The position numbers were made by a program, and so were the translations under genes. Under the pieces are notes generated by a model that was not told the origin of the DNA, did no database searches, and saw only the letters and a list, made by a program, of their open reading frames with translations. From Betaproteobacteria bacterium (GTDB taxonomy: Bacteria > Pseudomonadota > Gammaproteobacteria > Burkholderiales > SG8-41), in contig JACQGO010000170.1 of assembly GCA_016199485.1 (NCBI GenBank), positions 1 through 42,797 on the forward strand: 42,797 nucleotides of DNA, written 5' to 3'. This document shows, in pieces, positions 1 to 42,797 of the stretch (its first letter is position 1; every line of letters starts with the position of its first letter).

Positions 1-299
1 ACGTCGAGGCCTGGGAGAGCGCCCACGTCGAGGCCCGGGGGAGCGCCCACGTCGAGGCCCGGGGGAGCGCCCACGTCGAGGCCCGGGGGAGCGCCCACGT
101 CGAGGCCTGGGAGAGCGCCCACGTCGAGGCCTGGGAGAGCGCCCACGTCGAGGCCCGGGGGAGCGCCCACGTCGAGGCCCGGGGGAGCGCCCACGTCGTG
201 GCCCGGGGGAGCGCCCACGTCGAGGCCCGGGAGAGCGCCCACGTCGTGGCCTGGGGGAGCGCCTACGTCGCGGCTCGGGGGAGCGCCTACGTCGAGGCC
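1..299 (+). repeat. 24-bp tandem repeats (left end), about 12 units
   Basis: These are direct 24-bp units of the form gcgcccacgtcgaggcc plus a variable seven bases, each equal to eight codons, with few substitutions between units (cgg/tgg, ggg/gag, gag/gtg). There are no spacers, so this is not a CRISPR array. Units diverge toward the 3' side (gcctac instead of gcccac). The array continues at 42512-42797. Confidence 0.95.
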
Positions 300-752
300 T
301 CTCAATATGTTGCCGTGCATCAGCACAGTGAGGCTGCCCAGATTGCCGGCGGTGTGCTCATCAAGGTGCCGAAGCCGACGACACCGCTGGAATGGTGCGC
401 CTTTTACGGTGCAAAAATCGAGGGCGATATGGCGATCCTCTACAAGGCCGTCCGGGATGATTATCGAAGCGCTCGCGGGATGCTCTATGCCCCTGGAACC
501 ATGCCAGAGGCTCCCGATTGGGATGGCGGAACGGCGGAATGTGGCGGAGGGTTACACTTCACCGCTGATCCCATAATCGCAAAAAGTCATTTCGATGCGG
601 ACGCCACGCGATTCGTCGCCTGTCCGGTCGCCCTCGTCGACATCATCGTCCACTCAACTCCCAACTATCCTTTCAAGGTGAAAGCCAAGCGTGTCGCGGG
701 ACCGATCTATGAAGTGGATCGGTACAGCCAGCGCGTGAACGGACAGCCGTGA
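1..752 (+). CDS. Octapeptide-repeat protein, C-terminal part (gene continues from 42411)
   Basis: The reading frame is open from base 3 with no start of its own. It is the continuation of the gene starting at 42411, joined across the window ends. The first ~100 residues are near-identical 8-residue units of the type [10 protein letters not shown]. The last two units change to SAYV. After residue ~100 comes a non-repeat domain of about 150 residues with the motifs WCAFYG, LYKAV, PEAPDWDGG, AECGGGLHF and RFVACPV. This domain is familiar from the C-termini of phage and gut-bacterial repeat proteins (probably DUF7666, not confirmed). Repeats of this kind are predicted to coil as a beta-solenoid. 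The joined protein would be about 375 residues. The stop overlaps the GTG start of the next gene. Function is unknown; a structural or binding scaffold is an inference. Confidence 0.75.
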   Translation, partial: VEAWESAHVEARGSAHVEARGSAHVEARGSAHVEAWESAHVEAWESAHVEARGSAHVEARGSAHVVARGSAHVEARESAHVVAWGSAYVAARGSAYVEASQYVAVHQHSEAAQIAGGVLIKVPKPTTPLEWCAFYGAKIEGDMAILYKAVRDDYRSARGMLYAPGTMPEAPDWDGGTAECGGGLHFTADPIIAKSHFDADATRFVACPVALVDIIVHSTPNYPFKVKAKRVAGPIYEVDRYSQRVNGQP

Positions 753-1264
753 AGGAAACTCTCTTCCATGCCGAACTGAGCGCTGCATTCCGCCACCTGG
801 ATTGCTGGATGGCGAAATGGCCCGACGTGACCGTCTCTCACATGCAGGTTGCCAGGGATGGGAAAATGCGCTTCGCGTTGCCAAAGCCCTGCGACCTAAT
901 CGGCATGGCTCCGGGCGGCCGCTTCTTGGCCGTCGAAGCGAAGCTCGCGCGGAGCCCGATCTTCCACGTGGACGCTCGGCTCATCCGGCAGCTCGACACG
1001 CTCCGCGCCTTCCAGGAGCGCGGGGCCTTTGCTGCGCTCGCCCTCAACTTCCGTTTCGTCCGCAAGCGGCCCCCGCTCCGGGTGAATCGAACGCTGCTGT
1101 TCCTGGGGCTGACGGGTGAGGCGTGGACGGAAGGCCGGGCCTTCGTGCTTGGCTTGACGGTGCCCTTCCTGCCAGAACCGAAGCCGGCGGCGCCAATGCC
1201 CCGGTACGTGGAGCTACGGCGGATCGCGGGGGGCTGGGAGATCTCGGAGGAGCTCCTCGTGTGA
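749..1264 (+). CDS. PD-(D/E)XK nuclease, RecU/Holliday-resolvase-like
   Basis: This 171-residue protein starts with GTG overlapping the previous stop (GTGA). It shows the order expected of a PD-(D/E)XK fold: an early Glu (E9, FHAEL), Asp in PCDLIG (D49), and the E-x-K pair in AVEAK (E63, K65). A helix with LIRQLDTLRAF follows. That arrangement resembles RecU-type Holliday-junction resolvases and related phage nucleases. A role in recombination or in resolving branched DNA before packaging is inferred. It lies downstream of the repeat protein and upstream of small membrane genes in one tightly coupled run. The fold assignment is fairly secure; the exact substrate is not. Confidence 0.7.
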   Translation: MKETLFHAELSAAFRHLDCWMAKWPDVTVSHMQVARDGKMRFALPKPCDLIGMAPGGRFLAVEAKLARSPIFHVDARLIRQLDTLRAFQERGAFAALALNFRFVRKRPPLRVNRTLLFLGLTGEAWTEGRAFVLGLTVPFLPEPKPAAPMPRYVELRRIAGGWEISEELLV

Positions 1265-1581
1265 AGCGGATGATACTTGCCTTTCTGGCTGGTCTCGTGA
1301 AGGGGATCAGCTTCTACGAGCTTGCGGGCTGGTGCGCGCCGCGGCGGAAAGATCACGCCGGCGTGAAGATGCTGGGCCGTCGGCTCATCGGGCTGCTGCT
1401 GGCGGGGCTACTGCTGAGCGGCTGCGTAGCGGCCGTCGTCGCCCTCGACGTGGCCTTCGGCGCGGCCGGCCTCTGGCAGCGGGAGCAACACCGGCGCGAG
1501 CTTGAGCAACTGCGGAAACTCCAGGAGCGGCGGCAGGCCGAACACCCCCTCACTCCGATGGAGGGTTCTGATGGCGACTGA
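1261..1581 (+). CDS. Small lipoprotein or membrane protein with coiled-coil tail
   Basis: The GTG start overlaps the previous stop (GTGA); the product is 106 residues. A first hydrophobic stretch lies near the N-terminus (ILAFLAGLV). A second, LIGLLLAGLLLSGC, looks like a signal peptide ending in a lipobox (LSGC). An internal ATG at 1369 would place this signal at the N-terminus, giving a 70-residue lipoprotein, and may be the real start. The rest is charged and helical (QREQHRRELEQLRKLQERR). Function is unknown; envelope association is likely. Confidence 0.55.
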   Translation: MKRMILAFLAGLVKGISFYELAGWCAPRRKDHAGVKMLGRRLIGLLLAGLLLSGCVAAVVALDVAFGAAGLWQREQHRRELEQLRKLQERRQAEHPLTPMEGSDGD

Positions 1582-1768
1582 GACGGCGATCCCGATCCAC
1601 AAATGGCGACATGGTGCGGCGGGGCCGGTGACGGTCTGCACGGGCGAGGGGATCGCCAGCGAGGCCCGCAACAGCGCCGAGCATAGCTACGCCTGGCCGG
1701 CGGTGACCTGTCCGGCCTGCGTCGAGCGGTGCCCGAAATACGCGCTCCTGCGGCGGATGGGGGCGTAA
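1571..1768 (+). CDS. Small Cys-rich protein, possible zinc knuckle
   Basis: This is a 65-residue protein starting at ATG 1571, overlapping the previous gene by 11 bases. The C-terminal half has CPACVERCP, a C-x2-C-x3-C cluster suggesting metal binding. An earlier Cys and a His-Ser-Tyr-Ala-Trp stretch (AEHSYAW) may contribute. No family was recognised. It is one of many small Cys-rich genes in this genome. Confidence 0.55.
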   Translation: MATETAIPIHKWRHGAAGPVTVCTGEGIASEARNSAEHSYAWPAVTCPACVERCPKYALLRRMGA

Positions 1769-1769
1769 C

Positions 1770-1886
1770 ATGATCCCCTGCGCCATCCCCGGCTGGGCCC
1801 TCGCGCTCCAGATCGTGGTAGGGATCGGGATCAACCTGGTGGTCGCCCTCGTGTTCTACCAGGCAGGAAAACAGCATGGGCGATGA
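1770..1886 (+). CDS. 38-residue single-pass membrane peptide
   Basis: The ATG follows the previous stop by one base. The translation is hydrophobic almost throughout (ALALQIVVGIGINLVVALVFY), one clear transmembrane helix with a short basic tail (GKQHGR). The end overlaps the next gene by 11 bases. Gene spacing and the membrane pattern support it. Function is unknown. Confidence 0.5.
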   Translation: MIPCAIPGWALALQIVVGIGINLVVALVFYQAGKQHGR

Positions 1887-2211
1887 GATCGCCCTTGTCA
1901 TGGATCTCATCGCTCGCTTGGCCATCGCCCTGAAGGCCGCCCCGATGACGCGCTGGCCGAACGCGTGGCGGCATCAGGTGGACGAGCACTGGACGATCAC
2001 CCTCAACGGGCAGCGAGAAGCGATTCGAGTGCCCATTATGGGTGCCCCTTTTGAGCTTCCACCCTATCATTGCGTGGTTGAATACAACGGGTGGCTGGCG
2101 GGCCTGATCCAGCCCTACGGGGGCGAGCTGGCGGCCGGCGAAGCCGCGAATGAGGCGACGCTATGCGCGGCGTTGTTGCGCGCGCTCGCCCGCCTGGAGG
2201 AGCCGGAGTGA
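1876..2211 (+). CDS. Conserved-looking hypothetical phage protein
   Basis: This is a 111-residue soluble protein beginning at ATG 1876. It has aromatic-rich motifs (HQVDEHWTITLNG, VVEYNGWLAGLIQPYGGEL) and an Ala/Leu-rich C-terminal helix. No catalytic motif was recognised. Its stop overlaps the GTG of the downstream HTH gene, so the two are likely co-translated. Confidence 0.6.
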   Translation: MGDEIALVMDLIARLAIALKAAPMTRWPNAWRHQVDEHWTITLNGQREAIRVPIMGAPFELPPYHCVVEYNGWLAGLIQPYGGELAAGEAANEATLCAALLRALARLEEPE

Positions 2212-2456
2212 TCTACGGTGAACGAATCACGATAGCACGAGAGTTGCGGGGTTGGACACTGGAGGATCTTGCGAACGCCCTTCTCGTAAATCCCGATGAT
2301 GTGATTAAATGGGAAGTAAATCAAGAACCGCCGTCAGAGGGGACGCTAAAGCGCATAGGATTCGCGCTCGCATTCCCGACAGCATTTTTCCGACAGCCAC
2401 CGCCAGCCGAGTTAGGCCCCACGACGCTTGATCTACACTGGCCGGTGCCCCGATGA
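2208..2456 (+). CDS. XRE-type helix-turn-helix protein
   Basis: An 82-residue protein whose GTG start overlaps the previous stop. Residues ~5-50 form a classical HTH (RITIARELRGWTLEDLANAL, then a recognition helix around VNPDDVIKWEV). After it comes the segment GFALAFPTAFFRQPPP, typical of the XRE half of XRE/ImmA or HigA-type regulators. No peptidase or toxin partner lies beside it. It is probably a transcription regulator of the surrounding early genes. Confidence 0.75.
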   Translation: MIYGERITIARELRGWTLEDLANALLVNPDDVIKWEVNQEPPSEGTLKRIGFALAFPTAFFRQPPPAELGPTTLDLHWPVPR

Positions 2457-2481
2457 CCCGGCCGCGCTCGGTGACGCTCTG

Positions 2482-2631
2482 ATGCCTTTCGGAAGAGACC
2501 GCGCGGCCATAGTCGAAGCGGGGCGGAAACATTTGAGAGATGTTCATACTTGCCCACGGTGCAAGCGTGTCATTCGAGGCAATGCGTATTACGCCCATCG
2601 TCCAGTCTGTCGCAAGAAAGGAAAAACATGA
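2482..2631 (+). CDS. Small zinc-finger-like protein
   Basis: This is a 49-residue product with CPRCKRV followed by YYAHRPVC, a C-x2-C...H-x3-C arrangement that fits a single zinc site. The frame is open further upstream; ATG 2482 is the first ATG in a sensible position. The stop is shared with the next start (ATGA). Function is unknown; nucleic-acid binding is only an inference. Confidence 0.5.
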   Translation: MPFGRDRAAIVEAGRKHLRDVHTCPRCKRVIRGNAYYAHRPVCRKKGKT

Positions 2632-2825
2632 CCCCGCCGCGCGCGGTGCATCGGTGTCCACACGTCTGCCCGGTCTGCCAAGGAGCCGGGCATGTTGAGG
2701 AGACCCTCTACACGCACTTGTCAGTAGCTACAGAGATTAAATTTGTCCCATGTCGAACCTGTCAGGGCACGGGGGTGATCTGGCATGACGCCGAAGCCGC
2801 ACTTGCTGGAGGAGTGTTTGTGTGA
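2628..2825 (+). CDS. DnaJ-type zinc-ribbon miniprotein
   Basis: A 65-residue protein starting ATGA over the previous stop. It holds two C-x2-C-x-G-x-G elements, CPVCQGAGHV and CRTCQGTGVI, which is the zinc-binding unit of the DnaJ cysteine-rich domain. There is no J domain, so it is a stand-alone zinc module. Such modules are common and uncharacterised in phages. Confidence 0.6.
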   Translation: MTPPRAVHRCPHVCPVCQGAGHVEETLYTHLSVATEIKFVPCRTCQGTGVIWHDAEAALAGGVFV

Positions 2826-3066
2826 AGACTGCGTTCGCGCCTACGTTGCTGAGCAGGTCGCCAAGGCGCGGGTCTGCGAGAAGCACCAACAACCCCTCCA
2901 TGCCTGCCTTGTCTGCATTCAGGAAACGGTTCCGTCCGTAGTCGCCCAGGCGGTCAAGGAGGAGCGAGAGGCGTGCGTGAACATCGTGCAGGAGCATGAA
3001 AATCACGGGGGCCTAAGGTGTTGCTCCCTGATCACCGCCGCCATCCGCCGGAGGGGTGAGGGATGA
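2785..3066 (+). CDS. Cys/His-rich small protein
   Basis: A 93-residue protein overlapping the previous gene by 41 bases. It has CLCEDC near residue 11, CEKHQQPLHACLVC near residue 31 and a late RCC. The central helix (VAQAVKEEREACVNIV) resembles phage proteins of the type found before Ead/Ea-like coiled-coil genes. It is probably metal-binding; its role is unknown. The stop overlaps the next ATG. Confidence 0.55.
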   Translation: MTPKPHLLEECLCEDCVRAYVAEQVAKARVCEKHQQPLHACLVCIQETVPSVVAQAVKEEREACVNIVQEHENHGGLRCCSLITAAIRRRGEG

Positions 3067-3815
3067 GCGTTGGAACACCCGAACACGCCAAAGGGATGCT
3101 TGACACGGCGAAAAAGTCTACTCACTTTTGGGCGCGGGCTTATATCCAGGAGGTTATGCCGTTGCTTGATCGCCTCGCCGCTCAAGCCGCGCAGATCGTC
3201 GCGCTGGAGGCAGAGGTAGCGGCGTGGAAAGAGACCGCCGCACAGTTCTCTCGGGGTGTGGCCTACTATCAAGGGCTGGTAACGGAAATAGGGGCACAGT
3301 TTGGTCAGGCGGCTTACATCTCCGATGATGGCTCCCGCCAAGAGGAGATACTGTGTGCGAAGGTTCCTGCGCTTGTGGCTGCCCTCAAAACTGACCTAGC
3401 GGAAACCAAGGCGGAGGTGGCGCGGTTGACCTCTGAGTGCGAATTCAATGTGATGGCGTGTCAGAACATGGATGCCGAAATCGCCATCTACCGCACGCAG
3501 CTTGAGAAGGCCGAGGCGGAGGTAGAGCAGTTGAAGGAAATGAACCGCATTCAGCGGATTGCATTGGACTTTGACCCGTTCGTTGAAAACCGTCGCCTCA
3601 AAGCCGACCTCGCCCCCTTCGTCGCGCTGGTGGAGGCCGCGGAACGGTACAAGGAGTCTTTGGCTTCTGGCCTCGTCTGTTTAGCCGGGCAGACGTGTCA
3701 CGATCCTCTTCGGGACCATCGGCACTGGAGTCAACAAGAATGTGAGGCTCTGTACGGGCTAATGGCTGCCTTTGCCCATCCTGCGGTGCAGCGGGCGCTA
3801 AAGGATGGGGAATGA
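3063..3815 (+). CDS. Coiled-coil early phage protein
   Basis: This 250-residue protein starts at ATG overlapping the previous stop. Residues ~35-160 are rich in heptads (RLAAQAAQIVALEAEVAAWKE, then LAETKAEVARLTSE and QLEKAEAEVEQLKEM), so a long coiled coil is very likely. The C-terminus is globular with several His and Cys (CHDPLRDHRHW). The pattern resembles accessory early proteins of the Ead/Ea type. No enzyme motif is seen. It is the last gene before the gene-poor region and probably ends an early transcript. Confidence 0.6.
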   Translation: MSVGTPEHAKGMLDTAKKSTHFWARAYIQEVMPLLDRLAAQAAQIVALEAEVAAWKETAAQFSRGVAYYQGLVTEIGAQFGQAAYISDDGSRQEEILCAKVPALVAALKTDLAETKAEVARLTSECEFNVMACQNMDAEIAIYRTQLEKAEAEVEQLKEMNRIQRIALDFDPFVENRRLKADLAPFVALVEAAERYKESLASGLVCLAGQTCHDPLRDHRHWSQQECEALYGLMAAFAHPAVQRALKDGE

Positions 3816-3868
3816 TGCCGAACGTTTCATGGTGCGTAATGTGTCACAAGTCCACCGCCGCCCATTGA
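3815..3868 (+). CDS. Possible 17-residue Cys peptide
   Basis: An ATG overlaps the previous stop (ATGATG) and opens a 17-codon frame containing CVMCH. It fits the gene-packing habit of this genome but is too short to judge. It may be chance. Confidence 0.2.
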   Translation: MPNVSWCVMCHKSTAAH

Positions 3869-3956
3869 ACCGGGCGGTGCGTCAAATGGCAGGATCCCCG
3901 CGCTCGGTAGCCAAAGGGGCAATATACTGCTGCTACGATGGCTTGAGTAGTATTCA

Positions 3957-3965
3957 GGTGTCCCG
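3957..3965 (+). repeat. Left copy of 9-bp flanking direct repeat
   Basis: The sequence ggtgtcccg is repeated at 4084-4092 on the far side of the inverted-repeat element. It is consistent with duplication of a target on insertion. Confidence 0.5.
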
Positions 3966-4085
3966 GTAGTGGGCTATTTTGACTTCGGGCGTTTCGCCAC
4001 GATCTCGTCAAGCAAATCGAATGGCTCGTCTCGAAGAACTAGAATCTTCCGATGCGGTTCAATTTTCAAAATAGCCCACTACCGG
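3963..4085. mobile_element. MITE-like element with 20-bp perfect inverted repeats
   Basis: The left arm at 3963-3982 begins ccggtagtgggctattttga. The right arm at 4066-4085 is its exact reverse complement. About 83 bases lie between the arms. The 9-mer ggtgtcccg occurs at both edges (3957-3965 and 4084-4092), overlapping the arm ends, as a target-site duplication would. There is no transposase inside. This is the layout of a small non-autonomous insertion element. A very long hairpin with a regulatory role is the alternative. Confidence 0.6.
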
Positions 4086-4092
4086 TGTCCCG
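4084..4092 (+). repeat. Right copy of 9-bp flanking direct repeat
   Basis: The sequence ggtgtcccg matches 3957-3965 exactly. It overlaps the last two bases of the right inverted repeat, so the exact border of element and target is ambiguous. Confidence 0.5.
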
Positions 4093-4198
4093 AGCCCTCA
4101 TGCCCAGGGGAAACCTATGGAAGGGGTATACTCTGGGCAGTACTTCTGCTGGAGGGTGCTATTGAACTGTCACTGCTCTGAGTTCTCGGGTTTATCCA

Positions 4199-4369
4199 AT
4201 GTTGCCGAAGAAGATAAACGCGCCGCAGCTTCGACAGTTAGCCCGTGCCGCACGCACGGGACTTGCACGCAGGGAACTTGACAGAGCCGTGAGGAAGGAG
4301 CAAAGAGTAGCGCCAGCATGGCAAACGGCTCCTTGTCATAATGCTTCTTATCGGACATTGGGGACGTAA
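4199..4369 (+). CDS. Possible small basic protein
   Basis: A 56-codon frame with a strongly basic helical middle (RQLARAARTGLARRELDRAVRKEQR). There is no clear ribosome-binding site. The stop lies two bases before the next candidate ATG. No family was recognised. It could be a DNA-binding peptide or chance. Confidence 0.35.
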   Translation: MLPKKINAPQLRQLARAARTGLARRELDRAVRKEQRVAPAWQTAPCHNASYRTLGT

Positions 4370-4371
4370 GT

Positions 4372-4752
4372 ATGCGGAATGATGGAGATGTTGCGCAACT
4401 TCTTCAGCCCAGTTTCAGCCGAATGACGGCCGGAGGCGGCCAGCTCGTGCTGCTCCACGGCTCACGGGGAGCCGGAAGGCCAAGGACTGGCGATTCCGGC
4501 CCGACCCCATCTCCTCTTATGGGCAGAGGCCAGATCGTCTGGCCTGGAGGCTGGGCGTGGCCCAAGCACCGGCCTTGGGGCTCCCCGCAGGGGATGCGGG
4601 TCCAGTTCCTTCAGGATCGGTTGGGCCGGGCGTTGGCCTGGGGGCAGACCAGGGGGGCAGGGGGCAACCCCGCCGGAGGGGTCGGACGCGCCCACGGCAT
4701 CCGCCCCCGACGATACGCCGCCAAAATTTTCCCGATGGGTCAAGGCGGCTAA
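4372..4752 (+). CDS. Hypothetical protein before the small-terminase candidate
   Basis: A 126-codon frame rich in Gly, Pro, Arg and Trp, ending two bases before the ATG at 4755. Two other frames are also open in parts of this stretch and look about equally protein-like (frame 3 around 4480-4600; frame 2 before 4771). The coding frame is therefore uncertain, and a decayed or frameshifted gene is possible. No domain was recognised. Confidence 0.35.
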   Translation: MRNDGDVAQLLQPSFSRMTAGGGQLVLLHGSRGAGRPRTGDSGPTPSPLMGRGQIVWPGGWAWPKHRPWGSPQGMRVQFLQDRLGRALAWGQTRGAGGNPAGGVGRAHGIRPRRYAAKIFPMGQGG

Positions 4753-4754
4753 CG

Positions 4755-5141
4755 ATGGCCAAGCGGAGTAAGGCAGAAGACCGGCTCGCGGTGGACGAAT
4801 TGCTCCGGCAGGCCATGACCGGGGTGATCGAACGGCTGGACCCCACGCGGATCGAACAGGGGCTGATCTGGGCGGTGGAGGGGCTGGTGCGGCAGGCCGA
4901 GCAGTTGGCCGTGACGGACTATAGCCAACTGGCGACGAAGCCGCAGCGGACGAGCCGCATTTCCGCCCACACGGCGAAACTGGCCCTGGCGCTGATGGCC
5001 TTACGGGAATCGATCGCTAAGCAGGCGGGCGGGGGGCGGGCCCCGGACGACTGGCTCAAGCGGCTCACGCCAGAGCAATTCGGGCAGTTGCAGGGCTGGC
5101 TGGCCGAGGCGGCGGCCCGAGACGGGGACCGGGCGGAATGA
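4755..5141 (+). CDS. Candidate terminase small subunit
   Basis: A 128-residue, mainly helical protein starting at ATG 4755. A purine-rich stretch (caagg) lies upstream. Segments such as AEDRLAVDELLRQAMTGVIE and ISAHTAKLALALMALRESIA suggest helical oligomer-forming regions. No classical HTH is obvious. The position two genes before the large terminase is where small terminases usually sit. The assignment rests on position and size only. The stop overlaps the next ATG. Confidence 0.4.
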   Translation: MAKRSKAEDRLAVDELLRQAMTGVIERLDPTRIEQGLIWAVEGLVRQAEQLAVTDYSQLATKPQRTSRISAHTAKLALALMALRESIAKQAGGGRAPDDWLKRLTPEQFGQLQGWLAEAAARDGDRAE

Positions 5142-5362
5142 GCCAGCCCGAGGCGTGCATTAATTGTGGGCACCCGAAAGAACACTCGTACCTCTGGTTT
5201 TGCTCGTGGTGTACCGCGGCCAAGGAAGGGGCATACGCGGCCTGTCGGGCGCTGGGAATGAACAATGTCCGCGATGTGAGACGGGCACGGGATAGCGCGC
5301 TCGCATGGGCGGGGGGCCGTCCATCGGGATACGAGACCTTGTTTGACGGGGAGCCAACATGA
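5138..5362 (+). CDS. Zinc-ribbon miniprotein
   Basis: A 74-residue protein starting in an ATGA overlap. It has two C-x2-C pairs, CINCGHPKEH and FCSWCTAA, spaced as in a small zinc ribbon, then a basic helix (NVRDVRRARDSALAW). Similar proteins precede terminase genes in other phages, and a packaging accessory role is a guess. The stop overlaps the terminase ATPase start. Confidence 0.55.
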   Translation: MSQPEACINCGHPKEHSYLWFCSWCTAAKEGAYAACRALGMNNVRDVRRARDSALAWAGGRPSGYETLFDGEPT

Positions 5363-6090
5363 CTGGGGGGATGCCCGCCCGGCTGGCCGCCGAACGCGCC
5401 CGGCGCGACGCTCACTGGTTCATCTTCGAGTCCAAGCTCCTGCTGACCAAGGACGAGCACGACCCCGCCCGGCCCGTGAAACCGTTCCCGGACGTGCCGT
5501 ATCTGCGGGCGCTCCTGGATTGCCTCCTGCTCGCGGGGCGGCTGGTCGCCGTGGCGGAGGCCCGCTGGGCGCTCGAGGCCGGGATGGCGCCGGCCTGGCT
5601 CGACGCGGTGGCGCGGAGCGGGATCTGCTTCGTCGAGAAGAGCCGGGACGTGATGGCGACCTGGACGGTCTTGGCCTACTGCCACTGGCGGGCGCGGGCG
5701 TATCCCCACCAGCTGATCCTGATCCAGTCCAAGCGCGAGGACGAGGCGGCGTCCTTCGTGTTTATGAAAGACCCGGAGGTCGGGCGCATGAGCTTCATGG
5801 AGGCGCATCTGCCCCCCGCCCTTCGGCAGCTCCGGTTCCCGGTTGCGGGAGCCTATGGGCATCTGTACTATCCCAACGGGTCGCACGTCTGGGCGATTCC
5901 CGAAGGCGGGCACGTCATCCGATCGAACCATCCCTCGGTCGTCTTCGCGGATGAAGCGGCCTTCCAGCCGGAGTTCGGGGCTTCCTACACGGCCGCCCTG
6001 CCGGCGGTGCAGGGCGGGGGCAGTTACATCGCCGTCTCGTCGGCCAATCCGGGGGAGTTTTGCGATCTGGTCGAGGGGGCGGCGGCGTGA
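5359..6090 (+). CDS. terL: Large terminase, ATPase half (split gene)
   Basis: This 243-residue gene encodes only the motor domain of the phage DNA-packaging terminase. A Walker-A-like segment lies at about residues 91-103 (FVEKSRDVMATW), matching the K-S-R form of P-loop seen in phage terminases. Walker B with the catalytic Glu is at 193-201 (VVFADEAAF). Coupling motif III is at 225-232 (AVSSANPG). The frame stops just after LVEG, exactly where contiguous homologues run on toward the nuclease domain. Its TGA overlaps the GTG of a 62-residue ORF, and the nuclease half follows in a third frame. A normal large terminase is 450-600 residues; this half plus 323 residues downstream gives that total. 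The protein docks on the portal and powers DNA entry into the head. Confidence 0.85.
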   Translation: MTGGMPARLAAERARRDAHWFIFESKLLLTKDEHDPARPVKPFPDVPYLRALLDCLLLAGRLVAVAEARWALEAGMAPAWLDAVARSGICFVEKSRDVMATWTVLAYCHWRARAYPHQLILIQSKREDEAASFVFMKDPEVGRMSFMEAHLPPALRQLRFPVAGAYGHLYYPNGSHVWAIPEGGHVIRSNHPSVVFADEAAFQPEFGASYTAALPAVQGGGSYIAVSSANPGEFCDLVEGAAA

Positions 6091-6275
6091 ATCCCGACGT
6101 GCTCCTGGCCGTGGCCCAGATGGCCGGGCACCTCTGGACTGATCGGCCCGTCGTGACCATGACCGGCGACGAGTTCCGCCAATGCCATGGGGAGCATCCC
6201 GTCGAAGGCTACCGGCTCGCCGATGGCCGCGCGGCCGTCGCCTGTCTCACCTGCCACGAGGTGTTTGTCCAGTGA
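6087..6275 (+). CDS. Small zinc-binding-like ORF between terminase halves
   Basis: A 62-residue product from GTG 6087, overlapping the ATPase stop (GTGA) and itself overlapped by the nuclease start (GTGA). The C-terminus has CHGEH and then CLTCHEVF, a C-H...C-x2-C-H set able to hold one zinc ion. No family was recognised. It is translationally sandwiched between the two terminase pieces, so a role as a linker subunit of the packaging motor is possible. An unrelated gene inserted at a domain border is the simpler alternative. Confidence 0.55.
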   Translation: MNPDVLLAVAQMAGHLWTDRPVVTMTGDEFRQCHGEHPVEGYRLADGRAAVACLTCHEVFVQ

Positions 6276-7243
6276 GCCTGCCGGGCCTCTCTCACCGCCT
6301 AGCGGCCGGGTCGATCCCGGTCCTGCGCATCCATTACTCCGCCGATCCCGCCAAGCGCCCGGGCACCGCCGCCGGCGATGCCTGGCTGGATGAGGCCCCG
6401 CGCGGCTACCCGGGCGGGCGGCAGAGTCCCCGGTGGCGGAAGGAACAGGAGATCGACTACGGCGCGATGGGGGGTACCCGCCTCTTCCCGAACTGGGAGG
6501 CCTGGGTCGGCCGGGGGCAGATCGTCATCGACCCCTTCCGCCCGACGGGCTATCGCCTCTATGGGTCCTACGACCACGGCTGGCGGAACCCCGCCGCCTT
6601 TCACGTCCATGGGATCAACGGGGACGGCGCGGTGGTGACGCTCTGGGAGTTCTACGCCGCCCATGTCCCCGTGTCGGCCGTGGCGCAGATCATCCTGGGC
6701 CACGAGGGCGCCCCGGTGATCCTCCCAGACGGGCGGCGGTTCGCACCCAACCCCTTTGCGGGCGAATTGACGTGGATGGTGGCCGATCCCTCGATCTGGG
6801 CGGACGACCAGCCGATGGCCGATGAGACCAACAAATCCATCGCCGACCTCTTCCGCCGCTGCGGGGTCGTTTTCGTGCCCGGCGAGCGCGGGGGGGACAC
6901 CATGGTCGCCGAATGGCTGCACGGCCATTACTGGCAGGACCCCGACCGGCCGCTCTACCGGATCACCACCGACTGCCCGAAGCTCCTCTGGGAACTGGGG
7001 CAGCTCCGCCACCGGGAGTTTTCCCCGCGGGTGGCGCTGGCGCGGGAGCAATCGGAAAAGCTCGTGGACAAGGACGACCACGCCTGGGACGGCTTGAAGA
7101 TGTTCCTCCGGCGCTTCCCGCCGCGCCCCGTGGAGGCCCGCGCGGCGGCCACGCCCGCGACGTTTCTCTGGTGGCGGGCGCAGGCCAAGCGCGCGAAAGA
7201 TGGGCAGCCGGTGCGGACCTTCCGGCGGGAGATGGTCGGCTAA
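6272..7243 (+). CDS. terL: Large terminase, nuclease half (split gene)
   Basis: A 323-residue protein from GTG 6272, chosen because it overlaps the previous stop and because conserved sequence begins right after it (RIHYSADPAKRPGTAAGDAW). The RNase-H-like nuclease acids are visible: Asp in GSYDHG (~101), Asp in MVADPSI (~172) and Asp in KDDHAWDGLK (~268-273). The segment RWRKEQEIDY...LFPNWEAW is typical of the region linking ATPase and nuclease domains. It cuts concatemeric DNA at the start and end of packaging. The separate ATPase gene lies 182 bases upstream in another frame. Longer in-frame starts exist within the small ORF but would read non-conserved sequence. Confidence 0.82.
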   Translation: MSLPGLSHRLAAGSIPVLRIHYSADPAKRPGTAAGDAWLDEAPRGYPGGRQSPRWRKEQEIDYGAMGGTRLFPNWEAWVGRGQIVIDPFRPTGYRLYGSYDHGWRNPAAFHVHGINGDGAVVTLWEFYAAHVPVSAVAQIILGHEGAPVILPDGRRFAPNPFAGELTWMVADPSIWADDQPMADETNKSIADLFRRCGVVFVPGERGGDTMVAEWLHGHYWQDPDRPLYRITTDCPKLLWELGQLRHREFSPRVALAREQSEKLVDKDDHAWDGLKMFLRRFPPRPVEARAAATPATFLWWRAQAKRAKDGQPVRTFRREMVG

Positions 7244-7246
7244 GCC

Positions 7247-9244
7247 GTGCCGCCGCGCAAACGCCGCCCGCCTGAGCCCCCGAAGCCGCCGGAGCCGCCA
7301 GTCGAGCCATCTGCGGGTGATCGCGCGAAGCTCGCACGCCAGGACCTGCTGCGGAAGTGGCAGGCCCGCGTCAGCCGGGCGCGGGAGGTGCGCGCCACCT
7401 GGGAACGGACCTTCCGCATCGAGCAGGCCGAGAAGTATTTCATCGGCCAGCAGCAGGAACAGAAGGAACATATTCTCAACCGCTTCTGGGCCACGCTCCG
7501 TACCTCTCGACCGACCCTCCTCTACGCCGCTCCGAAATTCTTCGTGCGCCCCGCGCCCGGGCGGACGGAACCCGCGACGGAATCGGTGCTCGCCACCGCC
7601 GAAGGGCTTCTCGATGCGATCGCGCTGCGGGACGAGAACCTGAAGCACGCCGGCAAACTCGCCCTCCTGCAAGCCTATTTTCGCCTGGGCGTCCTGAAGG
7701 TGATCTACGATCCGCGTCTGGAGCCGAACCCAAAGAAGGGCGAGCCGATTTACCGCACGACCGAGCGCGGCGAGCCCGTGAAGGATGATCTCGGGGCCAA
7801 TGTTCCGGTCCGCGATCCCATGACGGGCGCGGTCGTCCTCGAGCCTGATGAGGTGCTGGTGGATGAGGTGTACCGCTGGCAGTGGGTGGACGCGGCCGCC
7901 CTGCTCCTGCCCGATGAAGGCCCCGATCCCGAATCCTGGACCTGGATCGGGGAGGAGATCAGCGTGCCCCTGGCCTCGGCCCAGGACGATCCCCGGTTTC
8001 CGGCGGGAATCCGATCCGGCCTCCGGGCCAACGCGACGGCCACGCGACCCCGGGCGAAGTCGGCCGAGCCTCCTGGCGGGATGGGCGGCGAGGCGGAGGA
8101 GATGTTCCGCTATCTGGAATGCTATGACCTTCGGCAGAAGCGATGGGCCGTGTGGGCGGAGGGGCAGATCGAGGAAGATTTTCTGGTCGAAGAGCCGATG
8201 CCGACATGGATCGAGGCCCATCCCTATGCCCTGCTCATCCTGGGCGACCCGATTTTGGGGCCGGAGTCCATCCCCTGGCCGTTTCCCCTGGTGCATCCCT
8301 GGCTCGACCCGCAACGGGAATACAATATCCGGCGCCAGCAGGTCATGGAAGGGGCCAAGCGCGCGGCGCGGAAGATTCTCTACGAGGAGCAGAGTTTCGC
8401 CGATTTCGACGAGGCGTTCAAGGGCTTGCAGAGCCCGAGTGATCTCGAAGCCGTCAAGGTGACGGACATCAACCGCCCGCCTCGGGTGCTGGAGATCCCG
8501 CCGCTGAACATGGATATTCACCGGGATTTGGGCTATCTGGACGCGGACTGGCGGGTCATCACGGGGCAATCTGGGGCGCGGCTCCAGGACCCCGACAAGG
8601 CCACGGCGACCGAATCGGCCTTCATCGAGCGGTCCGCCGGGGTCCGGGAATCGGAAATGCAGGATTCGGTCAACGATTGGCTGGCCACGGCCGGCCGCAA
8701 GATGCTCCAGGCCGTGAAGGAGACCCTGACCTTGGGGCTCTGGATTCGCCTGCGGGCCTTCGACGACAAGGAGTTCATGGCCTACATGGAGCGGGTCTAC
8801 CGGATTCCGAAAGAGGCCCTGGCCGGCTTCCCGGCGCTCAAGCAGGCCTTCCGGGAGCGGTTCGGGGCGGAAAAGTGGCTCCGGGTCCAGCGCGAAGCCC
8901 TCCAGTTCGAGGCCGACGTGCGGGTCTTTCCGGGCTCGACCCGTCCCCGAAATCTCGATTGGGAGCGGCGACAGTGGTTGGAGTTCCTGCAAATCCTTGG
9001 ACAGTACCCGCAGCTGGCCCTCAACCGGGAGCTCCTGCGCGAGACGGCGGCGAAGTTCGAGGGGATTTCCGAGCGCATCATCGACGAGCTGACGGCGACG
9101 GCCGAGCGCATGGTGGAGATCCAGGCGCGGCAGGCCGGGCGCACCCAGGGTGGCGCGCCGGGCGATGGGGCGGGCGCGGGCGGCAGCGCGGCTTCGCCGA
9201 TCGTGTCGGCCCTGCTGTCGGGGGCGACGGGAGGGGCGCGATGA
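7247..9244 (+). CDS. Portal protein
   Basis: A 665-residue protein from GTG 7247, three bases after the terminase stop. Its size, its position directly after terminase and its content fit a podovirus-type portal: a Pro-rich basic N-terminus, a long helical region around residues 40-100 (RFWATLRTSRPTLLYAAP), a stretch of predicted beta structure with acidic loops, and a helical C-terminus rich in Gln and Ala. Twelve copies would form the DNA entry ring that binds terminase. The Gly/Ala-rich tail (GAPGDGAGAGGSAAS) is probably flexible. The large frame on the opposite strand here is a GC-bias shadow. Confidence 0.8.
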   Translation: MPPRKRRPPEPPKPPEPPVEPSAGDRAKLARQDLLRKWQARVSRAREVRATWERTFRIEQAEKYFIGQQQEQKEHILNRFWATLRTSRPTLLYAAPKFFVRPAPGRTEPATESVLATAEGLLDAIALRDENLKHAGKLALLQAYFRLGVLKVIYDPRLEPNPKKGEPIYRTTERGEPVKDDLGANVPVRDPMTGAVVLEPDEVLVDEVYRWQWVDAAALLLPDEGPDPESWTWIGEEISVPLASAQDDPRFPAGIRSGLRANATATRPRAKSAEPPGGMGGEAEEMFRYLECYDLRQKRWAVWAEGQIEEDFLVEEPMPTWIEAHPYALLILGDPILGPESIPWPFPLVHPWLDPQREYNIRRQQVMEGAKRAARKILYEEQSFADFDEAFKGLQSPSDLEAVKVTDINRPPRVLEIPPLNMDIHRDLGYLDADWRVITGQSGARLQDPDKATATESAFIERSAGVRESEMQDSVNDWLATAGRKMLQAVKETLTLGLWIRLRAFDDKEFMAYMERVYRIPKEALAGFPALKQAFRERFGAEKWLRVQREALQFEADVRVFPGSTRPRNLDWERRQWLEFLQILGQYPQLALNRELLRETAAKFEGISERIIDELTATAERMVEIQARQAGRTQGGAPGDGAGAGGSAASPIVSALLSGATGGAR

Positions 9245-9423
9245 CGATCCAGACCAACGCCACGGAGATTAACGCCGAACAAGGGTCGGTCACCGTCCGG
9301 TACGCCGAACCCGTCGGCACGATGATCCTCAGCCCAGTCCAAGCCCGCGCGATCGCGTTGGCGCTGGTGCGGTATGCCGACGAAGCCGACCGACAGCGGG
9401 CCGTCCTGCAAGGGAAGAACTGA
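9241..9423 (+). CDS. Small hypothetical head-region protein
   Basis: A 60-residue product starting ATGA over the portal stop. The C-terminal half is a regular amphipathic helix (SPVQARAIALALVRYADEADR). No family was recognised. Tight coupling to portal suggests a virion assembly role. Confidence 0.55.
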   Translation: MTIQTNATEINAEQGSVTVRYAEPVGTMILSPVQARAIALALVRYADEADRQRAVLQGKN

Positions 9424-9703
9424 GCTGGCGCGCATCGGCCCCGCCGTCTTTACCAAGGTGGGCGACCTGGCGCTCGAACCCGGCCGGATTCACATGATTC
9501 TGTGGGAAGGGGTGACGACGCTCGGCGATACGGCGCGGCTCAACTGCGTCGTGACGGGCGCCCTGATCTGGGCGGGACGGACGGATACGACGCAGACCTA
9601 TCAAGGGGCGAACTTCGGGCCGACGGGCCTGCATGTACCGTTTGGCGTGGAGCTGACGCAGTTGTCGGCGGGGCGGGTGCTCGTGTATTTCTTGGAGGAG
9701 TGA
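9374..9703 (+). CDS. Hypothetical structural-region protein
   Basis: The frame runs from ATG 9374, which overlaps the previous gene by 50 bases; GTG 9458 is a tidier possible start. The conserved-looking part is WEGVTTLGDTARLNCVVTGALIWAGR...YQGANFGPTGLHVPFG, a predicted beta-sandwich. Size and place suggest a minor head or connector protein. The stop is followed by gaggc and the next ATG. Confidence 0.5.
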   Translation: MPTKPTDSGPSCKGRTELARIGPAVFTKVGDLALEPGRIHMILWEGVTTLGDTARLNCVVTGALIWAGRTDTTQTYQGANFGPTGLHVPFGVELTQLSAGRVLVYFLEE

Positions 9704-9706
9704 GGC

Positions 9707-10138
9707 ATGTCGAAAGGCAACACCTTCGAGAATGACCTGTTGGCGCTGATCTTTAACGCCACGGCGATTGCCAACCTCGCGGATAACGCCGCCACAGCGC
9801 CGCTGACCAACCTCGCCGTGGCGCTTCACACGGCGGACCCCGGCGAGGCGGGCACGCAGGCCACAAATGAGACGGCCTATACCGGCTACGCACGCGTCTC
9901 GGTGGCTCGAACCACGGGCGGCTGGACGGTTTCTGGAGGCAGCGTGAGCCCGGTCGCCAACATCGACTTCGGGGAATGCACCGCGTCGCCCGGTGCGGCG
10001 ATCACGTTCTTCAGTGTGGGGCCGACGGGCGGCGGCGCGACAAAGATTTTCTATAGTGGGACAGTCAGTCCCAACATAACGATGGCTGTTGGTGTAATCC
10101 CTCGACTCAAGACGACGAGTTCAATTTCGGAAGACTAG
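9707..10138 (+). CDS. Virion protein of a common phage beta-rich family
   Basis: A 143-residue protein. It contains patterns recurrent in a widespread family of small phage structural proteins: an N-terminal LALIFNATAIANLAD, LAVALHTADPGEAGTQATNE, YTGYARVSVARTTGGW, FGECT and a C-terminal V-x-P-R-x-x-T followed by acidic residues. These are often annotated as tail-fibre or decoration proteins. A good ribosome site (ggaggag) lies upstream. The last ~30 codons use A/T-ending codons far more than the rest (ata, gta, agt, aca), next to an inserted HNH gene. Confidence 0.65.
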   Translation: MSKGNTFENDLLALIFNATAIANLADNAATAPLTNLAVALHTADPGEAGTQATNETAYTGYARVSVARTTGGWTVSGGSVSPVANIDFGECTASPGAAITFFSVGPTGGGATKIFYSGTVSPNITMAVGVIPRLKTTSSISED

Positions 10139-10148
10139 AGCACAAGTC

Positions 10149-10556
10149 ATGCCCTGGCCCAAAGGCAAGCCGAGAGCGCGCGCGACGCGCGATAAGATCG
10201 CCGCCACAACCACTCTGCGTCACAAGGCTGCGCATACTGCCTACATAAAGGAGTGGCAGGCGCGAAATCCGGGCAAGACCGCCTTCTGGAAGTTGAAAGG
10301 TCAGCGCGACACGCGCCTGCGCACGATCGAGCATCTTGGGAGGAAATGCAGACGCTGCGGATTCGAGGATTGGCGCGCGCTCCAGATAGATCATGTCAAT
10401 GGAGATGGCCGTAAAGACCGGGAGCGTGACGGAAATCGGTACCGACTCTTCAGGTCGATCATCGCCCATCCGGAGAAGTATCAGTTGCTTTGCGCCAACT
10501 GCAACTGGATCAAGCGGTACGAGAACGGCGAGCACAACGTTCGCCACGAAGATTGA
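10149..10556 (+). CDS. HNH homing endonuclease
   Basis: A 135-residue protein. The N-terminus is basic (WPKGKPRARATRDK). The HNH core is clear: CRRCGFEDWRALQIDH with the catalytic His pair region, then NGDG, and LLCANCNWIKRYE completing the zinc site. Such free-standing HNH nucleases nick or cut phage DNA and copy themselves into the break. It sits alone between two structural genes, with lower GC and less biased codons than its neighbours, which fits transfer. It is not expected to be needed for growth. Confidence 0.85.
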   Translation: MPWPKGKPRARATRDKIAATTTLRHKAAHTAYIKEWQARNPGKTAFWKLKGQRDTRLRTIEHLGRKCRRCGFEDWRALQIDHVNGDGRKDRERDGNRYRLFRSIIAHPEKYQLLCANCNWIKRYENGEHNVRHED

Positions 10557-10559
10557 CCG

Positions 10560-11222
10560 ATGACCCTCGCCAACGATAGCATTCTCGTCACGCCGGGCTC
10601 TGGCGCGATTGTCGCCACACACCTGATCGGTGGCAAGGAGCACCAGGTCGTCGTGCAAGCAGATGGCGATGGGCATATCACCAACACGATCCCGACGTAC
10701 TTCTACATGGTGCCAGCAACGGGGGGTGCGGCGAGCAAGCTCTATCTTGATCTGTTCAACGCCGTAGGGTCCGGCAAGATCGTTGATGTTCGCGGCGTCT
10801 GGGCGGTTCCGAAGACCGACGTTGCAACGGGGGTTGCGATCGCGCTGCGGCTCGACCTCTTTCGGACCTCGGCTGTGGGAACAGGTGGTACGGCGGCGGC
10901 CTACAAGTCAGCGACACAGGATGTTGCGGGCGGCAATATTACGCCGAGTGACACGAACAACGCGGCCCTGCCGGCGCAGATCACGGCGCGCCACCTGCCG
11001 ACTGGCGGAGCAACAATCGCAGAGTGGATTTTCTCGACCTACGTGCCGGGGGAAGAAGTCACGACCTCAATGTCCTACATCACGCAGTTCCAGAACTTGA
11101 TGCCAGTACTATTCTTTGGGCAAAAATGGACGTTGCGCGAGGGACAGGGACTACTTTTGAAGAATGGGGCGGTAGCCGCTGCGATCAACATTGCCTTCCT
11201 GATCTGCTTCACGGTGGAATAA
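10560..11222 (+). CDS. Probable virion structural protein
   Basis: A 220-residue protein with alternating hydrophobic, Thr- and Gly-rich segments typical of beta-rich phage structural proteins. Examples are KIVDVRGVWAVPKTDVATGV, LRLDLFRTSAVGTGG and QGLLLKNGAVAAAINIAFLICF. The end resembles decoration and fibre proteins that finish with a hydrophobic strand. ATG 10560 follows the HNH stop by three bases. Function beyond virion component is unknown. Confidence 0.55.
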   Translation: MTLANDSILVTPGSGAIVATHLIGGKEHQVVVQADGDGHITNTIPTYFYMVPATGGAASKLYLDLFNAVGSGKIVDVRGVWAVPKTDVATGVAIALRLDLFRTSAVGTGGTAAAYKSATQDVAGGNITPSDTNNAALPAQITARHLPTGGATIAEWIFSTYVPGEEVTTSMSYITQFQNLMPVLFFGQKWTLREGQGLLLKNGAVAAAINIAFLICFTVE

Positions 11223-11687
11223 ATGAGCCTGCTGCTCTTTTTCCCCAGCGCAGGCGGCAGCCCGACGATCATCGAAGCGGACGCGAGCGCCAGCGGCGTG
11301 GCCGCTGATGCCGTAGTCGGGCGGTCCGTGTTCAGTGGGGTCAGTTCGGCAGCGGGAGTCGCGGCTTCTATCGTGGCGGGCGTGGCCCTCTGGCTCACCG
11401 TCGTGACCTCGGCGGGAGTGGGAACGCCTACGGGAGTAGGCGCGGCGTTCTTCTTAGGCGCTGGATCAAGTGTCGGACTCGCGGCGGATGCCGTTATCGG
11501 AGCGGCGCTCTTCCTCGGAGCGGGTTCTGCCGCTGGGGTAGCGTCGGATGGGGTGATCAGCGCAGCGATTGCCGCCTTCCTGGGGTCGGCAACGGGCCTC
11601 GCGGTCGTCAGCGGCGATGGTCAATCCATTGCGACGACCGCCGGCTCGGCCAAATGGACGCGGCAAACCGCGCTCTTGGTGGGCTAG
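11223..11687 (+). CDS. Gly/Ala-rich repeat protein
   Basis: A 154-residue low-complexity protein. It is built from degenerate ~20-residue units of the kind GAGSSVGLAADAVIGAALFL, seen about five times (positions ~20-130). The composition is Gly, Ala, Val and Ser. It could be a small beta-structured fibre or a membrane-interacting protein. It immediately follows the previous structural gene with no gap. No database family can be named with confidence. Confidence 0.5.
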   Translation: MSLLLFFPSAGGSPTIIEADASASGVAADAVVGRSVFSGVSSAAGVAASIVAGVALWLTVVTSAGVGTPTGVGAAFFLGAGSSVGLAADAVIGAALFLGAGSAAGVASDGVISAAIAAFLGSATGLAVVSGDGQSIATTAGSAKWTRQTALLVG

Positions 11688-11688
11688 G

Positions 11689-11988
11689 ATGCCGCTTTTT
11701 CTGTTCGCCTGCTTGGACGGGCATACGCGAGAGGCGTTTCACCATGTCGGGGAGGATCTGGGGACTATGACCCCGATCTGTGACCGAGAGGGGCACACTA
11801 TGGGGCGCGTCCTGAGCGTCGGGCGGGGATTGACTTGGTTCCGGGAAAATCACCCGCAAGTTATCCACAACATGGGGCATGACCCCGTGGTGGTGCGGAG
11901 TGCTGAGGAACACAAGCAAAAGATGAAAGAGCACGGTGTAGACTGGGCGACGAAGTGGACGAAAGAGAAAACGGGGGGATGGGTGTGA
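11689..11988 (+). CDS. Hypothetical protein, FmdB-zinc-ribbon-like N-terminus
   Basis: A 99-residue product from ATG 11689. It opens MPLFLFACLDGH, reminiscent of the MPLYEYxCxxCG start of FmdB-type zinc ribbons but with a degenerate Cys set. It continues with a region rich in His and a lysine-rich C-terminal helix (EEHKQKMKEHGVDWATKW). Its role is unknown. Confidence 0.5.
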   Translation: MPLFLFACLDGHTREAFHHVGEDLGTMTPICDREGHTMGRVLSVGRGLTWFRENHPQVIHNMGHDPVVVRSAEEHKQKMKEHGVDWATKWTKEKTGGWV

Positions 11989-11989
11989 G

Positions 11990-12298
11990 ATGGCCTGGCC
12001 GAAAGGACGGCCGCGGAGGATGATGATGGCGCAAGACCAGAAGATCAGTCCAGGATGGGTGAAACTCCGGTGCGATTGCGGAGCGGAACAATTCAGTCGG
12101 CTCTTTTTCCTCCGGTCTAAGCCGGGCAGCGGGCAGGTGGAGGAACCGGCCGGCTGGAAGTGCAGTGGGTGCGGGGCTCAGATCGACACGGCGTACCTCC
12201 AGCGGTTGGTGCAGATCAGCCAGCGGCGGGAAGAGCTGCGGGCCGCCCAGGAGGAGTTGAAGAGCCTCGAAGGCGCTCCGCAACCGACGAAGAAGTAA
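11990..12298 (+). CDS. Zinc-ribbon protein with coiled-coil tail
   Basis: A 102-residue product. The N-terminus MAWPKGRPRR resembles that of the HNH gene at 10149 (MPWPKGKPR), perhaps a shared basic AT-hook-like lead. A zinc ribbon follows: LRCDCGAEQF and WKCSGCGAQID (C-x-C and C-x2-C), then a helical tail (RREELRAAQEELKSLE). It is probably nucleic-acid or protein binding. It starts two bases after the previous stop. Confidence 0.55.
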   Translation: MAWPKGRPRRMMMAQDQKISPGWVKLRCDCGAEQFSRLFFLRSKPGSGQVEEPAGWKCSGCGAQIDTAYLQRLVQISQRREELRAAQEELKSLEGAPQPTKK

Positions 12299-12311
12299 GG
12301 AGGAATCGGTC

Positions 12312-12500
12312 ATGCCGCTGAATCAGCCCGTCCGCTATCGGGTGAAGACCACTTCCGGTGGGAAAAAAGTGCGTCTCGCGTTCGTCAAGGGAACCAATCG
12401 CGTGATTGAGGCGAAATCGCTGTCCAGCGGGAAAACTCACACGCCGGCGGAATTTCGGGCGGATCGGGCGCGGAAACTCAAGCGGCGGATGGTGGGATGA
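12312..12500 (+). CDS. Small basic protein
   Basis: A 62-residue Lys/Arg-rich product with a strong ribosome site (aaggagg, about 9 bases upstream). It carries beta-like segments (VRYRVKTTSGGKKVRLAFVKG) and a helical basic end (RADRARKLKRRMVG). Its role is unknown; DNA or RNA binding is plausible. The stop overlaps the next ATG. Confidence 0.55.
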   Translation: MPLNQPVRYRVKTTSGGKKVRLAFVKGTNRVIEAKSLSSGKTHTPAEFRADRARKLKRRMVG

Positions 12501-12652
12501 GCGACTCCCAGCCCAAGGTCCGCTGCCCCTGCTGTCACCGCCTGCTCTTCGTCGGGGAACTCCGGGGGGTCATCCGGTGCGGCAAGTGCGGCACGGACCT
12601 CTACATCAACGGCCAGGAAATCAAACTTGACAAGAGCACGTTAAAGGCGTAA
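12497..12652 (+). CDS. Com-like zinc-finger miniprotein
   Basis: A 51-residue product from ATG 12497 in an ATGA overlap. Two C-x2-C pairs, CPCCHRLLF and IRCGKCGTD, are separated by GELRGVI. This matches the layout of phage Mu Com and its relatives (C-x2-C...G-x-I-x-I-x-C-x2-C). Mu Com binds mom mRNA and switches on translation of a DNA-modification gene. No mom homologue is recognised here, so the target is unknown. A strong terminator follows, so it ends a transcript. Confidence 0.6.
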   Translation: MSDSQPKVRCPCCHRLLFVGELRGVIRCGKCGTDLYINGQEIKLDKSTLKA

Positions 12653-12696
12653 CCATCGGGATTCAGTAGAGCCCATCGAGGGCCTCCGAGCCTCAG

Positions 12697-12742
12697 AGGC
12701 CGGGAAGCCGGGCATACCGCCCGGGACTCCCTGGCCTTTTTT
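12697..12742 (+). terminator. Rho-independent terminator before the scaffold gene
   Basis: A GC-rich stem pairs aggcc, ggga and ccggg on the left with cccgg, tccc and ggcct on the right, with small bulges and a short loop near 12714. It is followed by six T (12737-12742). It lies in the ~100-base gap between the Com-like gene and the scaffold/capsid genes. It therefore probably separates or attenuates transcription into the highly expressed capsid unit. Confidence 0.75.
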
Positions 12743-12756
12743 GCGTTCAGGAGGCG

Positions 12757-13623
12757 ATGATGGCAGATGACCCGAGAGACCCGCAGCCGGAGCCGGTCCC
12801 GGCCCCTGAGCCGGCGCCAAGCCCGGAACCCGCGCCCGAACCCACTCCCGCAATCGAATCGTTCATCGACCCGAGCACGCTCCCGGAGGAGATCAAACCG
12901 CACTGGAAGCGGATGCACCGGGCCTATACCAAGGCCCTGGAGCAGACGAAGGGCCGGAAACCAGATCTTGACATGCTCGACCGGTTCCGGTCTGAGCCGG
13001 AGTTCGCTGCCAGTGTGATCCGCCAGGAAGCCGCTCGGCTCGGGATCACCCTGCCTCTTGCTTCTGGCCAGCCCGGCGGGGCGGCTCCCAGCGGGGAGCG
13101 TCCGCCCGCCCAGTTGGTCGAGGCCATTCGGGCCAACCTACCCCCGGAACTCCAGTGGATGGCGGAGGCGCAAGCCGCCGCGTATTGGGCCGCCAACAAA
13201 CTCACCCTGGCCCCGCTGATGCAGCGGACGCAGGCGAGCGACAAGGCCCAGCGTGAGGCCCAGTTCGATGATCTCGCGGAGCAACTCTCCGCGGAGATGC
13301 CCGGGTGGGAGGAACACGAGGACGAGATTTCGGAGCTGCTCGACTTTCTCCAGTCCGACGCGATGACGCACCGGACCTTTGGCTCGAAGCTGAAGCTCCT
13401 GGCTCAGATGGTCATGGGCAACGGGGCGGCCGTCTCCGAGGCGGCCCGGCGGATGAGCGAGGCGGGGCGCAATCGCACGGCGACGGGACAGCCGGGTCGC
13501 GCGACGACGGACAACTTCACCGACCGCATTCGGAAGGCTCCCACGGACCAGGAGGCCTGGAAACTGGCCGCCGACGCGGCCCTGCAGGAACTCAAGGCCC
13601 ATGGGGTCTCCGTGAAGGAGTAA
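12757..13623 (+). CDS. Probable capsid scaffolding protein
   Basis: A 288-residue acidic, helical protein just upstream of the major capsid gene. The first ~35 residues are a Pro-Glu-Ala repeat (PEPVPAPEPAPSPEPAPEPTP), a flexible lead common in phage scaffolds. The middle is helical with an acidic patch (PGWEEHEDEISELLDFL), and the C-terminus is Lys/Arg-containing. Scaffolds fill the procapsid and are removed before DNA entry. A strong Shine-Dalgarno (aggagg) is present. No protease motif was seen. Confidence 0.7.
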   Translation: MMADDPRDPQPEPVPAPEPAPSPEPAPEPTPAIESFIDPSTLPEEIKPHWKRMHRAYTKALEQTKGRKPDLDMLDRFRSEPEFAASVIRQEAARLGITLPLASGQPGGAAPSGERPPAQLVEAIRANLPPELQWMAEAQAAAYWAANKLTLAPLMQRTQASDKAQREAQFDDLAEQLSAEMPGWEEHEDEISELLDFLQSDAMTHRTFGSKLKLLAQMVMGNGAAVSEAARRMSEAGRNRTATGQPGRATTDNFTDRIRKAPTDQEAWKLAADAALQELKAHGVSVKE

Positions 13624-13630
13624 GAGAACC

Positions 13631-14857
13631 GTGAAAGCCCTACGCTGGCTCCGCACCGTCAATACGGTGCTCTCGCACCATCTCGTCGGCTTCGGCCTGG
13701 CCGTGGCGACGGGGGACTGGTGGTGGGTGCTCCTGCCCGTGCCGATCTTCGGGCAGATCCCCTCCAGTCTCACGGATGACTACGGCGCGCTGCTGACGAC
13801 GACTTTGCGCGCGATGCAACCGCGGCTCCACGACAACATCACCCGCGGCAACAAGTTTCTCTCGTACCTCCGCCTCCGGGGCCGCTGGCGTACCCAGGAC
13901 GGCGGCGAGCGGGTCCAGATCGCGCTGATGCACGCCCAGAACAACACGGCGGACATCTACGCGGGCTACGGCACGCTCGACACCACGCCTCAGGACGGCA
14001 TCACCTCCGCCTTTTACGACTGGGCGCAGATTTCCGTCTCGATCGCCATCAGCCGGAAGGAGGCGCGCCAGAATTCCGGCCGCTCGCGGGCGTTGAACCT
14101 GCTGGAAGCGAAAACCAAGCAGGCCCAGGTCTCGGCCCAGGAACTCCTGAACAACTGCATCGTGGCGGGCCGCATCACGGCCTCCGCCAACGTCGGCCGG
14201 TTCTTCGCCCGGGTCGGCCGGCTGGATTCGGGGGCCTCGGGCCCGCTTCCGCTGGGCGCGCTGATCGACGCGCTGCCTACCCGGTCGGTCGCCATCGGCA
14301 ACATCAACGGCAATACCTATAGCTTCTGGCGCAACCGGCAGACGGACTCCAGCGCCACGACCTACCGGGGCCTCATCCAGGAGATGACCACGATGTATAA
14401 CGACTGCTCGCGGGGTGCGGGCGGGTTCCCCGATCTGCTCCTCGGCGACCAGAACTCCTGGGAGCGGTATTTCAACGCGCTGTCAAACCAAGAGCGGTAC
14501 ATCGTGACCGACAAGCGCGTCCTGGACGTGCTCGGCGGCCCCAACGGGTCGGATGATCTCTTGAAGTTCCGGGGCGCCGTGTTCATCTGGGATGAGGTCG
14601 TGCCCGATACGGAAACCAACGCCGAAGTGGTCGATGCCATCGGCACCTTCACGCTCGGCACGATCTTCTTCATCAACTCCGAGTCGTTCGAATACGTGGT
14701 GGACAGCGAAACGGACTTCATCACCACGCCATTTTTGCGTCCTGAGAACCAGGATGCCAGAGTGGCACAAATCCTCTGGATGGGATGTGTTGGAGTGAAT
14801 CAGCGCAGGAAAAACGGACAGTTACAGGGTATAGCCTATAGCTCGATCTCCAGCTAG
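13631..14857 (+). CDS. Major capsid protein
   Basis: A 408-residue reading frame whose residues ~37-408 match a common phage major capsid family. Motifs are SLTDDYGALLTTTL, DNITRGNKFLSYL, YGTLDTTPQDGITSAFYDWAQISVSIAISR, YNDCSRGAGGFPDLLLG and the C-terminal FLRPENQDARVAQILWMG. These fold as the HK97-type shell. The GTG at 13631 has the good ribosome site (aaggag) but adds ~36 hydrophobic residues (SHHLVGFGLAVATGDWWWVLL). GTG 13739 would give the family's usual MPI-type start (372 residues) but lacks a clear site. The last ~35 codons switch to A/T-rich codons beside an inserted endonuclease gene. Confidence 0.85.
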   Translation: MKALRWLRTVNTVLSHHLVGFGLAVATGDWWWVLLPVPIFGQIPSSLTDDYGALLTTTLRAMQPRLHDNITRGNKFLSYLRLRGRWRTQDGGERVQIALMHAQNNTADIYAGYGTLDTTPQDGITSAFYDWAQISVSIAISRKEARQNSGRSRALNLLEAKTKQAQVSAQELLNNCIVAGRITASANVGRFFARVGRLDSGASGPLPLGALIDALPTRSVAIGNINGNTYSFWRNRQTDSSATTYRGLIQEMTTMYNDCSRGAGGFPDLLLGDQNSWERYFNALSNQERYIVTDKRVLDVLGGPNGSDDLLKFRGAVFIWDEVVPDTETNAEVVDAIGTFTLGTIFFINSESFEYVVDSETDFITTPFLRPENQDARVAQILWMGCVGVNQRRKNGQLQGIAYSSISS

Positions 14858-14858
14858 G

Positions 14859-15326
14859 CTAGCTAAACCTGCGGCGAACATGAAATTTCTTCATCAAAAG
14901 GTAGTAGCGATGGCGGCGGGACAAGAGCCATTTTGGCACGGGCCGTCTGTTACGGCCGACTGCCCAACGGTTCTGCGAGGCGACAGTCCGCTGGTAGAAG
15001 GCAATCGCCAGCCGAGTCTCTTCCGGCTTGGCGACCAGATACGGGAGCAACCTTCGCAGGATCACAATACCTCGGCGTCCTCCGACATGAGCCACATGCA
15101 TCCGTCGATGGTTGGCACGGGCGCGCCACCTGGACGAACTGAAGGTTTTCCGCAATCCAAAGTGCGCGCAGAAGGCGTCAACCGGCCGCGGATCGGCCAT
15201 CTCGATGGTCAGGCTGAAGATGTACGACGGCGAGCGCATGGCGTTGCTGGCATGAGTACGCTTAATGCAAATGGAACCCTCGCCGTCCACGAGACCGGCA
15301 AAGTAAGCAAGCTTCGTGTTGGCCAT
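14859..15326 (-). CDS. LAGLIDADG-type homing endonuclease (antisense)
   Basis: The only - strand gene inside the virion region. From ATG 15326 the product begins MANTKLAYFAGLVDGEGSI, the single LAGLIDADG helix with its acidic catalytic residue. DPRPVDAFCAHFG and a basic C-terminus (RRHRYYLLMKKFHVRRRFS) follow. One-motif members act as homodimers and cut long asymmetric sites. The frame is open to a TTG at 15368. It converges on the capsid gene stop within a few bases. Codons are less GC-biased than in its surroundings. Confidence 0.82.
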   Translation of the reverse strand: MANTKLAYFAGLVDGEGSICIKRTHASNAMRSPSYIFSLTIEMADPRPVDAFCAHFGLRKTFSSSRWRARANHRRMHVAHVGGRRGIVILRRLLPYLVAKPEETRLAIAFYQRTVASQNRWAVGRNRRPVPKWLLSRRHRYYLLMKKFHVRRRFS

Positions 15327-15451
15327 ACCCAAGGGTATCACGAATCCTTGCGTGGCGTGAACTATCAATGCGCTGGTAACACAACGGTCGTTGGCCCGGC
15401 GTCAGTGACAAACACACCAGCGCATGGAGGCGGCCTACGCTCTTTCAGAGA

Positions 15452-15895
15452 TTGAACCGATCCGATCCGGAACGCGTGTTTATTGTCGTGCAAGCGAACG
15501 AGGCCCTGGCGGTGGACGACTGCTGCCAGTGGGAACTGGCCTCGGCGTCCATCGACGGCGTGAAGGTGCGGCAGCCCGACACTGGCAACCTCTTCGCCTT
15601 CGTCGGCGTGGCGGACGCCGCGATCAGCGCCAACGCCTTCGGGCTGGTGCAGGTCTACGGCTATCGCTCCACGTCGCGGGTCTTCCAGACCGACACCTCC
15701 CAGAATACCGGCGTGGCGCTGGTGCCGACGGCCGCCCAGGTCTACCTCCAGTCGGTGGCCACCACGATCCAGGTGTCCAGCACCATCGCCACGACCGTCA
15801 CTCTCCAGCCGATCTTCGCGGTGCTGGGGGAGACGGTGTCGAACTCGGCCGCGTCGGCCACCACCACGGCCAAGGTGTTTATCCGCGCTCTATGA
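15452..15895 (+). CDS. Probable capsid-associated structural protein
   Basis: About 147 residues from a TTG start. No ATG or GTG is available because upstream sequence belongs to the inserted endonuclease region. Beta-rich sequence with RVFIVVQANEALAVDDCCQWE, FAFVGVADAAISANAFGLVQVYGY and VALVPTAAQVYLQ resembles small proteins encoded just after the capsid gene that decorate or cement the shell. The original start may have been altered by the insertion upstream. Confidence 0.6.
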   Translation: MNRSDPERVFIVVQANEALAVDDCCQWELASASIDGVKVRQPDTGNLFAFVGVADAAISANAFGLVQVYGYRSTSRVFQTDTSQNTGVALVPTAAQVYLQSVATTIQVSSTIATTVTLQPIFAVLGETVSNSAASATTTAKVFIRAL

Positions 15896-15953
15896 CGTAG
15901 GTGGCAGGGGCGCGGCTGCCGGGCGTCTGCCGAACCAACGCGCACGGGAACCT

Positions 15954-16544
15954 ATGCGGGCGGAGCCTGCGTTCGATAAGTACGAGCAGGCGGGGGACTA
16001 CCACTGGCGGGAGTACCGCCACAACACGCCCTACGCCGCCCACGCCCGGCGGGTGCGGGGCTGGATCACCGAGCGGCGGGTGCTCGATGTCGGCGGCGGG
16101 GATGGCCTGATCGCGTGGCTCTTGCAACGCAAGGGCTGCGAGGTGCAGGTCGTGGACACGTCCCCGCTGGCCGTGGGCTATGCACGGGCGCATGGCGTCC
16201 CGGCAGCGGTCGGGAGCGCCTACCGGGTGCGGGGGCGCTGGGAGGCCGTCTACTGTGGCGACACGCTGGAGCATTTGCGCTGGCCTGGTCTGGCTTTGCG
16301 CCGGTTTCGTCGCGTGGCGCCGATCCTCTACGTGGCGACGCCGCCGAAGGCGTCCGATGGTCAACTCCATGATCCCCGACACCTCACTGAATGGACTCCC
16401 GACGGTCTCCGTGCGTTCGTGGAGCGGCAGGGTTGGCGACAAATCTCTTCTGACGTGGCGCACGCACGCATCCTGGCGAAGTTTACCCGTGCGCCTCTAT
16501 CGTGGGGGCGGCGGTGTCTGACCGCGATCTGGCCGTTTCGCTAG
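15954..16544 (+). CDS. SAM-dependent methyltransferase 1
   Basis: A 196-residue class I methyltransferase. Motif I is VLDVGGGDGLIAWLL (residues ~43-57), the SAM-binding glycine loop. The acidic residue ending strand 2 is in VQVVDTSPLAV. A motif IV-like CGDTLEHL and motif VI ILYVATPP follow. The type (Methyltransf_11/23-like) usually acts on small molecules or sugars. It opens a cassette of two more methyltransferases and two glycosyltransferases, so O-methylation of a glycan is the best inference. The target is unknown. Confidence 0.8.
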   Translation: MRAEPAFDKYEQAGDYHWREYRHNTPYAAHARRVRGWITERRVLDVGGGDGLIAWLLQRKGCEVQVVDTSPLAVGYARAHGVPAAVGSAYRVRGRWEAVYCGDTLEHLRWPGLALRRFRRVAPILYVATPPKASDGQLHDPRHLTEWTPDGLRAFVERQGWRQISSDVAHARILAKFTRAPLSWGRRCLTAIWPFR

Positions 16545-17071
16545 TCCGGGCCTACGGGTTCCGGCAGGGCGCGGAGCTCGGTGTGTGGCGGGGCGCCCGG
16601 GCGTGGGCGCTGCTCGAGCAGACGGGTCTCGATGGTCTGCTGCTGGTCGATCCCTGGGAGGAACGGTTCAACCGCTTCCCGGCCGTCGGTACCCCGGATC
16701 GGATGCCAGCGGGTCTGTATGACTGCACGATGGGCGAGCCCCACCAGGATCAAGCGGCGCTCGAGGTCATGGCCAAGGCCGTGGAACGCCGGGCGGCGGA
16801 GTACGGGACGCGCTGCCGCGTGCTGCGGATGACCGCCCTGGACGCCGCGTCGTTGAGCGCGGATGGAAGTCTCGACGTGGTGATCTGGGACGCCGTCCAT
16901 CTGTACCAGCTCTGCCGCGATGATCTCCTCGCCTGGAAGCCGAAACTCCGGGCGGGCGGGATGCTCTGTGGCGACGGGTACGAGAGCGCGGGGGTGCGCC
17001 AGGCCGTGGATGAAGTCCTCGGGCGGGAGAAATGGGTGCAGGGCGGCTTTTGGGGGACGATCCTGCCATGA
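16502..17071 (+). CDS. SAM-dependent methyltransferase 2 (Methyltransf_24-like)
   Basis: A 189-residue product overlapping the previous gene by 43 bases; GTG 16514 is an alternative start with a smaller overlap. Motif I is QGAELGVWRGARAWALL. Strand 2 ends in LLLVDPWEERF, and LDVVIWDAVHLYQLCRDDL is the motif IV region with the D-x-x-H typical of the sugar and cephalosporin-hydroxylase-like methyltransferase group. LRAGGMLCGDGY corresponds to motif V-VI. It probably methylates a sugar or small metabolite. The stop overlaps the downstream glycosyltransferase start. Confidence 0.75.
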   Translation: MGAAVSDRDLAVSLVRAYGFRQGAELGVWRGARAWALLEQTGLDGLLLVDPWEERFNRFPAVGTPDRMPAGLYDCTMGEPHQDQAALEVMAKAVERRAAEYGTRCRVLRMTALDAASLSADGSLDVVIWDAVHLYQLCRDDLLAWKPKLRAGGMLCGDGYESAGVRQAVDEVLGREKWVQGGFWGTILP

Positions 17072-17862
17072 TGGTCTACACCGTCATCACGGGCGGTGGG
17101 GATCTCCTCCGAGCGACCGGGCGGGCGCCGGACGATCCCCATTTCGTCGCCTTCAGCGACGCGGAGTATCTGCCGTGGAAGCGGAAGCCCTATCGCTATC
17201 TTGGGTGGGAGGTGCGGCCGGCGGAGACCGAGTGGGGTGAGGCGTGGCTGAATGCTCGGCGTCACATGATCTGCCCGCATCGGGATTTCCCGGAGGCGGA
17301 GTACACCCTCTACGTGGACGGGACGCACGTGCCCGCGACCGGATACCGGCTGGAACGCCTAATCGAGGTCTTTCTTCGAGATACCGATCTGGCGACCTTC
17401 GTGCATCCGCACCGGACGTGCCTCTACCGGGAAGCGGCGGCCGTCGTCTATCGCCAGCCGGACTTGCGTGAACCCATTCGCCGGCAGATGCGGGACTATC
17501 GAGCGGCCGGCTACCCGGAGGATCACGGGCTGGCGGGGTTGACCGTGCTCTTGCGCCGGCACACGCCAGCTGTCCGGGTCTTCAACGAGGCCTGGTGGGC
17601 GGAGGTGGAGCACTACCGGAGCCGGCGGGATCAGTTGAGTTTCCCCTATGTGTGCTGGAGATTGGGCATGGAGTGGACGCCAATTCCGGGCCACTGCTAC
17701 TACAATTCGCTGTTTGACTACGTGCCGCACGGCGAGATGATCTCCGAGGGGGGCATTCAAATCGAGGAGGTGGCGATTCAACATGACCGGGCCGTGGAAT
17801 CCGTGGCGGTGGATCGAGCGTTTCTTGATGAAATGGCTGGGCTGGTGGTTTCCCCAGGGTGA
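17068..17862 (+). CDS. Glycosyltransferase, DUF616/TOD1-MUCI70-like
   Basis: A 264-residue protein from ATG 17068 (ATGA overlap). It follows the DUF616 pattern closely: an opening MVYTVITGGGDLL, FVAFSDAEY, ARRHMICPHRDFPEAEYTLYVDG, FVHPHRTCLYREA, RQMRDYRAAGYPEDHGLA, LRRHTP, FNEAWWAEV and SRRDQLSFPYV. Family members are glycosyltransferase-like, with the acidic VDG in the place of a metal-binding D-x-D. In this cassette it likely builds or transfers a sugar onto a virion or host surface target. Donor and acceptor cannot be read from sequence. Confidence 0.75.
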   Translation: MMVYTVITGGGDLLRATGRAPDDPHFVAFSDAEYLPWKRKPYRYLGWEVRPAETEWGEAWLNARRHMICPHRDFPEAEYTLYVDGTHVPATGYRLERLIEVFLRDTDLATFVHPHRTCLYREAAAVVYRQPDLREPIRRQMRDYRAAGYPEDHGLAGLTVLLRRHTPAVRVFNEAWWAEVEHYRSRRDQLSFPYVCWRLGMEWTPIPGHCYYNSLFDYVPHGEMISEGGIQIEEVAIQHDRAVESVAVDRAFLDEMAGLVVSPG

Positions 17863-18028
17863 GGCCTGGCAGTATCGGTTTTATCGCTGCCATGGGTGCC
17901 GGCGGATCGTGACCTGGGTGCATATCAAGCGGGGCGGCTGTCCCTGCCGGGAATCCAGTCGGATCTCGCCGGCCATGTTGACGGCCACCGAGAAGGCGCG
18001 GATCGTGTTTTTTCCGTGGACGGTCTAG
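17783..18028 (+). CDS. Small Trp- and Cys-rich protein
   Basis: An 81-residue frame overlapping the glycosyltransferase by 80 bases; ATG 17828 would reduce this to 35. It contains WLGWWFPQGEAWQYRFYRCHGCRRIVTWVHI and then GGCPCRESSRISPA. The C-x2-C and C-x-C pairs suggest a zinc site. The pattern looks conserved, as in uncharacterised phage genes near methyltransferases, but no function is known. Confidence 0.55.
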   Translation: MTGPWNPWRWIERFLMKWLGWWFPQGEAWQYRFYRCHGCRRIVTWVHIKRGGCPCRESSRISPAMLTATEKARIVFFPWTV

Positions 18029-18037
18029 GAGGACGCG

Positions 18038-18226
18038 ATGCAGCACGGGGACCACATGCCGAGGCTCGGAACGGGGGAGCGGTTCGCGCGCTTGAAAGCC
18101 AAGCTAACGCGGCGGAGGGACGTGCGCGATCCCGGCGCGGTCGCCGCCGCCATCGGTCGAAAGAAATTCGGCGCGAAGACCTTCCAGGCTCTAGCGGTGC
18201 GGGGGCGGATGGCGCATGGGCGATAA
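18038..18226 (+). CDS. Small basic hypothetical protein
   Basis: A 62-residue product with a strong ribosome site (aggagg) upstream. It is basic and Ala/Gly-rich, with RFARLKAKLTRRRDVRDPGA and AAIGRKKFGAKTFQALA. It looks like a conserved small phage protein. Its role is unknown. Confidence 0.5.
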   Translation: MQHGDHMPRLGTGERFARLKAKLTRRRDVRDPGAVAAAIGRKKFGAKTFQALAVRGRMAHGR

Positions 18227-18920
18227 GCCGAAGATCCTGTGGGGGATGACCGCCTATGGGCCGTTGCCCTACATGCCGGTCTATACCTCGCATCTCCGGG
18301 CGATCGCCTGGGCGTCTCGGTATCTCACGGTAGAACTTGACGGGGAAATCGGCGGGGCGGGAGCCACCGACCGAACCTATACGCATAGCGCCGAAAACGC
18401 GCTGGCGGAGGAACTCCTGCGAAGCGACGCCACGCACCTCTTCCTGACCGAAATGGACATGATCCTCCCCAAGCACACGATCCCGGCGCTCCTGGAAGTG
18501 GGCAAGCCGATCGTCTCCAGCGTCTACTTTCTCCGGGGCGGCAACGGGCAGCCGTGCCTCTACAAAAAAGTCATCACGCCGCCGGAGAATCCCTACGTCC
18601 ACACGCCGGTCTCGGTTTTCCCCCACCAGGGGCCATTTCGGATCGACTGCCCGGGACTCGGGTGCGTCCTGATCGAGCGGCAGGTGTTCGAGAAGGTTCC
18701 GCGTCCCTGGTTTGACCTCTCCGCCGAGAAGTACGGCAGTGACATGTATTTCTACACCAAGGTCAAGCAGGCCGGGATCGAGGTCTGGGCGCATCCGGGC
18801 GTCTTCTGCGACCAGATCGACTACACGGTGGTCGGCTATCGGGATTACCAGAAGCGACTGAAGGACGATCCCGCGTTCGCCAGCCGGGGGTTCATCATCG
18901 GAGCGCCGGATGGGGTCTAA
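18216..18920 (+). CDS. Phage-type glycosyltransferase (GT-A-like)
   Basis: A 234-residue protein. The N-terminus KILWGMTAYGPLPYMPVYTSHL leads into THLFLTEMDMILPKHTIPALLE, where the E-M-D-M stretch stands where GT-A enzymes carry their D-x-D metal site. IVSSVYFLRGG and IDCPGLGCVLIER follow, then a DMYFYTKVKQAGIEVWAHPGVFCDQ region that resembles GT2-like phage proteins recognising a sugar nucleotide. It is the second glycosyltransferase of the cassette, flanked by methyltransferases. The assignment to glycosyl transfer is good; specificity is unknown. Confidence 0.7.
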   Translation: MGDKPKILWGMTAYGPLPYMPVYTSHLRAIAWASRYLTVELDGEIGGAGATDRTYTHSAENALAEELLRSDATHLFLTEMDMILPKHTIPALLEVGKPIVSSVYFLRGGNGQPCLYKKVITPPENPYVHTPVSVFPHQGPFRIDCPGLGCVLIERQVFEKVPRPWFDLSAEKYGSDMYFYTKVKQAGIEVWAHPGVFCDQIDYTVVGYRDYQKRLKDDPAFASRGFIIGAPDGV

Positions 18921-19608
18921 CGGCTCCCTCCGCATCAACATCGGCTGCGGCGGCGGGCGCATCGAGGGGTTCGTCAATTGCGATCTCTATCCTGGCTCCA
19001 ATGTCGATGAAGTCTTCGACTGTCAGGGCAAATGGCCGTTTCCCGACAACTCCGCGCGGGACATCGTCGCCTCGCACGTGCTGGAACATCTGCCCGATCC
19101 CCGAGCGTTTTTCCGGGAAGCCTGGCGGGTGCTGATCCCGAACGGCACGGTGGTTCTGCGGGTCCCCTACGGGGGCCATCGGGCGGCCTGGTGGGACCTC
19201 GAGCACCAGCGGCCGTGGTTCGCCGAGACGTTCACCTTTCTCCAGCCCGGGTATGCCAAGGCGATCGGCAACCCTGAGCACGCCGACTGGACGGCGTTCT
19301 TCGGGGTCGAGCAGGTGGATTATCGCGTCGGCAAGTTTTTGGCCCCGTGGCTGCGGCGCCGCTGGATGCGGAAACTGATCGTGTCCTGGATCAGTTGCGT
19401 GCCGGACTGGTGCGAGGAACTATTCGTCTACGTGTTCGCCATCAAGACCGAGGAGGCGCAGGATCACTTCGCGCGGACGCGGATTGCCAACGTGATCCCC
19501 TGCCGGTACATCGTCTACCGGCACCACATGACGGGGCGGGCGCTGAAACCCGGCGAGCCCTTGGAACTGCTGCCCGTCGCGGAACTCGATGTCGTGAACG
19601 GGTATTAG
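18910..19608 (+). CDS. SAM-dependent methyltransferase 3
   Basis: A 232-residue product. It opens LRINIGCGGGRIEGFVNCDLYP, a motif I/II form typical of SAM enzymes encoded beside glycan genes. ARDIVASHVLEHLPDPRAFFREAWRVL, the classic motif around the H-x-L-E-H-L segment of Methyltransf_11 members, follows. PNGTVVLRVPYGG is motif VI. The C-terminal half is longer than in the minimal fold and Trp/Arg rich. It likely modifies a sugar or a nucleotide-linked intermediate. It ends the sugar cassette. Confidence 0.75.
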   Translation: MGSNGSLRINIGCGGGRIEGFVNCDLYPGSNVDEVFDCQGKWPFPDNSARDIVASHVLEHLPDPRAFFREAWRVLIPNGTVVLRVPYGGHRAAWWDLEHQRPWFAETFTFLQPGYAKAIGNPEHADWTAFFGVEQVDYRVGKFLAPWLRRRWMRKLIVSWISCVPDWCEELFVYVFAIKTEEAQDHFARTRIANVIPCRYIVYRHHMTGRALKPGEPLELLPVAELDVVNGY

Positions 19609-19618
19609 GAGGAGACAG

Positions 19619-19975
19619 ATGGCCATCACGAGTGAAGGCATCACCAAAGCGGAGTGGACCTTTTGCTACGAGCGGCGGCAGACGCGCCGGAGCACGGGCG
19701 CGATGGCGGACGAATTGCGGCGGCTGCCGTGGGCGTTCGTGGAATTCGCCGACGCGGGCGAGCAGGGCAAACGGTACGTCGTCCCCGTGCCGCCGCAGTA
19801 CATCCCCATCGGCCAGCCCGCAAATGGCGTCGAGGCGGAACTCGGCTGGGTGCCCTATCGGCAATACGCCGAATACATGCAGAACCAGCCCTTTCCCCAC
19901 GAGAACGGCCAGGGGCCGCGCGGCGCAGGGGACAACGCGGGGCGGGTGGCCCTTCATTTCTTCGGGGCCGTCTGA
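19619..19975 (+). CDS. Conserved-looking hypothetical protein
   Basis: A 118-residue product with an excellent ribosome site (aggagga). It contains MADELRRLPWAFVEFAD, GKRYVVPVPPQYIPIGQPA and HENGQGPRGAGDNAG. It has no recognised fold, signal peptide or catalytic motif. It lies between the sugar cassette and the tail genes, so a virion role is possible. Confidence 0.5.
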   Translation: MAITSEGITKAEWTFCYERRQTRRSTGAMADELRRLPWAFVEFADAGEQGKRYVVPVPPQYIPIGQPANGVEAELGWVPYRQYAEYMQNQPFPHENGQGPRGAGDNAGRVALHFFGAV

Positions 19976-20248
19976 GTGACGGGCAATGCTGTAACCTGGA
20001 AGTGGCTGGCTGGGATCGCCATGTCGGTGATCCTGGCGGGTGGCGGCGCTTGGATGACGACCATGTACGCCCAGGTCAACAAGGTCCAGGAGGAGCAGAA
20101 ACAGGACCGGCGCACAGTAGGCGAGGTCGAAAAAAAGGTCGGCATCATTGAAGAACAAACGAAGCGCACCCAAGAGGATGTCAAGGAGATTAAGGACTCA
20201 CAGAAGGACACGAATAAGAAACTCGACGAACTCCTCCGACGACGATGA
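19976..20248 (+). CDS. Single-pass membrane protein with long coiled coil
   Basis: A 90-residue protein from GTG 19976, directly after the previous stop. One N-terminal transmembrane helix (WLAGIAMSVILAGGGAW) is followed by a ~60-residue charged helix (VQEEQKQDRRTVGEVEKKV...). This is the topology of inner-membrane spanins and of some holin-associated phage proteins. It lies in the tail module rather than the lysis module, so an i-spanin role is only possible. Confidence 0.55.
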   Translation: MTGNAVTWKWLAGIAMSVILAGGGAWMTTMYAQVNKVQEEQKQDRRTVGEVEKKVGIIEEQTKRTQEDVKEIKDSQKDTNKKLDELLRRR

Positions 20249-20913
20249 TCCGCTCCGAGATTCGCGCCCGCATTCTTCACGGTCTCAATGAGCCGGACGT
20301 GGCCAATCCGGTCTTCTGGTCCGCGACCGAGCTGAACCAGGTTATCGACGAAGCGATGGAGGTGCTGGCGGAGGAGACCGCAGCGATCAAGCGGACCACC
20401 TACGTCCCTTTGGAAGCGGCTTGGACCTACTACAGCCTCCGGGGATTGGCGCCCGATCTGATGGTGCCCTGGCGGCTCTGGGTGGTCTCCCAGGAGCGGC
20501 GCCTGACGCCGGTGACGATGGAGGAACTGGATCGGTTCCACCGGGAATGGATCACCGTGACGGGTGATCCCTGGCATTGGTTTCCACTGTCCTGGGAGAC
20601 CTTCGGGCTCTTCCCCAAACCGGCCTCCGCCGGCGGCGTGCTGCGGGTAGACTATCTGGCCTGGCCGCGCGCCCTGCTCGACGACGACGACGAACCGGAA
20701 ATGGATCTGGCCGACCATGAGGCGCTGGTCGGGTACGGGATCTACGACGGCCTGGCGAAGCGATGGGATCAATTGCGGATGGTCGAAGCCTGGGCGCTCT
20801 TCCAGCGGCAGGGACTCGGCGCGAAGGGTCGCGCGGGGGCGCGCGCGCAGGCGCGATCCGCTCAACGCGGCGAAGTCCAGGATTTCGAGGAGCCGGGGAT
20901 TGCCGACCGTTAG
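20245..20913 (+). CDS. Head-tail adaptor (P22 gp4-like)
   Basis: A 222-residue product. Its N-terminus MIRSEIRARILHGLNEPDV...FWSATELNQVIDEAMEVLAEE is the helical pattern of phage connector proteins that dock on the portal ring. A beta-rich middle with MVPWRLWVVSQERRLTPV and WFPLSWETFGLFPKP follows, then a helical end (ALVGYGIYDGLAKRWDQLRMVEAW). Podovirus adaptors of this kind start tail assembly. It overlaps both neighbours. Confidence 0.65.
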   Translation: MIRSEIRARILHGLNEPDVANPVFWSATELNQVIDEAMEVLAEETAAIKRTTYVPLEAAWTYYSLRGLAPDLMVPWRLWVVSQERRLTPVTMEELDRFHREWITVTGDPWHWFPLSWETFGLFPKPASAGGVLRVDYLAWPRALLDDDDEPEMDLADHEALVGYGIYDGLAKRWDQLRMVEAWALFQRQGLGAKGRAGARAQARSAQRGEVQDFEEPGIADR

Positions 20914-22498
20914 CGAGGATCTGGACCTGGTGCAGAAAAAGCTCCACGACAGCGGCGCGATCTGGTCGCGGACGGAACTCCTTCGGTTTTATAACGATGG
21001 CTACCGCGAATTCTTGGCTCGCTCGCAGGCCGTTCGTCGACTTCGGCCGCTTGATCTGCCTGGTCGTCATACCTATGCGGTTCTCCACGAATGGGAAGAT
21101 CGGCATGTGAGTCGCGGCACGGTGCGGAAGCCCTCGCGCGCCGCCCGGGCGGCGTCGATGCAAGCGACGGGGCTCTGGGAGATCGAGGCGAGCGTGGGCC
21201 TCACCTCGACGGCCGCCCTCGCCAATTTCACCCAGGAATGGGAGCGAGCGTTTGTCTCGACGGATCGGCATGTGCAGATCACGTTTCCTCGAAACCATGA
21301 GCGGATCGCCCGCCTCGCGTGGAAAGAGCGAAAGCTCGCTCCGGTGTCCGTGCGGGAGCTGGATAACACCGATGACGCCTGGGAGCAGCGCGGCGGCGAT
21401 CCCCGCTGGTGGACGACGGGCGTCGGGCGGGTGCGGAGCGTGGAAATCTACGAGATTCGGACGGACTATCAGCAGGCATATGCGCTAGAGGCGGCCGACG
21501 CGGGGACGCCCCGGAGGTTTTCGGGAGATCGGACCTGGACGGTCGCTCGACTCGACACCGCCCCCGCCAATGCTTATGCCTATCTGACTTTTGGGGACGC
21601 GCAAGCTCTGACCACGCGCGGGGCGGACTTCGCGCCGCAGTGGGCCTATACGCAACTCTGGGAGCGGGCGGAGGTGACGGGGGCCGCATGGGAATTCGTG
21701 ATCGATTACACGATGAACTTCCCCGGCCTGACGTTCACCGTGATCCATCCGTGGGAATTCGGGCTTGTGCAACAGCCGCATCCCGACATTCTGGATGATC
21801 CCGCCACGCCGGGCAAGCGCGGGATGTTCGCCTGGGAGCATCACGATCCCGACGGCAGGTACGCGAGCCGTGTGGCGACGGGCGATCCGCCGATCAGCTT
21901 GCTCGGTCTTGGCGTGCGGATTAGCACGGCGGCGGCGGCGGCGGGCTCTTTCGGCACCCAACCGTGGGAGGCCGACCAGGTGGACGGGGTGACGCTTCGG
22001 GCGGGCCAGGTCACGGGGTGCTTTAGCTGGGAGCCGGCCTTCGGCGCGGTACTTCTGACGCTCGGACTCGGCACGATCCGGCATCTCCGGTCAGACGCCT
22101 TTCAATACCTAGCGCAGGATGAGGACCAAGCCTCCAGTGCCGGGCTTCTCGGTCGAATCATGGACTGGCGATCCTCGACGGATTCCCTCGTGGCGACAGA
22201 GGTCGTGCTGCCGGTTCGGGATCTCCAGGAAACGGAGACGCCGCAGTTGGTCTCGCCCCCGCTCCAGAAGTATCTGCGCTTCTTCGTCCTCTCGATCGCC
22301 TTCGGACGACCCGGCGAAGGCCGTCAGCCGGTGCTCGCGGATCACTATGGCCGGCGATTCCAACGCGGGATCGAGTTCTTCCGTCGGTTCGCGGATGTGG
22401 CCCATCGGGATCGCGTGTGGAGCCGGGAAGGGTTCGTCACGACCGAGCGGGTGGTCCCCAAGGTGCGATTCCCCGCCACCTTCCCCCGGGTCTTCTGA
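20900..22498 (+). CDS. Tail/neck structural protein
   Basis: A 532-residue product from TTG 20900, which has a Shine-Dalgarno (gaggag) ten bases upstream. Longer starts read non-conserved Arg-rich sequence. The N-terminus repeats the adaptor pattern (VQKKLHDSGAIWSRTELLRFYNDGYREFLA), followed by a large beta-rich body with Trp-rich segments. Size, place between adaptor and tail hub, and the adaptor-like lead suggest a neck or stopper component. No enzymatic motif was seen. Confidence 0.55.
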   Translation: MPTVSEDLDLVQKKLHDSGAIWSRTELLRFYNDGYREFLARSQAVRRLRPLDLPGRHTYAVLHEWEDRHVSRGTVRKPSRAARAASMQATGLWEIEASVGLTSTAALANFTQEWERAFVSTDRHVQITFPRNHERIARLAWKERKLAPVSVRELDNTDDAWEQRGGDPRWWTTGVGRVRSVEIYEIRTDYQQAYALEAADAGTPRRFSGDRTWTVARLDTAPANAYAYLTFGDAQALTTRGADFAPQWAYTQLWERAEVTGAAWEFVIDYTMNFPGLTFTVIHPWEFGLVQQPHPDILDDPATPGKRGMFAWEHHDPDGRYASRVATGDPPISLLGLGVRISTAAAAAGSFGTQPWEADQVDGVTLRAGQVTGCFSWEPAFGAVLLTLGLGTIRHLRSDAFQYLAQDEDQASSAGLLGRIMDWRSSTDSLVATEVVLPVRDLQETETPQLVSPPLQKYLRFFVLSIAFGRPGEGRQPVLADHYGRRFQRGIEFFRRFADVAHRDRVWSREGFVTTERVVPKVRFPATFPRVF

Positions 22499-24459
22499 TG
22501 CCCGTCAAGGAACGGGCGGGTCAAGAGATCAAGGGATTCCTCGGGGTGAATCTCCGTCGAGAGCGCCTCGATCTCGCCGATGAGGAACTGGCCAAGGCGA
22601 TCAACGCCGACCTGCATACCCAACCCGGCGCCATCGTGGTTCGGTTGGGCCGGTCCAAACAGTTCTCGACCGCGTTGACGGATCTTGCTATCCGTCGGCT
22701 CGCCAGGATCAACGGTAAACGGTATCAGGTGGCGGGACAGTCACTCTATCGGGATCAAACGCGCATCCTCAACGGCCTGCTCTCCGCGAATCTCTTCACG
22801 ACCTTGATGCCCTTCCGCCCGTTGAACGATACGACCACCTGGGCGTTTATCGCCGACGACGCCATCATGCGAAAGGATAACGGCACGACCGTGCATCTCT
22901 GGGGCATCGCCGTCCCCAGCGTCGCGCCGACCATCCTCATTGGTCTCACGTCCGGGAGCCTGTCCGGTTCCTTCACGGTGCGTGTGACGGGAGTGCGTTT
23001 CGACGGGGCGAAAGTCGCCCACGAGGGCAATCCGACAGTCGCTAGCGCCAGCGTCACGGTGGCCTCGGAAGTCATCGCCATCGGGGATCTGATTCATGCT
23101 GATCCGCAAGTGAACGGGACGGGGATTTACCGGACCGTGAACGGTGGCGCATCTCATCTCCTCGATCTTCGTGCGGCCTATCCGGTGACCTCGCAGACGG
23201 GCGTGACACTTCCGTTGGAGGCGGGTGGGAAAGGGACGGGCCTGCAATTTCAATGGTCAATCCCGTTGGGTTCCATTAGCGTCGGGCGAGCCTGGGGATC
23301 GCAAGATTGGGAACCGACGGGAGAGGGCAACAGCGAGGACGCGGCCGGTCGCCGAGCGACTCATCTCTGGGAGATCACAGATGCCTATGTGACGACCCAA
23401 ACTAAACGCTGGGCCTACGGGTCCATAACGGCCGATTCGGCGCTCGGCGCGGCCGTGGAGACGGATAACGATGTCCCGCCGCTCGCGTCCTGGGTCACGG
23501 CGTTTCAAGAGCACGCCTTTCTCTGCCGGGACGCGGCCAACCCCCATTATCTCTGGTGGTCCAAACGGTTCCGGCCGGAAAGCATGCCGCTGACCCAGTT
23601 TTTGGAGATCGGCAACCCGGACGATCCGCTTCAGTGCGCGTTGCCGTTGGCGGGGATGCTCGGGGCCTTCACCCGCCTGACGAAGTATCGCGTCCTGGGG
23701 AACGCCACGAGCGGGTTCACCTCAATGGAGGCCATTAGCCGACGGGGGACGCCCGCGGCGGCGGCCGCTATCACGACCGAGCACGCCATCTTGTTTCTTG
23801 CCCGCGATGGGATCTTTCGCACCAATTTGCTCTCGCCGGATGACGAACTCTCGGAGCTGATCGCCCCCCTGTTCTTTGGGGAGACGGTCAATGGCATATC
23901 GCCGATCAATTGGGCCGCGATCAGCACCGCCGGCGCCGCCTATTGGAAGGGCCGCTATTACACGAGCCTGCCGCTTGGGACGGCCACGGTGCCGATCCAT
24001 CTGGCCGTCTACAGTTTCGACACGAAGCGATTCTATTTCTTCGACCATCCGTGTCGAAGCCTCTTCACGGAAGAGGCGACGGATACGCTCACGGCAGGAT
24101 TCACGGATGGCTTCGTCTACATCCTCGAAGATGGAGCCGCTGACGGGGACGCGGGCGGCGCGATCATCCTTGACGCGGAAACCAAGAACTACTCGGGCGG
24201 GATGGATACACTTCGGAAAATGCCGCTCTGGCTCCGCGTGGACGCCGACACGCAAGGCGAGACGCTGTCCGTCGAGCTCTATGTCGATGACACGCTGCGG
24301 CGGACGGCCAGCCTCTCGGGCCTCCGTACCAAGGCCCTGATCCCCTTTCCCGACGGATCGCTCGGCTATAGTTGGCGGGCGCGGTTCCGGTATACGGGCA
24401 AAAAGCGGGTGCGGATTTACGGTGTCTCCGCCTTGTGGCTCCCGTTGGAGGCGGCTTGA
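22498..24459 (+). CDS. Tail hub / stabilisation protein
   Basis: A 653-residue product from ATG 22498 overlapping the previous TGA. Features typical of the P22 gp10/tubular-B type: an N-terminal LGVNLRRERLDLADEELAKAINADL with PGAIVVRLGRSKQF, then repeated blades (AFIADDAIMRKDN, HAFLCRDAANPHYLWWSKRF, HAILFLARDGIFRTN, FTDGFVYILEDGAA) that suggest a beta-propeller. The C-terminal beta-sandwich has ETLSVELYVDD. It would form the short tail tube and carry the spikes. Confidence 0.7.
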   Translation: MPVKERAGQEIKGFLGVNLRRERLDLADEELAKAINADLHTQPGAIVVRLGRSKQFSTALTDLAIRRLARINGKRYQVAGQSLYRDQTRILNGLLSANLFTTLMPFRPLNDTTTWAFIADDAIMRKDNGTTVHLWGIAVPSVAPTILIGLTSGSLSGSFTVRVTGVRFDGAKVAHEGNPTVASASVTVASEVIAIGDLIHADPQVNGTGIYRTVNGGASHLLDLRAAYPVTSQTGVTLPLEAGGKGTGLQFQWSIPLGSISVGRAWGSQDWEPTGEGNSEDAAGRRATHLWEITDAYVTTQTKRWAYGSITADSALGAAVETDNDVPPLASWVTAFQEHAFLCRDAANPHYLWWSKRFRPESMPLTQFLEIGNPDDPLQCALPLAGMLGAFTRLTKYRVLGNATSGFTSMEAISRRGTPAAAAAITTEHAILFLARDGIFRTNLLSPDDELSELIAPLFFGETVNGISPINWAAISTAGAAYWKGRYYTSLPLGTATVPIHLAVYSFDTKRFYFFDHPCRSLFTEEATDTLTAGFTDGFVYILEDGAADGDAGGAIILDAETKNYSGGMDTLRKMPLWLRVDADTQGETLSVELYVDDTLRRTASLSGLRTKALIPFPDGSLGYSWRARFRYTGKKRVRIYGVSALWLPLEAA

Positions 24460-24776
24460 TGGCTGACAATCTGACGCGCGGTGCCGTGCAGATCATCACC
24501 AACGATCCCCTGGAGATCAATCACGCCCTCATGCGACTGCGCGAGGAGTTGGATGAGATCCAGGGCTTGCGGGGGCGCGCGAAGATATTTGACCGGGCGC
24601 GAGTGGATAACCCCGTGGAAGACCAGGATGCCTTGACCAAGGGGAGCGCGAATCTCGGCACGTTTGTGACGCTTGGAACGGGCCAGACGATCACTGGGGC
24701 GAAAACCTTTCAACAACCGATTCGGATCACGGATAGCAATGGCGATCTTGTCCACGCCCTCGGCACCATCGTCTGA
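24459..24776 (+). CDS. Small tail-associated protein
   Basis: A 105-residue product from ATG 24459 overlapping the hub stop. The N-terminus is helical (ALMRLREELDEIQGLRGRA). The C-terminal part with LVTLGTGQTITGAKTF-like strands resembles trimeric fibre stalk elements (GxQTITGAKTF is common in phage fibres). It is probably an anchor or short fibre. It overlaps the acetyltransferase start by 38 bases. Confidence 0.5.
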   Translation: MADNLTRGAVQIITNDPLEINHALMRLREELDEIQGLRGRAKIFDRARVDNPVEDQDALTKGSANLGTFVTLGTGQTITGAKTFQQPIRITDSNGDLVHALGTIV

Positions 24777-25335
24777 TGCGGCGAGCCGCCTGGTCGGCGA
24801 GCACGTGCGGCTCTGGCCCTACGTGCGCGGGTATTTTCCGCGCCATGCGCTCTACGTACTCTGGCAGATGATGGAGGCCGAGCGCGCGGCACCACTGCTA
24901 TTTTATGGCCGACCCGGGCGGGCGGATCTGCCGGAAGCCACGCAAGGCGATCTGGTCGATTTCATTCGGTGCTTCGAGCCGCAGGAAGGGCGCCGGGCGC
25001 TTCTGCTGGTGCAAGGTCTACGCTCGGGCGAGACGGAGGGCATGGTGTGGTTCGACGACTTCACGCCCCATCGGTGCGCGATCAACATGTTCTACCGGCG
25101 CCGGGCGTGGGGCACCGTGGCGCGGGAAGGATCACGGTTGGCCTGCGGGTATGCCTTTGAGAATTTCGGCGTGAAATCCATCTGGGGTTATTCCCCCTTC
25201 CCGCTGGCCGTGCGTCACGCGGAGGCGATCGGATTCCGCATCTTGGCGGTACTGCCTCGATACGCCTGGGTGAACGGGAAAGCCCAGGATATGAGCGTTG
25301 GCTGCCTGACGAGGGACGAGTATGAGCTTCGGTAA
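24739..25335 (+). CDS. GNAT-fold acetyltransferase-like protein
   Basis: A 198-residue product from ATG 24739. The fold order resembles GNAT proteins encoded among phage tail genes: ALLLVQGLRSGETEGMVWFDDF, HRCAINMFYRRRAWGTVAREGSRLACGYAFENFGVKSIWGYSP (helix and the strand-4/5 split region) and RHAEAIGFRILAVLPRYA. A weak acetyl-CoA loop is replaced by WGTVAREG, so activity is uncertain. It may modify a virion or host protein, or act as a structural GNAT. Such genes recur between tail hub and internal-protein genes in podoviruses. Confidence 0.6.
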   Translation: MAILSTPSAPSSDAASRLVGEHVRLWPYVRGYFPRHALYVLWQMMEAERAAPLLFYGRPGRADLPEATQGDLVDFIRCFEPQEGRRALLLVQGLRSGETEGMVWFDDFTPHRCAINMFYRRRAWGTVAREGSRLACGYAFENFGVKSIWGYSPFPLAVRHAEAIGFRILAVLPRYAWVNGKAQDMSVGCLTRDEYELR

Positions 25336-25855
25336 AGACGACGACGACGAGATCAAGCGGCTGCGGCAAGCTCAGGAACAGCAGGCGGCGCTTACCGCGC
25401 AGGTGGCCCAAGGCCCCATTGCCGCCCAGGAACTCCAGCGGCCCGTGCTCGATATTTTCCAATCCATTCTGCGGGGCGAGCGACCGAGTACCTTGAAGGT
25501 CTTCGCGCCCGAACGGGAGACCCTGGAGGCGCAGTTCGGGCGTGCCCGGGAAAACGTGATTGGGACCACGCCCGCCCGAGGGGGACTCTTGACCCGGATG
25601 CTCGGCGATCTTGAGACGGAGCGAGCCCGCGCCGTGACGGGCTTGGAAAGCGATGTGCGAAAGGCCGCCTTCCCGATGGCGGCGTCGTTGGCCTTCGGGG
25701 CGCCGTTAAGCGCATTGCCAGGCATCTCGGCCGCCGGCGCGCAATTTGGGGATCTTGCGGAGAGACTGGCCCAGGAACAAGCGGGGTTCGGGCGAACCGT
25801 CGGCCAAACGGCCGCGAAGATCGGCATGATGGCGGCGAAGGCCGCCCTGGGGTAA
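25322..25855 (+). CDS. Candidate internal virion (ejection) protein A
   Basis: A 177-residue product. It begins acidic (MSFGKDDDDEIKRLRQ), has a helical centre (LEAQFGRARENVIGTTPARGGLLTRML) and an Ala/Gly-rich C-terminal region (AFPMAASLAFGAPLSALPG) that could insert in membrane. Position after the tail hub and before two larger genes of the same style matches the ejection-protein block of P22/T7-like phages. Identity is inferred from place and composition. Confidence 0.5.
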   Translation: MSFGKDDDDEIKRLRQAQEQQAALTAQVAQGPIAAQELQRPVLDIFQSILRGERPSTLKVFAPERETLEAQFGRARENVIGTTPARGGLLTRMLGDLETERARAVTGLESDVRKAAFPMAASLAFGAPLSALPGISAAGAQFGDLAERLAQEQAGFGRTVGQTAAKIGMMAAKAALG

Positions 25856-25861
25856 GACCCG

Positions 25862-27538
25862 ATGGCCTCTCGATTCGCTAGCGGCTTCGCCGAAGGTTTC
25901 ACCCAAACGAGTCTCAGCGTCTTGCCTTATTTCCTTCAGCGGAAATCGGACCGGGAACGCCTGGAGCTGGAGAAAAAGGCCCTGACCCTCCGGGAGAAGA
26001 TGGCCAAGAGCCAAGACGAACTCTTGCAGCTTCAGATCAAGCAGGCGACGGAGAAACTGGGGGCGGGCGCTGATCTAGCCAGCTTGCTTCAGCAAGGTCC
26101 GTCTCAAGGCGCGATGGTGCCGGGCCAGGAAGCGAGGATTGAGGCGGGGGTGGTGCCGGAGCGGGAGCCGGTTTCCCCCGAGCAACGGGGCGCCTTCCGT
26201 CAGCGACTGATCGGCGGGATTTCCCGACTCGACCCGATAGCGGCGGCCAAACTCGCCCTGGAGCCCGAACCGCAAGATGCGATGGCGATCGTCCGCCAGC
26301 TCTTTGGCGGACAAGGGATTGGGCTGGAAGGGCCTGGGCCGGAAGCGGGCTCGGGTGGCCGACCCGTGCCGGGAATGCCTCCAGGCGGGGCGGGGATGCC
26401 CTCAGGCGGCGTGACGATTCAACCCCCTGGTCCTGAGGTCGGTGCGGTCGGCCGGGCGGTGCCTGGGCCGCCTGGACCGACGATGACGCTGGAGCCCTCC
26501 GTTAGCTTTGACAAGCAAGGGCAGATGTCCGTGAGCGTCAAAGGTCAACGGGTGCAGTTACAATTCCGCGATTTCGATCTGGAGTCTCCACCGGGGTCGG
26601 GCCAGATGGTCAAGTTCGGCCAATGGATCAATCCGGTCTCGGGCCAAGCCTCGAATCCCTTCCAGATGGGGGCGGCGGCGCCCGGAGAAGCCCGCCGGAA
26701 GGCGGCGGCGGCGGCCTCTGGACTCGGCACCGTTGCGGGCTCCCCACTGCATACGTTCGCCACCGAACAGCTGCTCCTGATCGATCAGATTCCCGACGCG
26801 AGCACAAAACAGCAACTGCTGGAGCAATTGCAGCAGACGGTGGCGAAGAGCCGACAGCCTCCAGCCGTCGGCTCGCCAGCTGTCGAAGGCACCGCCCCGG
26901 CGGGCCCGCTTGATATCGGAGCGGCCAGGCGTCAGGGCGAGGTGGTCACGCAGACGAAGATCGAGCAGGAAGCCCGCGCCCGCGAAAAGGCCCAGCGGGA
27001 AGCGGGCAAACTGAGCGAACAGGACCGGCTCGCATTCCAGGTGCAGACCAACATTTTGGCGCAGACGGCGTTCATGCGCCGGACCTTCAGCCGCCAAGAA
27101 ATCGAGCAGTTTGTCGGACTCTTGAACCGACCGAAACAAGAGGCGGAATTAGCCCTCCGAGGCATGTTCGGCAAAGGCGGGAGCGAACGCTTCGCCACCT
27201 TCAAGGCGGCAGGAGAACGGCTGCGGGCGACGGCCTTCGGGGAAGGCGGCAAGCAGTTGACGCCCTTTGAAGCCTCCGTCGTCTTCGGCTACACCCCGAC
27301 GGGACGGGAGGCGGGCGGAGCCGTGGAATTCATGGCGAAGCTCGATGGGCTGGAGCGGTTCACGAAGCTGGCGCGCGCGGTGCGGTTGAAGTTGGCGAAG
27401 GAACCGGCGGAGGCCATCACCGAAGAGCGGTTTGACGCTCTCCTGCAAGAGGAAATGCGGAAGGCGGGACTCTCGGCGATCCCGCCCGGCAGCGCACCGG
27501 GAGAGCTGCAAATCAAGAGCATCAAGCCCATTAAATGA
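25862..27538 (+). CDS. Candidate internal virion protein B
   Basis: A 558-residue product. An N-terminal ~80 residues of amphipathic helices (SVLPYFLQRKSDRERLELEKKAL...) precede a Gly/Pro-rich linker (~150-215). A helical Gln/Ala/Lys-rich body runs to the end (QEARAREKAQREAGKLSEQDRL). There is no catalytic motif. Its size, linker and place between two similar genes fit a protein packaged inside the head and ejected with DNA. The next ATG overlaps its stop. Confidence 0.5.
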   Translation: MASRFASGFAEGFTQTSLSVLPYFLQRKSDRERLELEKKALTLREKMAKSQDELLQLQIKQATEKLGAGADLASLLQQGPSQGAMVPGQEARIEAGVVPEREPVSPEQRGAFRQRLIGGISRLDPIAAAKLALEPEPQDAMAIVRQLFGGQGIGLEGPGPEAGSGGRPVPGMPPGGAGMPSGGVTIQPPGPEVGAVGRAVPGPPGPTMTLEPSVSFDKQGQMSVSVKGQRVQLQFRDFDLESPPGSGQMVKFGQWINPVSGQASNPFQMGAAAPGEARRKAAAAASGLGTVAGSPLHTFATEQLLLIDQIPDASTKQQLLEQLQQTVAKSRQPPAVGSPAVEGTAPAGPLDIGAARRQGEVVTQTKIEQEARAREKAQREAGKLSEQDRLAFQVQTNILAQTAFMRRTFSRQEIEQFVGLLNRPKQEAELALRGMFGKGGSERFATFKAAGERLRATAFGEGGKQLTPFEASVVFGYTPTGREAGGAVEFMAKLDGLERFTKLARAVRLKLAKEPAEAITEERFDALLQEEMRKAGLSAIPPGSAPGELQIKSIKPIK

Positions 27539-29040
27539 GCCAAAAATATCAGGTCGAAACGAACCAGGGAACCTTCGAGGTGGAGCTGGATCGGCCACCG
27601 AAGGACGCCGCTGAGTTGCGGGGCGCGGTCGAACGGGCGCTCGCGGGTCGCGCAGCGACTGGCGAGGCCGCGTCGTTCAATCTCTCGGAGATGCCGATTC
27701 CTGGGGTGATGTTGACGCCCGGAGAACTTGCAGGCGTCGGTCGGGTTGTCAAGCCCATGATCCTTCCGACGGCGGGCGCGGTCGCGGGCGGCCTCGCGGG
27801 AGGCGTCACCGCCCCCTTCACAGGCGGCGTGGTGAACCCGATGACGCTCGGCGCGGCGGGGGCGATGGGGGGCGAAGCCCTCAATCAGGCGCTCGGGATC
27901 ACGGAGAAAAGTCTGATGCAGATTGGCGTGACGGGTGCCGTGCCGATGCCCGCACGTGGGGCCGCCCGCGTCATCAATCCGCTGGCGCAAGGGCTTTTTC
28001 GTCGCGCCCCGGGAGCCTCTGTCACTCTCCACGAGATCGCAGCCGAGCGTCTCGCCCCGTTCATGGCAACCGGGGGGCCGAGCGCCGATCAACTCTATCA
28101 GATCGTGGCGCAGTCTGGAAATCCCGCTATTCCCTTGCGAAGGGTCTTGACTAAGGCCACGGAGTTCAACCAGGTTGAAGGCGTGGCCCGTGAGTTGGCG
28201 GCTGTCCCATTGCCTAAACTAGCGCGAACCACGGCCCGGCTGGAAAAAACGCTCACGACTAGTCCAGAGGTACCGTTTCAAGATGTCCGCGTTATTTTGA
28301 AACGCATCGGCGACAAGATCAGTGAAACGCGCGCGGCGGGCGGGGAGGAATACGGCGCGTGGCGCCAGCTCTGGAAAGCGACCATGGAGGATCTGGAAAC
28401 CGCCGCCACGGCGGGCAATCCAGCGATGCGCTCCGTCCAAGCCCTCAAGGCTGCCAACGCGCAGCAGCGGGCGGAATTCGCCGCGCGCGATCTGGGGGAA
28501 ATTCTGTCCATCGAAAAGGGCGGGATTGTGCCTCGGCCCGATCTCGGGGAAGGCATCGTCCAGGTCAATCCTCGGACGATCCTGAAGGCGATCCAAAAAG
28601 ACCCCCATCTTGAGGAATCGTTCGGTCCCCAGAAATACGCGGCCCTGGTCAAGGAAGTCTCGGAGATCGCGCGGGTGACGCCGGGATTACCCGCTGGTCA
28701 AGGCCTCGATGTGGGATCGAAACGCGCCCTTACCACTGCATTTGGGTCGGCCGGAATGCTGGGACTCCTGGGATTCGGGACGAGCGGCCCCGCCGGGGCG
28801 ACGGTGGGCGGGTTGGCGGGTCTGACGGTGCCGAAGGTCGCCGAACTCATGGGCCGCTATTTCGCCAGCCCCCAGGGGCGCGCGTTCCTGAAACCGATCC
28901 TCATCCAGGGCGGCGGGATCATCTCGCCACAGACGATGAGTTTGCTCGCCGTAGCGGCCACCGCCTCGGAGTCGGGGCGGCAGGCCACCACGCGACTCGG
29001 GGAATTCGGGCGCGAGCCCTTTGGAGGACCACCGCAATGA
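27535..29040 (+). CDS. Candidate internal virion protein C with hydrophobic segments
   Basis: A 501-residue product with an ATGA overlap at both ends. Residues ~70-125 are long Gly/Ala/Val stretches (LPTAGAVAGGLAGGVTAPFTGGVVNPMTLG) that could cross membranes, followed by a helical soluble body. A second hydrophobic block lies near 400-430 (FGSAGMLGLLGFGTSGPAGATVGG). This composition is common in phage proteins that form a trans-envelope DNA channel. The role is inferred. No lysozyme motif was recognised. Confidence 0.5.
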   Translation: MSQKYQVETNQGTFEVELDRPPKDAAELRGAVERALAGRAATGEAASFNLSEMPIPGVMLTPGELAGVGRVVKPMILPTAGAVAGGLAGGVTAPFTGGVVNPMTLGAAGAMGGEALNQALGITEKSLMQIGVTGAVPMPARGAARVINPLAQGLFRRAPGASVTLHEIAAERLAPFMATGGPSADQLYQIVAQSGNPAIPLRRVLTKATEFNQVEGVARELAAVPLPKLARTTARLEKTLTTSPEVPFQDVRVILKRIGDKISETRAAGGEEYGAWRQLWKATMEDLETAATAGNPAMRSVQALKAANAQQRAEFAARDLGEILSIEKGGIVPRPDLGEGIVQVNPRTILKAIQKDPHLEESFGPQKYAALVKEVSEIARVTPGLPAGQGLDVGSKRALTTAFGSAGMLGLLGFGTSGPAGATVGGLAGLTVPKVAELMGRYFASPQGRAFLKPILIQGGGIISPQTMSLLAVAATASESGRQATTRLGEFGREPFGGPPQ

Positions 29041-30860
29041 CCGAGACGATTCGGTACGGGCTCATCGGGAAACAGGACATCCGATTCGGTACAGGCAAAT
29101 TTGAGGTGACGCTCGCCGATGGGCGAGTGGTGACGCTTGATGAATTCAATTTGGTGACACTGCTGGTCGATTCGGGACTGGTGGTGCCATCGTACTCCAA
29201 GGCCGGACTCCCTGCCGCCGGCACCGCCGGTCGGCTGGCGCGGATGACAGATGGGGGCACGCCTGACAACATTGTCGAGGACAACGGCTCCAATTGGCGC
29301 TCAATCTACTCGCGTACCACCGGCGTCATCGTCATCACCGACCCGCAGTTTGGCGCCGACCCCGCTGCAACTGCATCGGCGAATCAAACGGCGATCCAAG
29401 CCGCAATCGATGCCGCTGCCGGCTCTACCGTCCTGGTGCCAGAAGGCACCTTTAATCTTGCTGGAGGACTAACGGTGCCGAGCAATACACGACTCGTCGG
29501 TGTGGGTCGTGACTCAGTCTTGCGTTTCGCTGATACCGTTGGTGCCAACATCGCGATGATCAGAAACGCCGATCAAGCCAATGGGAATAGCAACATCTCC
29601 ATTTTGGATTTACGGCTCGATGGCAACCGCGCCGGGCAGAGCTTCTCCGGCGACAACGGTCAGAACGGGATCGAATTGCATGGCGTCAACAATTTCCTCA
29701 TTCAGAACGTCATTGCCAGCAGCTTCGGGAAGGACAGCTTCTACTTCGGAATCGCCGGGACGAAGATCAGTTCCGATGGACGTGTAATCGGGAACTTCGC
29801 CTCCGACAACAGACGCATCGGTTTTACCGTCGTAGCCGGCGAGGACATTATATTCGCAGGAAATACCGCCGTCGATATGGCCGGTGGCGTCAGCGGCAAC
29901 GGGTTCCATGTTGAATCCAACAATGCTGCGAATGCCACGCGCCGTCTCACGTATGTCGGCAACGTCGCTACCGGGAATGCCCAAGCAGGGTTCGTCCTTG
30001 CCAATGGGAAGCAGGCTGATGTGTCCGGGCTGATCTGGGCCGGGAATGTGGCGAGTGGCAACACGCAGGATGGATTCTTCATCCAGCAAGGCAACAACAA
30101 CCAGGCGATCACGCTCCAGGGGAACACGATCGTTTCGAATAGCCGCGACGGCATCCGCGTGGCAGGCAGCGGGCGGTACGTCAGAATACTTGGCAACACC
30201 ATCAGCAACAATACCGCCATCGGGATTAATAGCACTGTCAACGCCATTGAGCGTTTCCAGATTCAGCAAAATTACGTTGGCCGTAACGGGCAGCATGGAA
30301 TTGTCCTGCTGCGAGGCAGCGGCCACCGCTCTCATCATCTCATCACTGGCAATGTGATCGACGCCAACGGTACATCTGCCTCGAACACGTATGACGGCAT
30401 CAACGTGTCGTCGGATAGCGCGGCGAGCGAATTTCGCCACACGATCATTAACAACAACCAGATCATCGATCTAGAAGCGAGTCCGACGCAACGCTATGGA
30501 CTGAACTTCGGAGCAAATACCGCTAGCAACATCGTTGAAGGAAACCGGTTCCAGGGCAACGTCAGCGGACAGATCAACAATAGTGCTGGAGCCAGCTTCA
30601 TCCGCGCCAACAGCGGCTTCGTGACAGAAAATAGTGGTACGGGGACCATCAACAGCGGCGCGACTTCAGCGACCGTGAGCCACGGACTCGATGTAACGCC
30701 CACCGCCAAGGCTATTGTGGTCAATTTCACGGAGAATCCTACTAACGACCCCGGCAACTTCTGGATCAGCGCCATAACGAGCACGCAGTTTACCGTCAAC
30801 GTACGAAATGATCCGGGCGCGTCGAACCTCGACTTTACGTGGCAGGTAACGGTGTATTGA
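29037..30860 (+). CDS. Tailspike with pectate-lyase-type beta helix
   Basis: A 607-residue product. Residues 1-60 form a head-binding lead. From ~105 the pattern AIQAAIDAAAGSTVLVPEGTFNL...TRLVGVGRDSVLRF starts a right-handed parallel beta helix. Many Asn/Gly-rich coils (QGNTIVSNSRDGIRVAGS, ISNNTAIGINSTVN) run to ~500. The C-terminal ~80 residues (GTINSGATSATVSHGLDVTPTAKAIVV...) are a beta domain often used for trimerisation or receptor contact. It probably binds and may cleave host surface polysaccharide. Catalytic residues cannot be assigned. Confidence 0.75.
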   Translation: MTETIRYGLIGKQDIRFGTGKFEVTLADGRVVTLDEFNLVTLLVDSGLVVPSYSKAGLPAAGTAGRLARMTDGGTPDNIVEDNGSNWRSIYSRTTGVIVITDPQFGADPAATASANQTAIQAAIDAAAGSTVLVPEGTFNLAGGLTVPSNTRLVGVGRDSVLRFADTVGANIAMIRNADQANGNSNISILDLRLDGNRAGQSFSGDNGQNGIELHGVNNFLIQNVIASSFGKDSFYFGIAGTKISSDGRVIGNFASDNRRIGFTVVAGEDIIFAGNTAVDMAGGVSGNGFHVESNNAANATRRLTYVGNVATGNAQAGFVLANGKQADVSGLIWAGNVASGNTQDGFFIQQGNNNQAITLQGNTIVSNSRDGIRVAGSGRYVRILGNTISNNTAIGINSTVNAIERFQIQQNYVGRNGQHGIVLLRGSGHRSHHLITGNVIDANGTSASNTYDGINVSSDSAASEFRHTIINNNQIIDLEASPTQRYGLNFGANTASNIVEGNRFQGNVSGQINNSAGASFIRANSGFVTENSGTGTINSGATSATVSHGLDVTPTAKAIVVNFTENPTNDPGNFWISAITSTQFTVNVRNDPGASNLDFTWQVTVY

Positions 30861-30996
30861 TCGGGCATAAACATGAGCAGGAGCAATAAATGCGGCAATG
30901 CCCTCGCCGCCCTGGAGCGTACGCGGGGACGGAGGGAAATTGCGTAAATGCCTCCCATTGGGGTCGGGGCAGAAGTTGGCGGAGTCCAATGCTGAG
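30861..30996 (+). other. Spacer between tailspike and lysis region
   Basis: Only two mini-frames (24 and 15 codons) with ATG starts are present at 30873 and about 30948. There is no clear hairpin terminator or promoter. I see nothing firm here. Confidence 0.4.
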
Positions 30997-31235
30997 ATGT
31001 CCAGCACGCGTCTGACGGATCTGGAGCCCCGGCTGGCCGATGCGTGGCTCGAGATACGGGACCGCCTCGAAAAACTGGCCCCCGATCGTTCGCGCAGCAG
31101 GGCATCCAAGCGACGTGCGTTAAGGTGGAGGCCCTGCCGAGCTGGCACACGGCCCCCGGCGGGGTCGCTCCCGGCGGCGTCGTCATCACGCCAGCTCCCG
31201 TGGTGATCCTTCCCCCGGCCCAGCCGAAACCCTAA
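30997..31235 (+). pseudogene. Frameshifted small gene before the membrane/lysis genes
   Basis: Coding signal runs from ATG 30997 in one frame (MSSTRLTDLEPRLADAWLEI...EKLAP). After the run of five C near 31080 it continues in the -1 frame (RSFAQQGIQATCVKVEALP... then a Pro/Val-rich end, VITPAPVVILPPAQPKP, stop at 31235). Third positions are strongly G/C in each part only in that frame. Together they give an ~80-residue protein. The break may be a sequencing slip, a real mutation or a programmed shift. The combined stop lies two bases before the next ATG, as expected of an intact gene. Function is unknown. Confidence 0.5.
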
Positions 31236-31237
31236 AG

Positions 31238-31480
31238 ATGGACGACGAGCGCGAGCTGGGCGAGCTGAGGGCGAGACTTGAGGGTCTCTGCGCTGCCTTC
31301 GACGACTTCCGCGACCAGACGCGGGCCTGGCAGGACAAAATCAGCGACCAGCTCGAGCGGCGACTGAATCAGCACTCGAGCCGTCTCCGCGCGCTGGAGC
31401 TGTGGCGGGCGGGTCTGGCGGGGGGTCTCGCGCTGTTGGGGATTCTCTGGGCGGCCGTCTGGACTTGGATGAAACGGTGA
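31238..31480 (+). CDS. Coiled coil plus C-terminal membrane helix (XhlA/holin-like)
   Basis: An 80-residue product. Residues ~1-55 are a charged coiled coil (LGELRARLEGLCAAFDDFRDQTRAWQD...). Residues ~57-77 form one transmembrane helix (AGLAGGLALLGILWAAVWTW). This is the shape of XhlA-type proteins that accompany holins, and it lies close upstream of the lytic transglycosylase. The last ten bases, gaaacggtga, recur at 32131 in front of the transglycosylase. Confidence 0.6.
   Translation: MDDERELGELRARLEGLCAAFDDFRDQTRAWQDKISDQLERRLNQHSSRLRALELWRAGLAGGLALLGILWAAVWTWMKR
31471..31480 (+). repeat. 10-bp direct repeat, left of endonuclease VII gene
   Basis: The sequence gaaacggtga, covering the last codons and stop of the membrane protein gene, is identical at 32131-32140. 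The two copies bracket the endonuclease gene. Confidence 0.7.
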
Positions 31481-32106
31481 TGATTTCGACGCCTGACTTT
31501 CCGCTCCTTACTGATCCGGGCACATGGGATGACCTCACGCTGACGGCCGGAACCATCCTGCTTGAAACGGAGGGACGACAGCAGCGTCGTAAAAAAGGAA
31601 TCCAGCAAAGCGACTTTGCGCCTTGCCATCCAGGTAAACGATCGTATGCCCATGATCTCTGTCGATCTTGTTATGTGAAAGAACGGCGGAATCATTGGTC
31701 ATCCGCAGTTGGCATTCAGCGTAATGCCTACGGGCTGGCATGGCGGAAAAAGCAGGGAAAACGCATTGCAGGTCTTCAACGAGAATGGCGCAGGAATCGC
31801 CGTTTATTGGATTTGACGACTGAACGACAGAGAGAACGGAGGTGGGTCGTGCGAAGTCGCTATCATGCGATGCCGGAAGAGATTGAAGCTAAACGGATGT
31901 CCCAGGATGACCGATGCGATATCTGCAAACGGAGCGATCGGGAATTAGTCGTGGATCATTGCCACAAGACTAAGCGATTTCGCGCTCTCTTATGTCGTCC
32001 TTGCAACTTGATGCTCGGCTATGCCTATGAAAACCCGGAGATTCTTGCCCGGGCGATCAGTTATCTCGCTCGATGGACTGAGATCGAATATGGAACGGGT
32101 GCCTAA
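31480..32106 (+). CDS. Recombination endonuclease VII-like homing nuclease
   Basis: A 208-residue product from ATG 31480 (overlapping the previous TGA). The conserved C-terminal core is DDRCDICKRSDRELVVDHCH followed by FRALLCRPCNLMLGYAYENPEIL. These are the C-x2-C, D-H-C-H and L-C-x2-C-N...G motifs of the T4 endonuclease VII family. A second Cys set, LCRSCYVKER, lies near residue 60. Stand-alone members at odd positions behave as mobile genes; the T4 enzyme resolves branched DNA. GC and codon bias are below those of its neighbours, and it is bracketed by a 10-bp repeat, so recent insertion is likely. Confidence 0.8.
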   Translation: MISTPDFPLLTDPGTWDDLTLTAGTILLETEGRQQRRKKGIQQSDFAPCHPGKRSYAHDLCRSCYVKERRNHWSSAVGIQRNAYGLAWRKKQGKRIAGLQREWRRNRRLLDLTTERQRERRWVVRSRYHAMPEEIEAKRMSQDDRCDICKRSDRELVVDHCHKTKRFRALLCRPCNLMLGYAYENPEILARAISYLARWTEIEYGTGA

Positions 32107-32130
32107 CTTTCCTCTTATCGAAGAACCTGT

Positions 32131-32140
32131 GAAACGGTGA
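32131..32140 (+). repeat. 10-bp direct repeat, right of endonuclease VII gene
   Basis: The sequence gaaacggtga is identical to 31471-31480. It contains the GTG start of the transglycosylase gene. Removing one copy and the 650 bases between would join the upstream gene to the transglycosylase through a GTGA overlap, the usual style of this genome. Confidence 0.7.
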
Positions 32141-32655
32141 GAGCCGACGAGCGGTTTGACAGTCTCATCCAGTTCTACTGGCAGGAGGCCGCACGCGCCT
32201 TCGGGTTCGACGCCGCCGCGGACTGGCGGCTCGTCAAAGCGCAGATCCACGCGGAATCCGACTTCGATCCCCAAGCGCGGAGTCCCGTCGGGGCGCTGGG
32301 ACTTATGCAGCTGATGACGGCCGCCGATCTCGAGGATGATAGCCGACGGGACGCCGACAATCCCGAAGAGGCCATCCGCGAAGGGATCAAATATCTCGGT
32401 CGGCTCTGGCGGGAGTGGAAGGCGGAGCAGGGGCTCGAGCGGTGGAAGTTCGCGCTGGCCAGCTACAACGCGGGGCTGGGCAACATCCTGAAGGCGCAGG
32501 CGCTCGCGGAGGCGCGGGGCCGGCCCACTGATCAGTGGGTGGAGCTCGCGCTGGTACTGCCGGAGGTGACCGGCCCGTACGCGGCCGAGACGACGGGCTA
32601 CGTGCGGCGGATCATCGCCGAGTATTTGGCGAGCCGGATAACGGAGGCAATGTGA
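32137..32655 (+). CDS. Lytic transglycosylase (SLT-type endolysin)
   Basis: A 172-residue product from GTG 32137. It has the SLT goose-lysozyme-like pattern: catalytic Glu in IHAESDFDPQA (residue ~40), GALGLMQLM, NPEEAIREGIKYLGRLW and FALASYNAGLGNIL. It cleaves peptidoglycan glycan chains with anhydro-ring formation. No signal peptide is seen, so export would need a holin; several small membrane genes follow. It may be the phage endolysin. Confidence 0.85.
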   Translation: MRADERFDSLIQFYWQEAARAFGFDAAADWRLVKAQIHAESDFDPQARSPVGALGLMQLMTAADLEDDSRRDADNPEEAIREGIKYLGRLWREWKAEQGLERWKFALASYNAGLGNILKAQALAEARGRPTDQWVELALVLPEVTGPYAAETTGYVRRIIAEYLASRITEAM

Positions 32656-32768
32656 TGGTGGACGTCGAACCGGCGACCTATACCTGCTGCGGGAATGTCG
32701 TGACGGGCAGCACCCAGAGCCCGCCGACTTGCCGAACGTGCGGCCAGAAGATGAAGAGAGTGCGGTGA
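32655..32768 (+). CDS. 37-residue zinc-knuckle peptide
   Basis: The ATG overlaps the previous stop (TGATG) with ggaggc upstream. The product has YTCCGNVV and TCRTCGQKMKRV, giving two Cys pairs for one metal. It is tiny but well placed. Function is unknown. Confidence 0.5.
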   Translation: MVDVEPATYTCCGNVVTGSTQSPPTCRTCGQKMKRVR

Positions 32769-32790
32769 ATATTCCAGCGAGGAGGATTCG

Positions 32791-32955
32791 ATGAACAAGG
32801 ATCTGGTGACGACGATCTTCGGGGCCGTGGCAGCCGTGATGGCGGCGCTGCAGACCTTCAACGCGCCAGCGGGCACGTCCAAATGGCTGATCGCCGCCGG
32901 GATGATCGGCGCGGGGGCGACGGCGCTCTGGGCCTACTGGACAAACAAGCGGTAA
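32791..32955 (+). CDS. 54-residue two-helix membrane protein, holin candidate
   Basis: A strong ribosome site (gaggagg) sits nine bases before ATG 32791. The peptide has two hydrophobic helices (TIFGAVAAVMAALQTF and WLIAAGMIGAGATALWAYW) split by a short turn with Pro, and ends in basic residues (TNKR). This is the class II holin shape. It lies directly after the transglycosylase, in the usual lysis cassette. Confidence 0.65.
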   Translation: MNKDLVTTIFGAVAAVMAALQTFNAPAGTSKWLIAAGMIGAGATALWAYWTNKR

Positions 32956-32961
32956 CCCACG

Positions 32962-33183
32962 GTGACGATGTCGCGCTCTCAGCTCCCCGCGTGGGCGCGC
33001 CTGCTCGTGGCCGGGGCGTGCGTCATCCTGAGTTGCGCGGCCGCCTTCGGGGGGCTCGGGGTCCTGGGCCACGTGCCGTACTGGGTGGGCGTGGGATTCG
33101 GCGTCAGCGTCGGCGTGGCGGGGGTCTTAGCGTGGGCGGCGTGGGCGATTTTCACGTGGGGAGAAGGGAAAGGGGGAGGATGA
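32962..33183 (+). CDS. Small two-helix membrane protein
   Basis: A 73-residue product (GTG 32962, or ATG 32968). It has two long hydrophobic segments (LLVAGACVILSCAAAFGGLGVL and VGVGFGVSVGVAGVLAWAAWAIF) and a short charged tail. It is a second holin or antiholin candidate next to the first. It ends in a purine-rich stretch serving as the ribosome site of the next gene. Confidence 0.55.
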   Translation: MTMSRSQLPAWARLLVAGACVILSCAAAFGGLGVLGHVPYWVGVGFGVSVGVAGVLAWAAWAIFTWGEGKGGG

Positions 33184-33380
33184 TGGATAGCGATAGAACC
33201 GGTGTGCAAAGTGTGCAGTGGTCTATGTTCTGGGAGCCATCCCTCGGAACGGCGAGTAACTTCCCTGCCCTCTGCCCAGATTTGTTGCGCTATGAGCAGA
33301 TTGGCGACGCTGATGGATGGCGAGGACGGATTGTACGCGGTTTTTTCTGGTTGATGCGTCTGTGGCCGGTAGCGACGTGA
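33180..33380 (+). CDS. Hypothetical small protein
   Basis: A 66-residue product from ATG 33180 or 33183, after a good ribosome site (gggggagg). It is Trp/Asp-rich (VQWSMFWEPSLGTA, DADGWRGRIVRGFFWLMRLW). There is no signal or known motif. Codon bias is weaker than around it. Confidence 0.4.
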   Translation: MMDSDRTGVQSVQWSMFWEPSLGTASNFPALCPDLLRYEQIGDADGWRGRIVRGFFWLMRLWPVAT

Positions 33381-33399
33381 GATCACGCAATCGCCTGAT

Positions 33400-33603
33400 A
33401 TGTTCGACATCGAGCTCGAAGCTCCCGCCGTGAGGCGCATGCTTCACGCCGGCGTGATCTTCGCGGTCGCGGTCATCCTGGCCGGCTGCGCCCCGGTGCC
33501 CCCGCCGCCCTACGTGTGCCTTCCCGGCGTGGCCGAGAAGGATGGGCAGCAGTGGCAGGTCTTGATCTGCGAGCTCGTCCCCTCGGCGAGCATCGTCAAA
33601 TGA
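33400..33603 (+). CDS. Small lipoprotein, outer-membrane spanin candidate
   Basis: A 67-residue frame. An internal ATG at 33439 (MLHAGVIFAVAVILAGC) begins a perfect lipoprotein signal with lipobox LAGC, followed by a Pro-rich segment (APVPPPPY). Pro-rich small lipoproteins in lysis regions are usually o-spanins (Rz1-like) that fuse outer and inner membranes. A partner i-spanin is not adjacent; the membrane coiled-coil protein at 19976 is a distant candidate. Confidence 0.5.
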   Translation: MFDIELEAPAVRRMLHAGVIFAVAVILAGCAPVPPPPYVCLPGVAEKDGQQWQVLICELVPSASIVK

Positions 33604-33809
33604 CGGTCTGGATCTTCGTGCTTTCCCTCATGCTCCCCTCATTCGGGGGCCAAGTGGACATGACCTTCGCCTTCCGGGATCAAGATGGGTGCCAGCGGTT
33701 TCGGCACACGCTGGAGCGCACACTTCGCACAGAGTTTTCCATTGATGTCTCGCCGGGGAACGTGAAGGGGCACGCGATGCGGCCTGAAACGGGATGTGAG
33801 GCCCGGTGA
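33600..33809 (+). CDS. Small secreted protein
   Basis: A 69-residue product from ATG 33600 in an ATGA overlap. The hydrophobic N-terminus (VWIFVLSLMLPSFGG) looks like a signal peptide. A soluble part with CQRFRHTLERTL follows, ending GCEAR. Two Cys could form a disulfide in the periplasm. Function is unknown. Confidence 0.5.
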   Translation: MTVWIFVLSLMLPSFGGQVDMTFAFRDQDGCQRFRHTLERTLRTEFSIDVSPGNVKGHAMRPETGCEAR

Positions 33810-34333
33810 TGGGTCGGTTCGTGCCGCCCCATGACCGGCTGCTCCTGGAGGAACTCGGCCAGGATCGCTTCCGACTCTTGGCCCCGCTCTGGTTCGAGGC
33901 CGAGGCGCTCGGCGGGCGGATCGTCAAAGCCGCGTCGGGATTCCTCTTTGATCGGGAGTCCATCCCGCGTTGGCTCCCCTGGATCTATGCTTGGCTGGCG
34001 GGCACGGCGAGTCGGGCCGGGGCTATTCACGACTGGCTGACCCAGGTCCAGAAAGTGGAGGATCTGCAGGTGGATCGACGGACGGCCAACGCCGTCTACT
34101 ACGAAGCGACCAAGGCCGACGGCAACGGCTGGCTCACGCAGTGGATCAAGTGGCTCGGCGTCAGCTTGGGCGGGCGTGTGTCCTGGCGGACCGGCCCCGC
34201 CCGCTTCCAGCGCCTCCGCAATGACCGGCGGCAGCCTGACTCCCTGCCCAAGCGCGGCGGGGCCCGCCGGGAGGATCAGCTCGTGGATCTGGTGCACAAG
34301 GAATGGCGCCGCCGGCATCCCGAGGCCCCGTGA
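33806..34333 (+). CDS. DUF1353-like phage protein
   Basis: A 175-residue product (GTG 33806, or ATG 33809). The order FRLLAPLWFEAEALGGRIVKAASGFLFDRESIPRWLPW, then AGAIHDWLTQ, then ANAVYYEATKADG follows DUF1353: a beta strand, F-x-D/F-x-S-I/V-P-R, and a conserved AxIHDWL. The function of the family is not established; it is common in lysis/accessory regions of phages. The C-terminus is extended and basic. Confidence 0.7.
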   Translation: MMGRFVPPHDRLLLEELGQDRFRLLAPLWFEAEALGGRIVKAASGFLFDRESIPRWLPWIYAWLAGTASRAGAIHDWLTQVQKVEDLQVDRRTANAVYYEATKADGNGWLTQWIKWLGVSLGGRVSWRTGPARFQRLRNDRRQPDSLPKRGGARREDQLVDLVHKEWRRRHPEAP

Positions 34334-34608
34334 CGGGCCTGCGTCTCCAGGCCCCCTGCCCCGTCTGCCAGGCCGACACATGGATCGATCCGAACTTCAG
34401 CGCCACCCGCTGGACCTGCGGGATCTGCGGAATCCGCTGCCTCTGGGAAAACGGCGTGATGACCCAGGACAGCGGCGTACCGGATATCCAGGGGGATCTC
34501 GACGGGCTCGCCGCCGCGCGGCTAGGGCCTCGGCGGGAGGCGGACCTAGACATGATCAGCACCTATAACCGTGCCATGTGCGCGCTGCTCCATCGGGGCG
34601 GACCCTGA
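34330..34608 (+). CDS. Zinc-ribbon protein, tandem copy 1
   Basis: A 92-residue product from GTG 34330 (GTGA overlap). The zinc ribbon is CPVCQADTW and WTCGICGIRCLWE. An acidic linker follows, then the C-terminal motif NRAMCALLHRGG. The next gene ends with nearly the same motif, so the two are related. Function is unknown. Confidence 0.6.
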   Translation: MTGLRLQAPCPVCQADTWIDPNFSATRWTCGICGIRCLWENGVMTQDSGVPDIQGDLDGLAAARLGPRREADLDMISTYNRAMCALLHRGGP

Positions 34609-34883
34609 TGCGGCGCTGGCCGCCCTGCCCAGCCTGTAGGGGTCGCCGATTTTCCCCAGATGGCGAGCTCGATCATCGTTGCCTCGAGTGCTCCGCACGC
34701 TGCCGGCTGGACAAAGAGCGGCTTCTCTGGGAACTGAATCCCGAGGCGCTTCCGCTGGCCGGCTCAGAAGATGGGAAAGCCACGTTGGAATCCGTGGGCG
34801 TCACAAGGGAAGCTGGCGGAGAGGAGAATCGAGCCGTGTGCGCGTTGCTCCATCGGGGGGCGGTCACGCCGAGGTCGCTGTGA
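34608..34883 (+). CDS. Zinc-ribbon protein, tandem copy 2
   Basis: A 91-residue product from ATG 34608. The zinc ribbon is CPACRGRRF and HRCLECSARC. The C-terminus NRAVCALLHRG matches copy 1, also at the DNA level (34577-34598 and 34845-34858). This is probably an old duplication whose zinc heads have diverged while the tail was kept. Function is unknown. Confidence 0.6.
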   Translation: MRRWPPCPACRGRRFSPDGELDHRCLECSARCRLDKERLLWELNPEALPLAGSEDGKATLESVGVTREAGGEENRAVCALLHRGAVTPRSL

Positions 34884-35323
34884 TGGACCGCCCCCCGCCG
34901 CTCTGGCTCCTGGTGGCGGAGCTTCTGCTCCTGGGGGTGATCGTGTGGCTCGCCCTGGGCGCGGCTCACGCTGGGCCTTCCGTCGCCGAGGCCGCCCCGG
35001 AGTGCTGGTCGGCCCTCGGCGTGGCCGTGAGAACTATAGATGGAGACAGCTTCATCGCCCGGTTGAAAATCTGGCATGGGCTTGAGGTGACGGAGCGAAT
35101 CAGGCTCCTCGGGGTGGACACTCCGGAGCGCAAGGGCCCGACGATGGCCCAGGCCCTCCAAGCCCGGGCTTTCACGGACCGCTGGCTCGGGCAGGAGCCC
35201 TTTGAGGTGCGGAGCTGCGCACGGGACTCGTTTGGGCGGGCGCTGGCGACCGTGCGGCGGGGCGGGGACGACCTCGCGGACAAGCTCCTTGAGGCGGGCC
35301 TGGCCGTTCCTTTCCGGCGATGA
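34883..35323 (+). CDS. Membrane-anchored thermonuclease (SNase-like)
   Basis: A 146-residue product from ATG 34883. Residues ~7-27 are a signal or anchor helix (LWLLVAELLLLGVIVWLALG). The staphylococcal-nuclease core follows with its key residues: the Asp pair in TIDGDSF (53, 55), Arg in RIRLLGVDTPE (74) with Asp79, Thr80 and Glu82, and Arg in DSFGRALA (119). Ca-dependent DNA/RNA cleavage in the envelope or periplasm is expected. It is unusual among lysis genes. It could degrade competing DNA or host nucleic acid, or help lysate viscosity; this is inference. Confidence 0.8.
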   Translation: MDRPPPLWLLVAELLLLGVIVWLALGAAHAGPSVAEAAPECWSALGVAVRTIDGDSFIARLKIWHGLEVTERIRLLGVDTPERKGPTMAQALQARAFTDRWLGQEPFEVRSCARDSFGRALATVRRGGDDLADKLLEAGLAVPFRR

Positions 35324-35838
35324 GGGCACGACGGTTCTCTGGCCCCGTCCTTTGGCCCCGCGCCTCGCCCCGCAAGGCCATCCAGGCGACTCGGGCGGCG
35401 CTGCAGCCTGGCGATCGGCGAGGAAAGAGGGTCTCTCCCCTGGGACCCCGGCCTTCGCGGGTCCTAGCGCCTGGTATCCGCACGCCAGCGTGCGGGCCGT
35501 TCCGCCCGTGCCGGAGGTGCGGCCGGCCCATCCCGTGGCATAGCCGGCGAGACGCCAAGGGACGCCTGGGACCAGAGGCTCGGTCGAGCTACGCCCGCCG
35601 GGTCTATTGCGGCCAGGCGTGCAATGGCGGCGCGCCCCGGGGCAACCGTCTGGCGCGGGAGTTCGAGGCCGTCCGGAAGGCCGCGCGTCGGCGGAGCTTG
35701 GAAGACGACGGACCGCTGGAGACGCCGCCGCCCTACGGCCACGAGTGCGCGGTGTGCGGGTTTCCGGTCCGCGCCGGCCACCCCCTGCACCGGCAAGAGC
35801 GGCCCGACCGGAGCGGCCCATCGGTCATCACGGTCTAG
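35320..35838 (+). CDS. Cys-rich, Arg-rich zinc protein
   Basis: A 172-residue product starting in an ATGA overlap. The N-terminal ~60 residues are Arg/Pro-rich and poorly conserved in look. The core is CRRCGRPIPWH...YARRVYCGQACNG, a C-x2-C...C-x3-C finger of a type frequent in phage proteins. A second pair, CAVCGFPV, is near the end. Nucleic-acid binding is likely. It is the last gene of the rightward late unit. Confidence 0.5.
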   Translation: MRARRFSGPVLWPRASPRKAIQATRAALQPGDRRGKRVSPLGPRPSRVLAPGIRTPACGPFRPCRRCGRPIPWHSRRDAKGRLGPEARSSYARRVYCGQACNGGAPRGNRLAREFEAVRKAARRRSLEDDGPLETPPPYGHECAVCGFPVRAGHPLHRQERPDRSGPSVITV

Positions 35839-35847
35839 CCTTCTTAA

Positions 35848-36012
35848 TTAGTCCTTCCGGTTTAAACGGTCATTCAGCGCATCTAAGAGTGCCCAGATTC
35901 CAGCGACAAGAAACACTACGGGGAGCCATTCGGATACGTTAATCCACCACGGTGGCAGTTCGACGACCCAATAAGCCACGGCGAGAGCGAGCAGAACTAG
36001 TCCTCCGAACAT
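35848..36012 (-). CDS. 54-residue two-helix membrane protein
   Basis: On the - strand from ATG 36012, three bases after the upstream gene's stop. There are two hydrophobic helices (GLVLLALAVAYWVVEL and VVFLVAGIWALLDAL) joined by PPWWINVSEW, and a charged end. It is the last gene of the repressor transcript. Small membrane proteins expressed with a repressor often block superinfection; that is an inference. Confidence 0.5.
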   Translation of the reverse strand: MFGGLVLLALAVAYWVVELPPWWINVSEWLPVVFLVAGIWALLDALNDRLNRKD

Positions 36013-36015
36013 TGA

Positions 36016-36324
36016 TCATTGTCCTATGTTCCGCCACCCCCGTAAAAAATGTCGTACCTTGACCAAGCGGGGCAAGGGAGTTGAGCGTATCCCCAACGAG
36101 GGCAGGGGGGCAAGGGGAAATCCCACACGAGAGATCATCGCCGAGTCGAGCCGGTCAGCAGCCATTTTGGACAGGAGCGCCCCCGACACAAACTGGCCCA
36201 CGATCTGACACACCAGGGCTCCCGGCAGGATGCCGACGAGTCGGAGACCCGACCAAACTTCACATTCGCTGGTAGCATCTAGCGGTTGGCGCCACCCTCG
36301 GCGGTAGAAGACGAACTGGAGCAT
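36016..36324 (-). CDS. Hypothetical protein of the repressor operon
   Basis: A 102-residue - strand product. One hydrophobic stretch (LRLVGILPGALVCQIVGQFVSGALL) suggests a membrane segment; the rest is basic. It lies 24 bases after the repressor gene and is closely coupled to the small membrane gene downstream. No family was recognised. Confidence 0.45.
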   Translation of the reverse strand: MLQFVFYRRGWRQPLDATSECEVWSGLRLVGILPGALVCQIVGQFVSGALLSKMAADRLDSAMISRVGFPLAPLPSLGIRSTPLPRLVKVRHFLRGWRNIGQ

Positions 36325-36348
36325 TCGATTCGCCTCTGATCTTCCTCC

Positions 36349-36810
36349 TCATATCCAAGCAAGGACTGGGCCAGGACGGAGCGCCCGAATGATCGCCCAG
36401 AGCCAACGTCCGATAAGGGGGAGAAGGTCTAGCACGTTCCCTACCTGTAGCGGTCTGTCCGACATTCCCTCCCTACGCAATTCCCCGGCGACAGCGGGCG
36501 CGGCCAGCAGGCTCCATCCGGCCAAGAGGCCGGCGAGCCAGAGGAGTAAAGGGTGGGACTCTTTTCCTTCGCCGAAGAGCAGCCAGCCTGCCGAGACATG
36601 TAAGGCCCGCGCGATTTCAATGATCCGCCAGTTCTCGGGGATCGCCCCGCCATTCATCCAGCGACCGACCGTGGCAAGGTCGTATCCATGCTCCAATGCA
36701 AACCGTTTCGCCGCGGGGCGCCGCCCAGTCCAATAGCCCGCTCGTTGAAGGGCTTCCCGGAATCGCGCCGCAAAGCCTAAGCGGAATTCAAGCGGTTGGG
36801 CCTCCCTCAT
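36349..36810 (-). CDS. HTH repressor with hydrophobic C-terminus
   Basis: A 153-residue - strand product with a very strong ribosome site (ggggaggag). Residues ~10-80 form a CI/Cro-type HTH domain (AAKRFALEHGYDLATVGRWMNGG, then IIEIARALHVSAGWLLFGEG). Instead of a peptidase-like oligomer domain, residues ~86-108 are a transmembrane-like helix (LLLWLAGLLAGWSLLAAPAVA), and ~124-143 are a second hydrophobic stretch. It is divergent from the Cro-like gene and placed as a lysogeny repressor. Membrane linkage would be unusual and could connect repression to an envelope signal. Confidence 0.7.
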   Translation of the reverse strand: MREAQPLEFRLGFAARFREALQRAGYWTGRRPAAKRFALEHGYDLATVGRWMNGGAIPENWRIIEIARALHVSAGWLLFGEGKESHPLLLWLAGLLAGWSLLAAPAVAGELRREGMSDRPLQVGNVLDLLPLIGRWLWAIIRALRPGPVLAWI

Positions 36811-36821
36811 GGCTCCTCCCC

Positions 36822-36851
36822 AAGATATTGTGTATTTTTTCCCCTTGACAA
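36822..36851 (-). promoter_or_regulatory. Tentative leftward promoter of the repressor operon
   Basis: Read on the - strand: TTGTCA (36851-36846), 18 bases, then TATCTT (36827-36822). The -35 lies on the same bases as the rightward -35, back to back. The palindromic operator sits just upstream. The assignment is tentative because the -10 is weak and a 17-base spacing to ATATCT is equally possible. Confidence 0.4.
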
Positions 36852-36873
36852 CCTCTCATGGTGTGCCTACCAT
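36845..36873 (+). promoter_or_regulatory. Rightward early promoter
   Basis: A consensus -35 TTGACA (36845-36850), 17 bases, then TACCAT (36868-36873). A transcript would start near 36880, only a few bases before the ATG at 36883, so the message may be nearly leaderless. The operator palindrome fills the spacer and covers the -10. Confidence 0.65.
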
Positions 36874-36877
36874 GAGA
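36854..36877. promoter_or_regulatory. Operator palindrome of the divergent switch
   Basis: A perfect inverted repeat: tctcatggt (36854-36862), six bases, then accatgaga (36869-36877). It lies inside the rightward promoter and just behind the leftward -35. It is the expected binding site for the HTH repressor or the Cro-like protein. Only one copy was seen. Confidence 0.75.
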
Positions 36878-36882
36878 CCAGC

Positions 36883-37098
36883 ATGGGAACCAACCTACTC
36901 ACTTCGCCTGCCACGCTACCGAGAAACTTAGCCGTTGTCAAGCGGCGGCTGAAGAAGAAGGGCCTGAGCGCCTGGACTGTCGCACAAAGGGCTGGTGTCA
37001 GCGAAGCGATGGTCTGGATGGTGCTGGCCGGGCGCCGGAAGTCGGCGCGGGTCATGGCCGTCATCGAGCAGATGCTTCAGCGCACGCCGGTCGCCTGA
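36883..37098 (+). CDS. Cro-like HTH protein
   Basis: A 71-residue product from ATG 36883. The HTH is RNLAVVKRRLKKKGLSAWTVAQRAGVSEAMVWMVLAGRRK, with a basic first helix and a recognition helix near SEAMVWMVL. Its size and its divergent position opposite the repressor fit a Cro-type switch protein. No strong ribosome site is seen, which agrees with leaderless translation. Confidence 0.7.
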   Translation: MGTNLLTSPATLPRNLAVVKRRLKKKGLSAWTVAQRAGVSEAMVWMVLAGRRKSARVMAVIEQMLQRTPVA

Positions 37099-37169
37099 TG
37101 ACAGTGAAAACCCTCCCCGCCGCTCTGATCCCCAGGCGCGACAGGGAGGGCGACCACCGAACGGCTTGA
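37098..37169 (+). CDS. Possible 23-residue peptide
   Basis: An ATG overlaps the Cro-like stop (TGATG) and opens a 23-codon basic frame (TVKTLPAALIPRRDREG). It is too short to judge. It may couple translation or be chance. Confidence 0.2.
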   Translation: MTVKTLPAALIPRRDREGDHRTA

Positions 37170-37217
37170 TCCTACTGCCAGGAGGCGGGCCGGGTCAAGC
37201 CAGAAGGAGAACAAGAC

Positions 37218-37568
37218 ATGACGGAACGGCGGTGGCATCCGGTCGGCAGCAGCGGGAATTTCATGAAGTGGATCGAGAAGGGCCAGAAGGTGGAGGGCGC
37301 GTGGGAGGGGAGCACGCCGGGCAAATTTGGCGATCTCGGAATCGTCAAGCAGCCCGACGGCATGAAAGTCACCTTCCCGCTCCATACTGTCTTGGCCGAC
37401 CGCCTTCGTCGTGTCCGCGAAGGGGCGGAGATTCTGATTGAATATCTCGGCAAGGAGACGTCCAAAGGCGGTCGCACATTCAAGAACTTCGAGGTGATGG
37501 TGGGCAACCTCGACGATCTCATCTCGGAGGCAGCCGAGACGGAGGCTGACAAGGAGGTCCCGTTTTGA
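37218..37568 (+). CDS. Candidate single-strand DNA-binding protein
   Basis: A 116-residue product with a good ribosome site (agaaggaga). The beta-rich middle (GAWEGSTPGKFGDLGIVKQPDG, VREGAEILIEYLGKETSKGGRTFKNFEVMVG) suggests an OB-fold. The tail is acidic with a terminal Pro-Phe (EADKEVPF), as in SSB proteins that recruit partners through an acidic tip. It is paired with a RecB-like nuclease, whose TTG start overlaps its stop. A recombination or replication role is likely. Confidence 0.6.
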   Translation: MTERRWHPVGSSGNFMKWIEKGQKVEGAWEGSTPGKFGDLGIVKQPDGMKVTFPLHTVLADRLRRVREGAEILIEYLGKETSKGGRTFKNFEVMVGNLDDLISEAAETEADKEVPF

Positions 37569-38401
37569 AAAAGGAAATTCGGCAGGTTGATGCCTCACGC
37601 GGCATCGTGCAGGTGACCGTGTGCGATGAGAGGTTTTACGCTCGGCCCACGGTGAATCCGGTGACAGGGATTCCGGAAGGGTACGAGTACGTTCCGTCCG
37701 CCACCTGGATCTGCTCCCACTATCCGAAGGGCGTGGGATTTTGGAAATGGTTGGCCTCGACGGGCTGGGACGAGGCCGAGGCGATCAAGCAGGCGGCGGG
37801 CGACAAGGGGTCGAAGGTGCATCAGGCCATCGGCGATCTCCTCGCTGGCAAGACCATTCCTATGGACGCCCCCTATCTCAACCGAACCACCGGCCAGCCC
37901 GAACCGCTGAGTCTGGAGGAATACGAATGCCTTCTCTCCTTCAAGAACTGGTGGGCGACCGCCAAGCCGGAGTTCGTCGCCTCCGAGTTCGTGCTGTGGG
38001 GGGATGGCTACGCGGGCACGGGGGACCTCTTCTGCAAGATCGACGGGCAGCCGTGGCTGATTGACGTCAAAACCAGCCAATACGTCTGGCCAGAGCACGA
38101 ACTCCAGGTGTCGGCCTACCGGCACGCCCTCCCGGAGGAGTGGGATTCCCCGCTGGCGCCCCCGAAGCTCGGCATTCTCCAGGTCGGCTACCGCCGGAAC
38201 GAGCGGCGCTGGAAGCTCACGGAAGTCGCAGATCAATTTGATCTGTTCCTTTCAGCCAAGACGATCTGGGCAAAAGAGACGGCTGGGCAGGAGCCATTCA
38301 AGCGGGACTATCCGCTGGAAATTTCCCTCATCGGGGAGTCAGAAGTTCCGCTCGAAGAGCCCAGCAAGAAATCACGTCGCGTGACGGCGGTGCGCGGATG
38401 A
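37565..38401 (+). CDS. Cas4/RecB-like PD-(D/E)XK exonuclease
   Basis: A 278-residue product from TTG 37565 overlapping the SSB-like stop. RecB/Cas4 nuclease motifs in order: GSKVHQAIGD (H85), a Glu in EFVLW (~141), YAGTGDLF (D154), WLIDVKTS (D167, K169) and HELQVSAYRHAL (Q181, Y185). No Cys cluster for an iron-sulfur site is obvious, unlike many Cas4 proteins. It likely chews double-strand ends for single-strand annealing recombination with the upstream SSB-like protein. Confidence 0.8.
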   Translation: MKKEIRQVDASRGIVQVTVCDERFYARPTVNPVTGIPEGYEYVPSATWICSHYPKGVGFWKWLASTGWDEAEAIKQAAGDKGSKVHQAIGDLLAGKTIPMDAPYLNRTTGQPEPLSLEEYECLLSFKNWWATAKPEFVASEFVLWGDGYAGTGDLFCKIDGQPWLIDVKTSQYVWPEHELQVSAYRHALPEEWDSPLAPPKLGILQVGYRRNERRWKLTEVADQFDLFLSAKTIWAKETAGQEPFKRDYPLEISLIGESEVPLEEPSKKSRRVTAVRG

Positions 38402-38411
38402 GGAGGAACCC

Positions 38412-38600
38412 ATGGGGCATCCCGACCAGGCTCGAGTGACCGAGACGCCCGGCGACGAATCTCTCAGCCGCGTCACCGCCGCCCGGGACCTTCTCCGATT
38501 GGAGCGGCGCATTGCCCGCGTCGAGGCGGCCCTGCGACTCCTGCTGGCGCATCGGGAGCGGTTGGTCAGGCTCCTCGACCAAGAGGGAGGGGCGGCGTGA
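38412..38600 (+). CDS. Small helical protein
   Basis: A 62-residue product. A ribosome site (aggagga) precedes the ATG. It is almost entirely helical and Arg/Leu-rich (AARDLLRLERRIARVEAALRLLLAHRERLVRLLDQ), so a coiled coil is likely. Function is unknown. The gene at 38854 has a similar helical style. Confidence 0.5.
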   Translation: MGHPDQARVTETPGDESLSRVTAARDLLRLERRIARVEAALRLLLAHRERLVRLLDQEGGAA

Positions 38601-38857
38601 CGTGTCGAAGCGCGGTGACCGAGGGAACTCGCCCGATGGTCGGGCGGGGCGGGCGGCTGGGCTCTGGCGAAACCGGGGGCGAAACGCCCCAGCCGCCCGT
38701 GTCTTATTTCCAGCTCGTCCGCGACTGCAAGCGCCAGCTGATCGAGGCCGCCTTGCGGGAGAGCGGGGGCAATCGGGCTGAGGCCGCGCGCCAGCTGGGG
38801 ATTCAACGGAGTCATCTCTATCGGCTGATTCGCCAGCTGGAGATTCACTCGCCATGA
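38597..38857 (+). CDS. Fis-type HTH DNA-binding protein
   Basis: An 86-residue product from GTG 38597. The N-terminal ~38 residues are Gly-rich and loose. Residues ~40-85 are a Fis/HTH_8 domain (LVRDCKRQLIEAALRESGGNRAEAARQLGIQRSHLYRLIRQLEI), as at the end of NtrC regulators. A stand-alone Fis module in a phage early operon may act as a nucleoid-type or transcription activator of late genes. Confidence 0.75.
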   Translation: MTCRSAVTEGTRPMVGRGGRLGSGETGGETPQPPVSYFQLVRDCKRQLIEAALRESGGNRAEAARQLGIQRSHLYRLIRQLEIHSP

Positions 38858-39066
38858 CGATCCCGGCCACCATTCCCCAGGACGCCCAGGCGCGCCGGGT
38901 GCGGCTCTTGTCGCGCCTCGAGCGCCGCATGAGTCGGATGGATGGCACCCTCGGGCGGCTCCAGCGCCTGCGGCAGCTCCTGCGGCCGCTGCTCACGCGG
39001 CTGCGCACCGGAGAAGATCCAGGGGTCGTGGAAGCAGAGCTTCGCCGAATGGGCTGGAAGCGATGA
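38854..39066 (+). CDS. Small helical protein
   Basis: A 70-residue product starting in an ATGA overlap. It is Arg/Leu-rich (RRVRLLSRLERRMSRMDGTLGRLQRLRQLLRPLL) and so probably a coiled coil. It is similar in style to the protein at 38412, perhaps related by duplication. Function is unknown. Confidence 0.5.
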   Translation: MTIPATIPQDAQARRVRLLSRLERRMSRMDGTLGRLQRLRQLLRPLLTRLRTGEDPGVVEAELRRMGWKR

Positions 39067-39299
39067 GGCGTCACGCTGGCGTGCGGGCGGGAGGAACACT
39101 CCATGTCCTCGTGGACGAGCCCCGGCGGCGAGAGGAGGGGCGTGATCTCGCGCCGCTCACGTGGCCGGAAAACCCGGAGGCCCGGCCCTATCTGGATGCG
39201 CACGGCGAGGTGGTCATTCCCTTGGACACGCCCTGGAAATTCCGCTGGTGGGCCGGCGGGCAGAGTGTGCAGCAGACGCGCAAGGAGCTTGCCGGATGA
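39063..39299 (+). CDS. Hypothetical small protein
   Basis: A 78-residue product with an ATGA overlap at both ends. Beta-type segments are HVLVDEP, YLDAHGEVVIPLDTPWKFRWWAGGQS. The ending QQTRKELAG is helical. No motif was recognised; tight coupling supports that it is real. Confidence 0.5.
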   Translation: MRRHAGVRAGGTLHVLVDEPRRREEGRDLAPLTWPENPEARPYLDAHGEVVIPLDTPWKFRWWAGGQSVQQTRKELAG

Positions 39300-39568
39300 T
39301 CTGTGCCCTGTCCTCGTGTCAGCTCCCCTTCGAGCCCCGCGACCCCGCGCAGAAGTACCACCGCCGCGCCTGTGGCCAGCGAGCCTCGGCCTTGCGGCGG
39401 GCGGGCGGCTTCCGGCTCCCACGCGGGCGACCGCCGGCCCTCGTGACCGCTGCGCTCAAGATCGTCAAATGGGCGGAGCAGCGGAAGCCGGCGGTTCTTG
39501 AGGCGTGGGGAATTCCACGCCGGCGGGCGGGCAGCGGGCGATTGTACGACGAGGTTGTACATTCCTAA
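39296..39568 (+). CDS. Small Cys/Arg-rich protein
   Basis: A 90-residue product starting in an ATGA overlap. The N-terminus has CALSSCQLPFEPRDPAQKYHRRACGQRA, a C-x4-C...Y-H-x3-C finger of the phage type. A helical C-terminus follows (ALKIVKWAEQRKPAVLEAW). It is probably zinc-binding. Its stop overlaps the next ATG. Confidence 0.5.
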   Translation: MICALSSCQLPFEPRDPAQKYHRRACGQRASALRRAGGFRLPRGRPPALVTAALKIVKWAEQRKPAVLEAWGIPRRRAGSGRLYDEVVHS

Positions 39569-39825
39569 TGAACGTCCCCCGTCTCGGCCATCTGACGGAC
39601 TTGCCCCTGGCCCTCCGATATCCGCTGGCGGCCTGGTTCAGCCTGGACCGGACGAGCATCTGGGTCCTGAGTGATGGGCTCGTATCCTGCTCGGCCTGCG
39701 AGACTATGCGGGCGGTATTTCAGCTCACGCGCCGGGCGGGGCGGGTGGAGGCGCGATGCCTCAGCTGTGCGAAAGAACCCCATGAAGCGGACGCCCCTGC
39801 GACGGCGCACGCCACTAAGGACTAA
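39568..39825 (+). CDS. Zinc-ribbon-like protein
   Basis: An 85-residue product from ATG 39568. The core is VSCSACETMRAVFQL...ARCLSCAKEP, two C-x2-C pairs as in a zinc ribbon. The N-terminus LRYPLAAWFSLDRTSIWVLSDG is hydrophobic and beta-like. It overlaps the downstream HNH gene by 44 bases. Function is unknown. Confidence 0.5.
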   Translation: MNVPRLGHLTDLPLALRYPLAAWFSLDRTSIWVLSDGLVSCSACETMRAVFQLTRRAGRVEARCLSCAKEPHEADAPATAHATKD

Positions 39826-40342
39826 CCGCCACGATCCACGCCAGCGCGTGGATCGCCCAGGCGAGACGCACCCCCCTGGCGCGAGATGGCTGGTCCTCTG
39901 CCGGATGATCCGCAGGCGGGATCAGACGTGCCGATATTGCGGGGGCGCGGCGGCGGGCGCGGGGGGCGCGATTGATCATCTGCTGCCGCGCCGGCTCTTC
40001 CCCCACGGACAGGGGGATTTCCCGGACAATCTGGCCTTGCTCTGCGTGGAGCACCATGCCGTCAAGACCTCGATCATCGAACCCGCGCTGTACCGGGGGG
40101 ACTATCTGGCCTTCTCGATGTTTCTGGACCGGATTCGGATCAGTGGTCCGGTGCCCTGCGCGGATGCCATCGGCGACGCCCTCGCCAAGCTGCGGCAGCT
40201 CCTGGAGGGCCAGCCCGTGAGCCGAGGCGGCCGGATGACCCGGCTCGACGGGCGGCTCAGGTATCAGGGCGTGGCCCACAAGTGTCGGAAATGCGGACGC
40301 AACCACAAGACGCGGGCGCACGGGAAGAAGGGGCAGAAGTGA
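39782..40342 (+). CDS. HNH endonuclease
   Basis: A 186-residue product from ATG 39782 (MKRTPLRRRTPLRT, a lead typical of phage HNH proteins of the NinG/resolvase-like type). The core is CRYCGGAAAGAGGAIDHLLPRRLF, then PDNLALLCVEHHAVKTS. A late CRKCGRNHKTRAHGKKG adds another zinc element. Codon use matches its neighbours and it is tightly packed in the early operon. It may therefore be a working recombination or packaging nuclease rather than a homing invader. Confidence 0.75.
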   Translation: MKRTPLRRRTPLRTNRHDPRQRVDRPGETHPPGARWLVLCRMIRRRDQTCRYCGGAAAGAGGAIDHLLPRRLFPHGQGDFPDNLALLCVEHHAVKTSIIEPALYRGDYLAFSMFLDRIRISGPVPCADAIGDALAKLRQLLEGQPVSRGGRMTRLDGRLRYQGVAHKCRKCGRNHKTRAHGKKGQK

Positions 40343-40863
40343 TGCCGAAGGGTCGCCGCTCCCTCCCCATCCTCGCCCTGCCCCCGCTGCCCGGCACGCT
40401 GAGAGCGACGAGTTGGACCTTGCCCACCAAGCTCTCCTACGGCGAGTATGAGCGGCTCTGCCGAAGTTTCGGCGGGGGTGCCCGCGGGCTCTCCAACATG
40501 CTCCAGTGGGCGGCGGGCGACCTGATTTGCTACGGAGAGCGCCTGTACGGGGAGAAAACCTACCACGCCCTGGAGTTCTTGGGCTTCGATGAGCGCACGC
40601 TCTCCAACTACGCTCGGGTCGCCTCAGTGTTCCCGCTGGCACGCCGGCGTGCGCTGCCGCTGACCCACGCCCACCACGCCGAAGTGGCGGCGCTGCACCC
40701 CGAGGAGCAGGACGAATGGCTCGACAAGGCCGCAAAAGAGGGCTGGACCCGTGCGGAGCTTAGGCGGGCGATGAAGCGGGAGACCGCGGAGGCCTCGGGG
40801 CCTGATCCGCCCCATCCGCCTCATATCTGCGGCACCTGCGGGGCGACATGGGACGGGCAATGA
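40342..40863 (+). CDS. ParB-like/DUF3102-type phage protein
   Basis: A 173-residue product. The helical pattern AGDLICYGERLYGEKTYHALEFLGFDERTLSNYARVASVFPLARRR, then LTHAHHAEVAALHPEEQDEWLDKAAKEGWTRAELRRAM is the HTH layout of ParB-like and DUF3102-like phage proteins. The C-terminus ends in a zinc pair (ICGTCGATW). It lies directly upstream of the replication initiator, so a role at the origin or in partition is plausible. Confidence 0.65.
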   Translation: MPKGRRSLPILALPPLPGTLRATSWTLPTKLSYGEYERLCRSFGGGARGLSNMLQWAAGDLICYGERLYGEKTYHALEFLGFDERTLSNYARVASVFPLARRRALPLTHAHHAEVAALHPEEQDEWLDKAAKEGWTRAELRRAMKRETAEASGPDPPHPPHICGTCGATWDGQ

Positions 40864-40885
40864 ACCCTTTTCGGATCGAGAGCCA

Positions 40886-41704
40886 GTGGCGCGATATCAC
40901 CCAATTTACGAAGGCCTCTGGGACGATGGCAAGCTCGAAGGCCTCTCGTTTGAATGCCATGGCTTCTTCGCCTTCCTTTGCTCGAACAAACGGTGCCGAC
41001 CCTCAGGGATCTACCGCGCGACGGACGGACAACTGGCCGAAGATTCCGGGTTGTCCGTCGGGAAGGTCCATACCTATCTGGATGCTCTCGCTACCCGCTC
41101 CCGGATCGTCCGGGATGGGGCTTGGCTGTTCGTTCGCGGCTACCTCGACCGCCAGCCGAAACACGAGCGGCTGATGAAACAGGTTGCCGGGGATCTCAGC
41201 GAATGCACGTCAGAGGCTATCGGATTGGCCTTTTTCCAACGATATCCGCTACTTCTTCAGCCCATGCGAGCACTTGTCGGCAACTTGCCCGCATATACTT
41301 CATCCTCACCCTCATCCTCAGCTTCACCCTCAGCTTCACATACCCCCCCTCCCCCCTTTCAGGAAAAGGGGGGGTCGTTGCCGTTTGAGAAGTTCTGGAT
41401 GGCCTACCCCAGCAAGACCGGCAGAGGCATCGCCGAAGAGGCATGGGGAAAACTCATCGCTGGAAAAGGGCGGCATCAGGGGAAACCGAGACCGAGCATG
41501 GATGAGATCCTGGCGGCGATTGAGAAGCAGCGTGCTGGCCGGAAATGGCGCGAGGGCATTATCCCGAACCCTGCGACGTGGGTGAATCAGCGCCGGTGGC
41601 ATGACGAAGTGGACGCCAGCCCGGTCCTGACGCCGAAGACGCAGGGCAATGTCGAGGCGCTCCGCCGGTTCACCGCGCGCGGGCAGAAGGAGTCCCAGTC
41701 ATGA
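40886..41704 (+). CDS. Replication initiator / replisome organiser
   Basis: A 272-residue product from GTG 40886 (gag upstream). The N-terminal ~90 residues form a winged-helix domain (FFAFLCSNKRCRPSGIYRATDGQLAEDSGLSVGKVHTYLDAL). A Ser/Pro-rich linker follows (~140-160). The C-terminal domain FEKFWMAYPSKTGRGIAEEAW...GIIPNPATWVNQRRW is common in phage and plasmid replication proteins. The linker DNA near 41300-41345 is Ser- and Thr-codon rich and less GC biased; phage origins often lie within such genes, but no iterons were seen. Confidence 0.75.
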   Translation: MARYHPIYEGLWDDGKLEGLSFECHGFFAFLCSNKRCRPSGIYRATDGQLAEDSGLSVGKVHTYLDALATRSRIVRDGAWLFVRGYLDRQPKHERLMKQVAGDLSECTSEAIGLAFFQRYPLLLQPMRALVGNLPAYTSSSPSSSASPSASHTPPPPFQEKGGSLPFEKFWMAYPSKTGRGIAEEAWGKLIAGKGRHQGKPRPSMDEILAAIEKQRAGRKWREGIIPNPATWVNQRRWHDEVDASPVLTPKTQGNVEALRRFTARGQKESQS

Positions 41705-42279
41705 CGGATGGGGATCGCGCCGCCTTCGCGGGCATCCTGGCTGGACTCGCGGAAGTCTTTGGCGAGGCGGTATCCGATCTTCGCGCTGAGGGATATTTCC
41801 AGGCCCTTCGCGGTTATGACATGGGGGAGATCGAGGCGATGGCGGCGAGCGCGATCAGTCACTGCCGATTTTTCCCCCGGCCAGCCGATCTGATCGAACA
41901 GCTCGAGGGCTCCGAGGCGGATCGGGCGGAGGCGGCCTGGCGGATTGTGGACATGGCCTTCCGCGACATCGGGCAATACCAGAGTGTGCGATTTGCGGAT
42001 GCCGCGATTGCGGAGGCGCTGCTCCAGGTCTGGGGCGGCTGGATCGAGGCGAATGAGGATTATCACGAATTGGAGGAACCCGCTTGGATCGCTAAGCGAA
42101 AAGAATTTCTTTCGGCCTATCGCGCGGCGGATCGACATCGAAACGCGCTGTCTCCTCGCGCACTACCTGGCCTTCATGAACAACGGAATGCCGCCAAGGG
42201 CTTTCAGGAGATTGCTGACCATCAACGGAAGACTGCGGCGCTGGTGGGAATCACCCCGCGCCGAGCTCTGTCATCGTGA
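41701..42279 (+). CDS. Replication-companion protein, possible helicase loader
   Basis: A 192-residue product starting in an ATGA overlap with the initiator. It is helical, with LAGLAEVFGEAVSDLRAEGYFQALRGYDMGEIEAMAASAISHCRFFPRPADLIEQL, a pattern seen in phage proteins coded after initiators (the FPxPADLIE turn recurs). The end carries HRNALSPRALPGLHEQRN. It has no ATPase P-loop. The loader role is inferred from context. Confidence 0.6.
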   Translation: MTDGDRAAFAGILAGLAEVFGEAVSDLRAEGYFQALRGYDMGEIEAMAASAISHCRFFPRPADLIEQLEGSEADRAEAAWRIVDMAFRDIGQYQSVRFADAAIAEALLQVWGGWIEANEDYHELEEPAWIAKRKEFLSAYRAADRHRNALSPRALPGLHEQRNAAKGFQEIADHQRKTAALVGITPRRALSS

Positions 42280-42362
42280 TTGCGGCGGGCTTCGCGGAGG
42301 TCCGGCGGCTTCTGGCGGGGGCGCAGGCGGAGATCGTCCGCGCGAATCAGCGGGCGGCGTGA
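42276..42362 (+). CDS. Possible 28-residue helical peptide
   Basis: A GTG start overlaps the previous stop (GTGA), in keeping with the operon. The peptide is a single helix (GFAEVRRLLAGAQAEIVRANQ). It could be real because of the coupling, but it is too short to be sure. Confidence 0.35.
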   Translation: MIAAGFAEVRRLLAGAQAEIVRANQRAA

Positions 42363-42410
42363 GTCGCGGAGTGTGTGGAGCGAAAGAGGCCGTGAAAAAG
42401 GAGAGTATCC

Positions 42411-42797
42411 ATGTCTGATCGGGTTGAAGTCGTCACTCAGGCTGACCTGGATCGTGTCCTAAAAGCGGGCAATTATCCGATTCTCATCGGCGATGGGTGG
42501 TTCCAAATCGCGGGGAGCGCCCACGTCCTGGCCCGGGGGAGCGCCCACGTCGAGGCCCTGGGGAACGCCCACGTCGAGGCCCGGGAGAGCGCCCACGTCG
42601 AGGCCCGGGAGAGCGCCCACGTCCTGGCCTGGGGGAGCGCCCACGTCCTGGCCCGGGGGAGCGCCCACGTCCTGGCCCGGGGGAGCGCCCACGTCGAGGC
42701 CCTGGGGAACGCCCACGTCGAGGCCCTGGGGAGCGCCCACGTCGAGGCCCGGGAGAGCGCCCACGTCGAGGCCCGGGGGAGCGCCCACGTCGAGGCC
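42411..42797 (+). CDS. Octapeptide-repeat protein, N-terminal part (continues at base 1)
   Basis: The ATG at 42411 has a strong ribosome site (aaggag). The first ~34 residues ([20 protein letters not shown]...WFQIAG) are a non-repeat cap. Twelve 8-residue units follow ([24 protein letters not shown] and variants) to the window end. The frame is open at the end and joins the frame open at base 3 when the shared 11 bp are merged. In known proteins of this style an N-terminal cap leads a solenoid of x-A-x-V-x-A-x-x rungs. Function is unknown. Confidence 0.8.
42512..42797 (+). repeat. 24-bp tandem repeats (right end), about 12 units
   Basis: The same 24-bp units as at 1-299, with variants gtcctg/gtcgag and agc/aac. 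They remain in codon phase throughout. The unit order differs from the left array, so the two ends are parts of one longer array rather than copies of each other. Confidence 0.95.

What the first reader, a model, noticed from the sequence alone, without database searches (positions are those of the whole stretch)
5359..7243. Large terminase split into separate ATPase and nuclease genes with a zinc ORF between
All ATPase motifs end at 6090 and all nuclease residues begin after 6272, in another frame. The split is exactly at the domain border. A 62-residue Cys/His protein is inserted and coupled by GTGA overlaps on both sides. This implies a packaging motor built from at least two, perhaps three, subunits. 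A single indel cannot explain it because ~180 bases of another frame intervene.
Basis: partly seen in the sequence, partly recalled or inferred. Interest (0 to 1): 0.72.

Follow-up and report, generated by a model that had tools for sequence, protein, structure and literature searches.

The report
Phage DNA-packaging motor split across genes
In this uncultured phage and at least 56 distinct relatives, the enzyme that pumps DNA into the virus head is encoded by two separate genes instead of one, cut at the same place in every lineage and in one marine group even swapped in order, which matters because cutting the well-studied T4 motor in two at its hinge abolished DNA pumping.

Summary
ORF1 (5359-6090, frame 1) is a TerL ATPase core, ORF2 (6087-6275, frame 3) a 62-aa Cys/His ORF, ORF3 (6272-7243, frame 2) a TerL nuclease; GTGA overlaps join both pairs. 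It is not an error: 57 of 61 non-redundant family members are split at the same point. 14 have the two genes touching or overlapping, 31 (window included) have one or more mostly unrelated small ORFs between them, and 12 marine members have the nuclease gene upstream of the ATPase gene, 1.2-1.8 kb away. The four fused members fall in two groups nested among split ones, so fusion looks secondary. Overlapping and reversed genes exclude a spliced or frameshifted product for the family. Both genes are under purifying selection.

Two corrections. The cut is not at the ATPase/nuclease border: by alignment to T4 gp17 it falls about 55 residues earlier, after motif III, leaving lid and hinge on the nuclease gene. 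The zinc ORF is lineage-specific cargo without known relatives, not a conserved subunit; other members carry HNH, GIY-YIG-like, sigma-like or other ORFs there.

Most likely TerL works here as two co-translated polypeptides that reassemble. Assembly is inferred, not shown.

The parts
4746..5141 (+). 131-aa ORF upstream of the ATPase, candidate small terminase (by position only)
   Evidence: Weak relatives (about 30% identity) lie upstream of the ATPase gene in L002, L003, L004/L012 and L021; no Pfam or PHROG family
5138..5362 (+). 74-aa Cys-rich ORF, cargo slot between the TerS candidate and the ATPase, ATGA overlaps on both sides
   Evidence: Sequence; weak zinc-ribbon-like Pfam hit DUF7575, E 0.0013, below cut-off
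5359..6090 (+). TerL gene 1: ATPase core (243 aa), from the N-terminus to the helix after motif III
   Evidence: PHROG terminase large subunit E 8.8e-4; family profile matches T4 gp17 E 1.3e-4 and aligns to about gp17 residue 305; aligned relatives 45-66% identical
6087..6090 (+). GTGA stop/start overlap between the ATPase gene and the middle ORF
   Evidence: the preceding GAGGGG could serve as ribosome-binding site (sequence reading)
6087..6275 (+). 62-aa Cys/His ORF (cargo), orphan
   Evidence: Weak Paired_CXXCH_1 match E 0.0023, below cut-off; no relatives; GC3 0.84
6272..6275 (+). GTGA stop/start overlap between the middle ORF and the nuclease gene
6272..7243 (+). TerL gene 2: lid region, hinge and RNase H-like nuclease (323 aa)
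   Evidence: AF2 model pLDDT 81.9; Foldseek D6E large terminase E 3.5e-9, P22 TerL nuclease 4dkw E 2.4e-7; residues 1-90 align to gp17 from about 306
7247..9244 (+). Portal protein gene directly downstream (665 aa)
   Evidence: PHROG portal E 1e-7, Pfam P22_portal E 2.4e-4 below cut-off

Best explanation
This is a naturally two-gene large terminase belonging to a widespread lineage of uncultured tailed phages. Protein 1 carries the ATP-binding core (deviant Walker A, Walker B, motif III). Protein 2 carries what follows motif III in an ordinary TerL: the last core strand, the lid ('transmission') region, the hinge and the RNase H-like nuclease. The genes are translated in sequence from one mRNA by stop/start overlaps, and the two proteins most likely bind each other to rebuild one TerL, assembled at the portal as in other tailed phages. 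The cut separates the ATPase core from the lid but leaves lid, hinge and nuclease covalently joined. The junction tolerates insertion of small ORFs, and the 62-aa zinc ORF is one such lineage-specific cargo gene, not a needed motor part. Shown: two separate conserved genes, the same cut point, the predicted fold of the nuclease product and of a natural fusion, purifying selection, cargo turnover, nested fusions. Inferred: physical assembly, activity, stoichiometry, translational coupling.
For: Relatives: 61 non-redundant pairs, 57 split, at the same point. Reversed order, with the nuclease gene 1.2-1.8 kb upstream of the ATPase gene and only one of each detected per locus, in 12 marine members; the gene just upstream of the ATPase there is a small terminase (PHROG E 5.7e-13) and the two TerL pieces match TerL PHROGs (3.9e-11, 1.4e-12). 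Fused forms look secondary: two groups nested in split clades, 2 changes on the tree. Natural fused homologue L013 folds as TerL: pLDDT 86.7 with the junction at residues 252-255 disordered, Foldseek T4 gp17 E 4e-14, gp17 ATPase domain 318 columns at 4.0 A. The window nuclease ORF folds as a TerL nuclease. Cut position relative to gp17. Purifying selection: dN/dS below about 0.2 for both genes in nine of ten sister pairs, the tenth near-identical and uninformative. Catalytic residues invariant. Cargo turnover. No intron signal; no shared frame relation among insert-bearing loci, and a slippery heptamer near one of 45 junctions only.
Against: No direct evidence that the two proteins bind or package DNA. 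All close relatives are metagenomic contigs; none is cultivated, and there is no proteomic or RNA data. Cutting T4 gp17 at its hinge kept ATPase and nuclease activity but abolished translocation (PMC3012670, PMC9958956), so a split motor is not automatically functional, although the natural cut is elsewhere. The position of the cut rests on distant (about 15-24% identity) alignment to gp17. The root of the family is not fixed: cultivated TerLs aligned too poorly to serve as outgroup, and deep branches of the tree are long and weak.
Confidence: 0.83

Rival explanations
1. A spliced gene: the 181-nt insert is a small intron (or the product is otherwise joined), so that one normal TerL protein is made, as in ICP1, SIOphi or the Jug phages.
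For: Intron-split terL genes are known (PMC10448857, PMC11878797, PMC12363816), and Jug-phage introns average ~206 nt.
Against: Fourteen relatives have the stop and start touching or overlapping with nothing to splice; twelve have reversed gene order; no Rfam intron in the window insert or in ten relatives even at permissive threshold, nor at gathering threshold in 13 sources; the window insert is filled by an ORF overlapping both neighbours by four bases.
Confidence: 0.04
2. Sequencing or assembly error, or a decayed terminase in a dead prophage.
For: Single MAG contig of moderate quality (82% complete, 3.4% contaminated).
Against: Same cut in dozens of independent contigs from different samples; dN/dS well below 1 for both genes among relatives; all catalytic residues kept.
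Confidence: 0.01
3. A three-part motor: the zinc ORF is a functional third subunit that bridges ATPase and nuclease.
For: GTGA coupling on both sides; Cys/His motifs also occur in some other inserts: 17 of 50 predicted insert ORFs hold CxxC, CxxH or CH.
Against: No homologue of the 62-aa ORF; 14 relatives have nothing in the slot; inserts are mostly unrelated to each other, including endonucleases and a sigma-like HTH protein; L003 and L012 share 97% of the compared ATPase stretch and 89% of the nuclease yet differ in insert.
Confidence: 0.06
4. The split arose by insertion of a homing endonuclease into a fused terL, which was later lost or replaced (genes-in-pieces route). This concerns the origin and is compatible with the best explanation.
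For: HNH_3 endonucleases sit exactly in the junction in L030 and L084 (E 1e-9, 9e-15) and a GIY-YIG-like ORF in L043; Aeh1 nrdA is a precedent (PMC2988022).
Against: The endonuclease-bearing loci are nested inside already split clades, so these copies probably came after the split; the founding event is not visible. Alternatives such as simple fission by a frameshift with overlap are equally possible.
Confidence: 0.3

Closest known systems
T4 gp17 and other one-chain large terminases (D6E, Sf6, P22, HK97)
   Same: Same ATPase and RNase H-like nuclease folds in the same order; Foldseek E 4e-14 to gp17 for the natural fused homologue and E 2.4e-7 to the P22 nuclease domain for the window ORF.
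   Different: One gene and one chain there; here two genes, cut inside the ATPase domain after motif III. Deviant Walker A with the lysine before S-R (KSR) where gp17 has SRQLGKT.
Phage Aeh1 split ribonucleotide reductase NrdA (mobE insertion), phage 25 gene 43A/43B, T4 topoisomerase gene 60 (mobA insertion)
   Same: One enzyme encoded as separate ORFs that assemble into an active enzyme (PMC2988022); endonuclease genes found at the junction.
   Different: Those are described for single phages; here the split spans very divergent clades, carries many different cargo ORFs, and the two genes have been rearranged in one clade.
Intron-split terL of ICP1, SIOphi/Bastillevirinae and Jug phages
   Same: terL read as two or more ORFs in the DNA (PMC10448857, PMC11878797, PMC12363816).
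   Different: RNA splicing restores one protein there; here overlapping or reversed genes rule that out for the family.

Membership tests
Tailed-phage large terminase (TerL) | ASCE ATPase core with Walker A, Walker B (DE) and motif III | tested here: met
   K94-S95-R96, D198-E199 and S228-A229 invariant in 24 sequences; profile hit to gp17 E 1.3e-4; Walker A is of a deviant kind
Tailed-phage large terminase (TerL) | RNase H-like nuclease with acidic metal site | tested here: met
   Foldseek D6E E 3.5e-9, P22 nuclease 2.4e-7; D101, E126, D172, D273 invariant
Tailed-phage large terminase (TerL) | Both domains on one polypeptide | tested here: not met
   Separate genes in 57 of the 61 family members, window included; overlapping and reversed arrangements. 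Hence filed as a variant, not an ordinary member
Tailed-phage large terminase (TerL) | Gene next to small terminase and portal | tested here: met
   Portal directly downstream; TerS by PHROG directly upstream of the ATPase in L094; TerS only by position in the window
Tailed-phage large terminase (TerL) | ATP-driven DNA packaging and cutting | not testable with these tools
   No biochemical data
Genes-in-pieces enzyme split by homing endonuclease | Free-standing endonuclease between the two gene pieces | tested here: inconclusive
   Present in L030, L084 and L043, absent in the window and most relatives
Genes-in-pieces enzyme split by homing endonuclease | The two pieces assemble into an active enzyme | not testable with these tools
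   No complex prediction or experiment was available
Intron-split terL | Intron RNA between the exons that splices in frame | tested here: not met
   No Rfam intron; zero-spacer and reversed relatives

The most novel reading that the evidence does not exclude
An old, stable lineage of tailed phages runs an obligately two-polypeptide packaging motor in which the ATPase core and the lid-hinge-nuclease arm are different proteins that meet in trans, with gene order free to change. Covalent linkage between ATPase core and nuclease would then not be required for DNA translocation, provided lid and hinge stay joined to the nuclease.
Probability: 0.62. Interest if true: 0.8.

Novelty: new variant of a known kind. 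Interest (0 to 1): 0.74.

Why it matters
TerL is used as a near-universal marker of tailed phages and is modelled as one chain whose ATPase and nuclease domains act on each other through a hinge. In T4, cutting at the hinge kills translocation (PMC3012670, PMC9958956). A natural lineage that cuts elsewhere, between the ATPase core and the lid, makes the question of which covalent links the motor needs directly testable. It also means that annotation tools can miss TerL here: the window nuclease ORF matches no Pfam or PHROG terminase by itself, so such phages may be undercounted. The junction, where small genes and homing endonucleases come and go inside an essential operon, is a useful case of insertion between coupled essential genes. 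The literature search was limited to open-access papers, so prior description cannot be excluded.

Tried and rejected
(1) Intron or RNA element in the gap: no Rfam hits at gathering threshold over 13 sources; with permissive settings only a chance-level riboswitch fragment at 5993-6017, E 2.5. (2) Programmed frameshift: a slippery heptamer near one of the 45 ATPase-nuclease junctions only (L045, CCCTTTG), and all three frame relations occur among insert-bearing loci. (3) Relatives of the zinc ORF: none in IMG/VR or INPHARED. (4) Relatives among 149 bacterial genomes near the MAG and in GTDB contigs with a narrow pattern: none beyond the window itself. (5) Cultivated phages: the window nuclease has no hit and the ATPase only weak hits to one-gene gut-phage TerLs, one of them interrupted by an intein-like insert; searches with the marine proteins reach one-gene TerLs of other kinds at 23-29%. 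(6) Rooting the family with cultivated TerLs failed because their ATPase motifs did not align; the tree was then kept unrooted. (8) A first mixed alignment (A3) misplaced some rows and was replaced by A4 before folding. (9) Zinc ORF as third subunit: rejected on cargo turnover.

Full report
What is there. The window is an entire 42.8-kb contig of a metagenome-assembled genome. ORF1 (5359-6090) encodes a TerL ATPase core, ORF2 (6087-6275) a 62-aa Cys/His protein, ORF3 (6272-7243) a TerL nuclease, and the portal follows at 7247.

It is not an error and not unique. Searches of IMG/VR with the proteins and their alignments fetched loci carrying both genes. After removing near-copies (97% identity within a state) there are 61 members including the window. 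57 are split at the same point and 4 are fused. Of the split ones, 14 have the stop and start touching or overlapping by up to 14 nt (for example GCATGATGG in L015, GTGTGATT in L019, ATGTTAG in L045), 31 have one to several small ORFs in a gap of 73 to 925 nt, and 12 have the nuclease gene upstream of the ATPase gene with 1.2-1.8 kb between them. In one of the 31 (L173) the automatic search listed no ORF in the gap, although its close relatives L174, L179 and L182 have one. In the reversed, marine clade the gene just before the ATPase is a small terminase by PHROG (E 5.7e-13), and the two TerL pieces match TerL PHROGs at 3.9e-11 and 1.4e-12 (tested on L094). Each reversed locus shows one ATPase gene and one nuclease gene.

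Fused forms look secondary. On trees of 31 and 61 members the fused forms fall in two places, each nested among split members with support 96/94 and 95/71 or 99 and 98. Two changes explain them. In the fused forms the junction is a 9-11 residue linker. The root of the whole family could not be fixed because cultivated TerLs aligned too poorly, so 'split is ancestral' rests on parsimony.

Where the cut lies. Profile alignment maps motif III to about gp17 285-291 and the end of the ATPase gene to about gp17 305. The crystallised gp17 ATPase domain is about 360 residues (chain of 385 with a 25-residue offset against the full-length chain). The first 90 residues of the nuclease protein align with gp17 from about 306, including the FRQEHTAAFEGTSGTLI stretch (WRKEQEIDYGAMGGTRLF here), and its D101 aligns with the aspartate of the gp17 stretch KYIATLDCS. 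So the last strand, the lid region and the hinge are on the nuclease gene. The AF2 model of the natural fusion L013 has confident ATPase and nuclease domains and a low-confidence stretch at 252-255, exactly at the junction; its best PDB match is gp17 (E 4e-14) and the isolated gp17 ATPase domain aligns over 318 columns at 4.0 A. The window nuclease protein alone folds at pLDDT 81.9 and matches TerL nucleases.

Both genes are functional by selection. dN/dS is roughly 0.04-0.16 for both in nine of ten sister pairs; the tenth pair is nearly identical and uninformative. The ATPase and nuclease motif residues are invariant.

The middle ORF. It has no relative in IMG/VR or INPHARED; its weak Pfam match (Paired_CXXCH_1) is below cut-off. 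Its base composition by codon position resembles its neighbours, so it is probably a real gene. In relatives the slot holds mostly unrelated ORFs: HNH_3 endonucleases (L030, L084), a GIY-YIG-like ORF (L043), a sigma-70 region-4-like protein (L081), ORFs with apparent transmembrane stretches by eye (L025, L027), other Cys-rich ORFs, or nothing. Sister phages differ in insert: L003/L012 (ATPase stretch 97%, nuclease 89% identical; 53- versus 119-aa ORF), L026/L027, L040/L041. The window has a second such slot, a 74-aa Cys-rich ORF at 5138-5362 between the TerS candidate and the ATPase gene, again with ATGA overlaps. So the zinc ORF is best read as cargo.

Why one joined product is excluded for the family. 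Overlapping and reversed arrangements leave nothing to splice; no intron RNA is found; the frame relation between the genes takes all three values among insert-bearing loci, and a slippery heptamer occurs near only one of 45 junctions. For the window alone this is by inference from the family plus the absence of intron signal.

Mechanism. Established knowledge on gp17: NsubI is the ATPase engine, NsubII the transmission, linked by a hinge to the nuclease/translocation domain; cutting at the hinge keeps ATPase and nuclease but abolishes translocation (PMC3012670, PMC9958956). Here nature cuts between engine and transmission and leaves transmission, hinge and nuclease joined. The most likely mechanism is co-translation by stop/start coupling followed by assembly of the two proteins into one TerL. 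In the reversed clade the proteins are made from non-adjacent genes, so assembly would have to occur between separately made chains. Assembly, activity and stoichiometry are inferred. The deviant Walker A (lysine before S-R) recalls lambda gpA; that comparison is from my own knowledge and was not tested.

Known relatives. Intron-split terL genes (ICP1, SIOphi, Jug) restore one protein and so differ. Genes-in-pieces enzymes such as Aeh1 NrdA are the nearest precedent for function in two pieces. No paper describing a natural two-gene TerL of this kind was found in the open-access library, which does not cover most subscription journals.

Verdict. Observation confirmed; interpretation partly supported; a new variant of a known kind.

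Noticed in passing
L094 1021-4467 and L096-L127 (12 non-redundant loci): Marine clade in which the nuclease gene lies upstream of the ATPase gene, with a ~190-aa ORF of unknown family and the small terminase between them.
   Followed up: partly
L054 3782-6295 (MT835790.1): A gut-phage TerL distantly related to the ATPase has a ~300-residue intein-like insert (starts CITGDTQ, ends HN) exactly at motif III, close to the split point of the window family.
   Followed up: no
window 5138-5362: A second Cys-rich small ORF sits between the TerS candidate and the ATPase gene with ATGA overlaps on both sides; relatives L003 and L008 have other Cys-rich ORFs there.
   Followed up: partly
L030 3384-3818 and L084 4696-5181: Homologous HNH_3 endonucleases (43% identical) sit in the ATPase-nuclease junction of two lineages that are not sisters, suggesting spread of the endonuclease between them.
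   Followed up: partly
L073 4741-5202: The junction ORF looks by eye like a phospholipase A2-type protein (GCTG...CLEHDIAY); Pfam gave no hit.
   Followed up: no
window 31402-32106: Recombination endonuclease VII domain (Pfam E 4.8e-17) in the right part of the phage contig.
   Followed up: no
L010 / L044, gap 378 nt: The automatic ORF choice picked a 132-aa TTG-started frame; the true arrangement is probably a 61-aa ATG ORF plus the 67-aa family shared with L005, L006 and L008.
   Followed up: partly
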